The translations under genes and the position numbers were made by a program. 64,000 nucleotides of DNA. Source: Mesonia profundi. GTDB taxonomy: Bacteria > Bacteroidota > Bacteroidia > Flavobacteriales > Flavobacteriaceae. The notes under the pieces are model-generated. The model worked only from the letters and a program-made list of their open reading frames with translations, was not told where the DNA came from and did no database searches. Positions 1 to 64,000 of the stretch are shown here, piece by piece (position 1 is the first letter of the stretch; the number at the start of each line of letters is the position of its first letter). The DNA is taken from assembly GCF_031085155.1 (NCBI RefSeq), contig NZ_JAVHUL010000001.1:144563-208562 (forward strand). Reading direction: 5' to 3'.

Positions 1-2140
1 TTAAGGTGGTTAGGTCATTGAAGCTTTCGGGCAAGGTGGTCAAGGTATAAACGGTGCCCGTGCCGCTTTCGTAATAATATTGGTTGGCAAGGTTAAGCTC
101 CGTTAATGCAGAGAGATTACCAAAACTCTCGGGCAGGCTTTCCAGTTGGTTATTATAGAGATTTAGCACCGAGAGGTTACTAAGGTTTCCAAAACTTTCA
201 GGCAACCCAGCAAGCTTATTCCCTCCTGAAAAGTCAAGATTAGTCAACAGGTTTAAATTACCAAAACTTTCGGGCAAGGTTTCTAATAAGTTATTCTGTA
301 AAGTCAGTTGAACAAGGTTTATTAAGTTTCCTATACCACTGGGCAAAGTCGTTAATTCATTGTAGTTCAATGTTAATTGTGTCAAATCAACCAAATTCCC
401 TATATCTTCAGGGAGTTCAGTTATATTATTATTATCAAGTCTAAGGGTTGTTAGGGTAGTCAAGTTGCCTATGCTATTTTCAGGGATAAGTTCTATCTCA
501 TTGTCATCAAGGTAAAGTTCTGTCAGGTTATCCAACCCACCAATAGCTACTGGAATATTGGTGATTAAACTTCCCGAGAGGTCTAAATATTCTAAATTAA
601 CGAGATTGCCTATTTCTACAGGGATGCTAGGAAAAGGATTGGGACTTGCTACTAAGGCCTCTAGATTAATAAGTGTTCCTATTTGTTCAGGCAGCAGCGT
701 TATATCGTTATTATTAAATTGTAAATAGTTGAGATTGGTGAGATTTTCTATAGTTATAGGAACGACCTCTATGCTACAATTGTTAAACCTCAAATCAGTA
801 AGATTGGTAAGATTTCCTAGTTCTGGAGGTAAAGCGGTAAGTCCATTATTGTTACTTAGGTTTAAGCTTTCTAAATTTGAAAAAGTTTCGAGGTTAGCAG
901 GTATTTCTCCATTCAATCCAAAACCGTGCAAATCCATACCAATAGCATGACGGTAACCGCTGGTTTCAGTATAGACAAACCCGGTATTGTTACTATTGAG
1001 ATCAGGGAACATATCATTATATTTTACATTCCAGTTAGGACCATTGGTAACATCATATATTTCATAAAATGCAATTTTTTCAGCAGGAGCTACGGGAACA
1101 GGGTTGCTACAATCGTCTGATATAACAAGGCCGTAGTCAAAATATTCTAATGGCAAATTACGAATAGTGGCAAGATTACTAGTGGGTACCGTGACACAAA
1201 CCAAATTCGGTGCGTGTCTAAAGTTCAGTTGTCCATTGGTCACATTAGTGTTCCAAAGATCATTGACTAAGTTGAGACTGCTTATATTGGTATTATTGAG
1301 ATGAAGTTCTTGCAAATGGTCATTGCTTAGTACAACTCCACCTGTAAGGTTATTATTTGCAAGGTACAACCTGCGTAGTTCAGGTAAATCAACAAGGTCG
1401 GGCAAATTGCCAGTAAGATTGTTATTCGACAAATTAATTTCTGTTATTCTTAAAAAGCCACTAATTTCTTCTACAGTAACACCATACCATTCAGTAACGG
1501 GTGTGGTGGTAGTCCAATTGGTAATATTAGTCCAGTTAGTACCTCCAGTTGCATTGTAAAAAGCAATAAGTGCATTGCGTTCTTGTGTAGAAACATCTGG
1601 ATTGGCGCAATTTTCGTTAAAAAGTATATTAGGGTTAAGGCTGTTCCAACTGTTCTCTACTTGCGCTATATTGGCTACCTGTATGCAAGAGAGGTTAGGA
1701 TTAGCTGTAGCGTACAATGTAGAAAGGTTAAGGTTACTGCTTATATCTAAGCTGGTAAGTTGGTTGTTTTGGCAACGTAGTTCTGTTAAATACATTAACC
1801 CTGTTAAGCTTAACTCTGTAAGTTGGTTACTATAGCAACGCACAACGCTTAAAGCTATATTTTGGTCTAGATTTAAATTGGTAAGTTGATTGTTATAGCA
1901 GGTTAAGGTTTCTAGAACCGTAAAGTCTTCAATACCTGTTAGGTCTTCTATATCTAAATTGGGGATAAATAAATTAGTAACATTCTCAATATTGGCGGTA
2001 AGTACATAATTATCTAAAGTATCATCAAGCCCTAGGTCTATGAGTTTTTGTTCAAAATTATCATCGGGGACATAAGTATTTTGTGCGCTAAGACTTAAAA
2101 AAGAAAAACATACAAGGGAAAAAAGTATAAATTGTTTCAT
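1..2140 (-). CDS. Large secreted leucine-rich-repeat protein, 3' end outside the window
   Basis: About 713 codons are visible, read leftward from an ATG at 2140; the C-terminus lies beyond base 1. The protein opens with a signal peptide (MKQFILFSLVCFSFLSLSAQ), then short repeats of the 'L..L.C.NNQLT.L.L' type. Two domain starts of the form 'ERNALIAFYNATGG..W' and 'EKIAFYEIYDVTNGPNW' follow, then a long run of regular LRRs ('LPESFGNLSNL.L.L.NNQL'). Such proteins in Bacteroidota are usually exported and often carry a C-terminal T9SS sorting domain, which cannot be checked here. The protein at 38609-39844 has the same kind of LRR entry motif. Role is unknown; adhesion or surface binding is an inference. 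The frame is open throughout, so the identification as an LRR protein is secure. Confidence 0.9.
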   Translation of the reverse strand, partial: MKQFILFSLVCFSFLSLSAQNTYVPDDNFEQKLIDLGLDDTLDNYVLTANIENVTNLFIPNLDIEDLTGIEDFTVLETLTCYNNQLTNLNLDQNIALSVVRCYSNQLTELSLTGLMYLTELRCQNNQLTSLDISSNLNLSTLYATANPNLSCIQVANIAQVENSWNSLNPNILFNENCANPDVSTQERNALIAFYNATGGTNWTNITNWTTTTPVTEWYGVTVEEISGFLRITEINLSNNNLTGNLPDLVDLPELRRLYLANNNLTGGVVLSNDHLQELHLNNTNISSLNLVNDLWNTNVTNGQLNFRHAPNLVCVTVPTSNLATIRNLPLEYFDYGLVISDDCSNPVPVAPAEKIAFYEIYDVTNGPNWNVKYNDMFPDLNSNNTGFVYTETSGYRHAIGMDLHGFGLNGEIPANLETFSNLESLNLSNNNGLTALPPELGNLTNLTDLRFNNCSIEVVPITIENLTNLNYLQFNNNDITLLPEQIGTLINLEALVASPNPFPSIPVEIGNLVNLEYLDLSGSLITNIPVAIGGLDNLTELYLDDNEIELIPENSIGNLTTLTTLRLDNNNITELPEDIGNLVDLTQLTLNYNELTTLPSGIGNLINLVQLTLQNNLLETLPESFGNLNLLTNLDFSGGNKLAGLPESFGNLSNLSVLNLYNNQLESLPESFGNLSALTELNLANQYYYESGTGTVYTLTTLPESFNDLTTL

Positions 2141-2556
2141 AACAAACAGGCTTAAAAATTAAATTTCAAAAGTAAAATTAACCGGAAAGAGCAGACGAAA
2201 CAATACCCAATTTTAGGTATATTAAGCATTAGAGAACAAGTAATTTAATCAGCTTTAACCAAGTCATAAGTTCAACTAACCGAGTTGATTTTAATCCTTC
2301 TAGAGGGTTTAGCCCAGCTTTGCCGTTTGGCAAGCTATGTCGAAGTAAAACGAATTTTTTTTGAGGATTTAACCGAAAATCGCTAAGTCACTAGGGTCAT
2401 TTTTCTTCAATGTTATTTCTTTCATAATTTTTAAGAACAGCTTTTCAGCGAAGCTTGAAAGCTAGGGATTTATGCGTAATCGAGGAGTATTTCCTTTTAT
2501 TTGGAAATAAACCTAATTAAAGTTGGAATATATCCAGATATTAATTAGTTTTGAGT
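2141..2556. other. Intergenic region between divergent LRR and S24 repressor genes
   Basis: About 415 bp without a convincing gene on either strand. It holds the 23-bp element at 2201-2223. The stretch around 2290-2360 is locally richer in GC (CCCAGCTTTGCCGTTTGGC) but gives no open frame or clean hairpin. I see nothing else to annotate. Confidence 0.5.
2201..2223. promoter_or_regulatory. 23-bp element containing imperfect palindrome ACCCAATTTTAGGT (copy 1)
   Basis: This element lies 60 bp upstream of the LRR gene that starts at 2140. The same 23 bases, with one C/T change, occur at 40124-40146 upstream of the second LRR gene. The core is a near-perfect inverted repeat, as expected of a dimeric regulator's operator. 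No regulator can be named from the sequence. Confidence 0.45.
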
Positions 2557-3324
2557 ATGGAACTACCACTAGAAATACGTCGATTTAAAGAAATTAGGGA
2601 AGAACAAGGTCAGACTCAAGCAGAGTTTGCCGAATTATTAAAGATAAAAACCTCTACGTCTGACATTGAACGCGGCCGTACCAAACTCAGTGGAGTAGTG
2701 GTGACCGAGCTGCTGAAGCAATTTGGAATCAATCCGCTTTGGTTATTTGGAGAGAGCAATCAGAAAATCTTACCCTTACATAGGATAGACACCATGCCCA
2801 AGGTAATTACCCTCGATTCTGAAGAGCAAGAAAATATTGTGATGGTGAATCAAAAAGCGGCAGCAGGATATCCACACAATGTGCAAGATGTAGAATGGTA
2901 TAGGCAATTACCAGCATTCGATTTGCCTTTACCGCAGTTCCGAAATGCTACTTATCGCGGTTTTCAAATTGAAGGTGATAGTATGTTGCCTAATTTTAGG
3001 CCAGAAGAATGGGTGTTGGCGAAAGCCGTTCCTAGTTTATCTGATGCTAGTGATCATAAAGTGTATGTAGTGGTAATGTACGATACGGTTGTGGTGAAAA
3101 AATTACACAAACTCAACGATCCTAGTAAAGTGAAGTTGGTTTCTTTTAATACCGAATATCAGCCTTTTGAAGTAGAGGTGTCAGAGATTCAAGAGCTGTG
3201 GCAAGTCAATTCAAAACTGACGTTCAATTTAGATGCGAGTTCAGAAAGCGGAATTCTACGGGAACTCCAAGAATCTATGCTCGATTTAAAACGCCAATTG
3301 GGAGAAATGCGCAAGCAGGCTTAA
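2557..3324 (+). CDS. LexA/CI-like transcriptional regulator: XRE helix-turn-helix plus S24 peptidase domain
   Basis: A 255-residue regulator. An XRE-type HTH occupies about residues 5-60 ('TQAEFAELLKIKTSTSDIERGRTKL'). The S24 domain shows the self-cleavage site Ala103-Gly104 within AAAGYP, the nucleophile Ser142 (GDSMLP) and a catalytic Lys at 181/182 (VVVKKL), about 40 residues later as in LexA and CI. All parts needed for RecA-stimulated autocleavage are therefore present, suggesting a repressor released by DNA damage or stress. A TTG two codons upstream (2551) could also start the frame; I chose the ATG at 2557. The gene ends tail-to-tail with the hydrolase remnant, the stop codons overlapping by two bases. 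Its target is unknown; the adjacent mobile-element debris may be what it once controlled. Confidence 0.85.
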   Translation: MELPLEIRRFKEIREEQGQTQAEFAELLKIKTSTSDIERGRTKLSGVVVTELLKQFGINPLWLFGESNQKILPLHRIDTMPKVITLDSEEQENIVMVNQKAAAGYPHNVQDVEWYRQLPAFDLPLPQFRNATYRGFQIEGDSMLPNFRPEEWVLAKAVPSLSDASDHKVYVVVMYDTVVVKKLHKLNDPSKVKLVSFNTEYQPFEVEVSEIQELWQVNSKLTFNLDASSESGILRELQESMLDLKRQLGEMRKQA

Positions 3325-3791
3325 TTTATTTCCGGAAGGAATTGCTCAAAAAACTCATGGAGTTGCGCCTTAAAAACAGGAACGGGAATGCGGTGCTCTA
3401 ATTGTGGGGCTACATTCAACCGAAGCGGAGCTTTTTTTAATTGATCGGCTAAAAAAGTGAAGGTATCCATAGGATTCACGACCTCGTCTTTTGCACCTAA
3501 AAGTAGTTGTTTTGGAGCCGCTCTTTTTTTAAAATAAGTGGTAAAAGTAACCTCTTTGTACCTAGATAAAGGCGGATTAAATAGCAATGCAGGTCTGCCA
3601 ATAGTTTCTGAAGTAATATAAGCATTTAAAGCTCCCATACTACTTCCTATCACCACCTCAAATTCAGTTGTTTTATAGGCATTTAAAATAATTTCAGGCT
3701 GAATGTATTTCTTGAAGTAATCGATATCTGGAGCAAAAACCTGTCCGTAATTCTCTAGAATTATTCTTTTCTTTGAACTGAGTTTGCTGTT
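3321..3791 (-). pseudogene. Alpha/beta hydrolase (YqiA-like) missing its N-terminus
   Basis: The frame runs leftward and encodes about 156 residues: 'LSSKKRIILENYGQVFAPDIDY', the nucleophile elbow GSSMGA, an Asp in GAKDEVVNP and a late His in LEHRIP, which together form the catalytic triad of small esterases. The family normally starts with a 'YIHG' strand roughly ten residues earlier; here the frame meets a TGA at 3792-3794, and beyond it lies unrelated rightward-reading sequence. A GTG at 3656 could start only a 111-residue piece lacking the first strands. I read this as a gene whose first codons were removed by a rearrangement at about 3790, probably inactive. Confidence 0.7.
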
Positions 3792-4400
3792 TCATTCCGA
3801 AGTGGTGCATCAATATTACATTCCGGTAAAACGCTTTGGCTATTTGTTGGTGCGCATCCGTAACTGCTATAAGGATGTGACGCTCGATTTAAAATTGGTA
3901 AAACCCAAAGTGCGCAAGATAATTGATACTTATCTGGAAACCTTGGGCATCGACAGCCGCGTAGAACTCATCAATTTATTGCATGATGAATTTATGGGCG
4001 AAATGAACAAGATAAGCAAAACCCCAAAGACCAAAGCCAGCGAAATGGAGCACGCCATTCGAAGACATATAAAAATCAATATGAACAAGGATTGGCCGAA
4101 CAAGAATTACCATTTTATGATTTAATTGTGTATAATGCTTTTAAAGATTCGATTTCTGAAGAAGAAAAAGAGGAGTTAAGGCCCTTAATAAAAGAATTGA
4201 TTGTCTTGCTAAAAGCTGCCATTAACAAACCCAATTTCTGGAAATAACGAGAATCTAAAATACGAAAGCTGGAAGACGAGGTCGATGATTTATTGGGTTT
4301 TTCAGGAATCAAACCTGTGGAGGAAATACATTCCAAATTAACAGTAAGAATTGATGAACATGGCCAAGCGCCGCCATCAGGAATTAACTGGGGAGCAGTA
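3784..4400 (+). pseudogene. Decayed fragment resembling the C-terminus of a type I restriction HsdR subunit
   Basis: The first frame (to 4125) reads 'LLVRIRNCYKDVTLDL' and then 'KASEMEHAIRRHIKINMNKDW', like the helical tail of HsdR proteins (MEHAIRHHI). After a shift at about 4095 a second frame carries 'EQELPFYDLIVYNAF' and 'LLKAAINKPNFWK'. A third, from about 4252, reads 'IRKLEDEVDDLLGFSGI'. The order of these pieces matches my memory of HsdR C-termini, with an internal deletion and at least two frame changes. No N-terminal nuclease or helicase part, and no HsdM or HsdS, is present. It is non-functional debris; the family assignment is from memory and moderately sure. Confidence 0.5.
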
Positions 4401-4401
4401 A

Positions 4402-4512
4402 GGGTCTTCGACAGGCTCAGGCTGACACCCGTTTTCAAAATTGACTATCTTTAGAAAAGGATTTGATTGAGTGAAATTGCTACTTAAAAGTAATTTTGTC
4501 ACGCTGAGCTTG
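4402..4512. repeat. 111-bp direct repeat, copy A (REP doublet)
   Basis: Matches 5007-5117 at 109 of 111 positions. The unit begins with CTTCGACAGGCTCAG and, in the complete copy B, ends with its approximate reverse complement (CTGAGCTTGTCGAAG), so two REP-like palindromic ends face each other around an AT-rich core. In copy A the right end is cut after CTGAGCTTG and runs into another left end at 4523. Confidence 0.9.
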
Positions 4513-4522
4513 ATAAGAAAGA

Positions 4523-4574
4523 GGTCTTCGACAGGCTCAGACTGACATTTGTTTCCTGAATTGGCTATCTTTAT
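4523..4574. repeat. Diverged third copy of the REP-doublet left half
   Basis: Starts with the same GTCTTCGACAGGCTCAGACT and continues with recognisable but mutated core (GAATTGGCTATCTTTA against AATTGACTATCTTTA in copies A and B). It follows copy A after only 10 bases, giving a head-to-tail arrangement. Confidence 0.75.
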
Positions 4575-4618
4575 ACTTGAAATTTTCAAACCTTAAAGGA
4601 TGTCAATCGAAACCCATA

Positions 4619-4667
4619 CTGTCATACTGAGCCTAGCCTGTCCTGAGTTTACCGAAGGATCGAAGTG
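4619..4667. repeat. Degenerate REP-like sequence
   Basis: Contains GTCATACTGAGCCTAGCCTG and then CGAAGGATCGAAG, a scrambled version of the right-hand REP end GTCACGCTGAGCTTGTCGAAG. It lies 40 bp upstream of the GIY-YIG gene. Confidence 0.5.
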
Positions 4668-4706
4668 CAAGTGCTATTTGAAGTCGAAATGCTTTAATTA
4701 AAAAAA

Positions 4707-4958
4707 ATGAAATTCTATTTTACTTACATATTATTATGTGTTGATAATAGCTATTATACAGGAATGACTAACGATCTTGATCGAAGAATGACGGAACATC
4801 AAGGAGGAAAAAAGAAAAGTTGCTATACCTATAAAAAGCGGCCTTTAAAATTAGTCTGGTATATTCAATGCACCAATCCTTCAGAAGCTATAAAAATTGA
4901 AAAACAGATTAAAGGCTGGACCAGAAGAAAAAAGAAAGCCCTAATCGATGAAAAGTGA
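4707..4958 (+). CDS. Small GIY-YIG endonuclease (UPF0213-like), probably frameshifted near its end
   Basis: 83 residues covering the GIY-YIG core: first strand 'YFTYILLC' (the GIY position), 'YYTGMTNDLDRR' (the YIG position with the conserved Arg), His in 'TEHQGG', and the catalytic Glu in 'IKIEKQIKGWTRRKKKALI'. These stand-alone domains are single-strand or structure-specific nucleases; their cellular role in Bacteroidota is not settled. After the TGA at 4956 another frame continues naturally with 'DDLVKFSKNYTEYGKPGSSTGSD', running straight into repeat copy B, so the original protein was probably about 20 residues longer and ended inside the repeat. The gene sits between the two 111-bp repeats and may belong to the same mobile unit. 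Confidence 0.8.
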   Translation: MKFYFTYILLCVDNSYYTGMTNDLDRRMTEHQGGKKKSCYTYKKRPLKLVWYIQCTNPSEAIKIEKQIKGWTRRKKKALIDEK

Positions 4959-5006
4959 GACGATTTGGTTAAATTTTCTAAAAATTATACTGAATATGGT
5001 AAGCCT

Positions 5007-5125
5007 GGGTCTTCGACAGGCTCAGACTGACACCCGTTTTCAAAATTGACTATCTTTAGAAAAGAATTTGATTGAGTGAAATTGCTACTTAAAAGTAATT
5101 TTGTCACGCTGAGCTTGTCGAAGCG
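5007..5125. repeat. REP doublet, copy B (complete, inverted ends)
   Basis: The unit runs from GTCTTCGACAGGCTCAG to CTGAGCTTGTCGAAGC. Its 22-base ends are inverted repeats differing at three positions, so the single strand can fold into one long hairpin. Copy A lies 605 bp to the left, on the other side of the GIY-YIG gene. In size and layout it resembles the REPIN elements known from other bacteria. Confidence 0.85.
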
Positions 5126-5271
5126 TAGTTTAAAATCGTTTTTAAATTTAATAAATGATGAAAATACATCACTTTCATCTATTTTCAATCAAAAAACTTC
5201 TCAGAGCAACAAAAAATATATTTTTAAGGCAATGGTGTCCATTCGTCTAGTATTCTTTTCCAGAATAAAAA

Positions 5272-6726
5272 CTATTTCCTATTCAAAATATTGGCTTTCT
5301 TGATAAAAGCCCGATTTTTTGCGTAATCATCTTTAGTGAAAAGGCTAATGCCTACATATAGAACTAGCGAAATGGAAATTCCAATCAAGGCTTGTTTGGT
5401 AGAGGCAATTTCCCAAGCTACGGGTAAATCGGCACCTAAAGCGACCATTAAGTTGTAGGATGAAAACAGCAATCCGAAAAACATAGAAATACTAGCCGCC
5501 GTGGAGGTTCCGCGAACCCACAGAAAGCCGAAAATTAAGGGGATAAAAGCACCACTGGTTAGAAAATCTGATCCTAACCAAGAGATGGTGAGTACCGATT
5601 GTATTTTTAAGGCAATAAACAAGGCTGCACCCCCAATAATAAAGGTGGAAATTCTCCCTACATTCACTTGACGAGTATCACTGGCGTTGGGATTGATGTA
5701 TTTTTGATACACATCTACCGTTAAGGAAAGCGCACCGGTATTCACCAAAGAATCCATGGTAGACATGATGGCAGAACTTAAGCCCACAAATAAAATCGCG
5801 CTAATGATAGGGCTTTTATAATTGCTTAAAATATGGGGAACGATTCCGCTTTCGGGCACGCTGTCATAAAATACTGAAGAAAACATCCCCGTATAAGTAA
5901 CCATAAGGTAAAGCGGAATGAAGGCGAAGAAACTAAAGAGCATCATTTTCTTAGCGTCACTAGCCTTTTTTGCAGCCGAAATGCGCTGCCAAATATTGGC
6001 TTGGATCATCCACGAAGTTCCGAAGGTGATCACGTAGGCTAGATTATCTGATACCTGATTAAAAAAGGAAGTATAACCTGGTTTGTTATTGGTTTCGGCT
6101 ATTTTTTTCACGGCTTCCCATCCGCCAGACCGATCGTAGGTAATGTAAAACAAAAAGATTGCGGTAAACAAGAAGAATATAAATTGAAGAAAATCGGTAA
6201 GGACTACACCTTTAAATCCGCCGAAGAGCGAATATACCAGTACGATAACGGTACCTAAAAGCGCTCCAGCTTCATAGCTCATATCAAAATAAGCTTTAAA
6301 GAATTTTGCCACAACAATAACTTGAATGGAAGCGGCAATCACCATAAAAATAATGATAAAGATGGTGAGTAACAAGGCAGTGGTGTCATTATAGCGCTGC
6401 CGCATAAGCTGAGGTTGGGAAATGCTCCTTATATTCCGAATTCCGCCAGCAAATAAATACATCAATCCTGTAGCGATAAGTACTGGAACTCCGTAAATCC
6501 AAAAAGAACTAAGTCCGTTTTGATGAGCGTGATCTACTAAATCTATCGCTGAACCGCCACCCCACCAAGAAGCAATAAAAGTGATGGCTAACAACCAGGC
6601 GGGCAATTTTCGAGAACCTAAGAAGTAATCTTCACTCGTATTGCTTTTTCGGTTCCAAATACCCACGCCAATAATGACTATGATGTAAAGTACTAAAAAA
6701 ACAATGGTAAGCGTAGTGTTGGACAT
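5272..6726 (-). CDS. Sodium:solute symporter (SSS family)
   Basis: 484 residues, of normal length for the family, with about thirteen hydrophobic segments beginning 'TIVFLVLYIIVIIGVGIW'. Family marks include 'NTSEDYFLGSRKLPAWLLAITFIASWWGGGSA' in the first helices, split here as NTSEDYFLGSRK then ASWWGGGSAID, and the segment 'FGGFKGVVLTDFLQFIFFL' in the middle. SSS proteins import a sugar, amino acid, vitamin or similar solute together with Na+; the substrate cannot be read from the sequence. It is transcribed alone, leftward, with a TATATTTG -7 box about 130 bp upstream (6855-6862). No metabolic neighbour points to a substrate. Confidence 0.9.
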   Translation of the reverse strand: MSNTTLTIVFLVLYIIVIIGVGIWNRKSNTSEDYFLGSRKLPAWLLAITFIASWWGGGSAIDLVDHAHQNGLSSFWIYGVPVLIATGLMYLFAGGIRNIRSISQPQLMRQRYNDTTALLLTIFIIIFMVIAASIQVIVVAKFFKAYFDMSYEAGALLGTVIVLVYSLFGGFKGVVLTDFLQFIFFLFTAIFLFYITYDRSGGWEAVKKIAETNNKPGYTSFFNQVSDNLAYVITFGTSWMIQANIWQRISAAKKASDAKKMMLFSFFAFIPLYLMVTYTGMFSSVFYDSVPESGIVPHILSNYKSPIISAILFVGLSSAIMSTMDSLVNTGALSLTVDVYQKYINPNASDTRQVNVGRISTFIIGGAALFIALKIQSVLTISWLGSDFLTSGAFIPLIFGFLWVRGTSTAASISMFFGLLFSSYNLMVALGADLPVAWEIASTKQALIGISISLVLYVGISLFTKDDYAKNRAFIKKANILNRK

Positions 6727-6854
6727 ATGGCTTTTTTACGGGTAGCAATGATACAATTATTTTAGGAAAATTAGCTGTCCTCACTATTCGATGAAACTCC
6801 AACGGGTAGTTTCTGAAATCGCTTAGTGGTTACTCCAAACTCTCTTGAATCTTG

Positions 6855-6862
6855 CAAATATA
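6855..6862 (-). promoter_or_regulatory. Bacteroidota-type -7 box TATATTTG for the sodium:solute symporter gene
   Basis: On the minus strand the bases read TATATTTG, the consensus -7 element. No good -33 TTTG is seen at the usual spacing, so the call is moderate. Confidence 0.4.
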
Positions 6863-6994
6863 GAACTGAAATTGCTTAGCTCTACAGGCTTCTTTTATTT
6901 TTCATTTTTTTTAGCTTTTGTGGAGCTTGTTTTTAGTCTTAGCAACCTAAAATAGCATTCTCATTTTCTGCTTATTTGTTTACCTTCGCCGGCT

Positions 6995-8482
6995 ATGAAT
7001 AATTCTCCCCTTCCGTTAAAGCGAAATTGGATTTTGGCTGCTTTGATGCTAACGATGTTTCTCGCCGCAATGGATATTGCCATTGTTTCGACCGTTATTC
7101 CGCAAATCGTTGGAGACTTGGGTGGGTTTAAGAAATTCTCTTGGGTATTTTCTATTTACCTGCTTACGCAAACCGCCAGTATTCCCGTGTACGGAAAAAT
7201 GGCCGACATGTATGGTCGAAAAAAGATACTTCTTATTGGAATTGTTATTTTTCTAGTGGGTTCTGCGGCCTGCGGAGCTTCGTGGAATATAGAGTCTTTA
7301 ATCGCTTTTCGAGGCTTGCAGGGGTTAGGTGCCGGTTCTATTATGGCGATTGTCAATACCATTGCAGGTGATATTTATACGGTAAAAGAACGCTCTAAAA
7401 TACAAGGTTGGTTGTCTAGTATCTGGGGAATCTCGGCGATTATAGGTCCGGCTTTGGGGGGAGCTATGGTAGAGTATGTCAACTGGCGGTGGATTTTTCT
7501 AATCAATATTCCTATCGGACTTGTTTCTGTTGTTTTGTTGATGATGTTTTTAAAAGAGAAAGTGAGTGTTATTAAAACTAAGATCGATTATCTAGGTGCT
7601 TTCCTCATTTTTACCACGCTTACCTTGCTGATTACTTTTTTACTGAATGGCGGACAAGCTTGGGCTTGGCTTTCTTTCTATAGTTTAGGCTTGTTTGGTT
7701 TGGTAGCGGCATTGCTTTGTTTATGTGTCTATGTAGAACGCCGAGCGGAATCTCCCATAATGCCTCTTTGGTTGTGGACACACCGTCCCTTTTTGGGTTC
7801 TATTTTAGCTTTGATGGGAATGGGCGTCATTATTATGGGACCAGAAACCTACCTGCCCACTTTTACGCAGGCCTCGTTGGGAATTGGAGTGACGGTTTCG
7901 GGATTAATTTTGGCAAGCATGAGTATAGGTTGGCCAACGGCATCAGCACTTTCAGGAAAGTTATATTTAAGAATTGGGTTTAGGAATACAGCAATTATTG
8001 GGGCAGTTTTAGTGTTTCTTGCAGCAATAAGCTTTTTGTTGATTCCATATCCGCAGCCTGTATATTTACTGGTGATCAATCAGGTAATTTTAGGCGCGGG
8101 ATTCGGACTTATTTCTACTCCGGTTCTGGTGGGAGTACAGTCGATGGTAGATTGGAATCAACGCGGAGTGGTCACTGGAGCCACTATGTTTGGCCGAAAT
8201 TTGGGTCAGAGTTTAGGGGCGGCTATTGTGGGTGCTATTTTTAATGCCTCTTTTTCTCAACAAGTGAGTGAAGCTCCATTTGATTTACCTGAGCAAGATG
8301 GAAATATTTTGCAGATGTTACAAACTCCGAGCTTGTCTGCGGAAGCTAAATTTTTTTTAAAGGGAGCCATTAATACGGCAAATCATCATATTTATTACGG
8401 AATGGCGATTTTGGCGGTACTTACTTTTGCTGCAATTTGGCTAATCCCCAAAAAGATACAAACGAAAGAAGAGTCGAATTAG
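6995..8482 (+). CDS. MFS multidrug exporter, DHA2 (14-helix) family
   Basis: 495 residues. The first helix reads 'LAALMLTMFLAAMDIAIVSTVIPQI', the typical EmrB/QacA opening with the conserved Asp of motif D1. Motif A follows as 'GKMADMYGRKKIL', then 'RGLQGLGAGSIMAIVNTIAGD' and motif C, 'WGISAIIGPALGGAMV'. Length and the fourteen hydrophobic stretches fit proton-driven drug exporters of the inner membrane. No membrane-fusion (EmrA) or TolC partner lies next to it. A TACCTTCG -7-like box at 6981-6988 would put the transcript start almost at the ATG, so the mRNA may have next to no leader. The actual substrate is unknown. Confidence 0.92.
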   Translation: MNNSPLPLKRNWILAALMLTMFLAAMDIAIVSTVIPQIVGDLGGFKKFSWVFSIYLLTQTASIPVYGKMADMYGRKKILLIGIVIFLVGSAACGASWNIESLIAFRGLQGLGAGSIMAIVNTIAGDIYTVKERSKIQGWLSSIWGISAIIGPALGGAMVEYVNWRWIFLINIPIGLVSVVLLMMFLKEKVSVIKTKIDYLGAFLIFTTLTLLITFLLNGGQAWAWLSFYSLGLFGLVAALLCLCVYVERRAESPIMPLWLWTHRPFLGSILALMGMGVIIMGPETYLPTFTQASLGIGVTVSGLILASMSIGWPTASALSGKLYLRIGFRNTAIIGAVLVFLAAISFLLIPYPQPVYLLVINQVILGAGFGLISTPVLVGVQSMVDWNQRGVVTGATMFGRNLGQSLGAAIVGAIFNASFSQQVSEAPFDLPEQDGNILQMLQTPSLSAEAKFFLKGAINTANHHIYYGMAILAVLTFAAIWLIPKKIQTKEESN

Positions 8483-8918
8483 TCTAGCTATTTTGTTTTA
8501 TTTTGATTTAACTTTTAGAACTATTGCAATTTATTATTGTATATCGGCTTTCATTCCTAAAATTAGTTTTTGTCACTCCCGAAGCTTCAGGAGAGCTCCA
8601 GCCCGAAAGAATTCATTCTGGCGGGAAGACGAAAGGCTCGACGTGATATTAGCACTATTATTTGATTACACTGGACACTAAACAGATATAAAAACTTATT
8701 GTTAGAAATCAGAAATATAAAACCTAAATGCGGAGAATTAAATTTTTCTTCCGAAGTTGTTTTAATTGTTTTGCTCCATGCTTTTGTAAAGCTATAAAGC
8801 TAATTTCTCTTCGCGCTAAAAGTGGAGTAGGAAGAAATACACGATAAGTTTTTCCTAAAATCTCAATAGACAAGAACGATTCTCGAAATAAATTAGTATC
8901 GTAAAGTATTTTGTACTT
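8483..8918. other. Intergenic region with a REP-like segment and one doubtful small ORF
   Basis: About 435 bp. It holds a GC-richer segment at 8571-8648 bounded by TGTCAC and GTGATA, and most of the questionable leftward ORF at 8724-8939. The bases TGGACACTAA near 8664 recur elsewhere in the window's intergenic DNA. Nothing else is recognisable. Confidence 0.5.
8571..8648. repeat. REP-like intergenic segment
   Basis: Starts TGTCACTCCCGAAGC and ends CGACGTGATA, so the outer bases are inverted, with GC content well above the surrounding DNA and an inner CCCGAAAGAATTCATTCTGGCGGG that can pair partly. It is similar in style to the other intergenic repeats here but has no close copy in the window. 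Confidence 0.4.
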
Positions 8919-8939
8919 ATGGCCAATGAAGAAAAACAT
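8724..8939 (-). CDS. Hypothetical small protein (doubtful)
   Basis: 71 codons, ATG at 8939, overlapping the start of the dead transporter gene on the other strand. The translation is basic at the C-terminus ('KQLKQLRKKNLILRI') and has no signal peptide or family motif I recognise. It may be a chance frame in DNA beside a pseudogene. Confidence 0.2.
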   Translation of the reverse strand: MFFFIGHKYKILYDTNLFRESFLSIEILGKTYRVFLPTPLLARREISFIALQKHGAKQLKQLRKKNLILRI

Positions 8940-9375
8940 CAGAAAGAACTCTAGAAAAAATCGAATGAGGTAGAGGAAACTAAAAAATATACCAGGATTT
9001 TAAGTCGGGTTATTAACGAGGGAAGCCGTTTTTAAAACTAAAAGAATCACCTTGTTTTTGAGCGCTTGTATTGCCGGTCTGGAAATTGGCTTTAGCTACT
9101 TACTTATTTGTACGTTGTATGGAAGTGTAGACGAACAGGTGATTTTTAAACTTTTTGGACTGGCTTACCCCTTAGGATTTGTTTTGGTGATTATGGGAAA
9201 GTCGGCGCTGTTTACCGAACAAACTTTGGTATTGGCTTTACCGGTGTTAAACCGGCAACGTAGCTTTTTAGAGATGCTGAGTGTTTGGGGCTGGGTGATT
9301 TTAGGATACGGATTAGGAGGCGCGATTGTGGAGGTTTATTTAAATATCGGATTTTTTGAATCTAATAAGAAGTAG
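8919..9375 (+). pseudogene. Formate/nitrite transporter (FNT) family, inactivated
   Basis: The remnant starts at an ATG at 8919 ('MANEEKHQKEL'), hits an in-frame TAG, continues as 'EETKKYTRILSRVINEG', then stops at a TAA and must shift frame to continue as 'EAVFKTKRITLFLSACIAGLEIGFSYLLI'. The rest is clear FNT sequence: 'GLEIGFSYLL', 'YPLGFVLVIMGKSALFTEQTL' and 'WGWVILGYGLGGAIV'. The frame ends after 'FFESNKK', roughly halfway through a family of about 260-290 residues. One nonsense codon, one frameshift and a missing C-terminal half make this a pseudogene. The only uninterrupted part, 9052-9375, would need a TTG start. Confidence 0.75.
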
Positions 9376-9478
9376 AATTTTTATGCTAGTAATTAAAGGA
9401 TTGTCTTTTATTGTTGCTGTTAAATCTTTTGCTTCTATTAATTTAATATATTCTTAATCCAAGTTGAAATTAGGGGGT

Positions 9479-10657
9479 TTATACTTTAGAATTATTTAAA
9501 CTAGTGGTTTTTTTCTTGTTGTTATAGTTAGTATATAAGTCTATATAATAAGAGGTGATGGTGTCTAGTGTATTTTGTGATGCTATGGAATAATTCTTTT
9601 TGGCAAGTTTGAAGCCGTAGCTTTTACTGTTGTAAACAGTGAAAATTCCTCTATAAAGAGAGTTTTCATTTCTAGGGGTATAATAATGTGCACTATAGCC
9701 TTCTTCTCGCATTTGGATGCTTGCATTTTTTTCATTAGGAGCAAGAATTGGTTTTCCTAGGAGGCTTACATTTAGCAATAGGTCCTTATCTTTTAAAGCA
9801 AGTGGATTTAGAAACAATACCATTTTACCATTTTTTATAAATTCAAAATAGTTAATGCTAAAATAATTGACAATCTTGATAGTTGGAGGGATGTTATTTT
9901 CGGAGATGAAATTTTCCAAAACAAAAGTATCTGGATTAGTACTTAAAGCAATTTCAATGTTTATATTCTTACTATTACTCAGTGCCTGAACTAAAAAGGT
10001 AAGCTCTTGATGAGGTTTATTTCCTAAATAAGTATTGATTTTTAAAAGATCATTTTCATCATTAAGAAAATTAGGTAAACTAGACCTTACTGTTCTCACA
10101 TAGGGAGAATGTTTCAGAGGATAATTAGGATAATTTTTATGAAAGCTATTAAAGTCTTTGGAGTTAGGAAGGCTCACTAAATTGACTTTTGGCAAAATTT
10201 TAAATAGGATATACTTCTTAATTTTAAACCCCTTGGCATTAAAGTAATCTCCAGAAAATTTTGCGTGATTTAAGTCTAACTCTTCTCGGTAGTTATTAAG
10301 AAACAAAATAGAAGGTATTTTTTTAAATGAAAAGAAGATGGGGATTAAGAACTTGAAAAAGTAAATTCCGGTTTTAATATTTTGATCTAAAAAATCAATG
10401 TTGAAATAGATAGCATCAGGTTTTTCTCTACGAATGATTTTTAAGACCTTTAAAGAATTTTTAAGGCTATCAAAAGTATGATCAGGAATAATTTTTAAAT
10501 TTTTTTCCGATAAAGAAACGGGAAAGTCTGAATTTGTAATTACAACAATTTCATTTAGTTTCCTTGCATTTTGAAAATGATGAATGATACTCTCTCCAAA
10601 TTTTTTGGCTATAGGGTTCTCATTTTTAGAGAAAATAGATACAATAACTAACTTCAT
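9479..10657 (-). CDS. Putative glycosyltransferase (GT4-like, divergent)
   Basis: 392 residues from the ATG at 10657. I prefer this to the in-frame ATG 12 codons upstream because 'MKLVIVSIFSKNENPIAKKFGESI' is the typical first strand of a GT-B fold, whose GT4 members use 'G..I' openings of this kind. Later parts read 'PDAIYFNIDF', 'VNLVSLPNSKDF' and a C-terminal half with 'LLNVSLLGKPILAPNEKNA', resembling the donor-binding end of GT4 enzymes where a glycine-rich loop and an acidic residue select the nucleotide sugar. No signal peptide. It stands alone, is notably AT-rich with many Asn and Lys codons, and may have been acquired separately. Acceptor and donor cannot be inferred. Confidence 0.6.
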   Translation of the reverse strand: MKLVIVSIFSKNENPIAKKFGESIIHHFQNARKLNEIVVITNSDFPVSLSEKNLKIIPDHTFDSLKNSLKVLKIIRREKPDAIYFNIDFLDQNIKTGIYFFKFLIPIFFSFKKIPSILFLNNYREELDLNHAKFSGDYFNAKGFKIKKYILFKILPKVNLVSLPNSKDFNSFHKNYPNYPLKHSPYVRTVRSSLPNFLNDENDLLKINTYLGNKPHQELTFLVQALSNSKNINIEIALSTNPDTFVLENFISENNIPPTIKIVNYFSINYFEFIKNGKMVLFLNPLALKDKDLLLNVSLLGKPILAPNEKNASIQMREEGYSAHYYTPRNENSLYRGIFTVYNSKSYGFKLAKKNYSIASQNTLDTITSYYIDLYTNYNNKKKTTSLNNSKV

Positions 10658-10781
10658 ATACTTAAAAGAGTCGTTAAATTGAGATTGATTCAACGTGGTC
10701 CAAAAGTAAAGATTTTAATATGGATTTAGAAGAATAATGAGGTATTAAAGCTAATGAGGTAAAAGTGCATTAGTTTTTAAA

Positions 10782-10819
10782 CAAAAAACCTAACTACTTG
10801 CCAATAAGGTAGTTAGGTT
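10782..10819 (-). terminator. Rho-independent terminator of tmRNA
   Basis: On the minus strand AACCTAACTACC, a short loop and GTAGTTAGGTT are followed by TTTTTGT, nine bases past the tmRNA 3' end. Confidence 0.85.
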
Positions 10820-10827
10820 CTGTATCG

Positions 10828-11225
10828 TGGAGTCGGGGAGACTCGAACTCCCGTGCAAACAAGCAATTCAATAGCTTTCTACGCGCTTATCTCTCGTTTA
10901 GTTTTCGATATGCCACCGGCCGAAAGCCACCAACGACATACTTATTCTCGCTTAAGTTTCGAAACTGCATCAAGACCCTGCTGTTTCTAGAGTTACTTTT
11001 TCGGTGCCTCAAGTGTGGTCGCCGTAAATCAAGGCTGCCACGAGACATCTTGGTTCCCTACCTAGTAGGGACTAAGCAAATCTTACTATAATTCAGATTA
11101 TGCAGCCAAGGCGTAGTTATTCTCGCCGTTTAAAAAAGTGTGAAATATGATATTTACGAGCTGTATCCCAGCGCTCGACGTGCTTACCATTCAATTAGAC
11201 TCGCTGTCAAAACCAAATCGACCCC
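10828..11225 (-). ncRNA. ssrA: tmRNA (transfer-messenger RNA)
   Basis: Read leftward. The 5' end GGGGTCG (11225-11219) pairs with CGACTCC at 10835-10829, forming the tRNA-like acceptor stem; a T-arm (GGGAGTTCGAGTCTCCC) precedes it, and the CCA end is not encoded. The reading frame GGCGAGAATAACTACGCC encodes a tag ending GENNYALAA, followed by TAA, as in other Flavobacteriia. The RNA rescues ribosomes stalled on broken mRNA and marks the peptide for proteolysis. About 398 nt long with no permuted (two-piece) structure. A terminator follows. Confidence 0.95.
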
Positions 11226-11460
11226 ATTTTTCAAAGAACATTTATCTTCGTAGTTTGGGCGTTACATTTGTAAAAAAAACAAATGTCGGGCTATCCGTTA
11301 CAATTCCTCGTCCCAAAAATGGGCCTGCGGGATTTTCACTCCTATCCCTAACGCAAAATATCTACTTTCAGATAAAGTTAAGAAGACAAAGATACAATAA
11401 AATCATATATTTACGCATCAAACCTAGTATTGTTATTATATACAAAAGCTGTACCACTAT

Positions 11461-12663
11461 ATGAAGTTAGGAATTATAAAAGAAAGAAAGACACCGCCAG
11501 ACCGTAGAGTAGTTTTTTCACCGCAAAAGTTATCATTGCTCAAAAAGCAGTTTCCCAACTGTGAATTAATCGTAGAGCCCTCAGATATTAGAATATTTCC
11601 AGATGAAGAATATAAACGTCTAGGTTTTGAAATCTCTGAAGATTTGAGTGACTGTGATGTACTGCTAGGAGTAAAAGAAGTGCCTATAGAAGCTTTAATT
11701 CCGAATAAAAAATATTTCTTCTTCTCACACACCATCAAAAAGCAACCCTATAACCGAGAACTGTTACAAGCTATTTTAGAAAAAAATATAGTCTTGTATG
11801 ATCATGAAGTGATTACCAATCAAAAAAATAGTCGATTAATTGGCTTTGGTCGCTATGCTGGTATTGTAGGAGCTTATAATGGATTTAGAGCCTTAGGTCT
11901 TAGAGATAAACTTTTTCAATTACCTAAAGTAGAAAGCTTGCCAGATTATGGTGCGGTGGTAGAGAATCTTCAACAAATAAAGATACCTGCTATAAAAATA
12001 GCCTTGACGGGAACTGGAAAAGTGGGATATGGTGCTAAAGAGATTTTAGATCACCTTCACATTAAAAAAGTAAGTATTCACGATTACCTCACCAAAATTT
12101 TTGATGAGCCCGTTTATGCCATGTTGGGGGTGCTCGACTACAACAAAAGAAAAGATGGGAAGCAACTCGATAAATACGATTTTTACAATTATCCAGAAAT
12201 TTACGAATCTGATTTTATGCGTTTTGCAAAAGTAACCGATTATTTTATCGCGGGTCACTTTTATGGAGATGGCGCGCCTTACTTGTTTACTCGAGAGGAA
12301 GCAAAACAAGAAGAATTTAAGATTAACCTGATTGCAGATGTAAGTTGCGATATAGACGGTCCTGTAGCTTCTACCATAAAACCTTCTACCATCGCCGACC
12401 CTTTTTATGGGTATGATCCACAAACCGAAATGGAAGTTGCTTTTGATGCAAAAAACGCGATAACGGTTATGGCTGTAGATAACTTACCTTGTGAGTTGCC
12501 AAAGGATGCTAGCGAAGGTTTTGGAGACATGTTCTTAGAGCATGTGATTCCCGCTTTCTTTAACGATGATGAAAAAGGAATTTTAGATCGTGCTAGAATG
12601 ACTTTTAACGGAGAACTTACTTCACGTTATTCTTATTTAAAAGATTATGTAAATGAAATTTAA
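11461..12663 (+). CDS. Saccharopine dehydrogenase / alanine dehydrogenase family NAD(P) oxidoreductase
   Basis: 400 residues. The N-terminal domain starts 'MKLGIIKERKTPPDRRVVFSP', which is the substrate-binding entry of the AlaDH/PNT family that includes the lysine-forming saccharopine dehydrogenase; 'DVLLGVKEV' and 'YFFFSHTIKKQ' continue it. A Rossmann nucleotide site follows near residue 180 ('IALTGTGKVGYGAKEIL'), and a second catalytic part contains 'DVSCDIDGPVAST'. Soluble, no signal peptide. By family it would oxidise saccharopine or a related amino acid in lysine metabolism; alanine dehydrogenase activity is less likely because of the 'SHTIKKQ' segment. The following gene overlaps it by 11 bp, so both are probably one transcript, though their products have no obvious shared pathway. 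Confidence 0.8.
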   Translation: MKLGIIKERKTPPDRRVVFSPQKLSLLKKQFPNCELIVEPSDIRIFPDEEYKRLGFEISEDLSDCDVLLGVKEVPIEALIPNKKYFFFSHTIKKQPYNRELLQAILEKNIVLYDHEVITNQKNSRLIGFGRYAGIVGAYNGFRALGLRDKLFQLPKVESLPDYGAVVENLQQIKIPAIKIALTGTGKVGYGAKEILDHLHIKKVSIHDYLTKIFDEPVYAMLGVLDYNKRKDGKQLDKYDFYNYPEIYESDFMRFAKVTDYFIAGHFYGDGAPYLFTREEAKQEEFKINLIADVSCDIDGPVASTIKPSTIADPFYGYDPQTEMEVAFDAKNAITVMAVDNLPCELPKDASEGFGDMFLEHVIPAFFNDDEKGILDRARMTFNGELTSRYSYLKDYVNEI

Positions 12664-13510
12664 CTGTCTATATTTTCTTTTGTTGGTCATACTGTCTTCT
12701 TGTGCTTCTCTAAAAAACAAAGAAAAAGAGAAAAACTTGGACATAATGACTTATAATATAAGGTTGGCTACTGGTGATAAGGGTCTTAAAAGCTGGTCAA
12801 AGCGGGGAGGTCATGTAGTTAAGCAAATGAAAGAAAAAGGAGTAGATGTTTATTTGTTACAGGAACCTTTAAAGCATCAAATAGATTATATTCAATCTAA
12901 TTTAAAAAACTTCTCTGTGGTAGGGAAGCCTAGAATTGATGATGAGTACTTAGGAACTTACAATGCTATTTTTTTTAACAGGAATAAATTTAAATTAAAA
13001 GAAGATGAAACTTTTTGGGTTTCCGAGACCCCTTTACTAGAATCTAAAGGGTGGGACGCTTCAAGGGTAAGAATAATAACGTATGCTTTATTAGAGAATA
13101 GAGTGACTAAAGACAATTTTTATGTTTTTAATGTCCATTTAGATCAACAAGGTTCAGAATCAAAAATAAAAGGAGTTGAATTATTAGATGAATGGATAAA
13201 AAAAATAAACATTAATAACTATCCAGTAATTATTGGAGGAGATTTTAATTCTAAAGAAAATACAGAACCTATTCTTTGGTTTAAAGATCATTATAGAGAC
13301 ACCAAGACTGTAAGTATGACTTCTCCTAAAGGGCCTTTAGGAACCTTTAATTTTTTTAATGATAGAACGGCTAGGCATAAATACAGAATTGATTATATTT
13401 TTGTGAATGAAAACATAAAAGTAAAATCTTATGAAGTGCTTCAAAATAAGTATGGAGAAATGTACCCATCAGATCATTATCCCTTATATGTTGAACTGAC
13501 TATTCCATAA
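12653..13510 (+). CDS. Endonuclease/exonuclease/phosphatase family lipoprotein
   Basis: 285 residues. A lipoprotein signal ends at the lipobox LSSC near residue 17, so the enzyme is anchored outside the cytoplasmic membrane. The EEP fold follows with each of its motifs: 'MTYNIRLA' (Asn), 'LLQEP' (metal-binding Glu), 'NVHLDQQG' (His), 'GGDFNSKE' (Asp/Asn), 'YRIDYIFVN' and the final 'SDHYPLYV' (catalytic His). Exported members hydrolyse phosphodiesters or phosphomonoesters, such as extracellular nucleic acids, sphingomyelin or inositol phosphates; which one cannot be told here. The start overlaps the upstream dehydrogenase by 11 bp, and a strong hairpin follows the stop codon. Confidence 0.88.
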   Translation: MKFNCLYFLLLVILSSCASLKNKEKEKNLDIMTYNIRLATGDKGLKSWSKRGGHVVKQMKEKGVDVYLLQEPLKHQIDYIQSNLKNFSVVGKPRIDDEYLGTYNAIFFNRNKFKLKEDETFWVSETPLLESKGWDASRVRIITYALLENRVTKDNFYVFNVHLDQQGSESKIKGVELLDEWIKKININNYPVIIGGDFNSKENTEPILWFKDHYRDTKTVSMTSPKGPLGTFNFFNDRTARHKYRIDYIFVNENIKVKSYEVLQNKYGEMYPSDHYPLYVELTIP

Positions 13511-13543
13511 AAAAAAACCCAGATTTAAATCTGGGCTTTTTTT
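13511..13543. terminator. Bidirectional rho-independent terminator
   Basis: CCCAGATTTAAATCTGGG is a perfect inverted repeat flanked by a run of A on the left and T on the right, so it serves both the rightward phosphatase-family gene and the leftward thioredoxin gene. Confidence 0.9.
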
Positions 13544-13559
13544 ATGGAAAGAATTGAGC

Positions 13560-15476
13560 TTAGGAATTAATAAGCTTAATCATCATATCAATCTCTTTAA
13601 TCATTTGTTCGTTATTTCCACTGTAGCCTACTTTCTTAAACCTTATTTTCCCGTTAGGACCAATAATAATTTTTGTAGGAATACCCGTAATACCGTAGCT
13701 AGAAGAAGTACTATATTTTCTCGACCCTTCTTTAACAGGAGTATCCATAAGCACTTCAAAACTATAAGCCTTAGAGGTTATAAAATCTTTTGCTCCTTTG
13801 GTTCTAGTAGCTTCATCCCCTCTTTCCATCGTATTTACAAATAGAATTTCTACGTTTTCATTGTCTTTATACTTGTCTACAGCTTTTTGCATTCCAGGGA
13901 AAGAAGCTTTACAGGGACCACACCATGTAGCCCAAAAATCTAAGACTACAGTTTTACCTTTTAAACTCTCTAGACTCACTTCTTTGCCAGCTAGATTTTT
14001 CAAATTGAAACTTGCCGCTTCTTTATTGATCATTTCTTTCTTTATGTTGGCCATAAGAAGTTTGTCAGCTTTAGCTTCAAGACTGCTTAATTTCTTATCG
14101 GCTTCCGCTTCATCTACATCAGTATTTAGCAAAGCTGCTTTATAGGCTTCTTTTACTTTTTGAGTCGCGTTGTTGCTAGCGATAAATTTTTCAGCTTCAG
14201 TGATCACTTTATCGTTTGCTTCCGCGGAAGCGAGATATTCGATATAGCGTTCATTCAATTCGGCGTCGTTCCCTTCTCCTACAGCCTGAGCTTGGTACTT
14301 AATCGCTTCTTCGGTATTTCCTTGCTTAAATAAAATGTATGCGTAGGTGTCGGCATACATTCCGTAGGTTCTATCTAGATTTTTAGAATATTGCTTTTTG
14401 GTTTGAAAATCTGTCTTCCCTTCAAAGCTTTTTTGTTCTTTATTAATGAGATCTAGAGATTTTTTGGACAATTCGGCTGCCAAATCTAAGTTCTCCTCTT
14501 TTTCGGCCATATTCCAAGCAACAGAATTGTAGCTACTTGCTTTTTGAGTGCTGTTCGAAATTTGATTGGTATATTTTTTAAATTTCTCTTGATCACCTTT
14601 TTTAAAGTACTCCTCTGCAATATTACTTAACATAAAATCCTTCTCAAAACTATCTTCGCCTACGTTTTTATTGTAATCTGCTAAAGCGTTTAATTTGTCT
14701 TCTAGAGAAGAAGCCTTATAAACACGCATGGCATAAGTTCTTTTTGCAGCACTTCCTTTAGGATATTTGCTAGCCATAAGCTTAGAAATAGAATCTACTT
14801 TAGATTTGTTTCCCAGAACCTGATGAAAACTTAATAAGGTGGTGTTTTCGTCTTCAGTTAATTCTTTCTTTTCGTAAGAAGTCATTCTTTTTTTTGCGTA
14901 AGCTTTAGCTTTATCTTCATTAGAATTGGCAAGCATAGAGACATACATTCTGTCCCAGTCTTTTTGGATACCCTTATTCTCTTTAAGGTCTGTATCGATT
15001 AAAGCTAAAGAAGAATCTGCTGGTATTTCTGCGCCAAACTCGGGTGCTAAATTGGCATAATACATTCCCATGCTGGCGTTACTTCCGGCAACAGGCTTTT
15101 TGTCTTTATTGTATAAAGGCAAGATGTAACCTTTTTTATCATTGTTGTCATATTCGTCCTCACTCTTAAAATTAAAAGCTAAGGCTTGCGCAGAATCTGG
15201 CACTTTTATGGTTGTTTGCCAAAGATTCGAAGAGTCTTCTAGGTCAAGATCCTGAGGATACATTTTTCCATTCACCATGTAGTAGAAATGCGCATCTACA
15301 GATTCGGCATCATTGCTATAACTGATTTGAAGATCATCGCCGGCTTGTGGATATTCGGTGGCTAAATGAAGCTGACCCATATCTTTTCCTTGGTCTTTAT
15401 CTTCTTTCTTTTCTTCTTGGCAACTTGCTAGGATTAAAACGGAACTAGCGAGTATCGAGAGGGTTTTTATTTTCAT
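13560..15476 (-). CDS. TlpA-like thioredoxin-domain lipoprotein with long helical N-terminal region
   Basis: 638 residues. The lipoprotein signal ends with 'LILASC' near residue 19, followed by an acidic and lysine-rich linker. Residues about 30-130 look beta-rich ('LQISYSNDAESVDAHFYYMVNG'); about 170-480 are helical, with TPR-like pieces such as 'SYNSVAWNMAEKEENLDLAAELSKKSLDL' shown here only in part. The C-terminal thioredoxin domain (about 495-638) begins 'FNLKNLAGKEVSLESLKGK', has the redox centre WCGPC at about residue 518 and a cis-Pro in 'TGIPTK'. Bacteroidota use such anchored thioredoxins for periplasmic disulfide reduction and cytochrome maturation. The fused helical domain probably binds a partner. 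The palindrome GCTTCCGCGGAAGC lies inside the gene at 14218. Confidence 0.88.
   Translation of the reverse strand: MKIKTLSILASSVLILASCQEEKKEDKDQGKDMGQLHLATEYPQAGDDLQISYSNDAESVDAHFYYMVNGKMYPQDLDLEDSSNLWQTTIKVPDSAQALAFNFKSEDEYDNNDKKGYILPLYNKDKKPVAGSNASMGMYYANLAPEFGAEIPADSSLALIDTDLKENKGIQKDWDRMYVSMLANSNEDKAKAYAKKRMTSYEKKELTEDENTTLLSFHQVLGNKSKVDSISKLMASKYPKGSAAKRTYAMRVYKASSLEDKLNALADYNKNVGEDSFEKDFMLSNIAEEYFKKGDQEKFKKYTNQISNSTQKASSYNSVAWNMAEKEENLDLAAELSKKSLDLINKEQKSFEGKTDFQTKKQYSKNLDRTYGMYADTYAYILFKQGNTEEAIKYQAQAVGEGNDAELNERYIEYLASAEANDKVITEAEKFIASNNATQKVKEAYKAALLNTDVDEAEADKKLSSLEAKADKLLMANIKKEMINKEAASFNLKNLAGKEVSLESLKGKTVVLDFWATWCGPCKASFPGMQKAVDKYKDNENVEILFVNTMERGDEATRTKGAKDFITSKAYSFEVLMDTPVKEGSRKYSTSSSYGITGIPTKIIIGPNGKIRFKKVGYSGNNEQMIKEIDMMIKLINS
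14218..14231. repeat. Palindrome GCTTCCGCGGAAGC, copy 1 (inside a coding region)
   Basis: Perfect 14-bp palindrome in an AT-rich gene; on the coding strand it encodes Ala-Ser-Ala-Glu-Ala. The same 14 bases occur at 36616 and 45448. Confidence 0.85.
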
Positions 15477-15536
15477 AATAATTAATTTTTGTATCGTTAA
15501 AGGTACGTTTTTTTTATTTTATTAAAGTAAATAAAA

Positions 15537-15568
15537 AAGTCCGTAATAGTTTTACGGACTTGTTATGT
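15537..15568 (-). terminator. Terminator of kdsA
   Basis: AAGTCCGTAA and TTTACGGACTT pair around a four-base loop; read leftward the stem is followed by TTTTTTATTTAC. Confidence 0.75.
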
Positions 15569-15589
15569 AATGACTAAAAGGGAATTAAT

Positions 15590-16408
15590 TTAGAATTTAT
15601 TAATGGTTTTTCTAATGCTTACCAAATGGGTAAGAAGCTTTTCTAGGTGCTGTAAATCCAGCATATTAGCGCCATCACTTTTCGCATGAGCAGGGTCAAA
15701 ATGTGTTTCTATAAATAAACCATCTACATGATTTACTACTCCGGCACGAGCGATAGTTTCAATCATATCTGGTCTTCCTCCTGTCACTCCGCTGCTTTGA
15801 TTGGGTTGTTGTAGAGAATGCGTCACATCTAAGACTGTAGGAGCAAACTCGCGCATCGTAGGAATTCCTCTAAAATCTACAATCATATCCTGGTAGCCAA
15901 ACATAGTCCCGCGATCGGTGACCATCACCTGTGGATTGTTGCAATCGGTTACTTTGGTTACCGCATGCTTCATGCTTTCTGGACTCATAAACTGACCTTT
16001 CTTAAGGTTGACTACTTTTCCTGTTTCCGCGGCAGCGACAACCAAATCGGTTTGACGCACCAAAAATGCTGGGATTTGTAATACGTCTACATATTCTGCC
16101 GCCATCGCAGCGTCGCTTACTTCGTGAATATCGGTTACTGTAGGTACTTTAAAGGTTTCTGAAACTTTACGAAGAATTTTTAAGGCTTTCTCGTCTCCAA
16201 TTCCCGTAAAACTATCAATACGACTCCGGTTGGCTTTTTTAAAGCTTCCTTTAAAAACATAAGGAATTTCCAGCTTATCGGTGATTGTAATTACTTTTTC
16301 GGCAATTCTAAGGGCCATATCTTCACTTTCTATGGCGCAAGGACCGGCAAGCAGAAAAAAGTTATCTGAATCTAAGTGTTTTATCTGCGGAATTAAATCA
16401 AGTTTCAT
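15590..16408 (-). CDS. kdsA: 3-deoxy-8-phosphooctulonate synthase (KDO-8-P synthase)
   Basis: 272 residues, the usual length. The enzyme condenses phosphoenolpyruvate with arabinose 5-phosphate, giving KDO 8-phosphate for the lipopolysaccharide inner core; it acts in the cytoplasm. Visible motifs are 'LAGPCAIES' near the start, 'FKGSFKKANRSR' (PEP binding), 'TDIHE', 'IPAFLVRQTDL', 'GQFMSP', 'DVTHSLQQPN' and 'FIETHFDPAHAKSDG'. Cys24 in AGPC, together with the later His, Glu and Asp, places it in the metal-dependent class; the metal-free E. coli type has Asn at that site. It appears to be transcribed alone, with its own terminator, and no other KDO gene lies nearby. Confidence 0.97.
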   Translation of the reverse strand: MKLDLIPQIKHLDSDNFFLLAGPCAIESEDMALRIAEKVITITDKLEIPYVFKGSFKKANRSRIDSFTGIGDEKALKILRKVSETFKVPTVTDIHEVSDAAMAAEYVDVLQIPAFLVRQTDLVVAAAETGKVVNLKKGQFMSPESMKHAVTKVTDCNNPQVMVTDRGTMFGYQDMIVDFRGIPTMREFAPTVLDVTHSLQQPNQSSGVTGGRPDMIETIARAGVVNHVDGLFIETHFDPAHAKSDGANMLDLQHLEKLLTHLVSIRKTINKF

Positions 16409-16466
16409 AGTTCTTATTTAAGAGTGTAAAGGTACCAAATTTATGCATAAAGGCTTGGAAATAAAA

Positions 16467-16498
16467 TAGCCGAAACCATATTATGAAGGTTTCGGCTA
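16467..16498 (-). terminator. Terminator of the 16521-17126 gene
   Basis: TAGCCGAAACC and GGTTTCGGCTA pair over a ten-base loop; leftward the stem is followed by TTTTATTT. Confidence 0.8.
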
Positions 16499-16520
16499 GA
16501 GGTAGTTTTGAATTTAAAAT

Positions 16521-17126
16521 TTAAAAGGCACGCTTTCTTATTTTTTTAGCAAACTCTTTGGCGAGTTTGGCGTAAGCTTCAGTCACGCGGTGTGCAGAGG
16601 TAAAATCATACCCCATTGCGCCTCTACCTTTTACTTTGGAGTAATCTACTTCTAGTAAAATGTTGGAAGGGTTGTTGGTTTCAAAGACGGTAATGGTAGA
16701 TTCAAGTTTTGCATCTTTTCTCCAAACTCCTACGTTGTAACCGTCATACATCATGGTAATGGCTACATTGATGGTATATTTTCTTTCTGGAGCTTCTTTT
16801 TTTACCGTAACTAAATTATCGTCAAAGCGCTTATTAAAAGATTCAATAAATTTTGGTTCAAAGTGATTGGGGCGGTTAGAAAACCATTCTTCTTTCCACG
16901 CTATTCCGGCTCCCGCTTCATCTTCTTCTTTTTCTTTTACTTTCTCATCGAGAAATTCTTTTTCAGAGTCAAATTTTGGAATTTCTACGTTGTCGTAGGT
17001 AAAGGTTAGGTTATAGGCTGTAATTCCTTTAAGAGCTTTAAACTTTCCGTTTCTAACTTTTTCCTTTTGCGCAAAGCCTAAACTAACACAAAAAAGTAAT
17101 GCAACCATTGCTGTAATTTTTTTCAT
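16521..17126 (-). CDS. Conserved secreted protein of unknown function
   Basis: 201 residues with a clear signal peptide (MKKITAMVALLFCVSLGFAQ). The mature protein has a charged, Lys/Glu-rich part ('FLDEKVKEKEEDEAG') and later beta-strand-like segments ('YTINVAITMMYDGYNVGVW', 'STITVFETNN', 'ILLEVDYSKVKGRGAMGYDF'). The end is helical and basic ('AKLAKEFAKKIRKRAF'). The strand pattern and the mention of a value per component suggest a periplasmic assembly-type fold, but I do not recognise the family. It is monocistronic with its own terminator, downstream of nothing informative, and ends before kdsA in the same direction. Confidence 0.8.
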   Translation of the reverse strand: MKKITAMVALLFCVSLGFAQKEKVRNGKFKALKGITAYNLTFTYDNVEIPKFDSEKEFLDEKVKEKEEDEAGAGIAWKEEWFSNRPNHFEPKFIESFNKRFDDNLVTVKKEAPERKYTINVAITMMYDGYNVGVWRKDAKLESTITVFETNNPSNILLEVDYSKVKGRGAMGYDFTSAHRVTEAYAKLAKEFAKKIRKRAF

Positions 17127-17388
17127 AGATAATGTAAATTGGTTTTATGACCGCCAATATATAATATTTTTGTTAAAATTAACATTTTATTAAGGTTTTT
17201 GTAGGGAGTAGTTTTAAATGAGTAAGTTTAAAAGGTTTTTTTGATAAATTTATCTAGAAATAGATTTTAATGCTTTCGTTAAACGTCATTTTACTTTCAA
17301 TTTCGTAATCCTAATGATAAAAGTAGCAATCATTCGGCGAACCTTTTAATACCTAATCAGGAAATTTAAAATCTATTTTTTAAACTCT

Positions 17389-17603
17389 TTATTCAGTATA
17401 ATAAACCGGATCTTCATTGGGATCTACAGCGCATTCGTATTCGGTTTGAGTTCTTATGATGGAGCGCACATTTAAAGCATTTTTGGGTTGCCCATATCAA
17501 TCTACTTCCCCTAGATTAGCATCTACATTTTCAGGATATCTAACGTAAAAACTGGTGCCCAAATAAAAGATGTTTTTATTGCTAACACTGTCTCTAAAAT
17601 ATA
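17389..17603 (-). pseudogene. Fragment of an unidentified, probably exported protein
   Basis: Leftward frame reading 'IYFRDSVSNKNIFYLGTSFYV' and 'RYPENVDANLGEVD', then a TGA (probably an altered Trp codon TGG), then 'YGQPKNALNVRSIIRTQ' and 'CAVDPNEDPVYYTE' before a natural-looking TAA at 17389-17391. The reading frame is too protein-like on both sides of the TGA to be chance, but there is no start and no longer homologous stretch. I do not recognise the family. Confidence 0.4.
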
Positions 17604-17848
17604 TTTTAAAGAAGAATTAAGAATTGTGCTTGGAGCGAAAGAAATACTGGTAGAGATTGTAAAAAAGAACAATAAAGATGTAGTTTTTATCATCATAAAA
17701 ATAATTGGTTGAGATTAAAGACACCATTTTTTTTAAAAACTATTTCTTCAAATTCAAATGACTAAGCTTTGACTATCAGGATGCTAAGAATTAACTGTTA
17801 TAGTTTCAGAAAAGTAAAAATAAACCCATATATAAAAAAAAATAACTC

Positions 17849-17856
17849 TACATTTG
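17849..17856 (+). promoter_or_regulatory. -7 box TACATTTG of typA
   Basis: Matches the Bacteroidota consensus TAnnTTTG, 22 bp before the start codon. A small hairpin, GCCTTT-AAA-AAAGGC (17860-17874), lies between box and ATG where a ribosome site would be. Confidence 0.6.
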
Positions 17857-17878
17857 CAGCCTTTAAAAAAGGCTTTTT

Positions 17879-19678
17879 ATGACAGCAATCAAAAATATTG
17901 CAATTATTGCACACGTTGACCACGGTAAAACTACCTTGGTAGACAAAATAATGTACCACTGCCGTTTATTCCGTGAAAACGAGAATACAGGCGATCTAAT
18001 TCTAGATAATAACGATATAGAAAGGGAACGTGGGATTACCATTACTTCTAAGAACGTATCTGTTGTTTATAAGGATACAAAAATTAATATTATTGATACT
18101 CCTGGTCACGCCGATTTTGGTGGAGAGGTAGAGCGTGTTTTAAATATGGCCGATGGGGTCCTACTTTTAGTAGACGCTTTTGAAGGTCCCATGCCACAAA
18201 CGCGTTTCGTATTGCAAAAAGCGATTGACTTAGGTTTAAAACCTTGCGTGGTGATCAATAAAGTAGATAAAGAAAACTGTACGCCAGATGAGGTACACGA
18301 AAAAGTTTTTGACTTGATGTTTGAGTTAGGAGCAGAAGAGTGGCAGTTAGATTTTCCTTCTGTTTACGGTTCTGCTAAGAACAACTGGATGAGTGAGGAC
18401 TGGAGAAATGAAACCGAAAACATTGAGCCTTTATTGGATATGGTGATGGAACATATTCCTTCTCCAACAATTCCTGAAGGGAATACACAAATGTTAATTA
18501 CTTCTTTAGACTATTCTTCATTTACAGGAAGAATCGCTATTGGACGTTTACAAAGAGGCCATCTTAAAGAAGGAATGCAAATTTCTTTGGTAAAGAGAGA
18601 TGGTAAGATTGTAAAAAGTAAAATTAAAGAACTTCATACGTTTGAAGGTTTAGGCCGAAGAAAAGTAGAAGAAGTAGAAACAGGCGATATTTGTGCTATT
18701 GTAGGCTTAGAAGGTTTTGAAATTGGAGATACCGTAGCCGATTTTGAAAATCCTGAAGGACTTAAAGCGATTGCTATCGATGAGCCTACGATGAGTATGT
18801 TGTTTACCATTAACGATTCTCCTTTCTTTGGTAAAGATGGTAAATTTGTAACTTCTCGTCATATTAAAGACCGTTTAAATAAAGAGCTAGAGAAAAACTT
18901 AGCACTTCGTGTGCAAGAAACCGATAGCGCCGATAAATTTTTGGTTTACGGGCGTGGAGTTCTTCACTTATCTGTGTTAATTGAAACCATGAGAAGAGAA
19001 GGTTATGAGCTTCAAATTGGTCAGCCACAAGTAATCATCAAAGAAATTGATGGTGTAAAATGTGAGCCTATAGAAGAGTTAACCATCGATTTGCCAGAAG
19101 CAGTTTCTGGAAAAGCGGTAGAAATGGTGACCCTTCGAAAAGGAGAAATGTTAAGTATGGAAGCCAGAGGTGAGCGTATGGTTTGTGAGTTTATGATTCC
19201 GTCAAGAGGGATTATAGGTTTACGTAACCAATTGTTAACTGCTACTGCAGGAGAAGCAATTATGGCACACCGTTATAAAGAATACCAACCTTTAAAAGGA
19301 GGGATTCCAGAACGTCAAAATGGTTCTTTAGTTTCTATGGAAAAAGGTTCTGCCATTCCTTATTCTATCGATAAGTTACAAGATAGAGGGAAGTTCTTTG
19401 TAGATCCAGGAGAAGATATCTACGAAGGTCAGGTGATTGGAGAAAATTCTCGTCAGGATGATATGGCGGTGAATATTACCAAAACCAAGAAATTATCTAA
19501 CGTACGTTCTTCTGGAGCAGATGATAAAGCGAAAATTGTTCCTGCAATCAAATTTAGCTTGGAGGAAGCTTTAGAATACATCCAAAAAGATGAATACGTA
19601 GAAGTAACGCCACACTTTTTAAGGTTAAGAAAGATTTACTTGACAGAAAATGAGCGTAAACGTAATAAGATTGTCTAA
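17879..19678 (+). CDS. typA: Ribosome-associated GTPase TypA/BipA
   Basis: 599 residues, the standard length. G1 '[14 protein letters not shown]' sits at residues about 10-23, the switch I motif 'RGITITSK' follows, G3 is 'DTPGHADF', G4 'NKVDK' and G5 'GSAKNNW'. After the GTPase come the EF-G-like domains and the TypA-specific C-terminal part ('GERMVCEFMIPSRGIIGLRNQLLT', here in pieces: VCEFMIPSRGIIGLR and GEAIMAHRYKEY). TypA binds the ribosome and assists assembly and stress or cold growth; the ATG is preceded by a -7 box and a small leader hairpin. Single-gene transcript, ended by a hairpin at 19701. Confidence 0.97.
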   Translation: MTAIKNIAIIAHVDHGKTTLVDKIMYHCRLFRENENTGDLILDNNDIERERGITITSKNVSVVYKDTKINIIDTPGHADFGGEVERVLNMADGVLLLVDAFEGPMPQTRFVLQKAIDLGLKPCVVINKVDKENCTPDEVHEKVFDLMFELGAEEWQLDFPSVYGSAKNNWMSEDWRNETENIEPLLDMVMEHIPSPTIPEGNTQMLITSLDYSSFTGRIAIGRLQRGHLKEGMQISLVKRDGKIVKSKIKELHTFEGLGRRKVEEVETGDICAIVGLEGFEIGDTVADFENPEGLKAIAIDEPTMSMLFTINDSPFFGKDGKFVTSRHIKDRLNKELEKNLALRVQETDSADKFLVYGRGVLHLSVLIETMRREGYELQIGQPQVIIKEIDGVKCEPIEELTIDLPEAVSGKAVEMVTLRKGEMLSMEARGERMVCEFMIPSRGIIGLRNQLLTATAGEAIMAHRYKEYQPLKGGIPERQNGSLVSMEKGSAIPYSIDKLQDRGKFFVDPGEDIYEGQVIGENSRQDDMAVNITKTKKLSNVRSSGADDKAKIVPAIKFSLEEALEYIQKDEYVEVTPHFLRLRKIYLTENERKRNKIV

Positions 19679-19700
19679 TTCTTTACGGAATATGACACAG

Positions 19701-19736
19701 AACCCTAAACGCAAGTTTAGGGTTTTTCTTTTTTTA
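19701..19736 (+). terminator. Terminator of typA
   Basis: AACCCTAAAC, loop GCAA, GTTTAGGGTT, followed by TTTCTTTTTTT. Confidence 0.92.
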
Positions 19737-19878
19737 AGAGCTTCCCTAAAGATTTATCTTCAATATTGTATCTTCGTGGTCTTAACAATTTATAATAAGG
19801 TTTACTCTTTTAGTGAGCATTAGTTTTTATGAAACCTCTTATATTAATAAAGTTGTTTAGGTATCTTAATTCATTTGG

Positions 19879-21171
19879 ATGCGCCCAAAGTTTATAAACT
19901 ATATAAAAGAGAACCCTTTATTAAAAGTAACTTCACTTAATAGTGGCGCTATTTTAATGAAAATGATGGCGGGGTTGGTCATTTCAAAACTTACCGCATA
20001 TTTTTTAGGTCCAGTTGGGATTGCACTAATAGGGAACTTAAGAAACGGGCAAAATTTAATTAATACCTTAGCCTCTTCGGGAATACAAAAAGGGGTTGTA
20101 AGTCATATTGCAAAAGGCAAAGATAAAAAGAAGTTTTTACAAATATTAACCAATACATTTTTTAGCTTAGGCTTATTGGTAAGCATAGTTGTAGGCGTAT
20201 TTATATTCGCTTTTAACGCTGAGGTTTCTCATTATATTTTTAAAACTAATAGTTATGCTTGGATAATTACTTTATTAGCTATTAGCCTCCCTATAAATAC
20301 GCTTAACCTTTTTATCTTGTCTATTCTTCAAGGGCTGTCAGATTTTAAGAAAGTGATTTATATAAATATAATTACTAGTATTTCTAATCTGGTCTTGTTT
20401 TCTATACTATTATATTTTCTAGGGTTAGAAGGTGCTTTTGTAACGGTTATTTTGCTTTCTTCACTCCAATTTATAATCACCCTTTTTTATGCCAGGCCCT
20501 ATTATTATTTATTTGAAAACTTAAAACTTTTTTACTTTCCTAAAAAGATAATTTCTAGCTTATCTAAATATGGATTAATGACTTTAATTTCTAGCATAAG
20601 CTTTCCTTTGGTTTACTTAGGCGTTAGGCGTGAAATTATGTTAACATTATCAAGTACCGATGCAGGTTACTGGGAAGCTATGAGTAGATTGTCTTCTCAT
20701 TATATTCTTCTTATGGTTTCTGTCATTAACCTTTATGTTTTACCAAAACTATCTGCAGCAAAGCATACAAAGACCTTTAAAGAAACCGTATTAGAGTTTT
20801 ATAAATTGATTATCCCTTTTTATGCGGTAGGTTTAGTCGTGATTTATGTATTTAGAAATTTCATTATTAGAGTAGTGTATTCTGAAGAGTTTTTACCTGT
20901 TCAAGATTTGTTTTTAGGTCAGTTAATTGGGGACTTTTTTTATATTTTAGCATTGGTAATGGTATACCAAATGCATGCCAAGAGGCAAGTGAAAAGATTT
21001 ATTGCAACCGATTTATTTATAGCCATAGGCTTTTATGCTTTTAGTGTCTATTTTTTAGGTATTTTAGGTTTAGAAGGAGTTGTTTATGCACACGCGCTTA
21101 TAAATTTTTTATACTTTTTACTTGTTTTAACCATCTTTAGGAAACCTCTTTTTAGTCACTCAAAACTGTAA
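19879..21171 (+). CDS. O-antigen/polysaccharide flippase (Wzx, polysaccharide-transporter superfamily)
   Basis: 430 residues with about twelve membrane helices and little soluble sequence. The start 'LLKVTSLNSGAILMKMMAGLVISKLTAYFLGPVGIALIGNLRN' (shown in part: SLNSGAILMKMMAGL, AYFLGPVGIALIGNLRN) is characteristic of the WzxE/RfbX-type flippases that carry undecaprenyl-linked glycans across the inner membrane. It is the first gene of a tight rightward group: the next gene starts one base past the stop, and a glycosyltransferase overlaps that. Together they suggest export and decoration of a cell-surface glycan. No Wzy polymerase or chain-length regulator is in this group. Confidence 0.85.
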   Translation: MRPKFINYIKENPLLKVTSLNSGAILMKMMAGLVISKLTAYFLGPVGIALIGNLRNGQNLINTLASSGIQKGVVSHIAKGKDKKKFLQILTNTFFSLGLLVSIVVGVFIFAFNAEVSHYIFKTNSYAWIITLLAISLPINTLNLFILSILQGLSDFKKVIYINIITSISNLVLFSILLYFLGLEGAFVTVILLSSLQFIITLFYARPYYYLFENLKLFYFPKKIISSLSKYGLMTLISSISFPLVYLGVRREIMLTLSSTDAGYWEAMSRLSSHYILLMVSVINLYVLPKLSAAKHTKTFKETVLEFYKLIIPFYAVGLVVIYVFRNFIIRVVYSEEFLPVQDLFLGQLIGDFFYILALVMVYQMHAKRQVKRFIATDLFIAIGFYAFSVYFLGILGLEGVVYAHALINFLYFLLVLTIFRKPLFSHSKL

Positions 21172-21172
21172 G

Positions 21173-22783
21173 ATGAATCAAAAGAAAGCAAAATATCAGT
21201 TTATATTTATTTGGTTGCTGCCTATATTAATAACTTTTTTTTATGAATTTTTCTTCACGGAATTTAATTTCTCAAGATTAGAAAATTTTATAGAAAATAT
21301 ACTATTTGCTACGGTGATGTTGATTACTGTCCCGTGGTTTAATAATGCAAAAGTTCAATATATATTACAATCAATTTATTACCTAATTTTCTTATTATGT
21401 TTGTTTATAGAAACCTCTTTTTATAGCCTTTTTACAGCTCAATTTAGCGCATCGGCTATATTTATTGCCTTAGAAACAAATACCGCAGAGGCAAAAGAAT
21501 TTTTACAATTTTATGTAGATTTTCCTATACTAGTATTCTTTGTTAGTTTACTAATTTGCGCTTTTTTATTTTTCCGAAATAAGAACAGTTTTTTTTATTT
21601 CGCTTTTACTCGTCAAAGAAGCAAATTCTTTTTGGGATGTATATTTATTTTCATTCTCCTATTTTTAAAAATAACAAAGCTCATCGTTCCTAATTTTCCT
21701 TATTTGGTAGCTAAAGCTTCTTACGAATACTATGAAGAACAAAAGAAGATGCAAGCATTTCATATCGATACAAAAGCGGGCAGTTTTACCAATGTAGTGC
21801 ATAAAAAAAACAACAAACAAGCCACCTATGTTTTAATCATAGGGGAGTCCACAAATAAGAACCATTTGGGGATTTACGATTATTACCGCCCAACTACACC
21901 TAATTTAAAAAAGCGTAAAGAAGAATTGTTAATTTATAAGGATGTAATAAGTTCTCATGCGTATACCATTGGTTCTCTACAAGAAGCGCTTACCTTAAAT
22001 AATTTTAAAGAAGAGGATGAGTCTTCTTTAGTTCAATTAATGAATCAAGCAGGGTTTAAAACTTTTTGGTTTTCTAACCAAAGACCTATTGGTCCTTTTG
22101 AAAGTTTGGTAACCAAAATCTCTAGAGCATCAAGTGTTTATAAATATACCAACTCTGCTATGGCAGGTTCCTCTACACCATACGATGAAGTTTTGTTGCC
22201 TTATTTGGATGAAGCGTTAAAAGATCCTGCGCCTAAAAAATTTATTATTTTACATATTTTAGGAACCCATTTAAAATATAAAGACCGTTTTCCTGAAAGC
22301 TTTAAAAAATTTACAGAAAAACCTAAGACTAAGTTTAATTCCGCTTTAGCGATATCAAGAAGAAACGATTATGACAATGCCGTTTTGTACAACGATTATA
22401 TTATAGAGCAGGTCATAGCTAAAGTTGAGAAAAAAAAAGAATCTAGTTATGTTTTCTATTTTGCAGATCACGGAGAAGAAATGTATGAAGTAAGAGATTT
22501 TGCAGGTCATTTAGATGAGAATCCTACTAAAGGAATGTTTGAAATTCCGTTTATCTTGTGGAGGTCAGAAAAATTTATAGAAAATAGTAAACTCACATTA
22601 GACACCAACAGAGCCTATGTGTTAGATGACTTTATACATAGTTTGTCAGATTTGTCTCAAATAGATTTCAAAGAACGAAGACTAGATAAAAGTATATTTT
22701 CTAAAAACTTTAAACCTAAAGAAAGGGTAATAGGAAACGGAATTAATTTTGATACATTTGATTGGGAAATTAATGAAGAATAA
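21173..22783 (+). CDS. Phosphoethanolamine transferase (EptA/CptA-like, sulfatase fold)
   Basis: 536 residues. The N-terminal 190 hold about five membrane helices; the rest is an alkaline-phosphatase/sulfatase-type domain facing the periplasm. Signature pieces are 'VLIIGESTNKNHLGIYDYYRPTTPNL' (shown: GESTNKNHLGIYDY), where Ser or Thr of GEST is the nucleophile, 'SHAYTIGSLQEALTL', 'ILHILGTHLKYKDRFP', and zinc ligands in 'ADHGEE' and 'AGHLDENPT'. The family moves phosphoethanolamine from phosphatidylethanolamine to lipid A, LPS core or another surface glycan, a change often linked to polymyxin tolerance. Its place between flippase and glycosyltransferase suggests the exported glycan as acceptor here, which is inference. 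Confidence 0.87.
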   Translation: MNQKKAKYQFIFIWLLPILITFFYEFFFTEFNFSRLENFIENILFATVMLITVPWFNNAKVQYILQSIYYLIFLLCLFIETSFYSLFTAQFSASAIFIALETNTAEAKEFLQFYVDFPILVFFVSLLICAFLFFRNKNSFFYFAFTRQRSKFFLGCIFIFILLFLKITKLIVPNFPYLVAKASYEYYEEQKKMQAFHIDTKAGSFTNVVHKKNNKQATYVLIIGESTNKNHLGIYDYYRPTTPNLKKRKEELLIYKDVISSHAYTIGSLQEALTLNNFKEEDESSLVQLMNQAGFKTFWFSNQRPIGPFESLVTKISRASSVYKYTNSAMAGSSTPYDEVLLPYLDEALKDPAPKKFIILHILGTHLKYKDRFPESFKKFTEKPKTKFNSALAISRRNDYDNAVLYNDYIIEQVIAKVEKKKESSYVFYFADHGEEMYEVRDFAGHLDENPTKGMFEIPFILWRSEKFIENSKLTLDTNRAYVLDDFIHSLSDLSQIDFKERRLDKSIFSKNFKPKERVIGNGINFDTFDWEINEE

Positions 22784-23612
22784 TCCTGAAAAAATAACAA
22801 CATATACCATAGATGATGTAGAGATTTTAATTTCTACCATGAAAAGAACCTCGTTAGCTTTTCTAGAAGCCATGTTTGTAAATAATGATATACACAAACA
22901 TCATATTCTAATCATTAATCAAACTGATGCAGAACATCAATTAAGTTCTGATTTTCTTAATATTCGGGTTATAAATACTGAAGATAGAGGCTTGTCTAAA
23001 AGTAGAAATCTGGCTATTAAAAATGCAGTTAAGTCTATCTGTATAGTGGCAGACGATGATGTTGTTTACACAAACGGTTTTGCAAAAACTGTTGTAGATG
23101 CACACAATAAACATGCTTTGGCGGGCTTGATTTCTTTTCAGGCAAAAAACTTTAGCGAAAAGCCTTATAAAAAATACAATAACAAAGAAAGAGAAATCAC
23201 GGCAGTACGAAAGGAAATACCGCTTTCATCTATAGAAATGACATTTAAAAAGAAAATTATAATAGAGAATAAAATTTTCTTTAATGAACTGTTTGGTTTA
23301 GGTTCTTATTTTCCATCTGGCGAGGAAGAGTTATTTTTAAAGGAGCTTCTTTCTAAGCAAATAAAGATTTTTCATGTTCCAAAAGTTATCGTAAGCCACG
23401 CCGATGAGAGCTCTACCTCAAACCCTGGCTCTAATCATTTTATACGTGCTCGTGCCGCTGCAAAATATTTGCAATATGGAAACTGGAGCTTGCTTTGGAT
23501 GCTAAAATTTTTGTTCTTTTTAATCAGAAAGAAGCATATTAAGGCTTCTTCTTTTGTTGAGAAATATAGGGTAGGTTATCAAGCGATTAAAGAAATAAAA
23601 AGGGTGACGTAG
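22773..23612 (+). CDS. Family 2 glycosyltransferase
   Basis: 279 residues from the ATG at 22773, which overlaps the upstream stop by 11 bp; a TTG eight codons earlier gives a poorer start. GT-A features: first strand 'VEILISTMKRTSLAFLEAM', 'EDRGLSKSRNLAIKNA' and the metal-binding 'VADDDVVYTNGF'. The acceptor side includes 'FGLGSYFPSGEEELFLKELL', containing the ED-like acidic pair of GT2 enzymes, and the C-terminus has a hydrophobic anchor ('LLWMLKFLFFLIRKK'). It adds a sugar to a lipid-linked glycan on the cytoplasmic face. It ends the flippase-pEtN-GT transcription unit. Confidence 0.82.
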   Translation: MKNNPEKITTYTIDDVEILISTMKRTSLAFLEAMFVNNDIHKHHILIINQTDAEHQLSSDFLNIRVINTEDRGLSKSRNLAIKNAVKSICIVADDDVVYTNGFAKTVVDAHNKHALAGLISFQAKNFSEKPYKKYNNKEREITAVRKEIPLSSIEMTFKKKIIIENKIFFNELFGLGSYFPSGEEELFLKELLSKQIKIFHVPKVIVSHADESSTSNPGSNHFIRARAAAKYLQYGNWSLLWMLKFLFFLIRKKHIKASSFVEKYRVGYQAIKEIKRVT

Positions 23613-23845
23613 CTGATTTCAAAAGATGAATATGTTTTTTTAATACTGAATTTAAAATATTTTCAATGTATTTGTCTTTGTTGTATAATCTCTTCTGACA
23701 AGTAAAAGTACATTTAAGCTATGCGCGTAACGGCTTTTCAAGATGGACTTAGAATTATAATGATTAAAAAAAATCCCGAAATGCCTACAATTTTCCTACT
23801 CTAAGAAATCTAACCACAATGGATGTGTATTTTAAGGGGTTAATT

Positions 23846-24772
23846 CTACTTCTTGAATAACACAGGTCTTAGGCCAATTCTTTTTAACTTCTCTTTTAGT
23901 ATCACTAAAAACTTTAAAGCGGCACTAGGTAAATGGAGTGTCCATCTTTGAAGCTTGTTTAGGTATTTTTTATTTATTTTGTTTTTTAGGAATTGAGCAT
24001 TCTTTTTATCCTTAACTAACACACAATTAAGGTATGCTGCCAGCCTATTGTAACTAATAAAACGAGCTAGATCTGGGTGGTTTATTGCAATGTGATCAAA
24101 CTTGCTAAAATCGGTTTTACGATTAAAATCAAAACTTGCATTAGATAGACTTTCAGGAGCATAAACATAAGTAGCTGTTGGGGAAGGAGTGAAAACTATA
24201 TTATGCTTCAAGCCTATACGTATCCAGTAATCTGTATCTTGATTGCTAAGAATCTCTTTGTCAAAATAGCCTATTTCTTTGGGAATTGAATGGTGAAATA
24301 CGGTGGTAGACCCAGATAAAATTGGAGCTGCAAGACTATTTTTAAAAAAATCTAATACTTGCTCTCCTGGTTTAACTAAATCATACTTTGCTGCATGGGC
24401 ACCATAACGATCTTGAATATGGATGCCTGTAGCAAAAATTTTTTCATTAGGAAAATTTAAAATTAATCTCTTAATTACTTGTAAGTGATTTGGGTACCAG
24501 AGGTCATCGGCATCTAATAATGCTAAATATTCGCCAGATGCTAACATAATGGCCTTATTACGAGCTTGCGATGCTCCCAGATTTTCTTGATAAAAATACT
24601 TAATTCTGTCGTTTTGAAACTCCTTGGCAATCGCCGCGCTTTTATCAGTAGAGCCGTCATCAACTATAATTATTTCAAAATCAGTGTAGGTTTGTTGTAA
24701 AACAGATTCTAAGGTCTCTTTTATATAATTTTCTTTGTTGAAAAGCGGAACAATGACAGAAAATCTAGGCAT
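23846..24772 (-). CDS. Family 2 glycosyltransferase
   Basis: 308 residues from the ATG at 24772 ('MPRFSVIVPLFNKENYI'); an ATG three codons earlier is possible. GT-A motifs are textbook: 'FEIIIVDDGSTDKSAAIA', 'ENLGASQARNKAIMLASGEYLALLDADD' (shown: NLGASQARNKAI, LLDADDLWYPNHL) with the DxD, and 'SNQDTDYWIRIG' as the acceptor-side ED motif. The protein is soluble, with a basic C-terminal tail. It overlaps the upstream glycosyltransferase gene by 8 bp, and with the methyltransferase before that forms a leftward operon converging on the flippase unit, so all are likely part of one envelope glycan pathway. Confidence 0.88.
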   Translation of the reverse strand: MPRFSVIVPLFNKENYIKETLESVLQQTYTDFEIIIVDDGSTDKSAAIAKEFQNDRIKYFYQENLGASQARNKAIMLASGEYLALLDADDLWYPNHLQVIKRLILNFPNEKIFATGIHIQDRYGAHAAKYDLVKPGEQVLDFFKNSLAAPILSGSTTVFHHSIPKEIGYFDKEILSNQDTDYWIRIGLKHNIVFTPSPTATYVYAPESLSNASFDFNRKTDFSKFDHIAINHPDLARFISYNRLAAYLNCVLVKDKKNAQFLKNKINKKYLNKLQRWTLHLPSAALKFLVILKEKLKRIGLRPVLFKK

Positions 24773-25661
24773 CTTTCTCAAATTGAATTAAATGATAAAG
24801 TCGATACAAGTCAAAAAGACGTAGCGAGGGTTTTGCTCCCAATAGATTTCTTTCGATGCGGCGTAAAGTCCGTTTGGGTAAATAGACAATTCCGCGATCT
24901 AGTTTTGATTTTTTTAATTTTTGATGAAAAGATAAGATTTTGATGTAGTTGGGATCAATAAGCCCATGCTTTTTAAAATACAAAGCGCCTTCCACAGATT
25001 CTATAGATTTCTTTAAAAACTCTTTACTGCTTTCTATTCCCAAATGATATACGGGATTTTCGATATGTAAAATAGGCACTTTTGCTTCCCGAAGTTGGTA
25101 AGAAAAAAGCGTGTCTTCGTGTCTTAAATTTGGAATATCTTCATTAAATCGAACTTTTTCAAACACCGATTTTCGTATTAAGAAATTAAGTGTAAGAAAG
25201 GATACGTATGGTTTTCTGCTTCGTTTTTCGGTATCTAAGGCTTCTCTTAAGTTTCCATAATGCCATCGTAAAAGCTGTGAAGCATCAGGTTTTTTGGGGA
25301 CATATTTAATGCCTCCATAGATGATGTCGTGATCTTCAGAAATAAATTTAAGATAGTTGTTTATAAAATCATCTTTGATGGGTATCACATCAGCATCGAG
25401 AAAAAGTAGCCAATCAAAATTTGCCGTATCGGCTAAGAGATTCCGAATTTTACTTCGGCCTATATTTTTAGGTAAAACTTTATACGAAGCTTTTTCTAAG
25501 CTGTTGATTTTTTCATTCTTCTCGATAAATGAATCTTCTGGCGAAGCATCGTCAAAACACATGATTTCAAAATCAATTTTTTCGGCAACAAGAAGTTCGT
25601 GTACTTTCTGTACTAAGGGGAAAATGTGATAATTATAGGTGGGGATGAGTACAGAAATCAT
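24765..25661 (-). CDS. Family 2 glycosyltransferase
   Basis: 298 residues: 'MISVLIPTYNYHIFPLV' opening strand, 'IMCFDDASPEDSF', 'NIGRSKIRNLLADTANFDWLLFLDADVIP' (shown: GRSKIRNLLA, LLFLDADVIP with its DxD), and 'NLRHEDTLFSYQLREAKV' as ED motif. The C-terminus is basic, with 'LKKSKLDRGIVYLPKRTLRRIERN', which may contact the membrane surface. It starts six bases past the stop of the methyltransferase gene and overlaps the next glycosyltransferase, so translation is probably coupled. Sugar specificity cannot be inferred. Confidence 0.88.
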   Translation of the reverse strand: MISVLIPTYNYHIFPLVQKVHELLVAEKIDFEIMCFDDASPEDSFIEKNEKINSLEKASYKVLPKNIGRSKIRNLLADTANFDWLLFLDADVIPIKDDFINNYLKFISEDHDIIYGGIKYVPKKPDASQLLRWHYGNLREALDTEKRSRKPYVSFLTLNFLIRKSVFEKVRFNEDIPNLRHEDTLFSYQLREAKVPILHIENPVYHLGIESSKEFLKKSIESVEGALYFKKHGLIDPNYIKILSFHQKLKKSKLDRGIVYLPKRTLRRIERNLLGAKPSLRLFDLYRLYHLIQFEKDA

Positions 25662-25667
25662 GATTTT

Positions 25668-26399
25668 TTATTTTGAGCTTGCAATGATTATACTTTCTGC
25701 TAGCAAACCGTGGGGTAATGTATCTTCTTTAAAGTGCAAAGATTTAGTTTGCAAGCCATTGTTTTGCAATCGCTCTATAAGTCCGTTTTCAGAATACACG
25801 CGTACGTGATCTTCTTGTCCAAAAGCTTTTAAGCGTTCTTGTGTATTTTTAATACTGTAATCTTCATAAATTTCTCCTAGCTTAAATGGGGTTTGTATAA
25901 AACATTTCCCATTAGGCTTTAAAATCCGATTCAGTTCTTTCATTGCTTTGGTATCTTCCTCAATATGCTCTAAGATATGATAGCAAATAATGGTGTCAAA
26001 TGTATTGTCTGCCATGTCAATTTGGGTGATATCCAATTGATAATCGGCTAAAAATTGATTTTCAAAATCGGTGCTATAATAAGAGAACCGGTTATCTTTT
26101 TTAAAAACTCTAAACAAACTACGAGAAGGTGAAAAATGAAGTACATTTCCCTGAAGGGCGTTTTCTTTTCTCAAAACTCTAAAAAGTCTTCGTGTTCTAC
26201 TGCGACTTCCACAATAGGGGCAAAGTAAATCATCGTCGGGTAAGGTAATAAATCGCTTCCATGACTTTTCGCAAATGGTACACTGGTATTTCTTTCCAGC
26301 ATAAAAAGGAAGGAGTATTTTTTTAAAAAGAAGCTCATTTCTAAATAGAAACTCTTGAGGAATAACCTTCTTTACGACTGATTTAATCTGTTTATACAT
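25668..26399 (-). CDS. SAM-dependent methyltransferase with N-terminal zinc ribbon
   Basis: 243 residues. Residues about 38-70 carry two Cys pairs, 'CTIC' and 'CPYCGSRSRTRR', forming a zinc ribbon. A class I methyltransferase fold follows: 'VLHFSPSRSLFRVFKK' in place of the usual glycine-rich SAM loop, 'YYSTDFENQFLADYQLDI', 'MADNTFDTIICYHILEHI' and 'ELNRILKPNGKCFIQTPF'. Methyltransferases of this build sit in polysaccharide clusters of Bacteroidota and are thought to cap or modify sugars. It begins three bases past the ftsE stop and leads into two glycosyltransferase genes, all leftward, so it is probably part of that operon. Confidence 0.82.
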   Translation of the reverse strand: MYKQIKSVVKKVIPQEFLFRNELLFKKILLPFYAGKKYQCTICEKSWKRFITLPDDDLLCPYCGSRSRTRRLFRVLRKENALQGNVLHFSPSRSLFRVFKKDNRFSYYSTDFENQFLADYQLDITQIDMADNTFDTIICYHILEHIEEDTKAMKELNRILKPNGKCFIQTPFKLGEIYEDYSIKNTQERLKAFGQEDHVRVYSENGLIERLQNNGLQTKSLHFKEDTLPHGLLAESIIIASSK

Positions 26400-26402
26400 A
26401 AT

Positions 26403-27086
26403 TTAGGCAGTCTTTTGAACTACTTCAAACACTTTTTGTCCATCGCATTTTAAAGTCTTCGATGGGTATTTTAACAAGAGCGCATAATCGTGTGTAGCCA
26501 TAAGAATAGTATTGCCATTTCGGTTAATTTCTTGTAAGACTTCCATCACTTCTACAGAGGTTTGCGGATCTAAATTTCCCGTAGGCTCATCGGCTAGGAT
26601 CAACTCGGGGTCGTTCAATAAAGCACGCGCAATGGCGATACGTTGTTGTTCTCCTCCCGAAAGTTGGTATGGATATTTAAAGTTTTTGGTTTTCATATCT
26701 ACCTTGTCCAAAACTTGGTCGATTTTATTTTCCATAGCCTTGGTTTCCTTCCAGCCCGTAGCCTTTAAAACAAACATCAAGTTATCTTTGATGGTACGGT
26801 CATTCAAGAGTTTAAAATCTTGAAAAACAACCCCTAATTTTCTTCTTAAAAACGGAATATTTTTCTCTTTTAGTTGCCTAAGGTCATGGCCTACAATACT
26901 TCCTTCACCTTCCTTTAAAGGAATGTCTCCGTAAAGCGTCTTCATAAAACTACTTTTTCCAGTCCCCGTTTTTCCAATAAGGTAAACAAAATCTCCTTTA
27001 TTGATTTCTACGTTCACATCAGAAAGGATGAGGTTTTCCCGTTGGTAAACCGCCGCATTCTTAAGTTCTAAAATAGGATTTGACAT
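26403..27086 (-). CDS. ftsE: Cell-division ABC transporter ATP-binding protein FtsE
   Basis: 227 residues from the second ATG ('[15 protein letters not shown]'); an ATG two codons upstream is possible. ABC ATPase motifs: Walker A 'GKTGTGKSS', Q-loop 'VVFQDFKLL', signature 'LSGGEQQR', Walker B '[12 protein letters not shown]' and the switch His in 'MATHDY'. Length and the '[12 protein letters not shown]' segment are typical of FtsE, which with FtsX links the divisome to septal peptidoglycan hydrolases. No ftsX lies nearby; in Bacteroidota the two are often separated. It heads the leftward run with the methyltransferase and glycosyltransferases. Confidence 0.88.
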
Positions 27087-27291
27087 ACTCAAAAGTTTTA
27101 AGCCTTAAAGGTAATTGAATATTTGTAAAGAAAAAATGCTGCTGAAAAATCTCTGCTCAAGGAGGATACAATTTGCTTCTTTTTCCCCGTTTTGATTTCT
27201 TTTATAGGACTTGAAAAAATACCCAACTTAAAATGTTTAACATTAACATAATTATCACATCAAAGTTTCGTTATCAAAATAGCAATTCAAG

Positions 27292-27299
27292 TATATTTG
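27292..27299 (+). promoter_or_regulatory. -7 box TATATTTG upstream of the TPR/barrel operon
   Basis: Consensus Bacteroidota -7 element 25 bp before the ATG at 27325; a TTTCG about 22 bp further upstream may be a weak -33. Confidence 0.55.
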
Positions 27300-27324
27300 A
27301 CCCTTAAAATAAAATCTTAGCTGC

Positions 27325-30300
27325 ATGTTAAAGAAAATAAGTCTTTGTTTGGCCTTAACGGCAAGTGTCTCGGTCTCGGTATTTAGCCAGCAAACCGCTA
27401 TTTATACCAACGATTTTGCAGATTATAATCGAGCGATGGTGTTGTTTGAAAATAACCAATATCAAGCAGCTCAAACGCTTTTCCAAAAAGTAGAAGAGGA
27501 GGTAAGCGGCCAAGAGCTGAAAGCAGATTGTGCGTATTACATCGCTATTTGTGCAGTGCGTTTAAATCAGTCTAACGCAGATTCGCTCATGGAAGATTTT
27601 GTGAGTGAGCATCCTACGAGTACGAAGCGAAATTCAGCGTACATCAATGTTGCCAATTATTACTTTAATAATGGGGATTATAATAGAGCCCGAATTTGGT
27701 ACGAAAAAGTAGATACGTCGAGTTTATCTAGAGCCGAGCAGCAAGAATTTGATTTTAATAATGGGTACGCTTATTTTAAAGCCGGAAGAAAAGACGAAGC
27801 TAAAACCTATTTTAATCGCGTAAGAGACAGTAAAGAATACGGTTCTCAAGCGAAATATTACTTAGGTTTTATTGCTTATGAAGGCGACGATTACCAAGAA
27901 GCAAACGATATGTTTGAAGAGGTAAAAGGCGATGGGAGATTGGATAAATCGCTTTCTTACTTTCAAAGTGATATGAATTTTAAGCTGGGGAAGTTTGAAA
28001 AAGCCATAACTTTGGGAAAAGCTCAACTGGATCGTTCTAACCGCATGGAGCGTTCTCAATTAAATAAGATTATTGGGGAAAGCTATTTTAACCTAGAGCA
28101 ATATGATCAAGCGATTCCTTACTTAAAGGAATACCAAGGAGATCGCGGAAAATGGAACAACACCGATTATTACCAATTGGGATACGCGTATTACCAACAA
28201 GGGGAATTTCAAAATGCCATCAACGAATTTAATAAAATTATAAACGGTCAGAATCATGTGGCTCAGAATGCTTATTATCATTTGGCCGAGTCTTATGTAG
28301 AATTAGATCAAAAGCAGCAGGCATTAAATGCGTTTAAAAATGCTTCGGAAATGGATTTTGATAAAAAGATTCAGGAAGATGCAGCGTTAAACTATGCCAA
28401 GCTGAGTTACGAAATTGGAAATAACTACAAGAGTATTCCAGAAGTATTGAATGATTTCTTAGAAAAGTACCCCAACAATTCCGCTACGACGGAAATAGAA
28501 AAATTACTCATCGATTCTTACATCACTTCTAAAAACTACAAAAAAGCGATGAGCATTTTAGAAGGTAGCAATAAGTACAACGATAAATTGGTGTACCAAA
28601 AAGTGGCTTATTATAGAGCAACCGAATTGTACAATGAAGGAAATTATTCGGCGGCTTTGGTGCATTTCAATAAATCTCTAAAAGAGCGAAACGATGCTAT
28701 GTTTACGGCAAAAGCTACCTATTGGAAAGCAGAAAGCGATTATAACCTAGAGAATTACCAGTCGGCGTTAATTGGGTACAAAGAATTTATGGGAATGGTG
28801 TCGGCCAAGCAAACCGACGAGTTTAAATCTATAGATTACAATATTGCTTATGCTTATTTTAAGAAGAAAGAATATGCCAATGCGGTGAGTCATTTTAAAG
28901 CTTACGCGGAAAAAGGCGATATCCCATTAACGCAAAAAAATGATGCTTACTTACGTTTGGGAGATAGTTATTTTGTGACTAGCGATTACTGGCCCGCTAT
29001 GGAAGCTTACAACAAATCGATTGGTTTAAAAGGCATCGATTCAGATTATGCGTACTTCCAAAAAGCGATCAGTTATGGTTTTGTAAATAGAAATGAAGAT
29101 AAAATTAAGGATTTAGAAAGTTTTATTTCTAAATATCCTAGCAGCATTTATAAAGACGATGCGTTATATGAGTTGGGAAATACGTATGTGGCCGAAGAAA
29201 ATTCCGCGGCAGCGTTAAAAACTTATGCTAGATTGCAAAATGAAGAGGCTTCGAGTTCGTTTGTTTCTAGGTCTTTACTGAAACAAGGACTTATTTATTA
29301 CAACGGCAATGAAGGCGATAAAGCTTTGACTAAATTTAAAAAAGTAGTAAGTGATTTCCCTAATACCGATGAATCAGTTCAGGCGGTGAAAACGGCGCGA
29401 GTAATTTATGTTGATTTGGGAAGAACCGATGAATATGCGGCTTGGGTGAAAAATTTGGATTTTGTAGAGGTAGCCGATTCTGATATAGATAATGCGACCT
29501 ACGAAGCCGCCGAGCAGCAATTTATAGAAAACAATACGGGGCCTGCGATCAAAGGTTTCGAGAAGTACTTACAGCAATTCCCTAAAGGTTTGCATGCTAA
29601 TTCGGCGCACTTTTATCTAGCACAATTGCAATATAAAACCGATAAGAAAGCAGAAGCGGCTCCTCATTATGAATATGTGACCCAGCAGTCAAGAAGTGAA
29701 TTTACAGAGCAAGCTTTGGCGCGTTTATCGCAGATTTATTTAGAACAGAAGAATGATCAAAAAGCGATTCCGGTGCTCAAGAGGTTAGAAACGGAAGCAG
29801 ATTTTCCTCAAAACATCATTTTTGCACAATCTAATTTGATGAAATCGTATTACCAACAAGAAGACTATGCGCAAACCATTGTGTATGCCGAGCGTGTATT
29901 ACAAAATGGCAAGATTGAGAACAATGTAAAAAGTGACGCGCAAGTGTTCATTGCTAGATCGGCGATTAAAACGGGTGATGAAAACCGAGCAAAAACAGCT
30001 TACCAAGAAGTTCAAAAAATCGCCAAGGGAGAATTAGCTGCAGAGGCTCAATATTATGAGGCTTATTTTTTAAACAAAGAAGGGAAGTTTAAAGCTTCAA
30101 ACAAATCTATTCAAATCATCGCTAAAGAATATTCAGGCTATAAAAAATATTCTTATCAAGGTTTATTATTGATGTCTAAAAACTTTTATGATGCAGAGCC
30201 ACCTTACAAAGATCCCTATCAAGCAACAGTAGTTTTAGAAAACATTATTAATAGTGTGAAAGGTTACCCAGAAGTGGTAAAAGAAGCTGAAGCGGAATTG

Positions 30301-30360
30301 ATTCGTATTAAAACCGAAGAAGCGAAGACCAATTCTTCTGTAGAAACTCAACAAAACTAA
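27325..30360 (+). CDS. Large exported tetratricopeptide-repeat protein
   Basis: 1011 residues with a signal peptide (MLKKISLCLALTASVSVSVFSQ). Nearly all the rest consists of TPR units, for example 'YNRAMVLFENNQYQAAQTLFQK', 'YQLGYAYYQQGEFQNAINEFNK' (both shown in part: FENNQYQAAQTLF, YYQQGEFQNAINEF), 'YNLENYQSALIGYKEF' and 'SNLMKSYYQQEDYAQTI'. About twenty repeats can be counted by eye, forming a superhelical scaffold in the periplasm, comparable to CpoB or BamD but far longer. It is followed after 27 bp by an outer-membrane barrel gene, so it probably assists or regulates that barrel. The exact function is not known to me. Confidence 0.88.
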   Translation: MLKKISLCLALTASVSVSVFSQQTAIYTNDFADYNRAMVLFENNQYQAAQTLFQKVEEEVSGQELKADCAYYIAICAVRLNQSNADSLMEDFVSEHPTSTKRNSAYINVANYYFNNGDYNRARIWYEKVDTSSLSRAEQQEFDFNNGYAYFKAGRKDEAKTYFNRVRDSKEYGSQAKYYLGFIAYEGDDYQEANDMFEEVKGDGRLDKSLSYFQSDMNFKLGKFEKAITLGKAQLDRSNRMERSQLNKIIGESYFNLEQYDQAIPYLKEYQGDRGKWNNTDYYQLGYAYYQQGEFQNAINEFNKIINGQNHVAQNAYYHLAESYVELDQKQQALNAFKNASEMDFDKKIQEDAALNYAKLSYEIGNNYKSIPEVLNDFLEKYPNNSATTEIEKLLIDSYITSKNYKKAMSILEGSNKYNDKLVYQKVAYYRATELYNEGNYSAALVHFNKSLKERNDAMFTAKATYWKAESDYNLENYQSALIGYKEFMGMVSAKQTDEFKSIDYNIAYAYFKKKEYANAVSHFKAYAEKGDIPLTQKNDAYLRLGDSYFVTSDYWPAMEAYNKSIGLKGIDSDYAYFQKAISYGFVNRNEDKIKDLESFISKYPSSIYKDDALYELGNTYVAEENSAAALKTYARLQNEEASSSFVSRSLLKQGLIYYNGNEGDKALTKFKKVVSDFPNTDESVQAVKTARVIYVDLGRTDEYAAWVKNLDFVEVADSDIDNATYEAAEQQFIENNTGPAIKGFEKYLQQFPKGLHANSAHFYLAQLQYKTDKKAEAAPHYEYVTQQSRSEFTEQALARLSQIYLEQKNDQKAIPVLKRLETEADFPQNIIFAQSNLMKSYYQQEDYAQTIVYAERVLQNGKIENNVKSDAQVFIARSAIKTGDENRAKTAYQEVQKIAKGELAAEAQYYEAYFLNKEGKFKASNKSIQIIAKEYSGYKKYSYQGLLLMSKNFYDAEPPYKDPYQATVVLENIINSVKGYPEVVKEAEAELIRIKTEEAKTNSSVETQQN

Positions 30361-30387
30361 TTTTAAACACAAACTAATCTTTCTTAT

Positions 30388-32133
30388 ATGCAACGCATTT
30401 CATTAAGTAAAGTATTTATATACAGTATCGCATTTTTAGTAACGGGAGCCGTTTTTGCTCAGGAAGATGAGGAAGGAGACATCGACACCGAGAGACTCAT
30501 TATCGTAAAACCTTATTCGCCCACGGTAAGTGATGCGTTTAAAGTGAAGCAAATGCCGGTGATTAACGATTCTACAGAGCGTAGAAAGAAAGCGGTGGTG
30601 TACGATATTTTTTCGTTTCCCGTAGCTTCCACTTTTACGCCAGCCAAAGGAAAGGCCGAAGGGGTGACTAGAAAAGCTATGCCTAGATTGTATGATAACT
30701 ATGCGTCTTTAGGCTTTGGAAATTACTCTAATGTGGCAGCAGAATTTTACAGCACCATAAATTTAGATCGCGGGAAAGAAGTCTCTATTGGTTTGGTTCA
30801 CAATTCTTCGCAAGGCGGAATAGATGAAGCTAGACTAGATGATAAGTATTATGACACGGGCGTAGAAATAGGCTACAAGACACAAGGACGTGACCTTACT
30901 TGGGGTGTAGATGCAGGCTTTCAGCATCAATTGTACAATTGGTACGGAATCCCCGATTATTTTCAGCCTGACGAAACAGAGTTGGCGCAGATGGATCCTC
31001 AGCATTCTTATTATGCGGCTACGGTTGGAGCACACCTCGATATGGAGGAAGGAGTTTTTGACGGAGCTAAATTAAAGTACAGAAGATTTGGTGATAACTT
31101 TGGAAGCGGAGAAAATCATGTCAAGTGGATTTCAGACTTGGAGTTTCCAGTGGTAGACCAAGTCATAGGAACGGAAGTTTCTTTTGATTTCGTAAACGGA
31201 AACTTTGATAAAGGCTATGAAAATCTTCCAGTGACTAATCAGTATGGGTTCTTTAATATGGGAATAGCGCCGAGCATTCAGATTGGGAATGAAGATTTAT
31301 CAGTCAACTTAGGAGCTCAATTGGTGTATTCTATGGATATTGAAAATGAAGACAACAACTTGTTTTTATATCCAAGAGTAAGCGGTAGCTATCGGGTGTC
31401 GGGTGATTATTTTATCGCTTACGCTGGTGCGGAAGGAGAATTGAAACAAAACACCTATTATGAGTTTGCGCAACAAAATCCGTTTGTTTCGCCTACCTTA
31501 AGTGTAGCGCCAACAGATAAGCAATATGATATCTACCTTGGCGGAAAAGGAAAATTTTCTGATCATGCGAGTTATAATATCCGCGGAAGCTATACTTCTG
31601 AAGCAAACAAGCCTATGTTTCTTCACAATCCATACGTTGAAGCAAGTGCTCCTAAAGAAGGCTATGAAAATTTCAACTCTTTTGGTGTGGTTTACGATGA
31701 TGTAACGACACTTTCTTTCTTTGGAGAATTGCAATTTTCTTTAAATAAAGACGTGAGTTTGAGAATTAACGGAACGTATAATAATTACAGCGCCGATGAA
31801 CAAGAGGAGGTATGGAATTTACCAGAACTCGAAGGTTCTTTGGCCTTAGATTATCAAATTACCGAGAAGTGGTTTGCAGGAGCAAGCGTTTTTGCGGTGG
31901 GAGAACGCGATGTATTTCTAGATTTTCAGGGGCTATCAAACACTTACCAAACCAAAGGGAAGATGGATGCTTATATAGATGCCAATCTTCGTGTGGGATA
32001 TAAAATCAACGATCGCTTATCGCTATTTCTTCGCGGAAATAATTTACTGACAGAAAATTACAGACCTTGGTTGGGATATCCTACGCAAGGCATACAAGTG
32101 ATGGGAGGAGTAAGCTACCAATTTGATTGGTAA
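30388..32133 (+). CDS. Outer-membrane beta-barrel protein (TonB-dependent-receptor-like)
   Basis: 581 residues. A signal peptide ends at 'GAVFAQ'; a short N-terminal segment 'RLIIVKPYSPTVSDAFKVKQMPVIND' (shown: LIIVKPYSPTVSDAF) precedes the barrel. From about residue 105 alternating strands run to the end ('YASLGFGNYSNVAAEFYSTI', 'SYNIRGSYTSEANKPMF'), closing with 'GVSYQFDW', where the aromatic terminal residue is the usual barrel signal for BAM. There is no plug domain of normal size, so it is shorter than real TonB receptors. It forms an operon with the TPR protein upstream; the pair recurs in flavobacteria as I remember it. The transported or bound molecule is unknown. Confidence 0.8.
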   Translation: MQRISLSKVFIYSIAFLVTGAVFAQEDEEGDIDTERLIIVKPYSPTVSDAFKVKQMPVINDSTERRKKAVVYDIFSFPVASTFTPAKGKAEGVTRKAMPRLYDNYASLGFGNYSNVAAEFYSTINLDRGKEVSIGLVHNSSQGGIDEARLDDKYYDTGVEIGYKTQGRDLTWGVDAGFQHQLYNWYGIPDYFQPDETELAQMDPQHSYYAATVGAHLDMEEGVFDGAKLKYRRFGDNFGSGENHVKWISDLEFPVVDQVIGTEVSFDFVNGNFDKGYENLPVTNQYGFFNMGIAPSIQIGNEDLSVNLGAQLVYSMDIENEDNNLFLYPRVSGSYRVSGDYFIAYAGAEGELKQNTYYEFAQQNPFVSPTLSVAPTDKQYDIYLGGKGKFSDHASYNIRGSYTSEANKPMFLHNPYVEASAPKEGYENFNSFGVVYDDVTTLSFFGELQFSLNKDVSLRINGTYNNYSADEQEEVWNLPELEGSLALDYQITEKWFAGASVFAVGERDVFLDFQGLSNTYQTKGKMDAYIDANLRVGYKINDRLSLFLRGNNLLTENYRPWLGYPTQGIQVMGGVSYQFDW

Positions 32134-32136
32134 CTA

Positions 32137-32204
32137 ATTCCGGTCTTGATCCGGAATCTCACGTTCGTGCTTCCTGTAATCCCTGGCTTGCTCCGGGATC
32201 TCAT
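32137..32204. repeat. Two adjacent REP-like hairpins
   Basis: ATTCCGG-TCTTGAT-CCGGAAT (32137-32157) and ATCCCTGG-CTTGCT-CCGGGAT (32179-32200) are related short inverted repeats, each followed by CTCA, lying just past the barrel gene's stop codon. They may act as transcript 3' protection or are remnants of a repeat family different from the one at 4.4 kb. Confidence 0.65.
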
Positions 32205-32300
32205 GCTCTAATGTCTAAATAAAAGATTCATTTTTTCTTTTTAAAAGAATACCTCAACCAACAATTGGTTAAAAAGTAGTTAAATAGAGTTTATTGACCT

Positions 32301-32338
32301 AAAAAGCCTTTGTTTCTGACAAAGGCTTTTTATTTTTG
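32301..32338 (+). terminator. Terminator overlapping the next gene's -7 box
   Basis: AAAAAGCCTTTGT, loop TTCTG, ACAAAGGCTTTTT, so the upstream operon ends here. The T-run continues into TATTTTTG (32331-32338), a good -7 box for the gene starting at 32353. Confidence 0.82.
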
Positions 32339-32352
32339 TAAAAACCTATCTC

Positions 32353-33972
32353 ATGAAAAAGTTATTAGTTCTAATCTTAGTGTTCGCCTTACAGTCTTGT
32401 GATAAAAAACAGCAGGCCGATTTAATTGTGATGAATGCAAAAGTTTATACGGTAAATGAAAATTTTGCGGTGGCTAAAGGTTTTGCAGTTAGAGACGGAA
32501 AAATCTTAGAGGTAGCCGATGCTGAAGCTTTACAACTAAAATATAAAGCAGATGAGGTTTATGATGCCAAAGGGAGAACCGTTTACCCTGGGTTTATAGA
32601 TGCCCATGCTCATTTTTATGGTTTAGGACTGCAATTGCAAAAAGTAGACTTAACTGGTACCCAAAGTTTTGATGAGGTAATAGAGCGAATTGTGAAGTTT
32701 CAAGAGAAAAACAAAGTCGATTTTATTACCGGAAGAGGATGGGATCAAAACGATTGGGAAGATCAAAATTTTCCTAACAAGAAAAGATTAGATGAATTAT
32801 TCCCCAACACGCCTGTGGCGGTTACCCGAATTGATGGTCACGCCTTATTAGCCAATCAAAAAGCCTTAGATCTTGCAGGAATTACTCCAGAGACCAAAGT
32901 AGAAGGAGGAGAAATAGAATTGAAAAATGGGAAACTTACTGGAATTTTAATCGACAACCCCATGAGTTTGGTGCGTAATGTAATTCCCGAATCCACAAAA
33001 GAGGAAGCCATCAACGGACTATTGGAAGCTCAAAAAATAGCCATTAGTTTAGGACTCACCACGATTGATGATGCAGGCTTGAGGAAAGATGCCATTATGC
33101 TTATAGACAGCTTGCAAAAAACCGGAGATTTAAAGATGCGTATGTATGCGATGGTAGAAAATCATCCAGAAGATGTGGATTATTTCTTAAATGAAGGAAT
33201 TATAAAAACCGAGAGATTAAACGTTCGCTCGGTAAAAGTTTATGCAGATGGTGCTTTGGGATCACGTGGTGCAGCTCTTAAAAAACCATATTCCGATAAG
33301 AAAAATCATTTTGGAGCGATGTTAATTGGCCTAGATGAGTTTAAGGCTTTGGCAGGAAAATTAAGCAAGACCAACTTCCAAATGAATACACATGCCATTG
33401 GAGATTCTGCCAATGTCGTGGTTTTAAAAACCTATGATTCTGTTTTGAAAAATGAAAAAGATAGACGTTGGCGTGTAGAACATGCACAGATTGTTGGAGA
33501 AAAAGATTTTAAATACTTTGGCGGAAATATTATTCCATCGGTGCAACCTACCCATGCGACGAGTGATATGTATTGGGCGAAAGACCGATTGGGGAAAAAG
33601 CGTTTAAAAAATGCTTACGCTTATAAAAAACTCTTAAAGCAAACTAGAAAAATTGCGTTAGGAACCGATTTCCCTATTGAAAAAGTGAGTCCGTTTTTGA
33701 CTTTTTATGCAGCGGTGGCGAGACAAGACGTTCATCAGTTTCCTAAAGGAGGATTTCAAAAAGAAAATGCGCTTTCCAGAGAAGAAACTCTTCGCGGAAT
33801 GACGATTTGGGCGGCTTACTCCAACTTTGAAGAAAATGAAAAAGGAAGCATCGAAAAAGGAAAGTTAGCCGATTTTATTGTCTTAGATCAAGATTTGATG
33901 AACGTGGAAGAAAAACTCATTCCCAAAACGAAAGTCATAGCGACTTTTGTAGGCGGAGAAAAAGTAAACTAA
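32353..33972 (+). CDS. Exported amidohydrolase (YtcJ-like) lipoprotein
   Basis: 539 residues. A lipoprotein signal ends at 'LQSC' (residue 16), so the enzyme is anchored outside the inner membrane, unusual for a YtcJ-type amidohydrolase, which is often cytoplasmic. Motifs of the metal-dependent hydrolase barrel: 'YPGFIDAHAHFYGLG' (HxH), 'GRGWDQNDW', a conserved 'DADGALGSRG'-like piece here 'YADGALGSRGAAL', 'NTHAIGDSANVVVL' (His), 'RRWRVEHAQIV' and 'ALGTDFPIE' (metal Asp). The family cleaves amide or similar bonds in small molecules; the substrate is not known. Promoter TATTTTTG directly follows the preceding terminator. Confidence 0.9.
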   Translation: MKKLLVLILVFALQSCDKKQQADLIVMNAKVYTVNENFAVAKGFAVRDGKILEVADAEALQLKYKADEVYDAKGRTVYPGFIDAHAHFYGLGLQLQKVDLTGTQSFDEVIERIVKFQEKNKVDFITGRGWDQNDWEDQNFPNKKRLDELFPNTPVAVTRIDGHALLANQKALDLAGITPETKVEGGEIELKNGKLTGILIDNPMSLVRNVIPESTKEEAINGLLEAQKIAISLGLTTIDDAGLRKDAIMLIDSLQKTGDLKMRMYAMVENHPEDVDYFLNEGIIKTERLNVRSVKVYADGALGSRGAALKKPYSDKKNHFGAMLIGLDEFKALAGKLSKTNFQMNTHAIGDSANVVVLKTYDSVLKNEKDRRWRVEHAQIVGEKDFKYFGGNIIPSVQPTHATSDMYWAKDRLGKKRLKNAYAYKKLLKQTRKIALGTDFPIEKVSPFLTFYAAVARQDVHQFPKGGFQKENALSREETLRGMTIWAAYSNFEENEKGSIEKGKLADFIVLDQDLMNVEEKLIPKTKVIATFVGGEKVN

Positions 33973-34068
33973 AAATAGATTTGTTAATGAAAATCGGTGT
34001 TCTCGATACAAAATTTTTTCAAAATTTTACTCGAACTGACACGATTTTCTTATATCGGATTTAGGTTA

Positions 34069-34776
34069 TTAGTTGAGTTGTAGTTGGGCGAGATAATCGT
34101 AATGTTCTCCTTCTTCAACTAATTTACAAGAGAAACCATTGCTTTCTGCGGCCAATTGAAGCGAGTTAAAATCGATATACAACCAATCAAAGGGAGCAGA
34201 AATCTCCTCTTTATACTGAATTTGGTATCTAAGTTCTCCGTAATACTGCGTAGGATCTACCCAAATAGAACCGTCTTCTTCCTTGTCGAATAAATAATGC
34301 AAGTCTGAAGAATCTAGTAAAACTTTTCCATTGGGATTAAGAATGCTTTTGAGGTGTTCAAAAAAAGCGGTAAGCTTTCTTAGTTTTCCTACGATTCCAA
34401 TCCCATTCATCAACATAAGGATGGTATCAAATTTTTCTTGTTCGTCAAAGAAATCTTGTACTACCGCATTTTTAATTCCGCGTAAGCGAGCTACTTTTAT
34501 GGCTCCTTGAGAAATGTCTATGGCTTTTATTTCAATTCCTTTTTCCTGTAAAACCAGCGCATGACTTCCTGCACAACAGCCTACATCTAAAGTTTTTCCT
34601 TTGGCGAGTTGCAATGCTTTTTGCTCTAATTTGGGCATTTCTTTAAAGTCTCGAAACAGGTAATCGGTGGGGATTTCATCATCATCAAAATCTGTAGCAA
34701 TCACCTTGATGTTTTCTGCATTTTGTTTTTCAAAGTGATCAATTACGGCTTGGCCAAAAATATCGGGTACAATCAA
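34069..34776 (-). CDS. Class I SAM-dependent methyltransferase
   Basis: 235 residues. The SAM loop is 'LDVGCCAGSHALVLQEKG', followed by the acidic ribose ligand in 'IKAIDISQGAIKVAR', 'NAVVQDFFDEQEKFDTILMLMNGIG' (shown: DFFDEQEKFDTI, LMLMNGIGIVG) and 'SILNPNGKVLLDSSDL'. The unusual 'MLMNGIG' after strand 4, instead of an NPPY-type motif, fits small-molecule or protein rather than DNA methylation, but the substrate is open. It is monocistronic and faces a REP-like element at 34832 across its promoter. Confidence 0.83.
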   Translation of the reverse strand: MIVPDIFGQAVIDHFEKQNAENIKVIATDFDDDEIPTDYLFRDFKEMPKLEQKALQLAKGKTLDVGCCAGSHALVLQEKGIEIKAIDISQGAIKVARLRGIKNAVVQDFFDEQEKFDTILMLMNGIGIVGKLRKLTAFFEHLKSILNPNGKVLLDSSDLHYLFDKEEDGSIWVDPTQYYGELRYQIQYKEEISAPFDWLYIDFNSLQLAAESNGFSCKLVEEGEHYDYLAQLQLN

Positions 34777-34831
34777 ATTAAGGATTTTAGATTATGGCTG
34801 TAGTCTAAAAAGCTATTACAGTTGTAATAAG

Positions 34832-34936
34832 TTGTCATTCCGACGTAGGAGGAATCTTTTCTTTTCGAGTAAAGATTCTTCACTCCGCAAGCGGAGCTTG
34901 TCTTGAGCTTTTCGACGAAAGGTTCTGAATGACAAA
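34832..34936. repeat. 105-bp REP-doublet-like intergenic element
   Basis: Ends in inverted repeats: TTGTCATTC (34832-34840) and GAATGACAA (34928-34936). Inside are CTCCGC-AAG-GCGGAG-type pairing and two copies of AAAGATTC/GGAATCTTT in inverse order. It resembles the 4.4-kb element in size and end structure but not in sequence. Confidence 0.65.
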
Positions 34937-34980
34937 CCAAGATATTATCAACGCACTGCTAAACTAGAGCCTAGATTATT

Positions 34981-34988
34981 TATATTTG
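34981..34988 (+). promoter_or_regulatory. -7 box TATATTTG of the Cys-cluster protein gene
   Basis: Consensus -7 box ending 4 bp before the ATG at 34993, so the transcript probably has almost no 5' leader. Confidence 0.5.
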
Positions 34989-34992
34989 CGCT

Positions 34993-35484
34993 ATGGATGA
35001 GGTTTTAAAAAACTTGCCAAAGCAAGCCAAAGATAAACATAAGGAGAACAAAAAGTTTTTTTCTAAGCTTAAAAAAAAGCCACCAAAGCATTTGGACGTG
35101 TTGATGCAAGAATTGCACGACAACGAATTTGAGCGCACAGACTGCCTTACTTGCGCTAATTGCTGCAAAACCACAGGTCCTTTATTTACCGATAAAGATG
35201 TAAAGCGGATTTCTAAATTCTTAAAAATGAAACCTCAAGCTTTCGTCGAAACCTATTTACGAGTAGATGAAGAACAAGATTATGTATTGCAACAGGTACC
35301 GTGTACGTTTTTAGGAGAGGATAATAAATGCTCTATTTATGAGGTAAGACCTAAAGCTTGCGCAGAATTTCCTCACACCGATCGCAGAAAATTTCAGCAA
35401 ATAGGAAATTTAACCCTAAAAAATGTAGCGATTTGTCCCGCAGCTTTCAATATTGTTGAAGAAATGAAAAAGCGATTGCCTTAA
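34993..35484 (+). CDS. YkgJ-family cysteine-cluster protein
   Basis: 163 residues. The family domain holds Cys in 'DCLTCANCCKTTG', then 'CTFLGEDNKCSIYEVRPKACAEFPH' (shown: CTFLGEDNKCSIY, RPKACAEFPH) and 'AICPAAF', a set of about eight Cys that binds zinc or an iron-sulfur cluster. A Lys-rich N-terminal stretch comes first ('QAKDKHKENKKFFSKLKKKPPKHL', partly: KHKENKKFFSKLKKK). Cytoplasmic, function unknown; some relatives are linked to flagellar or methyl-group chemistry. Its stop codon overlaps that of the convergent muramidase gene (TTAA). Confidence 0.87.
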   Translation: MDEVLKNLPKQAKDKHKENKKFFSKLKKKPPKHLDVLMQELHDNEFERTDCLTCANCCKTTGPLFTDKDVKRISKFLKMKPQAFVETYLRVDEEQDYVLQQVPCTFLGEDNKCSIYEVRPKACAEFPHTDRRKFQQIGNLTLKNVAICPAAFNIVEEMKKRLP

Positions 35485-36722
35485 GGATAGAGCAAATAGG
35501 CTTGTCTCATCGTGTCATACGTTTCTAAACCTTCTTGCCAACTGGTTCTAATTTTTTTGGCCGTCCATCCTTGTTCTATTTGTTGTTGCAATTTTTCAGT
35601 TCCCGCTAGTTTACTAAAGAAGGAAGTGAAAAAACTTTCTTTATTATTGGAATGTTGATAGGCTTCTAAGAGCCATTTTAGTTCGATTTTAGAAAGCTGC
35701 CGTTCTTGCGTTAAATCCCTTCCATAACACAGTTTCCCTTCATTTTTAGGATGTTTTGATCCATCGTTTGCTTGCGGAGTATAACGGTAGGGAAAATAGT
35801 TTTGGTCTAATCCCGGGGAACCAAATACTTGAAATTGATGAGCCGTGCCTCGGCCTGCATTTACGGGAGAACCTTCAAAGAAACACAAGCTAGGGTAGAG
35901 GTTAATCGCTTGATCATTGGGTAAATTAGGGGAAGGTTTTATAGGCAAAGAATACGAAGTTTGCTTGGTATAATTCTTCATTTTAATGACCATTAAATCG
36001 CAAGTTAGGTTTTTGGCCAGCCAGTTTTCTCCATTAATCATTTGAGCGTATTCTGCAATCGTCATTCCGTGAACGATGGGAATGGGATGCATGCCTACAA
36101 AACTTTGGTGCTTCTTTTCTAAAATAGGTCCGTCGATGTAATGTCCGTTAGGATTAGGTCGGTCTAAAATTAATACCGTCAGGTTTTTTTCTGCGGCAGC
36201 TTCCATCACATAATGCAGCGTAGAAATATAGGTGTAAAAACGAACGCCCACATCCTGAATGTCAAAAATCAAGATATCGATTCCGTCTAATTGTTGCTGC
36301 GTGGGTTTTTTATTACTTCCGTAAAGGGAAACAATGGGAACACCTGTTTTTGGGTCTATACCATCCACTACTTTTTCTCCGGCATCGGCTTTTCCTCTAA
36401 ATCCGTGTTCTGGCGAAAAGGCCTTGGTCACGTTGACGTCCAGGGATATCAAAGAATCTATTAGATGCGTATAGCCTCCATTTTCTTTAAAAACCACGGA
36501 GGTTTGATTGCCTACCACGCCCACTTTTTTGCCTTTTAAAAGCGGCAGATAAGCTTCGGTTTGGTTGGCACCGAGGACTAATTTTTTGTCTTTTTTTGGA
36601 ATAGGAGTTGTTTTCGCTTCCGCGGAAGCGTGAGAAGGAGATTTATGGGTTGACGGACTAATGCACGAAACAATAGTTACGGCAACGATAAAAAATGTAT
36701 TTTTGAAAAAATGTAAAAACAT
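35481..36722 (-). CDS. Exo-beta-N-acetylmuramidase NamZ-type protein (DUF1343), lipoprotein
   Basis: 413 residues with a lipoprotein signal ending at 'IVSC' (about residue 20) and a Ser/Lys-rich linker containing 'HASAEAKTT', where the palindrome at 36615 lies. The catalytic domain starts near residue 60: 'GKKVGVVGNQTSV', 'AFSPEHGFRGKADAGEKV' (the family hallmark), 'IDILIFDIQDVGVRFYTYISTL', 'ILDRPNPNGHYIDGP' and 'SPNLPNDQAINLYPSLCFFEG'. NamZ removes terminal N-acetylmuramic acid from peptidoglycan fragments, so this protein probably works in cell-wall recycling outside the cytoplasm. Divergent from the permease gene, whose likely start lies only 7 bp away. Confidence 0.88.
   Translation of the reverse strand: MFLHFFKNTFFIVAVTIVSCISPSTHKSPSHASAEAKTTPIPKKDKKLVLGANQTEAYLPLLKGKKVGVVGNQTSVVFKENGGYTHLIDSLISLDVNVTKAFSPEHGFRGKADAGEKVVDGIDPKTGVPIVSLYGSNKKPTQQQLDGIDILIFDIQDVGVRFYTYISTLHYVMEAAAEKNLTVLILDRPNPNGHYIDGPILEKKHQSFVGMHPIPIVHGMTIAEYAQMINGENWLAKNLTCDLMVIKMKNYTKQTSYSLPIKPSPNLPNDQAINLYPSLCFFEGSPVNAGRGTAHQFQVFGSPGLDQNYFPYRYTPQANDGSKHPKNEGKLCYGRDLTQERQLSKIELKWLLEAYQHSNNKESFFTSFFSKLAGTEKLQQQIEQGWTAKKIRTSWQEGLETYDTMRQAYLLYP
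36615..36630. repeat. Palindrome CGCTTCCGCGGAAGCG, copy 2 (perfect 16-mer)
   Basis: The longest perfect copy of the iterated palindrome, in the linker of the NamZ-type gene, encoding Ala-Ser-Ala-Glu-Ala on the coding strand like the other two copies. Confidence 0.88.
36698..36705 (+). promoter_or_regulatory. -7 box TATTTTTG of the LolC/E-like permease gene
   Basis: Consensus -7 element that would start transcription at about 36712, downstream of the first in-frame ATG (36661) and upstream of the TTG at 36730. It lies inside the 5' end of the divergent NamZ-type gene. Confidence 0.55.
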
Positions 36723-36729
36723 AGGAAGC

Positions 36730-37971
36730 TTGAATTTTGAATTCTTTATTTCTAAGCGTTTAATAAGCGCGAAAGATTATAAAAGTAGTATATCGGCACC
36801 AATTATAAAAATTGCAGTGGCAGCGATTGCTATTGGAGTTATTATGATGTTGGTTTCTATCGCTACAGGCGTGGGTTTACAACAAAAAATTAGAGATAAA
36901 ATTGCGGCTTTTAATGGGCATATTACCATTGGGAACTTAAATAATAACAATTCTCAAATTTCCATTAAAGCCATTTCTTCGGAACAAGATTTTTATCCAG
37001 ATTTTGAAGCGGTAGAAGGGATAGATCACATTCAGGCGGTTGCCACTAAATACGGAGTGATTCGCACCGAAACTGATTTTGAAGGAATTGTAGTAAAAGG
37101 TGTTGGTGACGATTACCGCTGGGATTATCTTAAAGAATATTTGGTAGAAGGGAAGTTACCTTCGTACTCTAAAGAGAAAAAATATAGTGAGGAAATTCTT
37201 TTATCCTCGTATATGGCCAACCGACTTGGGTTTAAGTTAAACGATCAATTGGTGGTTTATTTTTTAAACGATGCCAACCAAAAAAAACCAAGACTTACGG
37301 CCTTTAGAATAGTGGGGATTTATAATTCGGGTTTTCAAGAATTTGATGAAACTTTTTTAATAGCTGATATTTCTCAGATTCAACGTCTTAATAAATGGGA
37401 TGCCGATCAAATTGGTAATTTTGAAATTTTTATTGATGATTTTGATCAGATTGTAGAAAAAGGAGGCGAAGTGAATCAGCATATCAATACCTTTCTAGAA
37501 GCCAAAACGATTGAACAATCCTATCCTTCTATTTTTGAATGGTTGTCCTTGTTCGATTTTAATATTGCGCTTATTATTGGCATTATGATTATTGTTTCGG
37601 GAATTAATATGATTACGGCTTTATTGGTACTTATTTTAGAAAGAACACCGATGATTGGGATGCTTAAAGCTTTGGGAAGTAATGATTGGAGCGTAAGAAA
37701 AATCTTTTTATATAACGGGGCTTACTTAATTATAAAAGGGCTTTTTTTGGGAAATTTGATAGGCCTCGGACTCTTATTTCTACAGAAATATGCGAAACTC
37801 ATAAAGCTTAACCCCGAAACTTATTATGTGACCGAAGCTCCCATATATCTTTCTTGGGAATATGTGGTGCTCATTAACCTAGGGACATTGCTTTTATGTT
37901 TGCTTATGTTGCTATTGCCTTCATATTTAATTACCAGAATCAATCCGAGTAGAGCGATTAAGTTCGAATAA
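36730..37971 (+). CDS. ABC transporter permease, LolC/LolE (FtsX-like) family
   Basis: 414 residues from a TTG start giving 'MNFEFFISKRLISAKDYKSSISAPIIKIAVAAIAIGV' in family style (first two pieces shown: NFEFFISKRLISAKDY, APIIKIAVAAIAIGV). The longer frame from 36661 would overlap the divergent gene and begin upstream of the apparent promoter. Layout: one N-terminal helix, a large periplasmic domain ('GHITIGNLNNNNSQISI'), then three C-terminal helices with the FtsX-type 'LERTPMIGMLKALGSNDWSVRKIFLYNG' (shown: ERTPMIGMLKALGSND). Members extract lipoproteins from the inner membrane (Lol) or act as mechanotransmitters. The ATPase partner is not adjacent. A thioesterase gene follows after 15 bp. 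Confidence 0.83.
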   Translation: MNFEFFISKRLISAKDYKSSISAPIIKIAVAAIAIGVIMMLVSIATGVGLQQKIRDKIAAFNGHITIGNLNNNNSQISIKAISSEQDFYPDFEAVEGIDHIQAVATKYGVIRTETDFEGIVVKGVGDDYRWDYLKEYLVEGKLPSYSKEKKYSEEILLSSYMANRLGFKLNDQLVVYFLNDANQKKPRLTAFRIVGIYNSGFQEFDETFLIADISQIQRLNKWDADQIGNFEIFIDDFDQIVEKGGEVNQHINTFLEAKTIEQSYPSIFEWLSLFDFNIALIIGIMIIVSGINMITALLVLILERTPMIGMLKALGSNDWSVRKIFLYNGAYLIIKGLFLGNLIGLGLLFLQKYAKLIKLNPETYYVTEAPIYLSWEYVVLINLGTLLLCLLMLLLPSYLITRINPSRAIKFE

Positions 37972-37986
37972 ATAATTCCAGATTTT

Positions 37987-38370
37987 ATGACCTTAGAAGA
38001 GAAAATAAATCAGTCGAAAACCACTATTTTTAAAGCTGTATTTCCAAATACTACCAATCACTACGATACGCTTTTTGGAGGAACTGCCATGCAATTGATG
38101 GATGAAACTGCATTTATCACCGCTACGCGTTTTAGTAGACAGCCCATGGTAACGGTGAGTAGTGATCGTATCGATTTTAAAAAACCAATTCCTGCAGGAA
38201 CTATCGTAGAGCTTTGCGGACGAGTAACTTATTTAGGCAATACAAGTCTTAAAGTTAGGGTAGATATTTTTGTAGAGCAGATGTATGAGGATCACCGAGA
38301 GAAAGCGGTCTCTGGAGAGTTTACTTTTGTAGCGATGGATGAAAATAAAAAACCGACTCAGATTTTATAA
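37987..38370 (+). CDS. Acyl-CoA thioesterase (hotdog fold, YciA/BACH type)
   Basis: 127 residues in one hotdog domain: 'VFPNTTNHYDTLFGGTAMQLMDETA', shown as NHYDTLFGGTAMQLMDE, has the Asn/His and the catalytic Asp of the family; 'VTVSSDRIDFKKPIPAGTIVEL' gives the second half-site. It hydrolyses acyl-CoA to free fatty acid and CoA in the cytoplasm, usually as a hexamer. It follows the permease gene by 15 bp, so the two are probably cotranscribed although their jobs differ. No unusual features. Confidence 0.9.
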   Translation: MTLEEKINQSKTTIFKAVFPNTTNHYDTLFGGTAMQLMDETAFITATRFSRQPMVTVSSDRIDFKKPIPAGTIVELCGRVTYLGNTSLKVRVDIFVEQMYEDHREKAVSGEFTFVAMDENKKPTQIL

Positions 38371-38460
38371 TTTTTGGTATTCTTTCTTTAAAAGATTTAT
38401 ATATCAGCTATAGCTCCTAAAACTCATTTTTGCCTTTTTCAGCCTAGTAAAAAAAAAGAT

Positions 38461-38493
38461 AAGATGCATCTCGACTCCGCTCGATGTGACATT
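38461..38493. repeat. Short REP-like segment
   Basis: CATCTCGACTCCGCTCGATG is an imperfect inverted repeat followed by TGACA, the end shared by the other repeats here. It lies just past the thioesterase gene. Confidence 0.4.
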
Positions 38494-38553
38494 ATAACTT
38501 TTATTTAGCCAAACTGGAGATTAAATGGATGTACTAAAAGATTTCTTTGCTAT

Positions 38554-38588
38554 AAAAAAAAAGAGTTGCTTTTTAGGGCAACTCTTCA
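38554..38588 (-). terminator. Terminator of the LRR-T9SS gene
   Basis: Read leftward, AAGAGTTGC, an eight-base loop and GCAACTCTT are followed by nine or more T. Confidence 0.88.
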
Positions 38589-38608
38589 GAGAACAACGAA
38601 TTGGCTAT

Positions 38609-39844
38609 TTAGCGTTTAATAATTTTCTTAGTAAGAATAAACCGACTGGTTTTTATTTTCACGACATACATTCCTTCAGATAAAAAATTGAGATTTAAAG
38701 TCTTATCGGAACGGAGCTTTCGAGTAATAATTTTTTCCCCCTTGATATCATAAAGTGTTACTATAAGAGGTTCAGAGACATGTTTAAAATTAAAGTGAAG
38801 CTCGTTTGTAACTGGATTGGGGTAAATGGATACTCCATCTTGCTCTTTTGAATCTACGTTAAGACTTGCTGTTAAGCTAATAGGCGGAGTGACGTGCGCA
38901 TAATCTGGAACATCTTCATTGGTGATTCTTCCTAGATAAATTCCTTCATCTGCTTCTTGCACATTAGTAATTTCATAAGTTAAGGAAGTGGCTCCCGTTA
39001 TTTCTTCTCCGTTTTTATACCATTGATAGGTATTGGCTGCGGAAGTATTTCTGTTATTTCCAAAATAAATAGGAATATCACTCATTGTAAACGTAATGTC
39101 GTCTCCTACAGTAAACGTAATGAATTCTTCTTCATCTTGGGTGAGTTGTGGAGAAAAATGAAAGCCTGTCACATCGTCGATGTAGGTGAGTAGGTGATCA
39201 TCAATATTATCGTAAGTAAATAAATTGTTTTGAATCATTAAAGTGTCTAGTGGCAATGCGGTTAAATCTGGCAGATCTCCTGAATATTCACTACTTTTCC
39301 AGGCAGGGTATTCTATACTAGATCCAAAAATAGCACCTTGTAAATACAATTCTTTTAGGTGGATTAAATTTTGAAAGCTTTGTGGAATACTTCCGCTAAG
39401 ACCACATTGATTAAGCCATAAGATTTGTAGGTTGGTGAGGTTTCCTATTTCAGTAGGAATAGTACCAGAGAATCCGTTAGGAGCTAAATCTAAAATCTCA
39501 AGATTGCTAAGATTCCCTATTTCTGAAGGAACGACACCTGTTATGCTATTTAAAGGTAAATGCAATTCAACCAAGAAAGGGAAGTTGCCTATTTCTGTGG
39601 GTAAAGTTCCAGTAAGATTATTGTCTACTAAAACAATAGCAGTAACATGACCATTGTTCACAAAAACTCCATTCCAATCTTCTATAGGTACCGAAAAATC
39701 TAACCAATTCGTGTTATCGTCCCAATCATCTCCATTGGTGCTGTTATATAAAGCCGTAAGCGCATCTCTTTCAGATTGGGGTTGAGCAAAGTTGACATGT
39801 ATCCCTAAACTAAGGACTAATAAAAAGAGTATTAACTTTTTCAT
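38609..39844 (-). CDS. Secreted leucine-rich-repeat protein with Ig-like and T9SS sorting domains
   Basis: 411 residues. Signal peptide 'MKKLILFLLVLSLGIHVNFAQ'; an LRR entry 'SERDALTALYNSTNGDDW', then LRRs ('GTIPTEIGNLTNLQILWL', 'GSIPQSFQNLIHLKELYL') to about residue 190; an Ig-like part with 'YQWYKNGEEITGATSLTYEI'; and a C-terminal T9SS type A sorting domain from about residue 335: 'VSIYPNPVTNELHFNF', 'VTLYDIKGEKI', 'LNLNFLSEGMYVVKIKT', ending 'KKIIKR'. It is therefore exported by the type IX system and attached to, or released from, the cell surface, with probable binding of protein or glycan. Its LRR entry resembles that of the protein at 1-2140. Confidence 0.93.
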   Translation of the reverse strand: MKKLILFLLVLSLGIHVNFAQPQSERDALTALYNSTNGDDWDDNTNWLDFSVPIEDWNGVFVNNGHVTAIVLVDNNLTGTLPTEIGNFPFLVELHLPLNSITGVVPSEIGNLSNLEILDLAPNGFSGTIPTEIGNLTNLQILWLNQCGLSGSIPQSFQNLIHLKELYLQGAIFGSSIEYPAWKSSEYSGDLPDLTALPLDTLMIQNNLFTYDNIDDHLLTYIDDVTGFHFSPQLTQDEEEFITFTVGDDITFTMSDIPIYFGNNRNTSAANTYQWYKNGEEITGATSLTYEITNVQEADEGIYLGRITNEDVPDYAHVTPPISLTASLNVDSKEQDGVSIYPNPVTNELHFNFKHVSEPLIVTLYDIKGEKIITRKLRSDKTLNLNFLSEGMYVVKIKTSRFILTKKIIKR

Positions 39845-39869
39845 AAGATTATATTTTAAGGATTTAAAG

Positions 39870-39887
39870 TTAGTCGTGTCCGACTAA
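39870..39887. promoter_or_regulatory. Inverted repeat TTAGTCG-TGTC-CGACTAA
   Basis: Perfect 7-bp arms around TGTC, 26 bp upstream of the LRR-T9SS start codon; possible operator or small transposon end. Confidence 0.4.
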
Positions 39888-40123
39888 GATATAAGACCGC
39901 TGCGCTAAAAGAGATAAGACATAAGACTTGATTCTTAATAGCCTGATAATTAGATTAAGCATTCGTATTAATTTTTAAATTTCAATGGTAAACTTAATAG
40001 CAAGCTGTCACTTAATAAAAAACCTCTAAACGCCTTTTATATTTGAATCAACAGAATTCTGTAATGTTTTAATCGGACACTAATGATTTAAAGTCTAAAA
40101 TTAAGCGCTAATTATCTGATTTA

Positions 40124-40146
40124 CAATACCTAATTTTAGGTATATT
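40124..40146. promoter_or_regulatory. 23-bp element with palindrome ACCTAATTTTAGGT (copy 2)
   Basis: Twin of 2201-2223 with one base changed; the palindrome arms are perfect here. It lies 280 bp upstream of the LRR-T9SS gene and 80 bp upstream of the divergent cysteine-synthase-like gene, so either may be the target. Confidence 0.45.
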
Positions 40147-40198
40147 TTATAGAAACCCCTTCTTTTTTTTTCATTTTACCATCGCAATTTTTTTTTCT

Positions 40199-40206
40199 TA
40201 CCTTTG
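40199..40206 (+). promoter_or_regulatory. -7 box TACCTTTG of the cysteine/cystathionine synthase gene
   Basis: Consensus -7 element 20 bp before the ATG at 40226. A purine-rich AAAAAAAGGAAC precedes the ATG. Confidence 0.6.
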
Positions 40207-40225
40207 CCCACTCAAAAAAAGGAAC

Positions 40226-41206
40226 ATGGATTATAAAGAAAATATATTAGGCACTATTGGAAACACCCCTTTGGTGAAGATAAATAAGTTGGCAGAAGAA
40301 ATTCCGGCTTTGGTTTTAGCCAAATACGAAACTTTTAATCCGGGGAACTCTGTTAAAGACCGTATGGCACTTACCATGTTGGAAGATGCGGAAGAACAAG
40401 GACTCATAGAGCCAGGAGGAACTATTATAGAAGGAACTTCGGGAAACACGGGAATGGGACTTGCTTTAGCCGCGATTGTAAAGGGTTACAAAATGGTTTG
40501 TGTGATTGCAGATAAGCAAAGTAAAGAAAAGATAGATATTCTTAGAGCTGTAGGAAGTGAAGTAGTGGTTTGCCCAACCGATGTAGAACCAGATGATCCT
40601 CGCTCGTATTACTCCACTTCAAAGCGATTAGCAGAAGAAACTCCGAATTCTTGGTATGTTAATCAATACGATAATCCCTCGAATACCAAAGCACATTACG
40701 AAAGCACTGGTCCCGAAATTTGGAAACAAACCGACGGGAAAGTGACTCACTTTGTAGTAGGAGTTGGGACGGGAGGAACTATTTCTGGGGTAGGAAAATA
40801 CCTAAAAGAACAAAATCCAAAGGTAAAAGTATGGGGAATTGATACCTATGGTTCTGTATTTAAAAAATACCATGAAACTGGAGAGTTTGATGAAAAGGAA
40901 ATTTATCCTTACATTACGGAAGGAATTGGAGAAGATATTCTTCCTAAAAACGTAGATTTTAGTATCATAGATGGCTTTACCAAAGTAACCGATAAAGACG
41001 CTGCAGTCTATACACAACGCTTGTCTAAAGAAGAAGGGATGTTTTTGGGCAACTCTGCTGGAGCGGCGATGAAAGGACTTTTGCAGTTAAAAGAACACTT
41101 TACCAAAGACGATGTAGTGGTAGTGCTTTTTCACGATCATGGAAGTCGTTATGTAGGTAAAATGTATAACGATGACTGGATGAAGTCTCAAGGTTTTATA
41201 GATTAA
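40226..41206 (+). CDS. PLP-dependent cysteine synthase / cystathionine beta-synthase
   Basis: 326 residues. The PLP lysine is in 'NPGNSVKDRMAL' (about residue 45), the substrate loop is 'EGTSGNTGMGLALAA', the phosphate-binding loop 'GVGTGGTISGVGKYL' and the final 'FLGNSAGAAM'. The protein resembles CBS-type enzymes ('VEPDDPRSYYSTSKRLAEE', 'WYVNQYDNPSNTKAHYESTG') more than CysK, and it lacks C-terminal CBS domains. It makes either cysteine from O-acetylserine and sulfide or cystathionine from serine and homocysteine; sequence alone does not decide. It is monocistronic. Confidence 0.88.
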   Translation: MDYKENILGTIGNTPLVKINKLAEEIPALVLAKYETFNPGNSVKDRMALTMLEDAEEQGLIEPGGTIIEGTSGNTGMGLALAAIVKGYKMVCVIADKQSKEKIDILRAVGSEVVVCPTDVEPDDPRSYYSTSKRLAEETPNSWYVNQYDNPSNTKAHYESTGPEIWKQTDGKVTHFVVGVGTGGTISGVGKYLKEQNPKVKVWGIDTYGSVFKKYHETGEFDEKEIYPYITEGIGEDILPKNVDFSIIDGFTKVTDKDAAVYTQRLSKEEGMFLGNSAGAAMKGLLQLKEHFTKDDVVVVLFHDHGSRYVGKMYNDDWMKSQGFID

Positions 41207-41216
41207 AAAATACAAG

Positions 41217-41246
41217 AATCCTGCTTTTAATGCAGGATTTTTTTTG
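41217..41246 (+). terminator. Terminator of the cysteine/cystathionine synthase gene
   Basis: AATCCTGC, short loop, GCAGGATT followed by eight T. Confidence 0.9.
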
Positions 41247-41368
41247 ATCTGTTTTTTAAATAATAATAATAGTGTCCGCCTGTATATCTGGATAAAACCT
41301 TCAGAAGTTTTGACAAAGGTAGAAGTTAACATCTTAGTGGGGTACGACTAAAAAATAACAAAGATTAT

Positions 41369-43480
41369 ATGAGAAATGTACTACTGGTTTTATGCTGTTT
41401 TATAGGAATAACAGTACATGTGAATGCTCAAAAAAGCGAGTTATCTGCTTCTAATGAATTACAACTAAACATAGAGCTGAATAATCCTTCCACAGAAATA
41501 AATGACGGTACAGCTCTAGTCGATGTGATCGGCGGACAAGCTCCGTATGAGTATAAATGGTCCAATCAGGAGACTAGTTTAGAATCTGTAAAGTCTAAGG
41601 GCTTAATTGAAGGCATGCCGTATTCGGTGACCGTTACAGATGCTAATGGACTAACAGCGGCTAAAAATTTTAAAATTCCTACGGAGTCTATTACAGAATT
41701 TTTTAATAGTGGGGTACAACCCGCGGTAGATTTTTTGGGGAGTGTTTTATTCTGGGATCCTTTTGCCAGCGTTGGGATTTACGATCCTGTGGTTTATACT
41801 GATTATAAAGAAATACCCATTCCTAATTGGGACGCTACAAGCAAAGAGGTCTATACGCTTAAACAATGGAATTTTTCTGAAAAGGAAAACGTTAAAGAAG
41901 GAGATAATATTGCAACAGTCACTAGTGATACTGGTAGGGAGATGGACGTCATTTCTTCAGTTTCTGGAAAGCTAGATTATTTAGTGAAAGAAGGGCAAGT
42001 TATTTTTGATCCCAACAGCACCAGTGATGTAGTAGAGCAAGGAGCACATTTTTTAGCTCAAATCAATTATGATACTCCGCAGCCTTTAAAACATCCTAAT
42101 GGGGACACCAAGACCAATGCCATTCCTTTTATCGTGATTTGGCTTATTTTGGGAAGTATCTTTTTTACGTTTAGATTAGGCTTTGTGAACCTTAGCGGAT
42201 TTAAACATTCTATAGATTTAGCTAAAGGGAAGTATGATGATCCTGATGCTCCTGGAAGTATCACCCACTTTCAAGCGATGGCCACAGCGGTTTCAGCGAC
42301 GGTAGGTCTAGGAAATATTGCAGGGGTTGCCGTAGCCATTTCATTAGGTGGTGCTGGCGCGACTTTCTGGATGTTTATGGCAGGTTTCTTTGCGATGTCT
42401 TTAAAGTTTGTGGAATGTACCTTAGGAGTGAAATACCGATTTATTAATAAAGAGGGTCGAATTTTTGGTGGTCCCATGAACTACCTCCGCTACGGCTTGG
42501 AGAAGAAAAACATGAAAGGTTTGGGTAAATTCTTAGCGGGTTTATTTGCCGTATTGGGAGTGGGCGCTTCTTTTGGAGGCGGAAATATGCTACAGTCTAA
42601 TCAAGCTTTTAAAATAGTTTCAGAACAGATTCCTTTTCTACAAGGTCACGGTTTTTGGTTTGGGGTTATTTTTGCTTTATTGGTTGGAGCGGTGATCCTT
42701 GGCGGAATTAATAGTATTGCGCGTGTAACTGGAAGAGTAGTACCGTTTATGGCAGCAGTATATATTTTAGGATGTTTAGTCGTAATAGGATTTAATATTG
42801 AAAATATAGGAAGTGCTTTTGCAGCTATTTTTAATGGAGCTTTTTCAGCCACAGCGATGAAAGGAGGATTTATAGGCGTATTGATTATTGGTTTACAACG
42901 AGCAGCCTTTTCTAGTGAAGCTGGAGTAGGATCTGCGGCAATTGCCCACAGTGCTACCAAAACTAATAATCCTATTGCAGATGGATTTACCTCGCTGGTA
43001 GAACCTTTTATAGATACCATGGTGGTGTGTACGATGACGGCTTTAGTACTTATTTTTACCGGAATGCACGAAGTAGATGGTTTGGGCGGAGTAGAATTAA
43101 CTTCTGATGCTTTTGGAAGTGTGGTTTCTTGGTTTCCTGCAGTATTGGCTTTTGCGGTATTCTTATTTGCTTTTTCAACGATGGTATCTTGGTCTTATTA
43201 CGGAATGCGTTCTTGGACTTACCTTTTTGGAAGAAGTAAAAAATCTGAAATTATTTATAAAGTAATGTTCTTACTCTTTGTGGTCTTAGGAGCATCAGTA
43301 AGTTTAGGAGCGGTATTAAGCTTTTCTGATATGATGATTCTAGCGATGTCTTTCCCTAATATTGTGGGACTTTACATCTTATCTTCAGAAGTTCGCGCTG
43401 ATATGAAAGTCTACCTTCAGAAACTTAAAGACGGAGAGATTTTCATCAATCCGAAGTTTAGAGAAAGTGAATCTTCCTAA
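41369..43480 (+). CDS. Alanine/glycine:cation symporter (AGCS) with N-terminal SprB-like and lipoyl-like domains, paralogue 1
   Basis: 703 residues. After a signal peptide ('LLVLCCFIGITVHVNAQ') comes a SprB/PKD-like repeat ('GGQAPYEYKWSNQETSLESV', 'YSVTVTDANGLTAAKNF'). A segment at about 95-130 includes 'LFWDPFASVGIYDPVVY', and a biotinyl/lipoyl-like hairpin at about 160-215 reads 'WNFSEKENVKEGDNIATV', 'SVSGKLDYLVKEGQ', without the usual modified Lys. The symporter begins near 250 and shows the AGCS signature 'TAVSATVGLGNIAGVAVAISLGG' (shown: ATVGLGNIAGVAVAI), 'FGGPMNYLRYGLEKK' and 'EAGVGSAAIAHSAT'. It imports alanine or glycine with Na+ or H+. The attached domains face the periplasm. The gene at 47304 is a close paralogue. 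Confidence 0.93.
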   Translation: MRNVLLVLCCFIGITVHVNAQKSELSASNELQLNIELNNPSTEINDGTALVDVIGGQAPYEYKWSNQETSLESVKSKGLIEGMPYSVTVTDANGLTAAKNFKIPTESITEFFNSGVQPAVDFLGSVLFWDPFASVGIYDPVVYTDYKEIPIPNWDATSKEVYTLKQWNFSEKENVKEGDNIATVTSDTGREMDVISSVSGKLDYLVKEGQVIFDPNSTSDVVEQGAHFLAQINYDTPQPLKHPNGDTKTNAIPFIVIWLILGSIFFTFRLGFVNLSGFKHSIDLAKGKYDDPDAPGSITHFQAMATAVSATVGLGNIAGVAVAISLGGAGATFWMFMAGFFAMSLKFVECTLGVKYRFINKEGRIFGGPMNYLRYGLEKKNMKGLGKFLAGLFAVLGVGASFGGGNMLQSNQAFKIVSEQIPFLQGHGFWFGVIFALLVGAVILGGINSIARVTGRVVPFMAAVYILGCLVVIGFNIENIGSAFAAIFNGAFSATAMKGGFIGVLIIGLQRAAFSSEAGVGSAAIAHSATKTNNPIADGFTSLVEPFIDTMVVCTMTALVLIFTGMHEVDGLGGVELTSDAFGSVVSWFPAVLAFAVFLFAFSTMVSWSYYGMRSWTYLFGRSKKSEIIYKVMFLLFVVLGASVSLGAVLSFSDMMILAMSFPNIVGLYILSSEVRADMKVYLQKLKDGEIFINPKFRESESS

Positions 43481-43525
43481 TATAAAGATGTTATGATTTT
43501 CTTGTAGTAGAAGGAAAATAGATTA

Positions 43526-43570
43526 AAAAGCCTCAAGTACTGTAGTTCAGCTCAGTCTTGAGGTTTTTTA
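43526..43570 (+). terminator. Terminator of symporter paralogue 1
   Basis: CCTCAAG and CTTGAGG pair over a 19-base loop and are followed by TTTTTTATTT. Confidence 0.7.
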
Positions 43571-43772
43571 TTTCTTGTATTTTTCCGAAGAGATTGTTAT
43601 TCCTGTGAATACGGAAATCTAAATTTTTAGAAAATTCAATATTTTATAGTATCAGTGTCCAGTTAAGACTAATGTAAAGTTGATGGTTCTTTTAGATTTC
43701 AAGCATCTATTGTTTATCGGTTAGTAAAAATTTAGTCTCTAGTCTCTTGTTTCTTTATCAGCAACAATGATT

Positions 43773-44138
43773 TTATAAAACAGTTTTCTTATTTAAAAAC
43801 GTGTAACGCTGAACTATAAAAGAAATACTAGCGCCAAGAATATAAGCGACAATATCCCAGCCATCAAATGTATATCTTGGAGATAGGGGAGGTAAAATTA
43901 CTTCAAAGTAAATGACATACATTAAGGTTAACACAATCATCATAGAAAGAGTAAGCTTAAAGTGAGGTTTAATTAGACGAAGACTGTAATGAATAATCCC
44001 GAAGACAATGGGCATACATAATACATCCATAAAATAATTCCGAAGAAGAAAAGGATAGCTCCAATTCCACTCATCGCCTAATAAGAATAGAGCGGCAGCT
44101 GCTAAACAACTTATAAAAAAATAGGCGTAGAGATTCAT
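43773..44138 (-). CDS. Small integral membrane protein (VanZ-like)
   Basis: 121 residues from the ATG at 44138, chosen because it overlaps the upstream stop as ATGA; longer frames start without support. Four hydrophobic segments: 'LYAYFFISCLAAAALFLLG', 'LCMPIVFGIIHYSLRLI', 'LTLSMMIVLTLMYVIYFEVI' and 'VAYILGASISFIVQRY'. The 'YTFDGWDIVAYILGA' end is like VanZ-type or so-called magnesium-citrate-transporter-like proteins of Bacteroidota. Function is unknown; it is coupled to the 68-residue membrane protein gene upstream, so the two products may work together. Confidence 0.65.
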   Translation of the reverse strand: MNLYAYFFISCLAAAALFLLGDEWNWSYPFLLRNYFMDVLCMPIVFGIIHYSLRLIKPHFKLTLSMMIVLTLMYVIYFEVILPPLSPRYTFDGWDIVAYILGASISFIVQRYTFLNKKTVL

Positions 44139-44341
44139 ATCAATAAAAAAGAAATGAGCCATGCGAGAAATGCGCCTATACCTAAAACGCCCATCCATAT
44201 ATATTCCCCTATGGTTTTAAAGAAATCTAAAACAGGCTTAGAAGTTGTTTTTTTAGATTTAAGCTTAGCTTCTGGGGAATCGTTTTTTTTAGTTTCTACC
44301 GGCTCTTCCATATGCCTAGATTTTTCAGTAAACATACCCAT
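44135..44341 (-). CDS. Small membrane-anchored protein
   Basis: 68 residues: a charged cytoplasmic part rich in Lys, Glu and Ser ('EEPVETKKNDSPEAKLKSKK') and a single C-terminal hydrophobic segment ('YIWMGVLGIGAFLAWLISFLLI', shown in part: GVLGIGAFLAWLISF). The stop codon overlaps the next start as ATGA, so translation is coupled to the 121-residue membrane protein. An ATG two codons in is an equal start choice. Unknown function. Confidence 0.6.
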   Translation of the reverse strand: MGMFTEKSRHMEEPVETKKNDSPEAKLKSKKTTSKPVLDFFKTIGEYIWMGVLGIGAFLAWLISFLLI

Positions 44342-44422
44342 TTTTAAGCGTGTAAAAAAATCCGCTTTAGCGAAAAAGAATATAGATTAACTAGAAAAAT
44401 AGTATCTTTAAAATACAAATCT

Positions 44423-45112
44423 ATGATGATGAAAACAAATCTATTTTTAGTTGGCTTTCTTTTATTCTTATTTTCTAATCATTCTAGTTACGCCCAACAA
44501 GAAACTGCGGCCATAAGCTACTTGGCTTTGGGCGATTCTTATACAATAGGAGAAAGTGTGCTAGAAAGTGAAAGATGGCCGATGCAATTGGCGCTTCGGT
44601 TGGAGGAAGATGGAATGCAAATAAGACAGCCCAACATCATCGCGAAAACAGGTTGGCGCACCGATGAACTTTTGCAAGCCATGCAAGAGCAACTTGGTGA
44701 TAAAAAGTACGATCTCGTTTCTGTGCTTATTGGCGTCAACAATCAATATCAAGGTGTGGAGTTATCGGTTTATAAGAAAGAGTTTAAAGAGATTTTAGAA
44801 AAAGCCATTCCCTATGGGGAACAAGGAAAACGAAGTGTTTTTGTGCTCAGCATCCCCGACTATGGAGTCACTCCTTTTGGAAAAGAATCTGATAAAAAGA
44901 ACATTTCTAAAGAAGTTAGGGCTTACAATAAGGCGGCAAGAAAGATTGCTAAAGAGATGGAAGTTTCGTTTTACGATATTACGCCTATTTCAAAAAAAGC
45001 AGCTCAAGACTTAAGTCTTGTAGCTGAAGATGAATTGCACCCCAGCGGTAAAATGTACGCGTTGTGGGTAGAAAAAATATATACTAAGATTCAGCAAATT
45101 GTATTACGCTAA
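44423..45112 (+). CDS. Exported SGNH/GDSL hydrolase
   Basis: 229 residues from a triple ATG. Signal peptide 'LFLVGFLLFLFSNHSSYAQ'; block I 'YLALGDSYTIGES' with the Ser nucleophile, block II Gly in 'AKTGWRTDELLQ', block III Asn in 'LIGVNNQYQG', block V Asp-x-x-His in 'AEDELHPSGKMY'. The family deacetylates or esterolyses sugars, lipids or lipoproteins in the periplasm. Short motif spacing fits the TAP/lysophospholipase type. Its TAA overlaps the next ATG by one base (TAATG), so it is probably coupled to the DUF2851 gene, an odd pairing. Confidence 0.88.
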   Translation: MMMKTNLFLVGFLLFLFSNHSSYAQQETAAISYLALGDSYTIGESVLESERWPMQLALRLEEDGMQIRQPNIIAKTGWRTDELLQAMQEQLGDKKYDLVSVLIGVNNQYQGVELSVYKKEFKEILEKAIPYGEQGKRSVFVLSIPDYGVTPFGKESDKKNISKEVRAYNKAARKIAKEMEVSFYDITPISKKAAQDLSLVAEDELHPSGKMYALWVEKIYTKIQQIVLR

Positions 45113-46386
45113 TGAAAGAAGATTTTCTACATTATCTATGGAAGTTTAAAAAGTTCGACTTTTTAAACGCCCTTACCGCTCAAGGAGAAACACTCCAAAT
45201 CCTTCAAGTGGGAAATCATAATGAAACAAAGTCTGGGCCAGATTTTTTTAATGCAAAACTTAGAATAGGAAATCAGGTTTGGGCTGGCAATGTAGAGATT
45301 CATATTAATTCTAGCGACTGGTACGCGCATCATCATGAAGAAGATCCTGCTTATGATAATGTGATTTTACACGTAGTCTGGAAACACGATGTGGAGGTTT
45401 TTAGAGAGAATAATACGCCTATTGCCACCTTGCAGCTATCTGATTTTGCTTCCGCGGAAGCGTTAAAAAACTACCTGGAATTGGTAGAGAAAGCTAATTA
45501 CAATTGGATCAATTGTGAGAAAGACCTTGCATCGGTTTCTGGCTTTATCGTTAAAAACTGGTTGGAACGTCTATATATAGAGCGTTTACAAGAGAAAACA
45601 AAAGTGATTCAGGCGGCGTTGACTTCTTCCAGAAATGATTGGGAAGCGGTTTGTTTTCAGTTACTGGCGAAGAATTTTGGCTTGAATGTCAACGGAAAAG
45701 CATTTTTTGTCATGGCTTCTGCACTTCCTTTTTCCGTAGTAAGAAAAATGAGAGATCAAGAGGAGCTAGAAGCTTTATTTTTTGGTATGTTACAAATGTT
45801 TCCTAAGGAATTTGACGATGTTTATGTGCTTCGGCTCAAGGAGAGTTTTGAATACCAAAAAAAGAAATACAAATTGGAACCGGTAGAACAACAAGTGGCT
45901 TACTTTAGGTTAAGACCACCTAATTTTCCGAGTATTAGATTGGCTCAGCTGGCATTTATCTATGCTACTTCTCAAAATATATTTTTAAAGTTGATGCAAT
46001 TAAAAACAAGAAAGGAAATTCACGCGTTATTTAAAGTGGAAGTTTCGGACTATTGGAAAAATCATTTCAACTTTGGAAAAGAAAGCAAAAGCAGTGCTAA
46101 AGTATTATCACCAGGCTTTATTGATCTATTGATCATCAATACGATTGTGCCCTTAAAATTTCATTTTGCAAGTTTAAAAAGCAATTCGGCTACAGAAGAA
46201 TGCTTTTCTCTTTTAAATGAGTTGCCCAAAGAGAAAAACGCCACCATTGAAAAGTTTAATGAGTTGCGTCCAAAGATGGCTACATCGGCCTTAGAATCTC
46301 AGGCCTTATTGCATCTAAAGCCCAATTATTGCGATCAAAACAAATGTCTGCATTGTGCCATAGGTTTGAGTTTATTAAAAAAATAA
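45112..46386 (+). CDS. DUF2851 family protein
   Basis: 424 residues, soluble, no signal peptide. The start 'MKEDFLHYLWKFKKFD' and 'SGPDFFNAKLRIGNQVWAGNVEIHINSSDWYAHHH' (shown: GPDFFNAKL, WAGNVEIHINSSDWYAH) are the conserved face of the family, with Asp, Glu and His suggestive of a nuclease-like or hydrolytic metal site. 'NVILHVVWKHDVEV' follows. A Cys cluster ends the protein ('CDQNKCLHCAIG'). The role is not known to me; the PD-(D/E)xK-like 'GPDF...VEIH' arrangement is an inference. The palindrome at 45448 encodes Ala-Ser-Ala-Glu-Ala in this gene. Confidence 0.82.
   Translation: MKEDFLHYLWKFKKFDFLNALTAQGETLQILQVGNHNETKSGPDFFNAKLRIGNQVWAGNVEIHINSSDWYAHHHEEDPAYDNVILHVVWKHDVEVFRENNTPIATLQLSDFASAEALKNYLELVEKANYNWINCEKDLASVSGFIVKNWLERLYIERLQEKTKVIQAALTSSRNDWEAVCFQLLAKNFGLNVNGKAFFVMASALPFSVVRKMRDQEELEALFFGMLQMFPKEFDDVYVLRLKESFEYQKKKYKLEPVEQQVAYFRLRPPNFPSIRLAQLAFIYATSQNIFLKLMQLKTRKEIHALFKVEVSDYWKNHFNFGKESKSSAKVLSPGFIDLLIINTIVPLKFHFASLKSNSATEECFSLLNELPKEKNATIEKFNELRPKMATSALESQALLHLKPNYCDQNKCLHCAIGLSLLKK
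45448..45461. repeat. Palindrome GCTTCCGCGGAAGC, copy 3
   Basis: Third perfect copy, within the DUF2851 gene, again encoding Ala-Ser-Ala-Glu-Ala although now on the plus strand. Confidence 0.85.
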
Positions 46387-46417
46387 CCTGCAACTATAAA
46401 GGCTGCAGGTTATTTTC
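46382..46417. terminator. Bidirectional terminator overlapping the DUF2851 stop
   Basis: AATAACCTGCA and TGCAGGTTATT pair across an 11-base loop, with A-rich and T-rich sides; serves the rightward gene and the leftward dodecin. Confidence 0.75.
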
Positions 46418-46436
46418 TAGTTTACATGGAAACTAT

Positions 46437-46637
46437 TTATTCTTTTATAAAAGAAATTTTAGCCGTAACTCTATAAGACTTTATCTTATTATCTTCTACT
46501 TGAGCTTTCATTTCTTTTACATAAACAGATTTGATGTTCTTAACGCTTTTAGCGGCTTCGGATACAGCGTTGTTGACGGCGTCATCAAAACTTTTATTAG
46601 AACTTGCGATTACTTCAATAATTTTTACAACTGACAT
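46437..46637 (-). CDS. Dodecin (flavin-binding storage protein)
   Basis: 66 residues from the ATG at 46637 ('MSVVKIIEVIASSNKSFDDAV'); an upstream in-frame TTG/ATG adds nine unlike residues and is rejected. The fold is one helix between beta strands: 'SFDDAVNNAVSEAAKSV', then 'IKSVYVKEMKAQVED' and 'YRVTAKISFI'. Twelve copies form a hollow shell that binds flavins and buffers free FMN or FAD in the cytoplasm. Length matches the family. Single gene with its own terminator. Confidence 0.9.
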   Translation of the reverse strand: MSVVKIIEVIASSNKSFDDAVNNAVSEAAKSVKNIKSVYVKEMKAQVEDNKIKSYRVTAKISFIKE

Positions 46638-46817
46638 AGTTTTTGGTTTTAGTAAATTAAACAATTAATCTCAAGTTAATATTTACTTACGACGTAAGAA
46701 AATCTTTAACAAAATAATAGAACTTATGCGCCGTTTCTTTTAAATTTTCTTAAAACAAGTATTTTGAAGCTTAAAATGATTCTTAGGTCATGATTTGAGT
46801 TAACTTTGTTTTAGTGT

Positions 46818-46825
46818 TATATTTG
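46818..46825 (+). promoter_or_regulatory. -7 box TATATTTG of the PspC-domain gene
   Basis: Consensus -7 element 14 bp before the ATG at 46840; AGAGG lies just before the start. Confidence 0.55.
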
Positions 46826-46839
46826 TAAAAATTAGAGGT

Positions 46840-47061
46840 ATGGTTTCTCCTATAAGGTATTATTTTGAACGTAACGGTTTTTATGTGAGTTCCCGTTTTG
46901 CAGATCGCTTGGGAATGAAGGTGAAAAGCGTGCGTCTCTTTTTTATATACTTGTCGTTTGCAACCTTGGGGATTGGCTTTGCCGTTTACCTAACTTTGGC
47001 CTTTTGGCTCAAGTTAAAAGACTTGGTCTATACCAAGCGAACTTCTGTTTTTGATTTATAA
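46840..47061 (+). CDS. PspC-domain small membrane protein
   Basis: 73 residues consisting of one PspC domain: 'GFYVSSRFADRLGMKVKSVRLFFIYLSFATLGIGF' (shown: YVSSRFADRLGMKVKSVRL) and a hydrophobic segment ending 'YLTLAFWLKLKDLVYTKR'. In Bacteroidota this short version is common as a stand-alone membrane protein; in other bacteria PspC takes part in the envelope-stress (phage-shock) response. No pspA lies near. It is transcribed singly. Confidence 0.85.
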   Translation: MVSPIRYYFERNGFYVSSRFADRLGMKVKSVRLFFIYLSFATLGIGFAVYLTLAFWLKLKDLVYTKRTSVFDL

Positions 47062-47303
47062 TAGTAGAATCAAAGTGGGTTTCTTTCTAAGAAAAAAATT
47101 TTATAAATATTGGTAACTACTTCAGGCTAGCTAAGCATAATAAGAGATTCAGATTCAAAATAACATATTTTGAATACACACAAGACTTAACAAAATCTTT
47201 ACATTTTAAGAGCAATCATTTTGATATAGTAAGTTTTTTTTTGATATTGCTGCGGATTAAACTTAATCCCTTCCGAAATTTACTTAATAAATAATTATAT
47301 CTT

Positions 47304-49424
47304 ATGAGAAAGTACTTACTTTCAGCATTATTTTTATGTACTACTATAGTTGCGATTCAGGCTCAAGTTAATGTAAGAGCACAAGACAATACAGGAGATA
47401 GAGATAGTCAGGCTTTAAAAGTAAAGTCTGAGATCATCAACCCATCAGACCTTATTAATGACGGGGAAATTAGACTGGAAGTTACAGGAGGGGTGGAGCC
47501 TTACACGTACAAATGGAGCAATCAAGAAACTTCATTAACCTCAAATAAAGCATCAAAATTAACCGAAGGAATTGATTATACGGTCATCATTACTGATGCT
47601 GGTCAAAACACGGTTACCAAATCTTACCGTATTCCTGCGGAATCGATAACAGAGAATTTTAATGGTGCTTTTACTCCGATTGTGGATAATATGGGCGCCA
47701 TTCTTTTTTGGGATCCATTTACAGCGATAGGGGTTTACGATCCTATTGTTTATGCCGATGAAAAAAATGTATCTATTCCGGGTTGGGAAAATGGAATAGA
47801 AGATAAATTTATTCTTAAATCTTGGAATATAGCTGAAGGTTCTCACGTAGCTAAAGGAGATGTGATCGCTGTTATTTCTTCGGAAAAAAGAGGAGATATT
47901 GAAGTAAAGTCAACCACTAGTGGGGAATTAAAACATCTGGTAAAAGATGGAGAGAGTATTTTTGATTACACGAATACAGAAGATTTAATTGAGACGGGAG
48001 CGCATTATTTTGCACGTTTACAATATGATGAACCTGTAATTTTAACGCACCCTAACGGGGATCCTCAATCACATAACATTCCTTTTATTGTAGTTTGGTT
48101 GGTGGTAGGAGCGGCATTCTTTACGGTTAGAATGGGCTTTATTAACTTTAGAGGATTTAGACATGCCCTAGACTTGGCAAAAGGGAAATATGATGATCCA
48201 GATGCGCCAGGAAGTATTACTCACTTTCAAGCTTTATCTACCGCAGTTTCTGCTACTGTAGGTCTCGGGAATATTGCTGGGGTTGCAGTCGCCATTTCTT
48301 TAGGAGGGGCAGGAGCCACTTTCTGGATGGTTTTAGCTGGATTTTTGGGAATGTCTTCCAAATTTGTAGAATGTACCTTGGGAGTAAAGTATAGATTTAT
48401 TAGTAAAGAAGGAAAGATATTTGGAGGTCCTATGAATTACCTTCGCTATGGATTAGAGAAAAGAAATTTAGCAGGTTTAGGTAAATTTCTGGCTGGATTT
48501 TTTGCTGTATTAGGAGTAGGAGCCTCTTTTGGAGGAGGAAATATGTTCCAGGCCAACCAGTCTTTTGAGATTCTATCTGGTCAATTTCCGGCTTTGGTAG
48601 GAAATGGGTTTTGGTTTGGTCTTATCGTTTCTGTATTGGTAGGAGTTGTAATTATTGGAGGAATTAGTAGTATTGCTAAAGTAACCGGGAAAGTGGTTCC
48701 CTTTATGGCTGCCGTATATGTATTAGGAGCTTTAGTGGTGATAGGAATAAATATAGAAAATATAGGGCCGGCGTTTACGGCTATTTTTGAAGGTGCATTT
48801 AATCCTACTGCTCTTAAAGGAGGAGTCATTGGAGTTTTAATTGTTGGATTTCAACGTGCAGCTTTTTCCAATGAGGCTGGAGTTGGATCGGCTGCGATTG
48901 CGCATAGTGCCGCAAAAACAAATCATCCGCCGTCTGAAGGTTTTGTAGCTTTATTAGAGCCTTTTATTGATACGGTTGTGGTTTGTACCTTAACGGCATT
49001 GGTATTGATTTTTACAGGAATGCATGAAGTAGAAGGTATTGGCGGCGTTCAATTAACTTCTGAAGCTTTTGCAAGTGTAATTTCTTGGTTCCCGTACGTA
49101 TTATCTGTAGCCGTATTCTTATTTGCTTTTTCTACGATGATTTCTTGGTCTTATTACGGAATGAGAGCTTGGACTTACTTATTTGGACGAAGCAATAAAT
49201 CAGAATTTATCTATAAGATGTTATTCTTAGTATTTGTAGTGGTAGGAGCTTCTATTAGTTTAGGTGCGGTATTGGTATTCTCAGATATGATGATTCTAGC
49301 GATGTCATTCCCTAATATTATAGGAATGTATATTCTCTCTGGAGAAGTGCGAGAAGACTTACGCGAATACTTTAAAAAGCTAAAAGCAGGAGAACTATTT
49401 AAGAAACAAAAAATCGTTTCTTAA
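47304..49424 (+). CDS. Alanine/glycine:cation symporter with N-terminal SprB-like and lipoyl-like domains, paralogue 2
   Basis: 706 residues with the same five-part plan as the gene at 41369: signal peptide, SprB-like repeat ('VEPYTYKWSNQETSLTSN'), 'LFWDPFTAIGVYDPIVY', lipoyl-like hairpin ('WNIAEGSHVAKGDVIAVI', 'TSGELKHLVKDGESIF'), and the AGCS transporter from about residue 250 ('ATVGLGNIAGVAVAISLGG', 'EAGVGSAAIAHSAAKTN'). The transporter parts agree almost throughout and the N-terminal parts less, as after a duplication followed by divergence. The second copy has Lys in 'SSEKRGDIEVKS', near where lipoyl domains have the modified Lys. Followed after 14 bp by the helix-hairpin-helix gene. Confidence 0.93.
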   Translation: MRKYLLSALFLCTTIVAIQAQVNVRAQDNTGDRDSQALKVKSEIINPSDLINDGEIRLEVTGGVEPYTYKWSNQETSLTSNKASKLTEGIDYTVIITDAGQNTVTKSYRIPAESITENFNGAFTPIVDNMGAILFWDPFTAIGVYDPIVYADEKNVSIPGWENGIEDKFILKSWNIAEGSHVAKGDVIAVISSEKRGDIEVKSTTSGELKHLVKDGESIFDYTNTEDLIETGAHYFARLQYDEPVILTHPNGDPQSHNIPFIVVWLVVGAAFFTVRMGFINFRGFRHALDLAKGKYDDPDAPGSITHFQALSTAVSATVGLGNIAGVAVAISLGGAGATFWMVLAGFLGMSSKFVECTLGVKYRFISKEGKIFGGPMNYLRYGLEKRNLAGLGKFLAGFFAVLGVGASFGGGNMFQANQSFEILSGQFPALVGNGFWFGLIVSVLVGVVIIGGISSIAKVTGKVVPFMAAVYVLGALVVIGINIENIGPAFTAIFEGAFNPTALKGGVIGVLIVGFQRAAFSNEAGVGSAAIAHSAAKTNHPPSEGFVALLEPFIDTVVVCTLTALVLIFTGMHEVEGIGGVQLTSEAFASVISWFPYVLSVAVFLFAFSTMISWSYYGMRAWTYLFGRSNKSEFIYKMLFLVFVVVGASISLGAVLVFSDMMILAMSFPNIIGMYILSGEVREDLREYFKKLKAGELFKKQKIVS

Positions 49425-49438
49425 GAAATATAAATGAT

Positions 49439-50305
49439 ATGAAAACACAATCCCATTTCAGTTTGAGTAAGAATCAACGAAATGGGATTTTGTCTTTTTG
49501 GGTGCTTATAGGTCTTGTCTTTATAGGCCTTTGTTATCAAGATGTTCTTTTTTCTATGAAAGGAAGTGCGGAGCCTAATCAAGAGCAGGTTCAGTTGGTT
49601 CAGCAGAAAATAGATTCTTTAAAGGAGGCGAAGACCAAGAAGGTTTTTAAGATTTATCCTTTTAATCCTAATTTTATAACCGACTATAAAGGCTATACCT
49701 TAGGAATGAGTGTAGAGGAAATAGAACGACTCCATGAGTATAGAGCGAAAGAACAATGGATCAATTCTATTCAGGATTTTAAAAGAGTTACCCAGGTTTC
49801 AGATTCATTACTGCATAAAATTTCTCCTTATTTTAAGTTTCCAGATTGGGTAAAGGAGAATAGAGCCAAAAGACAAAAGATGACTCAAGCACTTCCCAAT
49901 CATTTAAAGAAGGATTTAAATCAAGCTAGTGAGCAAGATTTAATTTCCGTTAAGGGGATTGGAGAAACGTTAGCTAAGAGGATTATTCGGTATAAAATTA
50001 GGATAGGTGGTTTTATAGATGATAGTCAGATTAAAGATGTGTATGGTTTGGGTTATGAGGCCGAAGAAAATTTACTGAATAACTTTACCGTAAAAGACCC
50101 CAAAAAACCGGCGCTGATTAATTTGAATACGGCTACAGTTCTTCAGTTAGCCGAAATCCCTTATTTTGACTATGAGCTCGCTAGAAGTATTGTGAATTAT
50201 AGGAAATTGAATGAAAAAATCGGCTCTTTTGAAGAATTAATTAAAATAGATGGTTTTCCAGGTCATAAAATAGATAGAATACAATTATATTTGACCCTTG
50301 AGTAA
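49439..50305 (+). CDS. Helix-hairpin-helix protein (ComEA-like), membrane-anchored
   Basis: 288 residues. An N-terminal hydrophobic anchor ('GILSFWVLIGLVFIGLCYQ') precedes a charged linker and two HhH units: 'DLNQASEQDLISVKGIGETLAKRIIRYKIRIGGF' (shown: GIGETLAKRIIRYK) and 'INLNTATVLQLAEIPYFDYELARSIVNYRK' (shown: EIPYFDYELARSIVNY). ComEA-type proteins bind DNA at the cell surface during natural transformation; in Bacteroidota this version is near-universal beside the acyl-CoA dehydrogenase and tRNA/tuf genes as I recall, and its exact role is unproven. Probably cotranscribed with the symporter upstream. Confidence 0.85.
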   Translation: MKTQSHFSLSKNQRNGILSFWVLIGLVFIGLCYQDVLFSMKGSAEPNQEQVQLVQQKIDSLKEAKTKKVFKIYPFNPNFITDYKGYTLGMSVEEIERLHEYRAKEQWINSIQDFKRVTQVSDSLLHKISPYFKFPDWVKENRAKRQKMTQALPNHLKKDLNQASEQDLISVKGIGETLAKRIIRYKIRIGGFIDDSQIKDVYGLGYEAEENLLNNFTVKDPKKPALINLNTATVLQLAEIPYFDYELARSIVNYRKLNEKIGSFEELIKIDGFPGHKIDRIQLYLTLE

Positions 50306-50359
50306 GTATTGATAAAAAGCACTTTTTAGAAACTAAAAAGTCCAAAAAAATATAGTTAA

Positions 50360-51526
50360 ATGAACAATATGTATTTTACTGAAGAACACGAACTTTTTAG
50401 ACAAAGTCTTAAAGATTTTTTACAAAAAGAAGTGGTGCCTCATTTAGATAAATGGGAGAAAACGGGTACAATCGAAAGATTTATCTGGGAGAAGTTTGGA
50501 GAGATGGGGTACTTTGGTATCAATTACCCAGAAAAATATGGTGGATTAGAGTTAGATCTTTTCTATACGGTTATCTTCTTAGAGGAGTTGCAAAAAATCA
50601 ACTCTGGTGGATTTGCAGCTGCGATGTGGGCACATGCTTACTTGGCGATGACGCATTTAAACAAAGAGGGTGATGATAGAATAAAGAAAGAATACCTAAC
50701 CCCAAGTATTGAAGGTAAAAAAATAGGTTGTCTTTGTATTACAGAGCCTTTTGGCGGATCTGATGTTGCTGGAATGAAGAGTACAGCGGTTAAAGATGGC
50801 GATTCGTATATCATTAACGGTTCTAAAACTTTTATCACGAACGGAGTTTATTCAGATTATTTGGTAGTGGCAGCAAAAACAGCTCCCGAACTAGGTAATA
50901 AAGGGATGAGTATTTTTGTGATGGATAGAGATACCCCTGGGATCGCTTCTACAAAATTAGATAAGTTAGGGTGGAGAGCTTCAGATACGGCAGAAATTTC
51001 TTTCACTGATGTTAGAATTCCAGCCGAAAATTTAATGGGAGAAGAAGGACAAGGTTTCCCTTACATTATGCAGCATTTTGCTTTAGAGCGTTTGATTATG
51101 GGAATTAACGCCCACGCAAGAACGGAATATGCCTTGGATTATACTTTAGGCTATATGAGCGAAAGAACCGCTTTTGGAAGATCAATAGATAAGTTTCAGG
51201 CATTAAGACACAAAGTAGCAGATATTGCTAGTGAAGTTGAAATGTGTAAGGAATTTAATTACTCGATCGCCAAGAGACTAAATCAAGGTGAATATGTGGT
51301 AAAAGAGGCAAGTATGTCTAAGTTACTTTCTACCAAAATTGCAGATCAAGGTATTTATGACTGTTTACAGCTTTTAGGAGGTTACGGTTATATGGAAGAT
51401 TATCCTTTAGCAAGAATGTTACGTGATAGTCGCTTAGGCCCAATAGGTGGAGGTACCTCTGAAATCTTGAGAGAGATAATCGCCAAAATGATTATCGACA
51501 AGAAAGAGTACAAAGCAGCGACCTAA
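50360..51526 (+). CDS. Acyl-CoA dehydrogenase family protein
   Basis: 388 residues of normal length: 'AAMWAHAYLAMTHL' in the helical N-domain, the FAD-side 'CLCITEPFGGSDVAGMKSTA' (shown: ITEPFGGSDVAGMKS), 'WRASDTAEISFTDVRIP', and C-terminal 'LGGYGYMEDYPLARMLRDSRLGPIGGGTSEI' (shown: GGYGYMEDYPLAR, IGGGTSEI). The Glu of medium-chain enzymes in the last motif is Gly here; the Glu in 'FALERLIMG' instead fits the base of long-chain and isovaleryl-CoA dehydrogenases. It oxidises an acyl-CoA to enoyl-CoA, probably in fatty-acid or branched amino-acid breakdown. The last 50 bp of the gene are repeated downstream (51569-51618). Confidence 0.92.
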   Translation: MNNMYFTEEHELFRQSLKDFLQKEVVPHLDKWEKTGTIERFIWEKFGEMGYFGINYPEKYGGLELDLFYTVIFLEELQKINSGGFAAAMWAHAYLAMTHLNKEGDDRIKKEYLTPSIEGKKIGCLCITEPFGGSDVAGMKSTAVKDGDSYIINGSKTFITNGVYSDYLVVAAKTAPELGNKGMSIFVMDRDTPGIASTKLDKLGWRASDTAEISFTDVRIPAENLMGEEGQGFPYIMQHFALERLIMGINAHARTEYALDYTLGYMSERTAFGRSIDKFQALRHKVADIASEVEMCKEFNYSIAKRLNQGEYVVKEASMSKLLSTKIADQGIYDCLQLLGGYGYMEDYPLARMLRDSRLGPIGGGTSEILREIIAKMIIDKKEYKAAT

Positions 51527-51568
51527 ATTTTGTTGGAGGGAATTATTTTGGTGAAAATCCCATTTTTA

Positions 51569-51618
51569 CGCCAAAATGATTATCGACAAGAAAGAGTACA
51601 AGGCAGCGACCTAAATTT
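51569..51618 (+). repeat. Second copy of the acyl-CoA dehydrogenase gene end
   Basis: 50 bp identical to 51481-51530 except for one A/G change, offset by 88 bp. Both copies contain the stop codon. Confidence 0.95.
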
Positions 51619-51677
51619 GGGTTGTGAAAAATTATATAAAAATTGATTTTTTGTTTCCACGGAAGTAAAAAAAGCAC

Positions 51678-51710
51678 AAAAAGACTCAATCCTCGATTGG
51701 GTCTTTTTTG
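51678..51710 (+). terminator. Terminator of the acyl-CoA dehydrogenase gene
   Basis: AAAAAGACTCAATC, loop CTC, GATTGGGTCTTTTTT. Confidence 0.92.
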
Positions 51711-51767
51711 TTATTCTATATTCCAAATAATACAAGAGGTCTAGAACATAATCTATATTTTCGAAAC

Positions 51768-51871
51768 AAGCCTATGCCATTTGGAGCTGGTAATAGCTCG
51801 AATGGGGGATTTATTGTTTTCTACAACTAAGAATTGGCGATAAAGTGATTAACTTTATCGCCAATTCTTTT
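51768..51871 (+). ncRNA. Candidate small RNA ending in a strong hairpin
   Basis: Between two terminators lies about 105 nt with a possible -7 box (TATATTTT, 51754-51761), a hairpin CCATTTGGAGCT-GGTAAT-AGCTCGAATGG (51777-51805) and a perfect 18-bp terminator stem (51829-51869) with T-run. No open frame fits. Either it is a small RNA, or a regulated leader of the recombinase gene whose ATG is five bases past the stem. No family could be checked. Confidence 0.4.
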
Positions 51872-51873
51872 TT
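51829..51873 (+). terminator. Perfect 18-bp hairpin with T-run just before the recombinase start
   Basis: AAGAATTGGCGATAAAGT, loop GATTA, exact complement, then CTTTTTTATG. The ATG at 51874 follows the stem by four bases, so transcripts passing it would have their ribosome site hidden. Confidence 0.85.
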
Positions 51874-52773
51874 ATGACACTTATAGAGAAATTTTTAGAC
51901 TATTTAAGCTTAGAGAAAAACTATTCGGTGCAAACCATTACCGCTTATGGAAATGACATATTAAAATTTGAGCAATTTTGTGAAGCGCAATTTCAGGAAA
52001 CCGAATTGAAGAAGGTCAACTACTCCATCATTAGATCTTGGATTATAGACTTGTCGGAACATGAGATTTCCAACAATTCCATCAATAGGAAAATATCTTC
52101 GCTTAATGTATTTTATAAGTTTTTACTCAAAGTAAAAGAAATTGAAGTCTCTCCTTTAGTAAAACATAAAGCCTTAAAAGTTTCGAAGAAAATACAAGTC
52201 CCTTTTTCTGAAACGGAGATTCATCAAGTTCTTGGAGGGATAGAGGTCAACTCCTTTGCATCGTCTAGAGATCGCTTGTTGGTAGAATTATTATACGTTA
52301 CCGGAATGCGTAGGGCAGAGGTGATTTCTTTAACTATAGATCATCTTAATCTAGAGAATGGGACGTTAAAGTTTGTAGGGAAGAGAAATAAAGAGCGCGT
52401 GGTTCCTATTATAAAAAGTCTAGAAGCTAGTATTCGGGTATATTTAGCGTATAGAAAACGTTTGTTGGAAGATGTAGGAGCTCAAACTCCGCTCTTATTC
52501 TTAACGGAAAAAGGAAATGAGGTATATCCCAATTTAATCTATAGGAAAGTGAATGAAGTCTTTTCTATGGTTTCCACGAAGTCCAAAAAGAGTCCGCATG
52601 TATTAAGACACTCATTTGCGACGCATTTATTGGCGCAAGGAGCAAATTTACAAGAGGTAAAAGAATTATTGGGACACGACAGTTTAGCTTCAACGCAAGT
52701 CTATACGCATAACGACATCAATAGTTTAAAGAAGGTGTATGCAAATTCCCATCCTAGAAACAAGAAAAAATAA
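51874..52773 (+). CDS. xerC: Tyrosine recombinase, XerC/XerD type
   Basis: 299 residues, standard for Xer proteins. The N-terminal SAM-like domain begins 'FLDYLSLEKNYSVQTITAYGNDI'. The catalytic domain has Arg in 'VTGMRRAEVISL', Lys in 'FVGKRNKERVVP', the 'HVLRHSFATHLLAQG' box (His and Arg), 'LGHDSLASTQVYTHND' with the His and the nucleophilic Tyr. It resolves chromosome dimers at the dif site with a partner Xer protein. In related genomes this gene follows rpsU and precedes hpf; neither is seen here. The start codon abuts a strong hairpin, so expression from upstream transcription is probably low. No dif site seen in the window. Confidence 0.85.
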   Translation: MTLIEKFLDYLSLEKNYSVQTITAYGNDILKFEQFCEAQFQETELKKVNYSIIRSWIIDLSEHEISNNSINRKISSLNVFYKFLLKVKEIEVSPLVKHKALKVSKKIQVPFSETEIHQVLGGIEVNSFASSRDRLLVELLYVTGMRRAEVISLTIDHLNLENGTLKFVGKRNKERVVPIIKSLEASIRVYLAYRKRLLEDVGAQTPLLFLTEKGNEVYPNLIYRKVNEVFSMVSTKSKKSPHVLRHSFATHLLAQGANLQEVKELLGHDSLASTQVYTHNDINSLKKVYANSHPRNKKK

Positions 52774-52846
52774 CGGGAGTACTATTTTGATTTTCAACAG
52801 TATATTTTTGAAGGGATAAAAAAAATGAAAAAAAAGATTGAAATGT

Positions 52847-52877
52847 TTTGCACAATTCAGAAACTGCTTTATATTTG
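52847..52877 (+). promoter_or_regulatory. Bacteroidota promoter of the tRNA cluster
   Basis: -33 box TTTG (52847-52850), 19-bp spacer, -7 box TATATTTG (52870-52877): a consensus sigma-ABfr promoter, 52 bp upstream of the first tRNA. Confidence 0.8.
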
Positions 52878-52928
52878 CATTCCGTTAGAAAAGCGGTAGT
52901 TCTTTAAGAGTAGAAAATAATAAAAGAT

Positions 52929-53002
52929 GCCGATGTAGCTCAGCTGGCTAGAGCAGCTGATTTGTAATCAGCAGGTCGTGGGTTCGAGTCCCTCCATCGG
53001 CT
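52929..53002 (+). tRNA. tRNA-Thr (anticodon TGT)
   Basis: Acceptor stem GCCGATG/CATCGGC, D-loop GCTCAGCTGGCTAGAGC, anticodon loop TTTGTAA (TGT), T-arm GTGGGTTCGAGTCCCTC. No encoded CCA. Confidence 0.97.
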
Positions 53003-53047
53003 CTGTTCTATTGAAATTTTGAAGGTTTTTTTGTAAAAAACCACATT

Positions 53048-53129
<82 letters not shown>

Positions 53130-53175
53130 CTAAAATCTAGCTTCGGTTAGGTTTAAAGATGCAAAATTTTGGAAT

Positions 53176-53248
53176 GCGGGAGTAGCTCAGTTGGTAGAGC
53201 GTCAGCCTTCCAAGCTGAATGTCGCCAGTTCGAACCTGGTCTCCCGCT
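53176..53248 (+). tRNA. tRNA-Gly (anticodon TCC)
   Basis: Acceptor GCGGGAG/CTCCCGC, anticodon loop CTTCCAA (TCC), T-arm GCCAGTTCGAACCTGGT. Confidence 0.97.
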
Positions 53249-53314
53249 CTATTTTCACTAAAATTTATTTGGTGAAGATGGGGCTTAACTTGTATAAAGC
53301 AAAATAAGTTTTAT

Positions 53315-53386
53315 GCCGACGTAGCTCAGGGGTAGAGCGCTTCCTTGGTAAGGAAGAGGTCACGAGTTCAATTCTCGTCGTTGGCT
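53315..53386 (+). tRNA. tRNA-Thr (anticodon GGT)
   Basis: Acceptor GCCGACG/CGTTGGC, anticodon loop TTGGTAA (GGT), T-arm ACGAGTTCAATTCTCGT. Second Thr acceptor of the cluster. Confidence 0.97.
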
Positions 53387-53496
53387 CTAATGCTGAAGCG
53401 TTTGCTTTTCGTTAAACAAAACTCTAGGGTTGTTGTTTTTTTGTATTGTATAAAATTGAACACTAATATATAACTAAGATTAAATAAGTATTAATT

Positions 53497-54684
53497 ATGG
53501 CAAAGGAAACTTATGATCGTTCCAAACCGCACTTGAATATAGGTACAATTGGACACGTAGATCACGGAAAAACAACTTTAACAGCAGCGATAACGAAAGT
53601 TTTAGCAGATGCTGGATTTTCAGAAGCAAGTGCTTTTGATCAGATTGATAACGCTCCAGAAGAAAAGGAGAGAGGTATTACAATTAACTCTTCGCACGTT
53701 GAGTATGCTACTCAGAACCGTCACTACGCGCACGTTGACTGTCCAGGTCACGCCGATTACGTAAAGAACATGGTTACTGGTGCTGCACAAATGGACGGTG
53801 CGATCTTAGTTGTTGCTGCAACAGATGGTCCAATGCCACAAACTCGTGAGCACATCCTTTTAGGACGTCAGGTTGGTATTCCAAGAATCGTTGTGTTCTT
53901 GAATAAAGTTGATCTTGTTGATGATGAAGAATTATTAGAGCTTGTTGAGATGGAGGTGAGAGACTTACTTTCTTTCTACGAGTATGATGGTGATAATGGG
54001 CCTATCGTTTCTGGTTCTGCTTTAGGGGCGTTACAAGGAGAAGAAAAGTGGGCTAAAACAGTTTTAGAATTGATGGAGGCAGTTGATGCTTGGATCGAGT
54101 TGCCAGAACGTGATGTAGATAAGCCTTTCTTGATGCCTATCGAGGATGTATTCTCTATTACTGGACGTGGAACTGTAGCTACGGGTCGTATCGAAACTGG
54201 TATTGCTAATACAGGAGATCCTGTTGAGATTATTGGTATGGGTGCTGCTAAATTAACTTCTACGATTACTGGTATTGAAATGTTCCGTCAGATCCTTGAT
54301 AGAGGTGAAGCTGGAGATAACGCTGGTATCTTATTAAGAGGTATTGAGAAAACTCAGATCTCTAGAGGTATGGTTATTACTAAGCCTGGATCTGTAACTC
54401 CTCACGCTAAATTTAAGGCAGAGGTTTATATCCTTAAAAAAGAAGAAGGTGGGCGTCATACTCCGTTCCATAATAACTACCGTCCTCAGTTCTATGTAAG
54501 AACAACAGATGTTACAGGTACAATTAACCTGCCTGATGGAGTAGAGATGGTAATGCCTGGAGATAACTTAACTATTACTGTGGAGTTAATCCAAACTATT
54601 GCAATGAATGTTGGTCTTCGTTTTGCTATCCGTGAAGGAGGTAGAACAGTAGGTGCTGGTCAGGTTACTGAAATTTTAGACTAA
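53497..54684 (+). CDS. tuf: Elongation factor Tu
   Basis: 395 residues. G1 '[14 protein letters not shown]' near residue 19, switch I '[13 protein letters not shown]', G3 '[12 protein letters not shown]', G4 'NKVDLVDD', G5 'SGSALGAL'; domains 2 and 3 end with '[19 protein letters not shown]'. It carries aminoacyl-tRNA to the ribosome in the cytoplasm. It lies in the flavobacterial tRNA-tuf-tRNA-Trp-secE-nusG run and is likely transcribed from the tRNA promoter as well as its own; the 110-bp leader before the ATG has no clear hairpin. A long hairpin follows the stop. Confidence 0.99.
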
Positions 54685-54699
54685 TTTTTAATATATACT

Positions 54700-54741
54700 T
54701 ATAAGTCAAAGGTGTTTCAATTATGAAACGCCTTGACTTAT
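54700..54741 (+). other. Long hairpin between tuf and tRNA-Trp
   Basis: TATAAGTCAAAGG.GTTTCA pairs with TGAAACGCCTTGACTTATA with one bulge and a three-base loop. There is no T-run after it and the tRNA starts five bases later, so it is more likely an RNA-processing site or tuf mRNA 3' end than a terminator. Confidence 0.7.
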
Positions 54742-54745
54742 AGAT

Positions 54746-54818
54746 ACGGGTTTAGCTCAGTTGGTAGAGCACTGGTCTCCAAAACCAGGTGTCGGGAGTT
54801 CGAGCCTCTCAACCCGTG
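54746..54818 (+). tRNA. tRNA-Trp (anticodon CCA)
   Basis: Acceptor ACGGGTT/AACCCGT, D-arm GCTCAGTTGGTAGAGC, anticodon loop CTCCAAA (CCA), T-arm GGGAGTTCGAGCCTCTC. Confidence 0.97.
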
Positions 54819-54832
54819 CAAATAAAATAATC

Positions 54833-55030
54833 ATGGCAGGAATCGTAAATTATATTTCAGAGTCTTATAGCGAGTTAAAAAACCACGTAACTTGGCCCTC
54901 TTATGCGGAGGCTCAAAGACTATCGGTTATTGTGCTTGTTTTTTCAGTATTATTCTCTTTAGCGATTTGGGGTGTAGATACTGTTTTTAGTTCTGCAATT
55001 GAGCAATATTTTAATTGGGTTAAATCTTAA
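54833..55030 (+). CDS. secE: Protein translocase subunit SecE
   Basis: 65 residues from the ATG at 54833; a longer in-frame reading would run back into the tRNA-Trp gene and is rejected. The conserved amphipathic piece 'SYSELKNHVTWPSYAEAQR' with the TWP motif precedes the single membrane helix 'VIVLVFSVLFSLAIWGVDTVF' (shown: VFSVLFSLAIWGVDTVF). SecE clamps SecY in the translocase. The single-helix form is usual outside the Enterobacteria. It starts 14 bp after tRNA-Trp and 15 bp before nusG. Confidence 0.95.
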   Translation: MAGIVNYISESYSELKNHVTWPSYAEAQRLSVIVLVFSVLFSLAIWGVDTVFSSAIEQYFNWVKS

Positions 55031-55045
55031 GAATTAATCAACGAT

Positions 55046-55597
55046 ATGTCTGAAGGGAATTTGAAAAAGTGGTATGTAGTTCGTGCCGTAAGTGGTCAGG
55101 AAAATAAGGTTAAGGATTATATAGAGAAGGAAATCGCGCATCAGGGTTTAGAAGATTTTGTAGAGCAAGTTTTAGTGCCTACAGAGAAGGTTATCCAAAT
55201 TCGTGACGGGAAAAAAATAAACAAAGAAAGAGTTTATTTCCCTGGTTACATTATGGTTCAAGCTAATATATCAGGAGAGATTCCTCATATTATTAAGGGG
55301 ATAAATGGAGTGATTGGTTTCTTAGGAGAGACTAAAGGGGGAGATCCTGTTCCGTTAAGAAAATCTGAAGTCAATAGAATGTTAGGGAAGGTGGATGAGT
55401 TATCTGTACAAGCAGACTCTGTAGCTATTCCTTTTACTGTTGGGGAAACTATTAAAGTAGTGGATGGTCCGTTTAACGGATTTAATGGAGTAGTAGAAAA
55501 AGTAAATGAAGATAAGCGTAAGCTTGAGGTAATGGTAAAAATCTTTGGAAGAAAGACGCCATTAGAGTTGAGTTATATGCAAGTTGAGAAAATATAA
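55046..55597 (+). CDS. nusG: Transcription termination/antitermination factor NusG
   Basis: 183 residues. NGN domain: 'KKWYVVRAVSGQENKVKDYIE' (shown: WYVVRAVSGQENKV), 'ERVYFPGYIMVQANI' and 'INGVIGFLGE'. A linker leads to the KOW domain 'FTVGETIKVVDGPFNGFNGVVEKVNEDKRKL' (shown: KVVDGPFNGFNGVVEKV). It binds RNA polymerase at the clamp and couples it to the ribosome or Rho. Standard operon position before rplK. Confidence 0.98.
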   Translation: MSEGNLKKWYVVRAVSGQENKVKDYIEKEIAHQGLEDFVEQVLVPTEKVIQIRDGKKINKERVYFPGYIMVQANISGEIPHIIKGINGVIGFLGETKGGDPVPLRKSEVNRMLGKVDELSVQADSVAIPFTVGETIKVVDGPFNGFNGVVEKVNEDKRKLEVMVKIFGRKTPLELSYMQVEKI

Positions 55598-55671
55598 ATT
55601 GTTACATATTATATATTAGAATTATTATTAATGCTTCCACTTTAAAAATAATTCAAACTAAATTTTAAGAA

Positions 55672-56109
55672 ATGGCAAAAGAAATAAGTAAGGTTGTAAA
55701 GCTACAAGTAAAAGGAGGCGCGGCAAACCCGTCGCCACCAGTTGGACCTGCTTTAGGTGCTGCCGGAGTTAATATCATGGAATTCTGTAAGCAATTCAAT
55801 GGTAGAACACAGGATAAGGCTGGTAAAGTATTACCAGTTGCAATTACAGTATATAAAGATAAGTCTTTTGATTTTGTAATTAAAACTCCTCCAGCAGCTG
55901 TTCAACTTATGGAAGCAGCGAAAACAAAGAAAGGTTCAGGAGAGCCAAATAGAAAGAAAATAGCAAGTGTAACTTGGGATCAAGTAAAAGCTATTGCTGA
56001 GGATAAAATGCAAGATTTAAATGCATTCACTGTCGAGTCTGCTATGAAAATGGTAGCTGGTACTGCACGTTCAATAGGAGTAACAGTAAAAGGTGATGCA
56101 CCATTTTAA
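55672..56109 (+). CDS. rplK: 50S ribosomal protein L11
   Basis: 145 residues: '[21 protein letters not shown]' near the start (shown: [18 protein letters not shown]), '[11 protein letters not shown]'-like '[15 protein letters not shown]', and the RNA-binding C-terminal domain '[23 protein letters not shown]' (shown: [15 protein letters not shown]). It forms the L11 stalk base with 23S rRNA. Followed by rplA after 18 bp. Confidence 0.99.
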
Positions 56110-56127
56110 TCCAAAAAGAAAGTAAAA

Positions 56128-56826
56128 ATGGCAAAATTAACAAAAAAGCAAAAGGAAGTTCAGACTAAAATAGATTCTACAAGAACCTATAGTGTTGCTG
56201 AAGCTTCTGCTTTAATAAAAGAAGTTTCTAACGTAAATTTCGATCCTTCTGTAGATCTAGCAGTTCGTTTAAGTGTTGATCCACGTAAAGCAAACCAAAT
56301 GGTTAGAGGGGTAGTAACACTTCCTCACGGAACTGGTAAAGATGTAAAAGTATTGGCTTTAGTAACTCCAGATAAGGAGCAAGAAGCTAAAGATGCTGGA
56401 GCAGATTACGTTGGGTTGGATGAGTATTTAGAGAAAATCAAAGGTGGTTGGACAGACGTGGACGTAATTATCACTATGCCAAGCGTTATGGGGAAATTAG
56501 GTCCTTTAGGTAGAGTTTTAGGTCCTAGGGGTTTAATGCCTAACCCCAAAACAGGTACAGTGACCATGGATGTTGCTAAAGCAGTATCTGATGTTAAAGC
56601 TGGTAAAATTGACTTTAGAGTTGATAAAACTGGTATTGTACACGCAGGGATTGGTAAAGCCTCTTTTGATGCAGACAAAATTGCTGGAAACGCAAGAGAA
56701 TTATTAACTACGCTAGTAAAATTGAAACCTCAGGCAGCTAAAGGTGTTTATATTAAAAGTATTTACATGTCTAGTACAATGAGCCCAAGTGTTGAGATTG
56801 ATACAAAAAGGTTTACTGAGCAATAA
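56128..56826 (+). CDS. rplA: 50S ribosomal protein L1
   Basis: 232 residues: '[20 protein letters not shown]', the conserved '[24 protein letters not shown]' (shown: [15 protein letters not shown]), and '[20 protein letters not shown]'. L1 binds 23S rRNA helix 76 and, in many bacteria, represses its own operon. Rides between rplK and rplJ, with 9 bp to the latter, so no separate leader for rplJ fits. Confidence 0.99.
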
Positions 56827-56835
56827 TTAGATATT

Positions 56836-57357
56836 ATGACAAGAGAAGAAAAATCACAAGTAATAAAAGATTTAACTGCCCAGTTGACTGATACCTCAAT
56901 TATCTATTTAGCAGATATTTCAGGTTTAAATGCAGGAGCAACGACTAACTTAAGAAGAGCTTGTTTTAAAGCTAACGTTACGTTAGAAGTAGTTAAAAAT
57001 ACATTGTTGGCTAAAGCTATGGAAGCTTCCGATAAAGATTTCGGAGATTTACCATCCACTTTAAAAGGCAATACATCAATAATGATCGCTGAAGTTGGTA
57101 ATGCGCCAGCTAAGGTAATTAAAGAATTCAGAAAAAAGGCTGAAAAGCCTCTTTTGAAAGGAGCATTCATTAACGAGGCTATATATGTAGGGGATGAGAA
57201 TTTAGAGTCTCTTTCTAACATTAAGTCTAAAGATGAAGTTATTGGAGATATCATTGGATTACTTCAGTCTCCTGCTAAAAACGTGGTTTCAGCACTTAAA
57301 TCAGGTGGTGGTAAACTCGCAGGAATTCTTAAGACTCTTTCTGAAAAAGAAGGATAA
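56836..57357 (+). CDS. rplJ: 50S ribosomal protein L10
   Basis: 173 residues: 'EKSQVIKDLTAQLTDTS' at the start, 'LRRACFKANVTLEVVKNTLL' in the RNA-binding part, 'EFRKKAEKPLLKGAF', and a C-terminal helix 'NVVSALKSGGGKLAGILKTL' that binds L7/L12 dimers. Because the gap to rplA is only 9 bp, the separate L10 leader known from other bacteria is absent here. Confidence 0.98.
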   Translation: MTREEKSQVIKDLTAQLTDTSIIYLADISGLNAGATTNLRRACFKANVTLEVVKNTLLAKAMEASDKDFGDLPSTLKGNTSIMIAEVGNAPAKVIKEFRKKAEKPLLKGAFINEAIYVGDENLESLSNIKSKDEVIGDIIGLLQSPAKNVVSALKSGGGKLAGILKTLSEKEG

Positions 57358-57409
57358 ACACGTACGCACTTTTTAATAAATATAATTACACATTTTAAAA
57401 CGATAGAAA

Positions 57410-57784
57410 ATGGCAGAATTAAAAGATTTCGCAGAACAGTTAGTTAACTTAACAGTAAAAGAAGTAAACGAGTTAGCTGATATATTAAAAGAAGAATATG
57501 GTATCGAACCTGCAGCTGCTGCAGTAGTTGCTGGTGGTGGAGCCGGAGGTGGTGAAGAAGCTGCTGAAGAGCAAACTGAGTTTGATGTAATCCTTACCGC
57601 AGCTGGTGGTTCTAAGTTAGCAGTTGTAAAATTAGTTAAAGAATTAACTGGTTTAGGATTAAAAGATGCTAAAGGTTTAGTAGATGGTGCACCAGCTCCA
57701 GTAAAGGAAGGTGTTTCTAAAGACGAGGCTGAGGCATTAAAATCTCAATTAGAAGAAGCAGGAGCTGAGGTTGAGCTTAAGTAA
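57410..57784 (+). CDS. rplL: 50S ribosomal protein L7/L12
   Basis: 124 residues: N-terminal dimer domain '[24 protein letters not shown]' (shown: [14 protein letters not shown]), a Gly/Ala/Glu-rich hinge ('[20 protein letters not shown]'), and the C-terminal domain '[20 protein letters not shown]', '[15 protein letters not shown]'. It recruits translation GTPases to the stalk. A long hairpin lies between it and rpoB. Confidence 0.99.
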
Positions 57785-57806
57785 GCTTAACAAGCAATAG
57801 TATTTA

Positions 57807-57844
57807 GGTTTAGACCTCAAGCTTTAGGCTTGAAGGTCTAAACC
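57807..57844 (+). promoter_or_regulatory. Hairpin in the rplL-rpoB spacer
   Basis: GGTTTAGACCTCAAGC, loop TTTAG, GCTTGAAGGTCTAAACC (one bulged A), not followed by a clean T-run. Position and shape fit an attenuator or RNase III site separating ribosomal protein and polymerase gene output. A second small palindrome, GCGTATGTATACGC, follows at 57851. Confidence 0.7.
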
Positions 57845-57954
57845 ATTTTGCGTATGTATACGCAGCGTTTATTCGCAAACATTTTTATATTTAATTAGGC
57901 TTTTGATATTTTGATGTAGCCTCAAATATTAGAAACCTCAAATTCCGTCCATAG

Positions 57955-60900
57955 ATGTTAGAAACGCAAGCTGAAAGATTGAATTTCTCTTCTGTTAAGA
58001 ACAGACCTGATTATCCGGATTTTCTTGATATCCAGATAAAGTCATTTCAGGATTTTTTTCAATTAGAAACAAAATCAGAAGAAAGAGGGAATGAAGGATT
58101 ATATAATACCTTCATGGAAAATTTCCCTATTACGGATACCCGTAATCAGTTCGTATTAGAATTTTTAGACTATTTTGTAGACCCTCCACGTTACTCTATT
58201 CAAGAGTGTATTGAGCGAGGGTTGACTTATAGTGTGCCTTTAAAAGCGAGGTTAAAGCTTTACTGTACCGATCCTGAACATGAAGATTTCGAAACCATCG
58301 TTCAAGATGTATATTTAGGTACAATCCCTTACATGACTCCAAGTGGTACCTTTTGTATTAATGGAGCAGAACGTGTGGTAGTATCGCAATTACACCGTTC
58401 TCCGGGAGTGTTTTTTGGACAGTCTTTTCACGCTAACGGAACTAAATTATATTCTGCCAGAGTAATTCCTTTTAAAGGATCTTGGATAGAATTTGCGACG
58501 GATATCAATAGCGTTATGTATGCGTATATTGATAGAAAGAAGAAATTGCCAGTTACTACTCTTTTCCGTGCGATCGGATTTGAAAGAGATAAAGATATTT
58601 TAGAGATTTTTGATCTTGCTGAAGAAATTAAGGTTTCAAAATCTGGATTAAAAAAAGTATTAGGTAGAAAATTAGCTGCACGTGTATTAAATACGTGGTA
58701 TGAAGATTTTGTAGATGAAGATACAGGAGAAGTAGTTTCTATTGAGCGTAATGAAATCGTTTTAGATCGGGATACTGAGCTTAACAAAGATCATATCGAA
58801 GAGATTCTAGAAACAGGTACGAAGACTATACTTTTACATAAAGAAGATAATTCTACTGGAGATTACGCTATTATTCACAACACCTTACAAAAGGATCCTA
58901 CCAATTCAGAAAAAGAAGCGGTAGAACATATATATAGACAATTACGTAACGCTGAGCCGCCAGATGAGGAAACGGCTAGAGGAATTATTGATAAATTATT
59001 TTTTTCTGACCAACGCTATAATTTAGGGGAAGTTGGACGTTACCGAATGAATAAAAAATTAGGTTTAGATATCCCTATGGATAAGCAAGTGCTTACCAAA
59101 GAAGATATCATTACCATTATTAAATATTTAATTGAGTTGATCAACTCAAAAGCAGAGATTGATGATATCGATCACTTGTCTAACCGTCGTGTTAGAACAG
59201 TAGGAGAGCAGTTGTCTCAGCAATTTGGTGTAGGTCTTGCTCGTATGGCAAGAACCATTCGTGAGCGTATGAATGTACGTGATAACGAAGTGTTTACTCC
59301 TATTGATTTAATTAATGCAAAAACACTTTCATCTGTAATTAATTCTTTCTTTGGGACCAACCAGCTGTCCCAATTTATGGATCAAACCAACCCGCTGGCA
59401 GAAATTACGCATAAGCGTCGTCTCTCTGCATTAGGACCAGGTGGTTTATCTAGAGAAAGAGCAGGATTTGAGGTTCGTGATGTTCACTATACACACTACG
59501 GTAGACTTTGTCCTATTGAAACTCCAGAGGGGCCAAACATTGGTCTAATTTCTTCACTTTCTGTATATGCAAAAGTGAACGGAATGGGATTCATTGAGAC
59601 GCCTTACCGTAAAGTAGAGGATGGAAAAATCGATCTTCAAACAGAACCGGTTTATTTCTCTGCAGAAGAAGAAGAAGGAAAGTTAATTGCACAAGCAAAC
59701 ATTCCATTAAAAGAAGATGGTACGATTAATACCGATAAGGTAATTGCTCGTATGGAAGGAGATTTCCCTGTAGTAGATCCAAAAGAGATTCACTTTACAG
59801 ATGTTGCTCCCAACCAAATTTCATCTATATCTGCGTCATTAATTCCTTTCTTGGAACATGATGATGCCAACCGTGCCTTGATGGGATCGAATATGATGCG
59901 TCAGGCTGTACCTTTATTAAGAGTTGATTCTCCTATTGTTGGTACCGGATTGGAACGTCAGGTAGCTTCAGATTCTCGAGTATTAATTAATGCGGAAGGA
60001 GCTGGAACTGTGGAGTATGTAGATGCTCAGAAAGTAACTATTAAATATGATCGTACCGAAGAAGAAAGAATGGTGAGTTTCGACTCAGATTCTAAGACGT
60101 ACAATCTTATTAAATTTAGAAAAACAAACCAAGGTACTTCGGTCAACTTGAAGCCTATTGTTCGCATTGGCGATAGAGTGGCTAAAGGGCAAGTACTTTG
60201 TCAAGGATACGCTACAGAAGCTGGAGAATTAGCTTTAGGTAGAAATATGAAAGTAGCCTTTATGCCTTGGAAAGGGTATAACTTTGAGGATGCGATTGTA
60301 ATTTCAGAGAAAGTAGTAAGAGAAGATATCTTTACTTCTATCCATATTGATGAGTATTCTCTAGAAGTTAGAGATACCAAATTAGGAAATGAAGAATTGA
60401 CCAATGATATTCCTAACGTTTCAGAAGACGCTACAAGAGATCTTGATGAGCACGGGATGATTCGTATTGGAGCAGAGGTGAAACCAGGAGATATTCTTAT
60501 TGGAAAGATTACTCCAAAAGGAGAATCAGATCCAACGCCAGAAGAAAAACTTTTACGTGCCATCTTTGGTGACAAAGCAGGGGATGTAAAAGATGCTTCT
60601 CTAAAAGCTTCTCCTTCATTAAATGGGGTAGTAATTAACAAAAAGTTATTTGCTAGAGCCGTTAAGGATAAGCGCAAGAGAGCTCAAGACAAAGAAGACA
60701 TTGCAAGACTTGAAGATAAATACAGAGTTAAGTTTGAAACGCTTAAAAATGAATTAATCGATAAGTTATTTGTCATCGTTGGTGGAAAAACAGCACAGGG
60801 GGTTAAGAACGATTTAGGGGAAGATGTTTTACCAAAAGGTAAGAAGTATACACTTAAAATGTTAAACTCTGTAGATGATTATACCCACTTAACTCAAGGT

Positions 60901-61767
60901 AGTTGGACTGTTGATGATCATGTAAATTCATTGGTAGCCGATTTAGTTCACAACTACAAAATTAAAGAAAACGATCTTCAAGGAAACTTACGAAGAGAGA
61001 AGTTTACGATTTCTGTAGGAGATGAATTACCATCAGGAATTATTAAACTAGCTAAAGTTTACATCGCTAAGAAGCGTAAACTTAAAGTAGGAGATAAGAT
61101 GGCGGGTCGTCACGGTAACAAGGGTATTATTGCGCGTATTGTACGTCAAGAAGATATGCCTTTCTTAGATGATGGAACACCAGTAGACATTGTGTTGAAC
61201 CCATTAGGGGTACCTTCTCGTATGAATATTGGACAAATTTATGAAACCGTATTAGGTTGGGCAGGAGAGAAATTAGGTCAAAAGTATGCAACGCCAATTT
61301 TTGACGGAGCTACAATTGATCAAATTAACGACCTGACTGATAAAGCAGGTATTCCAAGATTTGGACATACCTACTTATTTGATGGAGGAACAGGTGATCG
61401 TTTTGATCAACCGGCAACCGTTGGAATCATTTATATGCTGAAATTAGGGCATATGATTGAAGACAAGATGCACGCACGTTCTATTGGACCTTACTCTTTA
61501 ATTACACAACAACCATTAGGTGGTAAAGCACAATTTGGAGGTCAGCGTTTTGGAGAGATGGAAGTTTGGGCTTTAGAGGCATATGGTGCTTCTGCAACCC
61601 TTCGTGAAATCTTAACTGTAAAATCTGATGATGTAATTGGTAGAGCTAAAACTTACGAGGCAATCGTGAAAGGTGAACCAATGCCAGAACCAGGATTACC
61701 AGAGTCTTTTAACGTGTTAATGCACGAATTAAAAGGTTTAGGATTGGATATTAAGTTAGAAGAGTAA
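57955..61767 (+). CDS. rpoB: RNA polymerase beta subunit
   Basis: 1270 residues, as in other Bacteroidota. Landmarks: '[10 protein letters not shown]', the rifampicin region '[26 protein letters not shown]' (shown: [25 protein letters not shown]) with the sensitive-type Asp, His and Ser retained, '[14 protein letters not shown]', '[12 protein letters not shown]', and C-terminal '[24 protein letters not shown]' (shown: [17 protein letters not shown]). It forms the catalytic core with beta'. Ends 75 bp before rpoC; preceded by the hairpin spacer. No classical rifampicin-resistance substitution is visible. Confidence 0.99.
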
Positions 61768-61776
61768 TAAGGATTG

Positions 61777-61794
61777 CCTTCGCTTCGGCGAGGG
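61777..61794 (+). other. UUCG-loop hairpin between rpoB and rpoC
   Basis: CCTTCGC-TTCG-GCGAGGG, a small very stable stem in the 75-bp spacer without T-run; probably an mRNA-processing or stability element. Confidence 0.6.
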
Positions 61795-61842
61795 TATCTC
61801 TTATAAGGCTAAAATTATAATAATTCTTTAGTACCATATATT

Positions 61843-64000
61843 ATGGCAAGACATAACGATAAGAATACAGAACAAAAGAGATTTAATAAAATCTCTATAG
61901 GTTTAGCTTCTCCAGAAAAGATTTTGGGAGAATCCAGAGGTGAGGTGCTAAAACCAGAAACTATTAATTACCGTACCCACAAACCAGAACGTGACGGACT
62001 GTTTTGTGAGCGTATTTTTGGTCCTGTAAAGGATTACGAATGTGCGTGTGGTAAATATAAAAGAATTCGCTACAAGGGGATTGTTTGTGACCGTTGTGGT
62101 GTAGAAGTTACAGAGAAGAAAGTGCGTAGAGATAGAGTAGGACACATCAATTTGGTAGTTCCTGTTGCTCATATTTGGTATTTCCGTTCTTTACCAAACA
62201 AAATAGGTTACTTATTAGGAATACCTTCTAAGAAATTAGATATGATTATTTACTACGAGAGATACGTAGTAATTCAGCCAGGTATTGCTAAGAGTGAGGA
62301 AGGTGATGAGTTAAAGAAAATGGATTTCTTAACGGAAGAAGAGTATTTAAATATTCTAGAAACACTTCCGCAGGAAAATCAATACTTAGACGATACAGAT
62401 CCTAACAAGTTTATCGCTAAAATGGGAGCAGAGTGCCTTATCGACATTCTTAACCGTTTAGATTTAGATGAACTTTCTTATGAATTAAGACATAAAGCAA
62501 ATAACGAAACTTCAAAACAACGTAAAACGGAAGCTTTAAAGCGTTTACAAGTAGTAGAAGCTTTCCGTGATGCTAATAAAGGAAAAGAAAATAAACCAGC
62601 GTGGATGATTATGAAAGCGATTCCGGTGATTCCACCAGAATTGCGTCCATTAGTTCCGCTTGACGGAGGTCGTTTTGCGACTTCAGATTTAAATGATCTT
62701 TACAGAAGGGTGATTATTCGTAACAACCGTCTTAAAAGATTAATGGAGATTAAAGCTCCTGAAGTAATTTTACGTAATGAAAAACGTATGCTTCAAGAGT
62801 CGGTAGATTCCTTATTTGATAATACCAGAAAATCTTCCGCAGTAAAAACAGATTCTAACCGTCCTTTAAAATCTTTATCAGATTCATTAAAAGGTAAGCA
62901 AGGTCGTTTCCGTCAAAACTTATTAGGGAAACGTGTAGATTATTCGGCACGTTCTGTAATTGTTGTAGGGCCAGAAATGAAATTGTTTGAGTGTGGTCTT
63001 CCAAAAGATATGGCAGCCGAACTTTACAAGCCTTTTGTAATTAGAAAATTGATTGAGAGAGGAATTGTTAAAACGGTAAAATCTGCCAAGAAAATAATAG
63101 ACAAAAAAGAGCCTGTAGTTTGGGATATCTTGGAGAATGTTCTTAAAGGACATCCCGTATTGCTAAACCGTGCTCCTACGCTTCACCGTTTAGGAATCCA
63201 AGCTTTTCAACCTAAGTTAATTGAGGGGAAAGCAATTCAATTACACCCCTTAGTGTGTACGGCATTTAACGCCGATTTTGATGGTGACCAAATGGCGGTT
63301 CACTTACCATTAGGACCAGAAGCGATATTAGAAGCTCAATTATTAATGTTGGCTTCCCATAATATTTTAAACCCTGCGAATGGATCTCCGGTAACGGTAC
63401 CTTCTCAGGATATGGTACTTGGTCTTTACTATATGACTAAGAAAAGAGTTTCTGCTCCAGACCGTACGATGAAAGGAGAGGGACTTACTTTTTACTCGGC
63501 AGAAGAGGTAAATATCGCTTACAATGAGAAAAAAGTAGACTTAAACAGTTCAATTAAAGTACGTGCAAAGGATTTTAATGAGGCAGGAGAACTTGTTTTC
63601 CAAATCATTGATACTACCGTAGGACGTGTATTGTTTAACGAAGAAGTTCCAGAAGTAGCAGGATTTATCAACGAGGTATTAACCAAGAAATCTTTAAGAG
63701 ATATTATTGGTAACATTCTTAAGGTAACTAGTGTTCCTGAAACGGCAGAATTCTTAGATAAGATTAAAAGTTTAGGTTACGGGTTTGCATTTAGAGGAGG
63801 TCTTTCTTTCTCTTTAGGAGATATTATTATCCCTAAAGAAAAGCAAGAAATGATTGATGATGCTAACCAACAAGTTGAAGGAATTATGGCCAATTATAAT
63901 ATGGGTCTTATTACCAACAACGAACGTTATAACCAAGTTATTGATATTTGGACGGCGACCAACGCCAATCTAACCGAATTGGCGATGAAGCGAATTCGTG
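61843..64000 (+). CDS. rpoC: RNA polymerase beta' subunit, 3' end outside the window
   Basis: ATG at 61843; 719 codons are present before the window ends. Visible: the first zinc site '[22 protein letters not shown]' (shown: [21 protein letters not shown]), '[17 protein letters not shown]', the bridge region '[22 protein letters not shown]' (shown: [17 protein letters not shown]), '[19 protein letters not shown]' and the catalytic Mg motif '[12 protein letters not shown]' at about 63270. Standard gene for transcription; only the C-terminal half with the trigger loop lies beyond base 64000. Confidence 0.99.

Follow-up and report, generated by a model that had tools for sequence, protein, structure and literature searches.

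Small GIY-YIG nuclease genes between TGTC- and CGTC-tagged REP hairpins: a candidate counterpart of the RAYT/REP pair

Why does a small nuclease gene of Mesonia profundi lie between two almost identical repeats, and do gene and repeats belong together? In the window, the 64,000-nucleotide stretch analysed here, an 83-residue GIY-YIG gene is bracketed by two 111-bp repeats, as an earlier note on this DNA had described. We recovered the same arrangement: the two copies, the right one spanning 5007-5117, agree at 109 of 111 positions (98%) and start 605 bp apart (Table 1). In each, an AT-rich core separates a forward REP, which ends in TGACA, from a reverse REP that begins with TGTCA. A partial third copy matches the other two at 77 and 81% over 62 nt, and 118 nt of the right doublet fold into one long hairpin in a DNA model (z -3.72). 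The exact 15-mer CTTCGACAGGCTCAG occurs three times in the 3.08-Mb genome, each time at this locus, and the 299 bp from 4402 match only themselves and the right copy in the genome (E ≤ 0.001); a looser REP pattern gave 36 matches in the genome compared with 5 for a reversed control. No empty site matching the window insertion was found in the genomes of the genus, where the matches of the two flanks fall apart. Upstream of the module, the gene at 2551-3324 encodes HTH and Peptidase S24 domains and is repressor-like.

Table 1. Features of the nuclease gene and its repeats (window positions)
Feature	Position	Strand	Remarks
Left 111-bp REP doublet	4402-4512		Forward REP CTTCGACAGGCTCAGGCTGACA at 4406-4427 and decayed reverse REP at 4497-4517
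Second forward REP CTTCGACAGGCTCAGACTGACA	4526-4547	+	Within the partial third copy, 4523-4584
Decayed reverse REP (TGTCATACTGAGCC...)	4620-4665	-	By eye, unscored
GIY-YIG (UPF0213-type) nuclease gene, 83 aa	4707-4958	+	Ends at an in-frame TGA
C-terminal tail remnant DDLVKFSKNYTEYGKP	4959-5030	+	Extends into the right repeat, where the TGA of the TGACA tag supplies its stop
Right REP doublet	5007-5125		Forward REP CTTCGACAGGCTCAGACTGACA at 5011-5032 and reverse REP TGTCACGCTGAGCTTGTCGAAGCG at 5102-5125

In the GIY-YIG domain a tyrosine, an arginine and a glutamate are catalytic, and the window protein carries Tyr7, Tyr17, Gly19, Arg27, His31 and Glu65, all of which are 98-100% conserved in an alignment of up to 182 rows. 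Its reading frame scores 70.8 bits against the Pfam GIY-YIG profile PF01541 (cut-off 22.6) and matches the PDB entries 1zg2 at 6e-13 and 1ywl at 3e-11; the profile match and the conserved Tyr, Arg and Glu together place it in the GIY-YIG superfamily. According to the earlier note, the frame runs straight into the right-hand repeat, ending in SSTGSD, once a frameshift is undone. The run into the repeat stands, whereas the frameshift is ruled out: frame 0 is broken by an in-frame TGA at 4956-4958 (..ALIDEK*DDLVKFSKNYTEYGKPGSSTGSD*), past which it reads DDLVKFSKNYTEYGKPGSSTGSD and ends at the TGA at 5028-5030, inside the TGACA tag. A homologue from the genus has Trp at the position of the TGA (L187, DNA read by eye), and the closest relative among the matches listed (L042, 77% identity) has the C-terminus FSKNYKEFGKPK. 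The window copy has thus lost its last ~20 residues and may now be inactive.

The genome has six GIY-YIG matches. Two are in long frames of 611 and 453 residues and, judged by length, are probably UvrC and an exonuclease fusion; the remaining four, the window gene among them, are in short frames. Palindromes, each different in sequence, also adjoin the three short genes other than that of the window (partly by eye); one has TCTCGACTCCGCTCGA-type doublets alongside, and another adjoins a hairpin with a duplicated tRNA-like end. At the third, L005/L116 (G000:C52, ~5856-6056), the GIY-YIG gene lies, by eye, at the start of an epimerase-like gene, with a ~78-bp duplication of the start of that gene and a large hairpin in its flanks.

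Matches to the window protein were found in 87 of 149 genomes, with up to seven per genome among the matches listed. We collected 100 neighbourhoods, comprising 99 places among the matches listed and one from the GIY-YIG matches of the window's own genome. A TGTC-tagged REP of one of six classes, A to F, lay within 500 bp at 76 of these 100 loci and at 36 of 554 shifted controls; none of the six classes was found near the other 24. The TTCGAC-type motif lay within 600 bp at 33 neighbourhoods. Its matches numbered 55 and 44 in two adjacent 500-bp bins, or 1.11 and 0.61 per kb, the length of the second bin counting the gene itself, and 26 in ~843 kb of the far zone from 500 to 5,000 bp. A test free of any motif was run on 94 loci, the six with cut flanks being left out; here a direct repeat of at least 14 nt was shared by both flanks at 53 loci (7 of 537 shifted controls) and an inverted flank repeat at 38 (1 of 537). 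The shifted controls exclude a chance association. A coincidence of another kind would be that repeats and small genes, both intergenic, merely share a need for noncoding DNA. This explanation, whose probability we put at practically nil, is ruled out by the 12.5-fold enrichment that persists when noncoding DNA alone is counted (5.11 vs 0.41 per kb; 180 loci, two duplicates among them), and REP class moreover follows the protein, as described below. The enrichment around such nuclease genes that the earlier note had proposed to measure is thus present. The tag of the nearest repeat tends to point off the gene, with 69 reverse and 35 forward on the left and 76 forward and 31 reverse on the right (178 loci after removal of duplicates, 59 of them without a motif within 400 bp).

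Two further arrangements were seen among these genes. Tandem GIY-YIG genes of equal match score, spaced by ~0.5 to 1 kb, occur at G013:C15 (L050), G108:C1 (L099) and G311:C18. Small GIY-YIG genes of a distinct clade are found close to tRNA genes (L117 at G000:C29, L120, L133 and L139, near Arg, Pro, Asn and Pro tRNA genes, respectively); the direct repeats in their flanks resemble tRNA pieces, as if these genes inserted at tRNA genes.

REP class tracks the nuclease and not the genome, a rule that is valid above ~67% protein identity and fails below. The classes were defined on the same 100 loci, which makes the class tree and the best-match comparison in-sample tests, and labels were used for 74 loci, the other 26 having none or a tie. 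On a tree of the 100 proteins, more than half of whose forks are unresolved, the 74 labels change 10 times, compared with a minimum of 5 and a mean of 44.0 for shuffled labels, and none of 200 shuffles came as low. Counted per class, there is one change each for C, E and F, two for D, five for A and seven for B. The best match in another genome carried the same class at 68 of the 74 loci, and at 33 of 35 for mixed-class genomes, whereas just 1 of 25 pairs agreed when both loci sat in one mixed genome. Between different genomes, the class was common to 92% of 223 pairs at 70-80% identity, 45% of 662 at 60-70%, 16% of 1920 at 50-60% and 11% of 1339 at 40-50%, the base rate being 21%. Out of sample, 4 of 30 loci were excluded as their genomes were in the training set and 24 of the 26 remaining new loci had a class; the nearest neighbour predicted it correctly for 13 of the 24, namely for 9 of 10 at 67% identity or above and 4 of 14 below. 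Since prediction is good among close relatives and lost with divergence, these results point to co-divergence rather than to a fixed code: the pairing of nuclease and REP is tight in near relatives and turns over with distance.

The stems of the REPs covary, so that the hairpin is conserved as a hairpin. In distinct copies, bases on the tag side pair with the opposite end in 33 of 35 cases for class A, 42 of 48 for B, 36 of 42 for C, 102 of 108 for D, 84 of 88 for E and 52 of 75 for F, with 4 to 9 pair types per class. The corresponding maxima in shuffles were 14, 20, 21, 58, 53 and 29, a comparison that overstates significance because the REP copies are related. When folded with a DNA model, class F and CGTC hairpins were clear (z -4.05 to -4.87) and class D was weak (-1.75), and single hairpins of classes A, B, C and E showed no stability (z -0.66 to +0.21). 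Sheared G-A pairs in the inner stem might explain the poor scores of classes A to E.

Repeat numbers across whole genomes also go with the gene. In 149 genomes, almost all one per genus, the median number of TTCGAC-type repeats was 16 with a close GIY-YIG match (at least 10 in 38 of 56), 3 with weak matches only (8 of 31) and 1 with no match (4 of 62), a difference with p 3e-14 across the three groups when kinship is ignored. The means of the reversed-pattern control were 1.89, 0.90 and 1.37, respectively, and the control also climbs slightly with close GIY-YIG genes (Spearman 0.24). Plentiful repeats in genomes lacking the gene, which had been named beforehand as the observation that would tell against a link, are therefore seen in just these 4 of 62.

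These counts bear on the proposal that Y1 (RAYT/TnpA-REP) transposases spread the REPs and that the GIY-YIG genes are bystanders. The layout is like that of REPINs, and in the 59 of 149 genomes with Y1_Tnp the repeats are somewhat more numerous (medians 6 vs 3, p 0.008). However, among genomes without a GIY-YIG match the median is 1 both with Y1 (19 genomes) and without it (43), and the TTCGAC-type motif lay within 600 bp at 1 of 25 Y1/RAYT-like loci (25 of 31 loci were scanned, for this motif only, the six left out being cut). In the window's own genome there are four Y1_Tnp matches, none of them inside the window, and the TCGA-CTC-TGACA motif is absent at all four. PMC3733652 likewise reports no tyrosine transposase gene with flanking CGTC REPs. 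A RAYT as mobiliser of the TTCGAC-type repeat was rejected on these results, despite the weak genome-wide rise with Y1_Tnp, and we consider the bystander explanation very improbable. The Y1 loci have repeats of their own: direct flank repeats of 14 nt or more at 6 of 25 and inverted ones at 3 of 25. Two Y1_Tnp loci from the same family, L168 and L170, have palindromes of their own, CCACGGTTGAAACCGTGG and GACCCCAGCGGGGTC, as RAYT/REP pairs would.

The search for empty sites in sister strains, another check proposed for this locus, yielded gene-less alleles in the window's genus, Azospirillum, Shinella and Sphingobium, but in the last three the flanks are too diverged to fix insertion ends or a target-site duplication. 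At one intergenic site in the window's genus, gene and REPs are present in G153 and G160 (partly in G159), the REPs stand alone in the window's genome, G155 has two other REPs, and in G156 and G161 none was seen by eye. Three members of the genus compared by synteny had few repeats and no clean empty REP junction; at one orthologous position G153 carries a class C REP where G160 carries a different palindrome. In A. lipoferum 4B, a doublet-gene-doublet lies between sufB and sufC of the Azospirillum suf operon, and the same gap lacks both gene and CGTC hairpin in A. oryzae, A. ramasamyi, A. thermophilum and Azospirillum sp. B510, the last of which has a different palindrome there. Shinella has the gene with REPs in WSC3 and HZN7, and S. 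sumterensis and S. zoogloeoides are without the gene. In Sphingobium, the gap between fnrL and a response-regulator gene contains REP-gene-REP in three strains read, and the gene of TYG73 is one base short; the gene is missing from TYG64 and TYG74, each with one double-tagged REP, from TYG65, which has an untagged hairpin, and from TYG72, which has no REP either. Four further strains match 99% of the query at this site. This lone REP may mark an insertion site, or a deletion between the ACCCCGGG arms may have left it as a scar.

The first of these two possibilities is how an insertion site would appear under the main rival explanation, in which REPs spread by a different enzyme are invaded by the nuclease gene, acting as a homing-type parasite; the position of the genes between REP arms would fit this too. 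We nevertheless consider it unlikely. Repeats are all but missing from genomes that lack the gene (median 1, n=62, near the reversed-control mean of 1.37), which counts against it, as does the way in which REP class follows the protein within genomes. Y1 genes, moreover, lack the flanking TTCGAC-type repeat, and other transposase classes have only fortuitous links, few in number, to CGTC REPs in PMC3733652.

Some GIY-YIG copies carry internal stops. Such copies, presence or absence between sister strains and the patchy spread over 87 of 149 genomes, with up to seven copies among the matches listed, resemble a mobile element. They argue against a domesticated nuclease that trims or resolves REP cruciforms for the host and has the adjacent repeats as its own target or control sites, a role that we find quite improbable even though the catalytic residues are conserved and GIY-YIG enzymes elsewhere cleave branched DNA.

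The association extends to other phyla and to plasmids. Named genomes were scanned with an alignment of class E and F proteins, and the best 80 of 570 loci were kept, 74 of them with full flanks. Within this best-80 set, GTCATTC occurred at least twice at 39 of 74 loci (13 of 397 controls), and YGTCAT at least twice at 53 of 54 loci from Bacteroidota (38 of 293 controls) and 16 of 20 from outside Bacteroidota (15 of 90 controls). YGTCAT-positive groups were Calditrichota, Bacillota, Melainabacteria, Planctomycetota, Thermotogota, Verrucomicrobiota, Woesebacteria and Komeilibacteria, with one to five loci each, and the sole locus from Elusimicrobiota was negative. On plasmids, sampled as 13 of 34 records, CGTC- or TGTC-tagged hairpins lay within 700 bp at 8 of 13 GIY-YIG homologues, and none lay within that distance at the five from S. 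meliloti, R. tumorigenes, Planktothrix, Sphingomonas and Spirosoma. Tagged hairpins numbered 26 in ~18 kb near the genes vs 29 in ~86 kb far from them, 12 of the far ones in one record. Hairpins stood on both sides of the gene at seven plasmid loci, at six of which the nearest two tags point outward, and in A. lipoferum there is a doublet on either side. On plasmid p1 of Planktothrix agardhii (L326), the GIY-YIG gene lies between a type IIL restriction-modification gene and the DISARM gene drmA.

We think it fairly probable that gene and repeats belong to a single mobile module, which parallels the RAYT/REP pair with a GIY-YIG enzyme and spreads both its cognate hairpin and itself. The module accommodates the local enrichment in several phyla, the co-divergence, the stem covariation and the presence and absence of gene and REPs at orthologous sites; cleavage and movement of the REPs by the nuclease are what we infer from the sequences. 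Each nuclease lineage would have a cognate REP, consisting of an unpaired TGTC (or CGTC) tag beside a short hairpin. The enzyme would recognise its own hairpin when this is exposed in single-stranded or cruciform DNA, and might nick at or near the tag. Enzymes of the GIY-YIG type cut DNA by hydrolysis and are not known to stay covalently linked to it, so that host repair would probably do the copying to new sites, as it does in homing. REP singlets and doublets would then be non-autonomous copies and REP-gene-REP the autonomous one.

As the repeats change with the nuclease in many bacteria, one of the two great REP families may have found in it the enzyme that it lacked for its spread. It seems to us an evenly balanced proposition that GIY-YIG proteins fill this gap for the entire TGTC/CGTC superfamily, mobilising its repeats across Bacteroidota, Proteobacteria and several other phyla by a hydrolytic, repair-dependent route unlike that of Y1 or DDE enzymes; if it is true, Rickettsia palindromic elements would share an origin with these REPs. 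REPs are widespread bacterial repeats, and a REP with a dedicated enzyme is a known arrangement; an enzyme of another fold would be new, and the pairing would surprise a specialist. If the module is real, bacteria would have a transposition-like system on a nuclease fold that is not known for such a role in them, and many genes labelled only 'GIY-YIG nuclease family protein' would gain a function. A cognate nuclease would also make testable the origin of the CGTC superfamily, which in PMC3733652 is without an enzyme.

Several known systems resemble the module in part. The window protein matches single-domain GIY-YIG proteins of the UPF0213 type (1zg2 and 1ywl), which the PDB labels hypothetical; the output of the PDB search shows no link to repeats. 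GIY-YIG homing endonucleases, which occur in introns, have the same catalytic domain, and spread by cutting would be a parallel; in contrast, no intron was seen here, 83 residues leave little space for a second domain, and the genes are flanked by REPs. In RAYT systems, the gene is flanked by cognate REPs and repeat and enzyme co-diverge. The REPIN/RAYT (TnpA-REP) pair thus shares with the module the tagged hairpins, the inverted doublets, the gene between cognate repeats and the co-divergence of repeat and enzyme, but the enzyme here is a GIY-YIG nuclease instead of a Y1 HUH transposase and the tag is TGTC/CGTC instead of GTAG. Among the open-licence PMC papers listed (subscription papers and preprints lie outside this set), titles and abstract starts revealed none that links GIY-YIG genes with REPs; PMC6006769 has Y1 enzymes as its subject, and 'GIY' is absent from it.

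The closest comparison is with the REPs of PMC3733652 (2013), in whose text 'GIY' has no occurrence. The paper sorts most REPs into two superfamilies, of which the CGTC one is apparently without a dedicated transposase. It describes an unpaired CGTC tag (TGTC in many repeats), a hairpin stem and dimers, in Alphaproteobacteria and Bacteroidetes, and Rickettsia palindromic elements that terminate in the same tag. In the repeats here an A-T pair opens the stem that follows the unpaired CGTC/TGTC tag, except in N. aromaticivorans L320, whose stem begins with G. The stem of 8-9 bp and loop of 4-5 nt of the CGTC superfamily fit all eight positive plasmid loci and class F, whereas classes A to E differ, by eye, in their tails and in stems that are long or contain mismatches, and the repeats of N. 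aromaticivorans and Sphingobium end otherwise than in its CCA tail. Like the CGTC REPs, those here do not flank tyrosine transposases, as seen for the TTCGAC type only. Moreover, A. lipoferum and N. aromaticivorans, both named in PMC3733652, have GIY-YIG genes between such hairpins.
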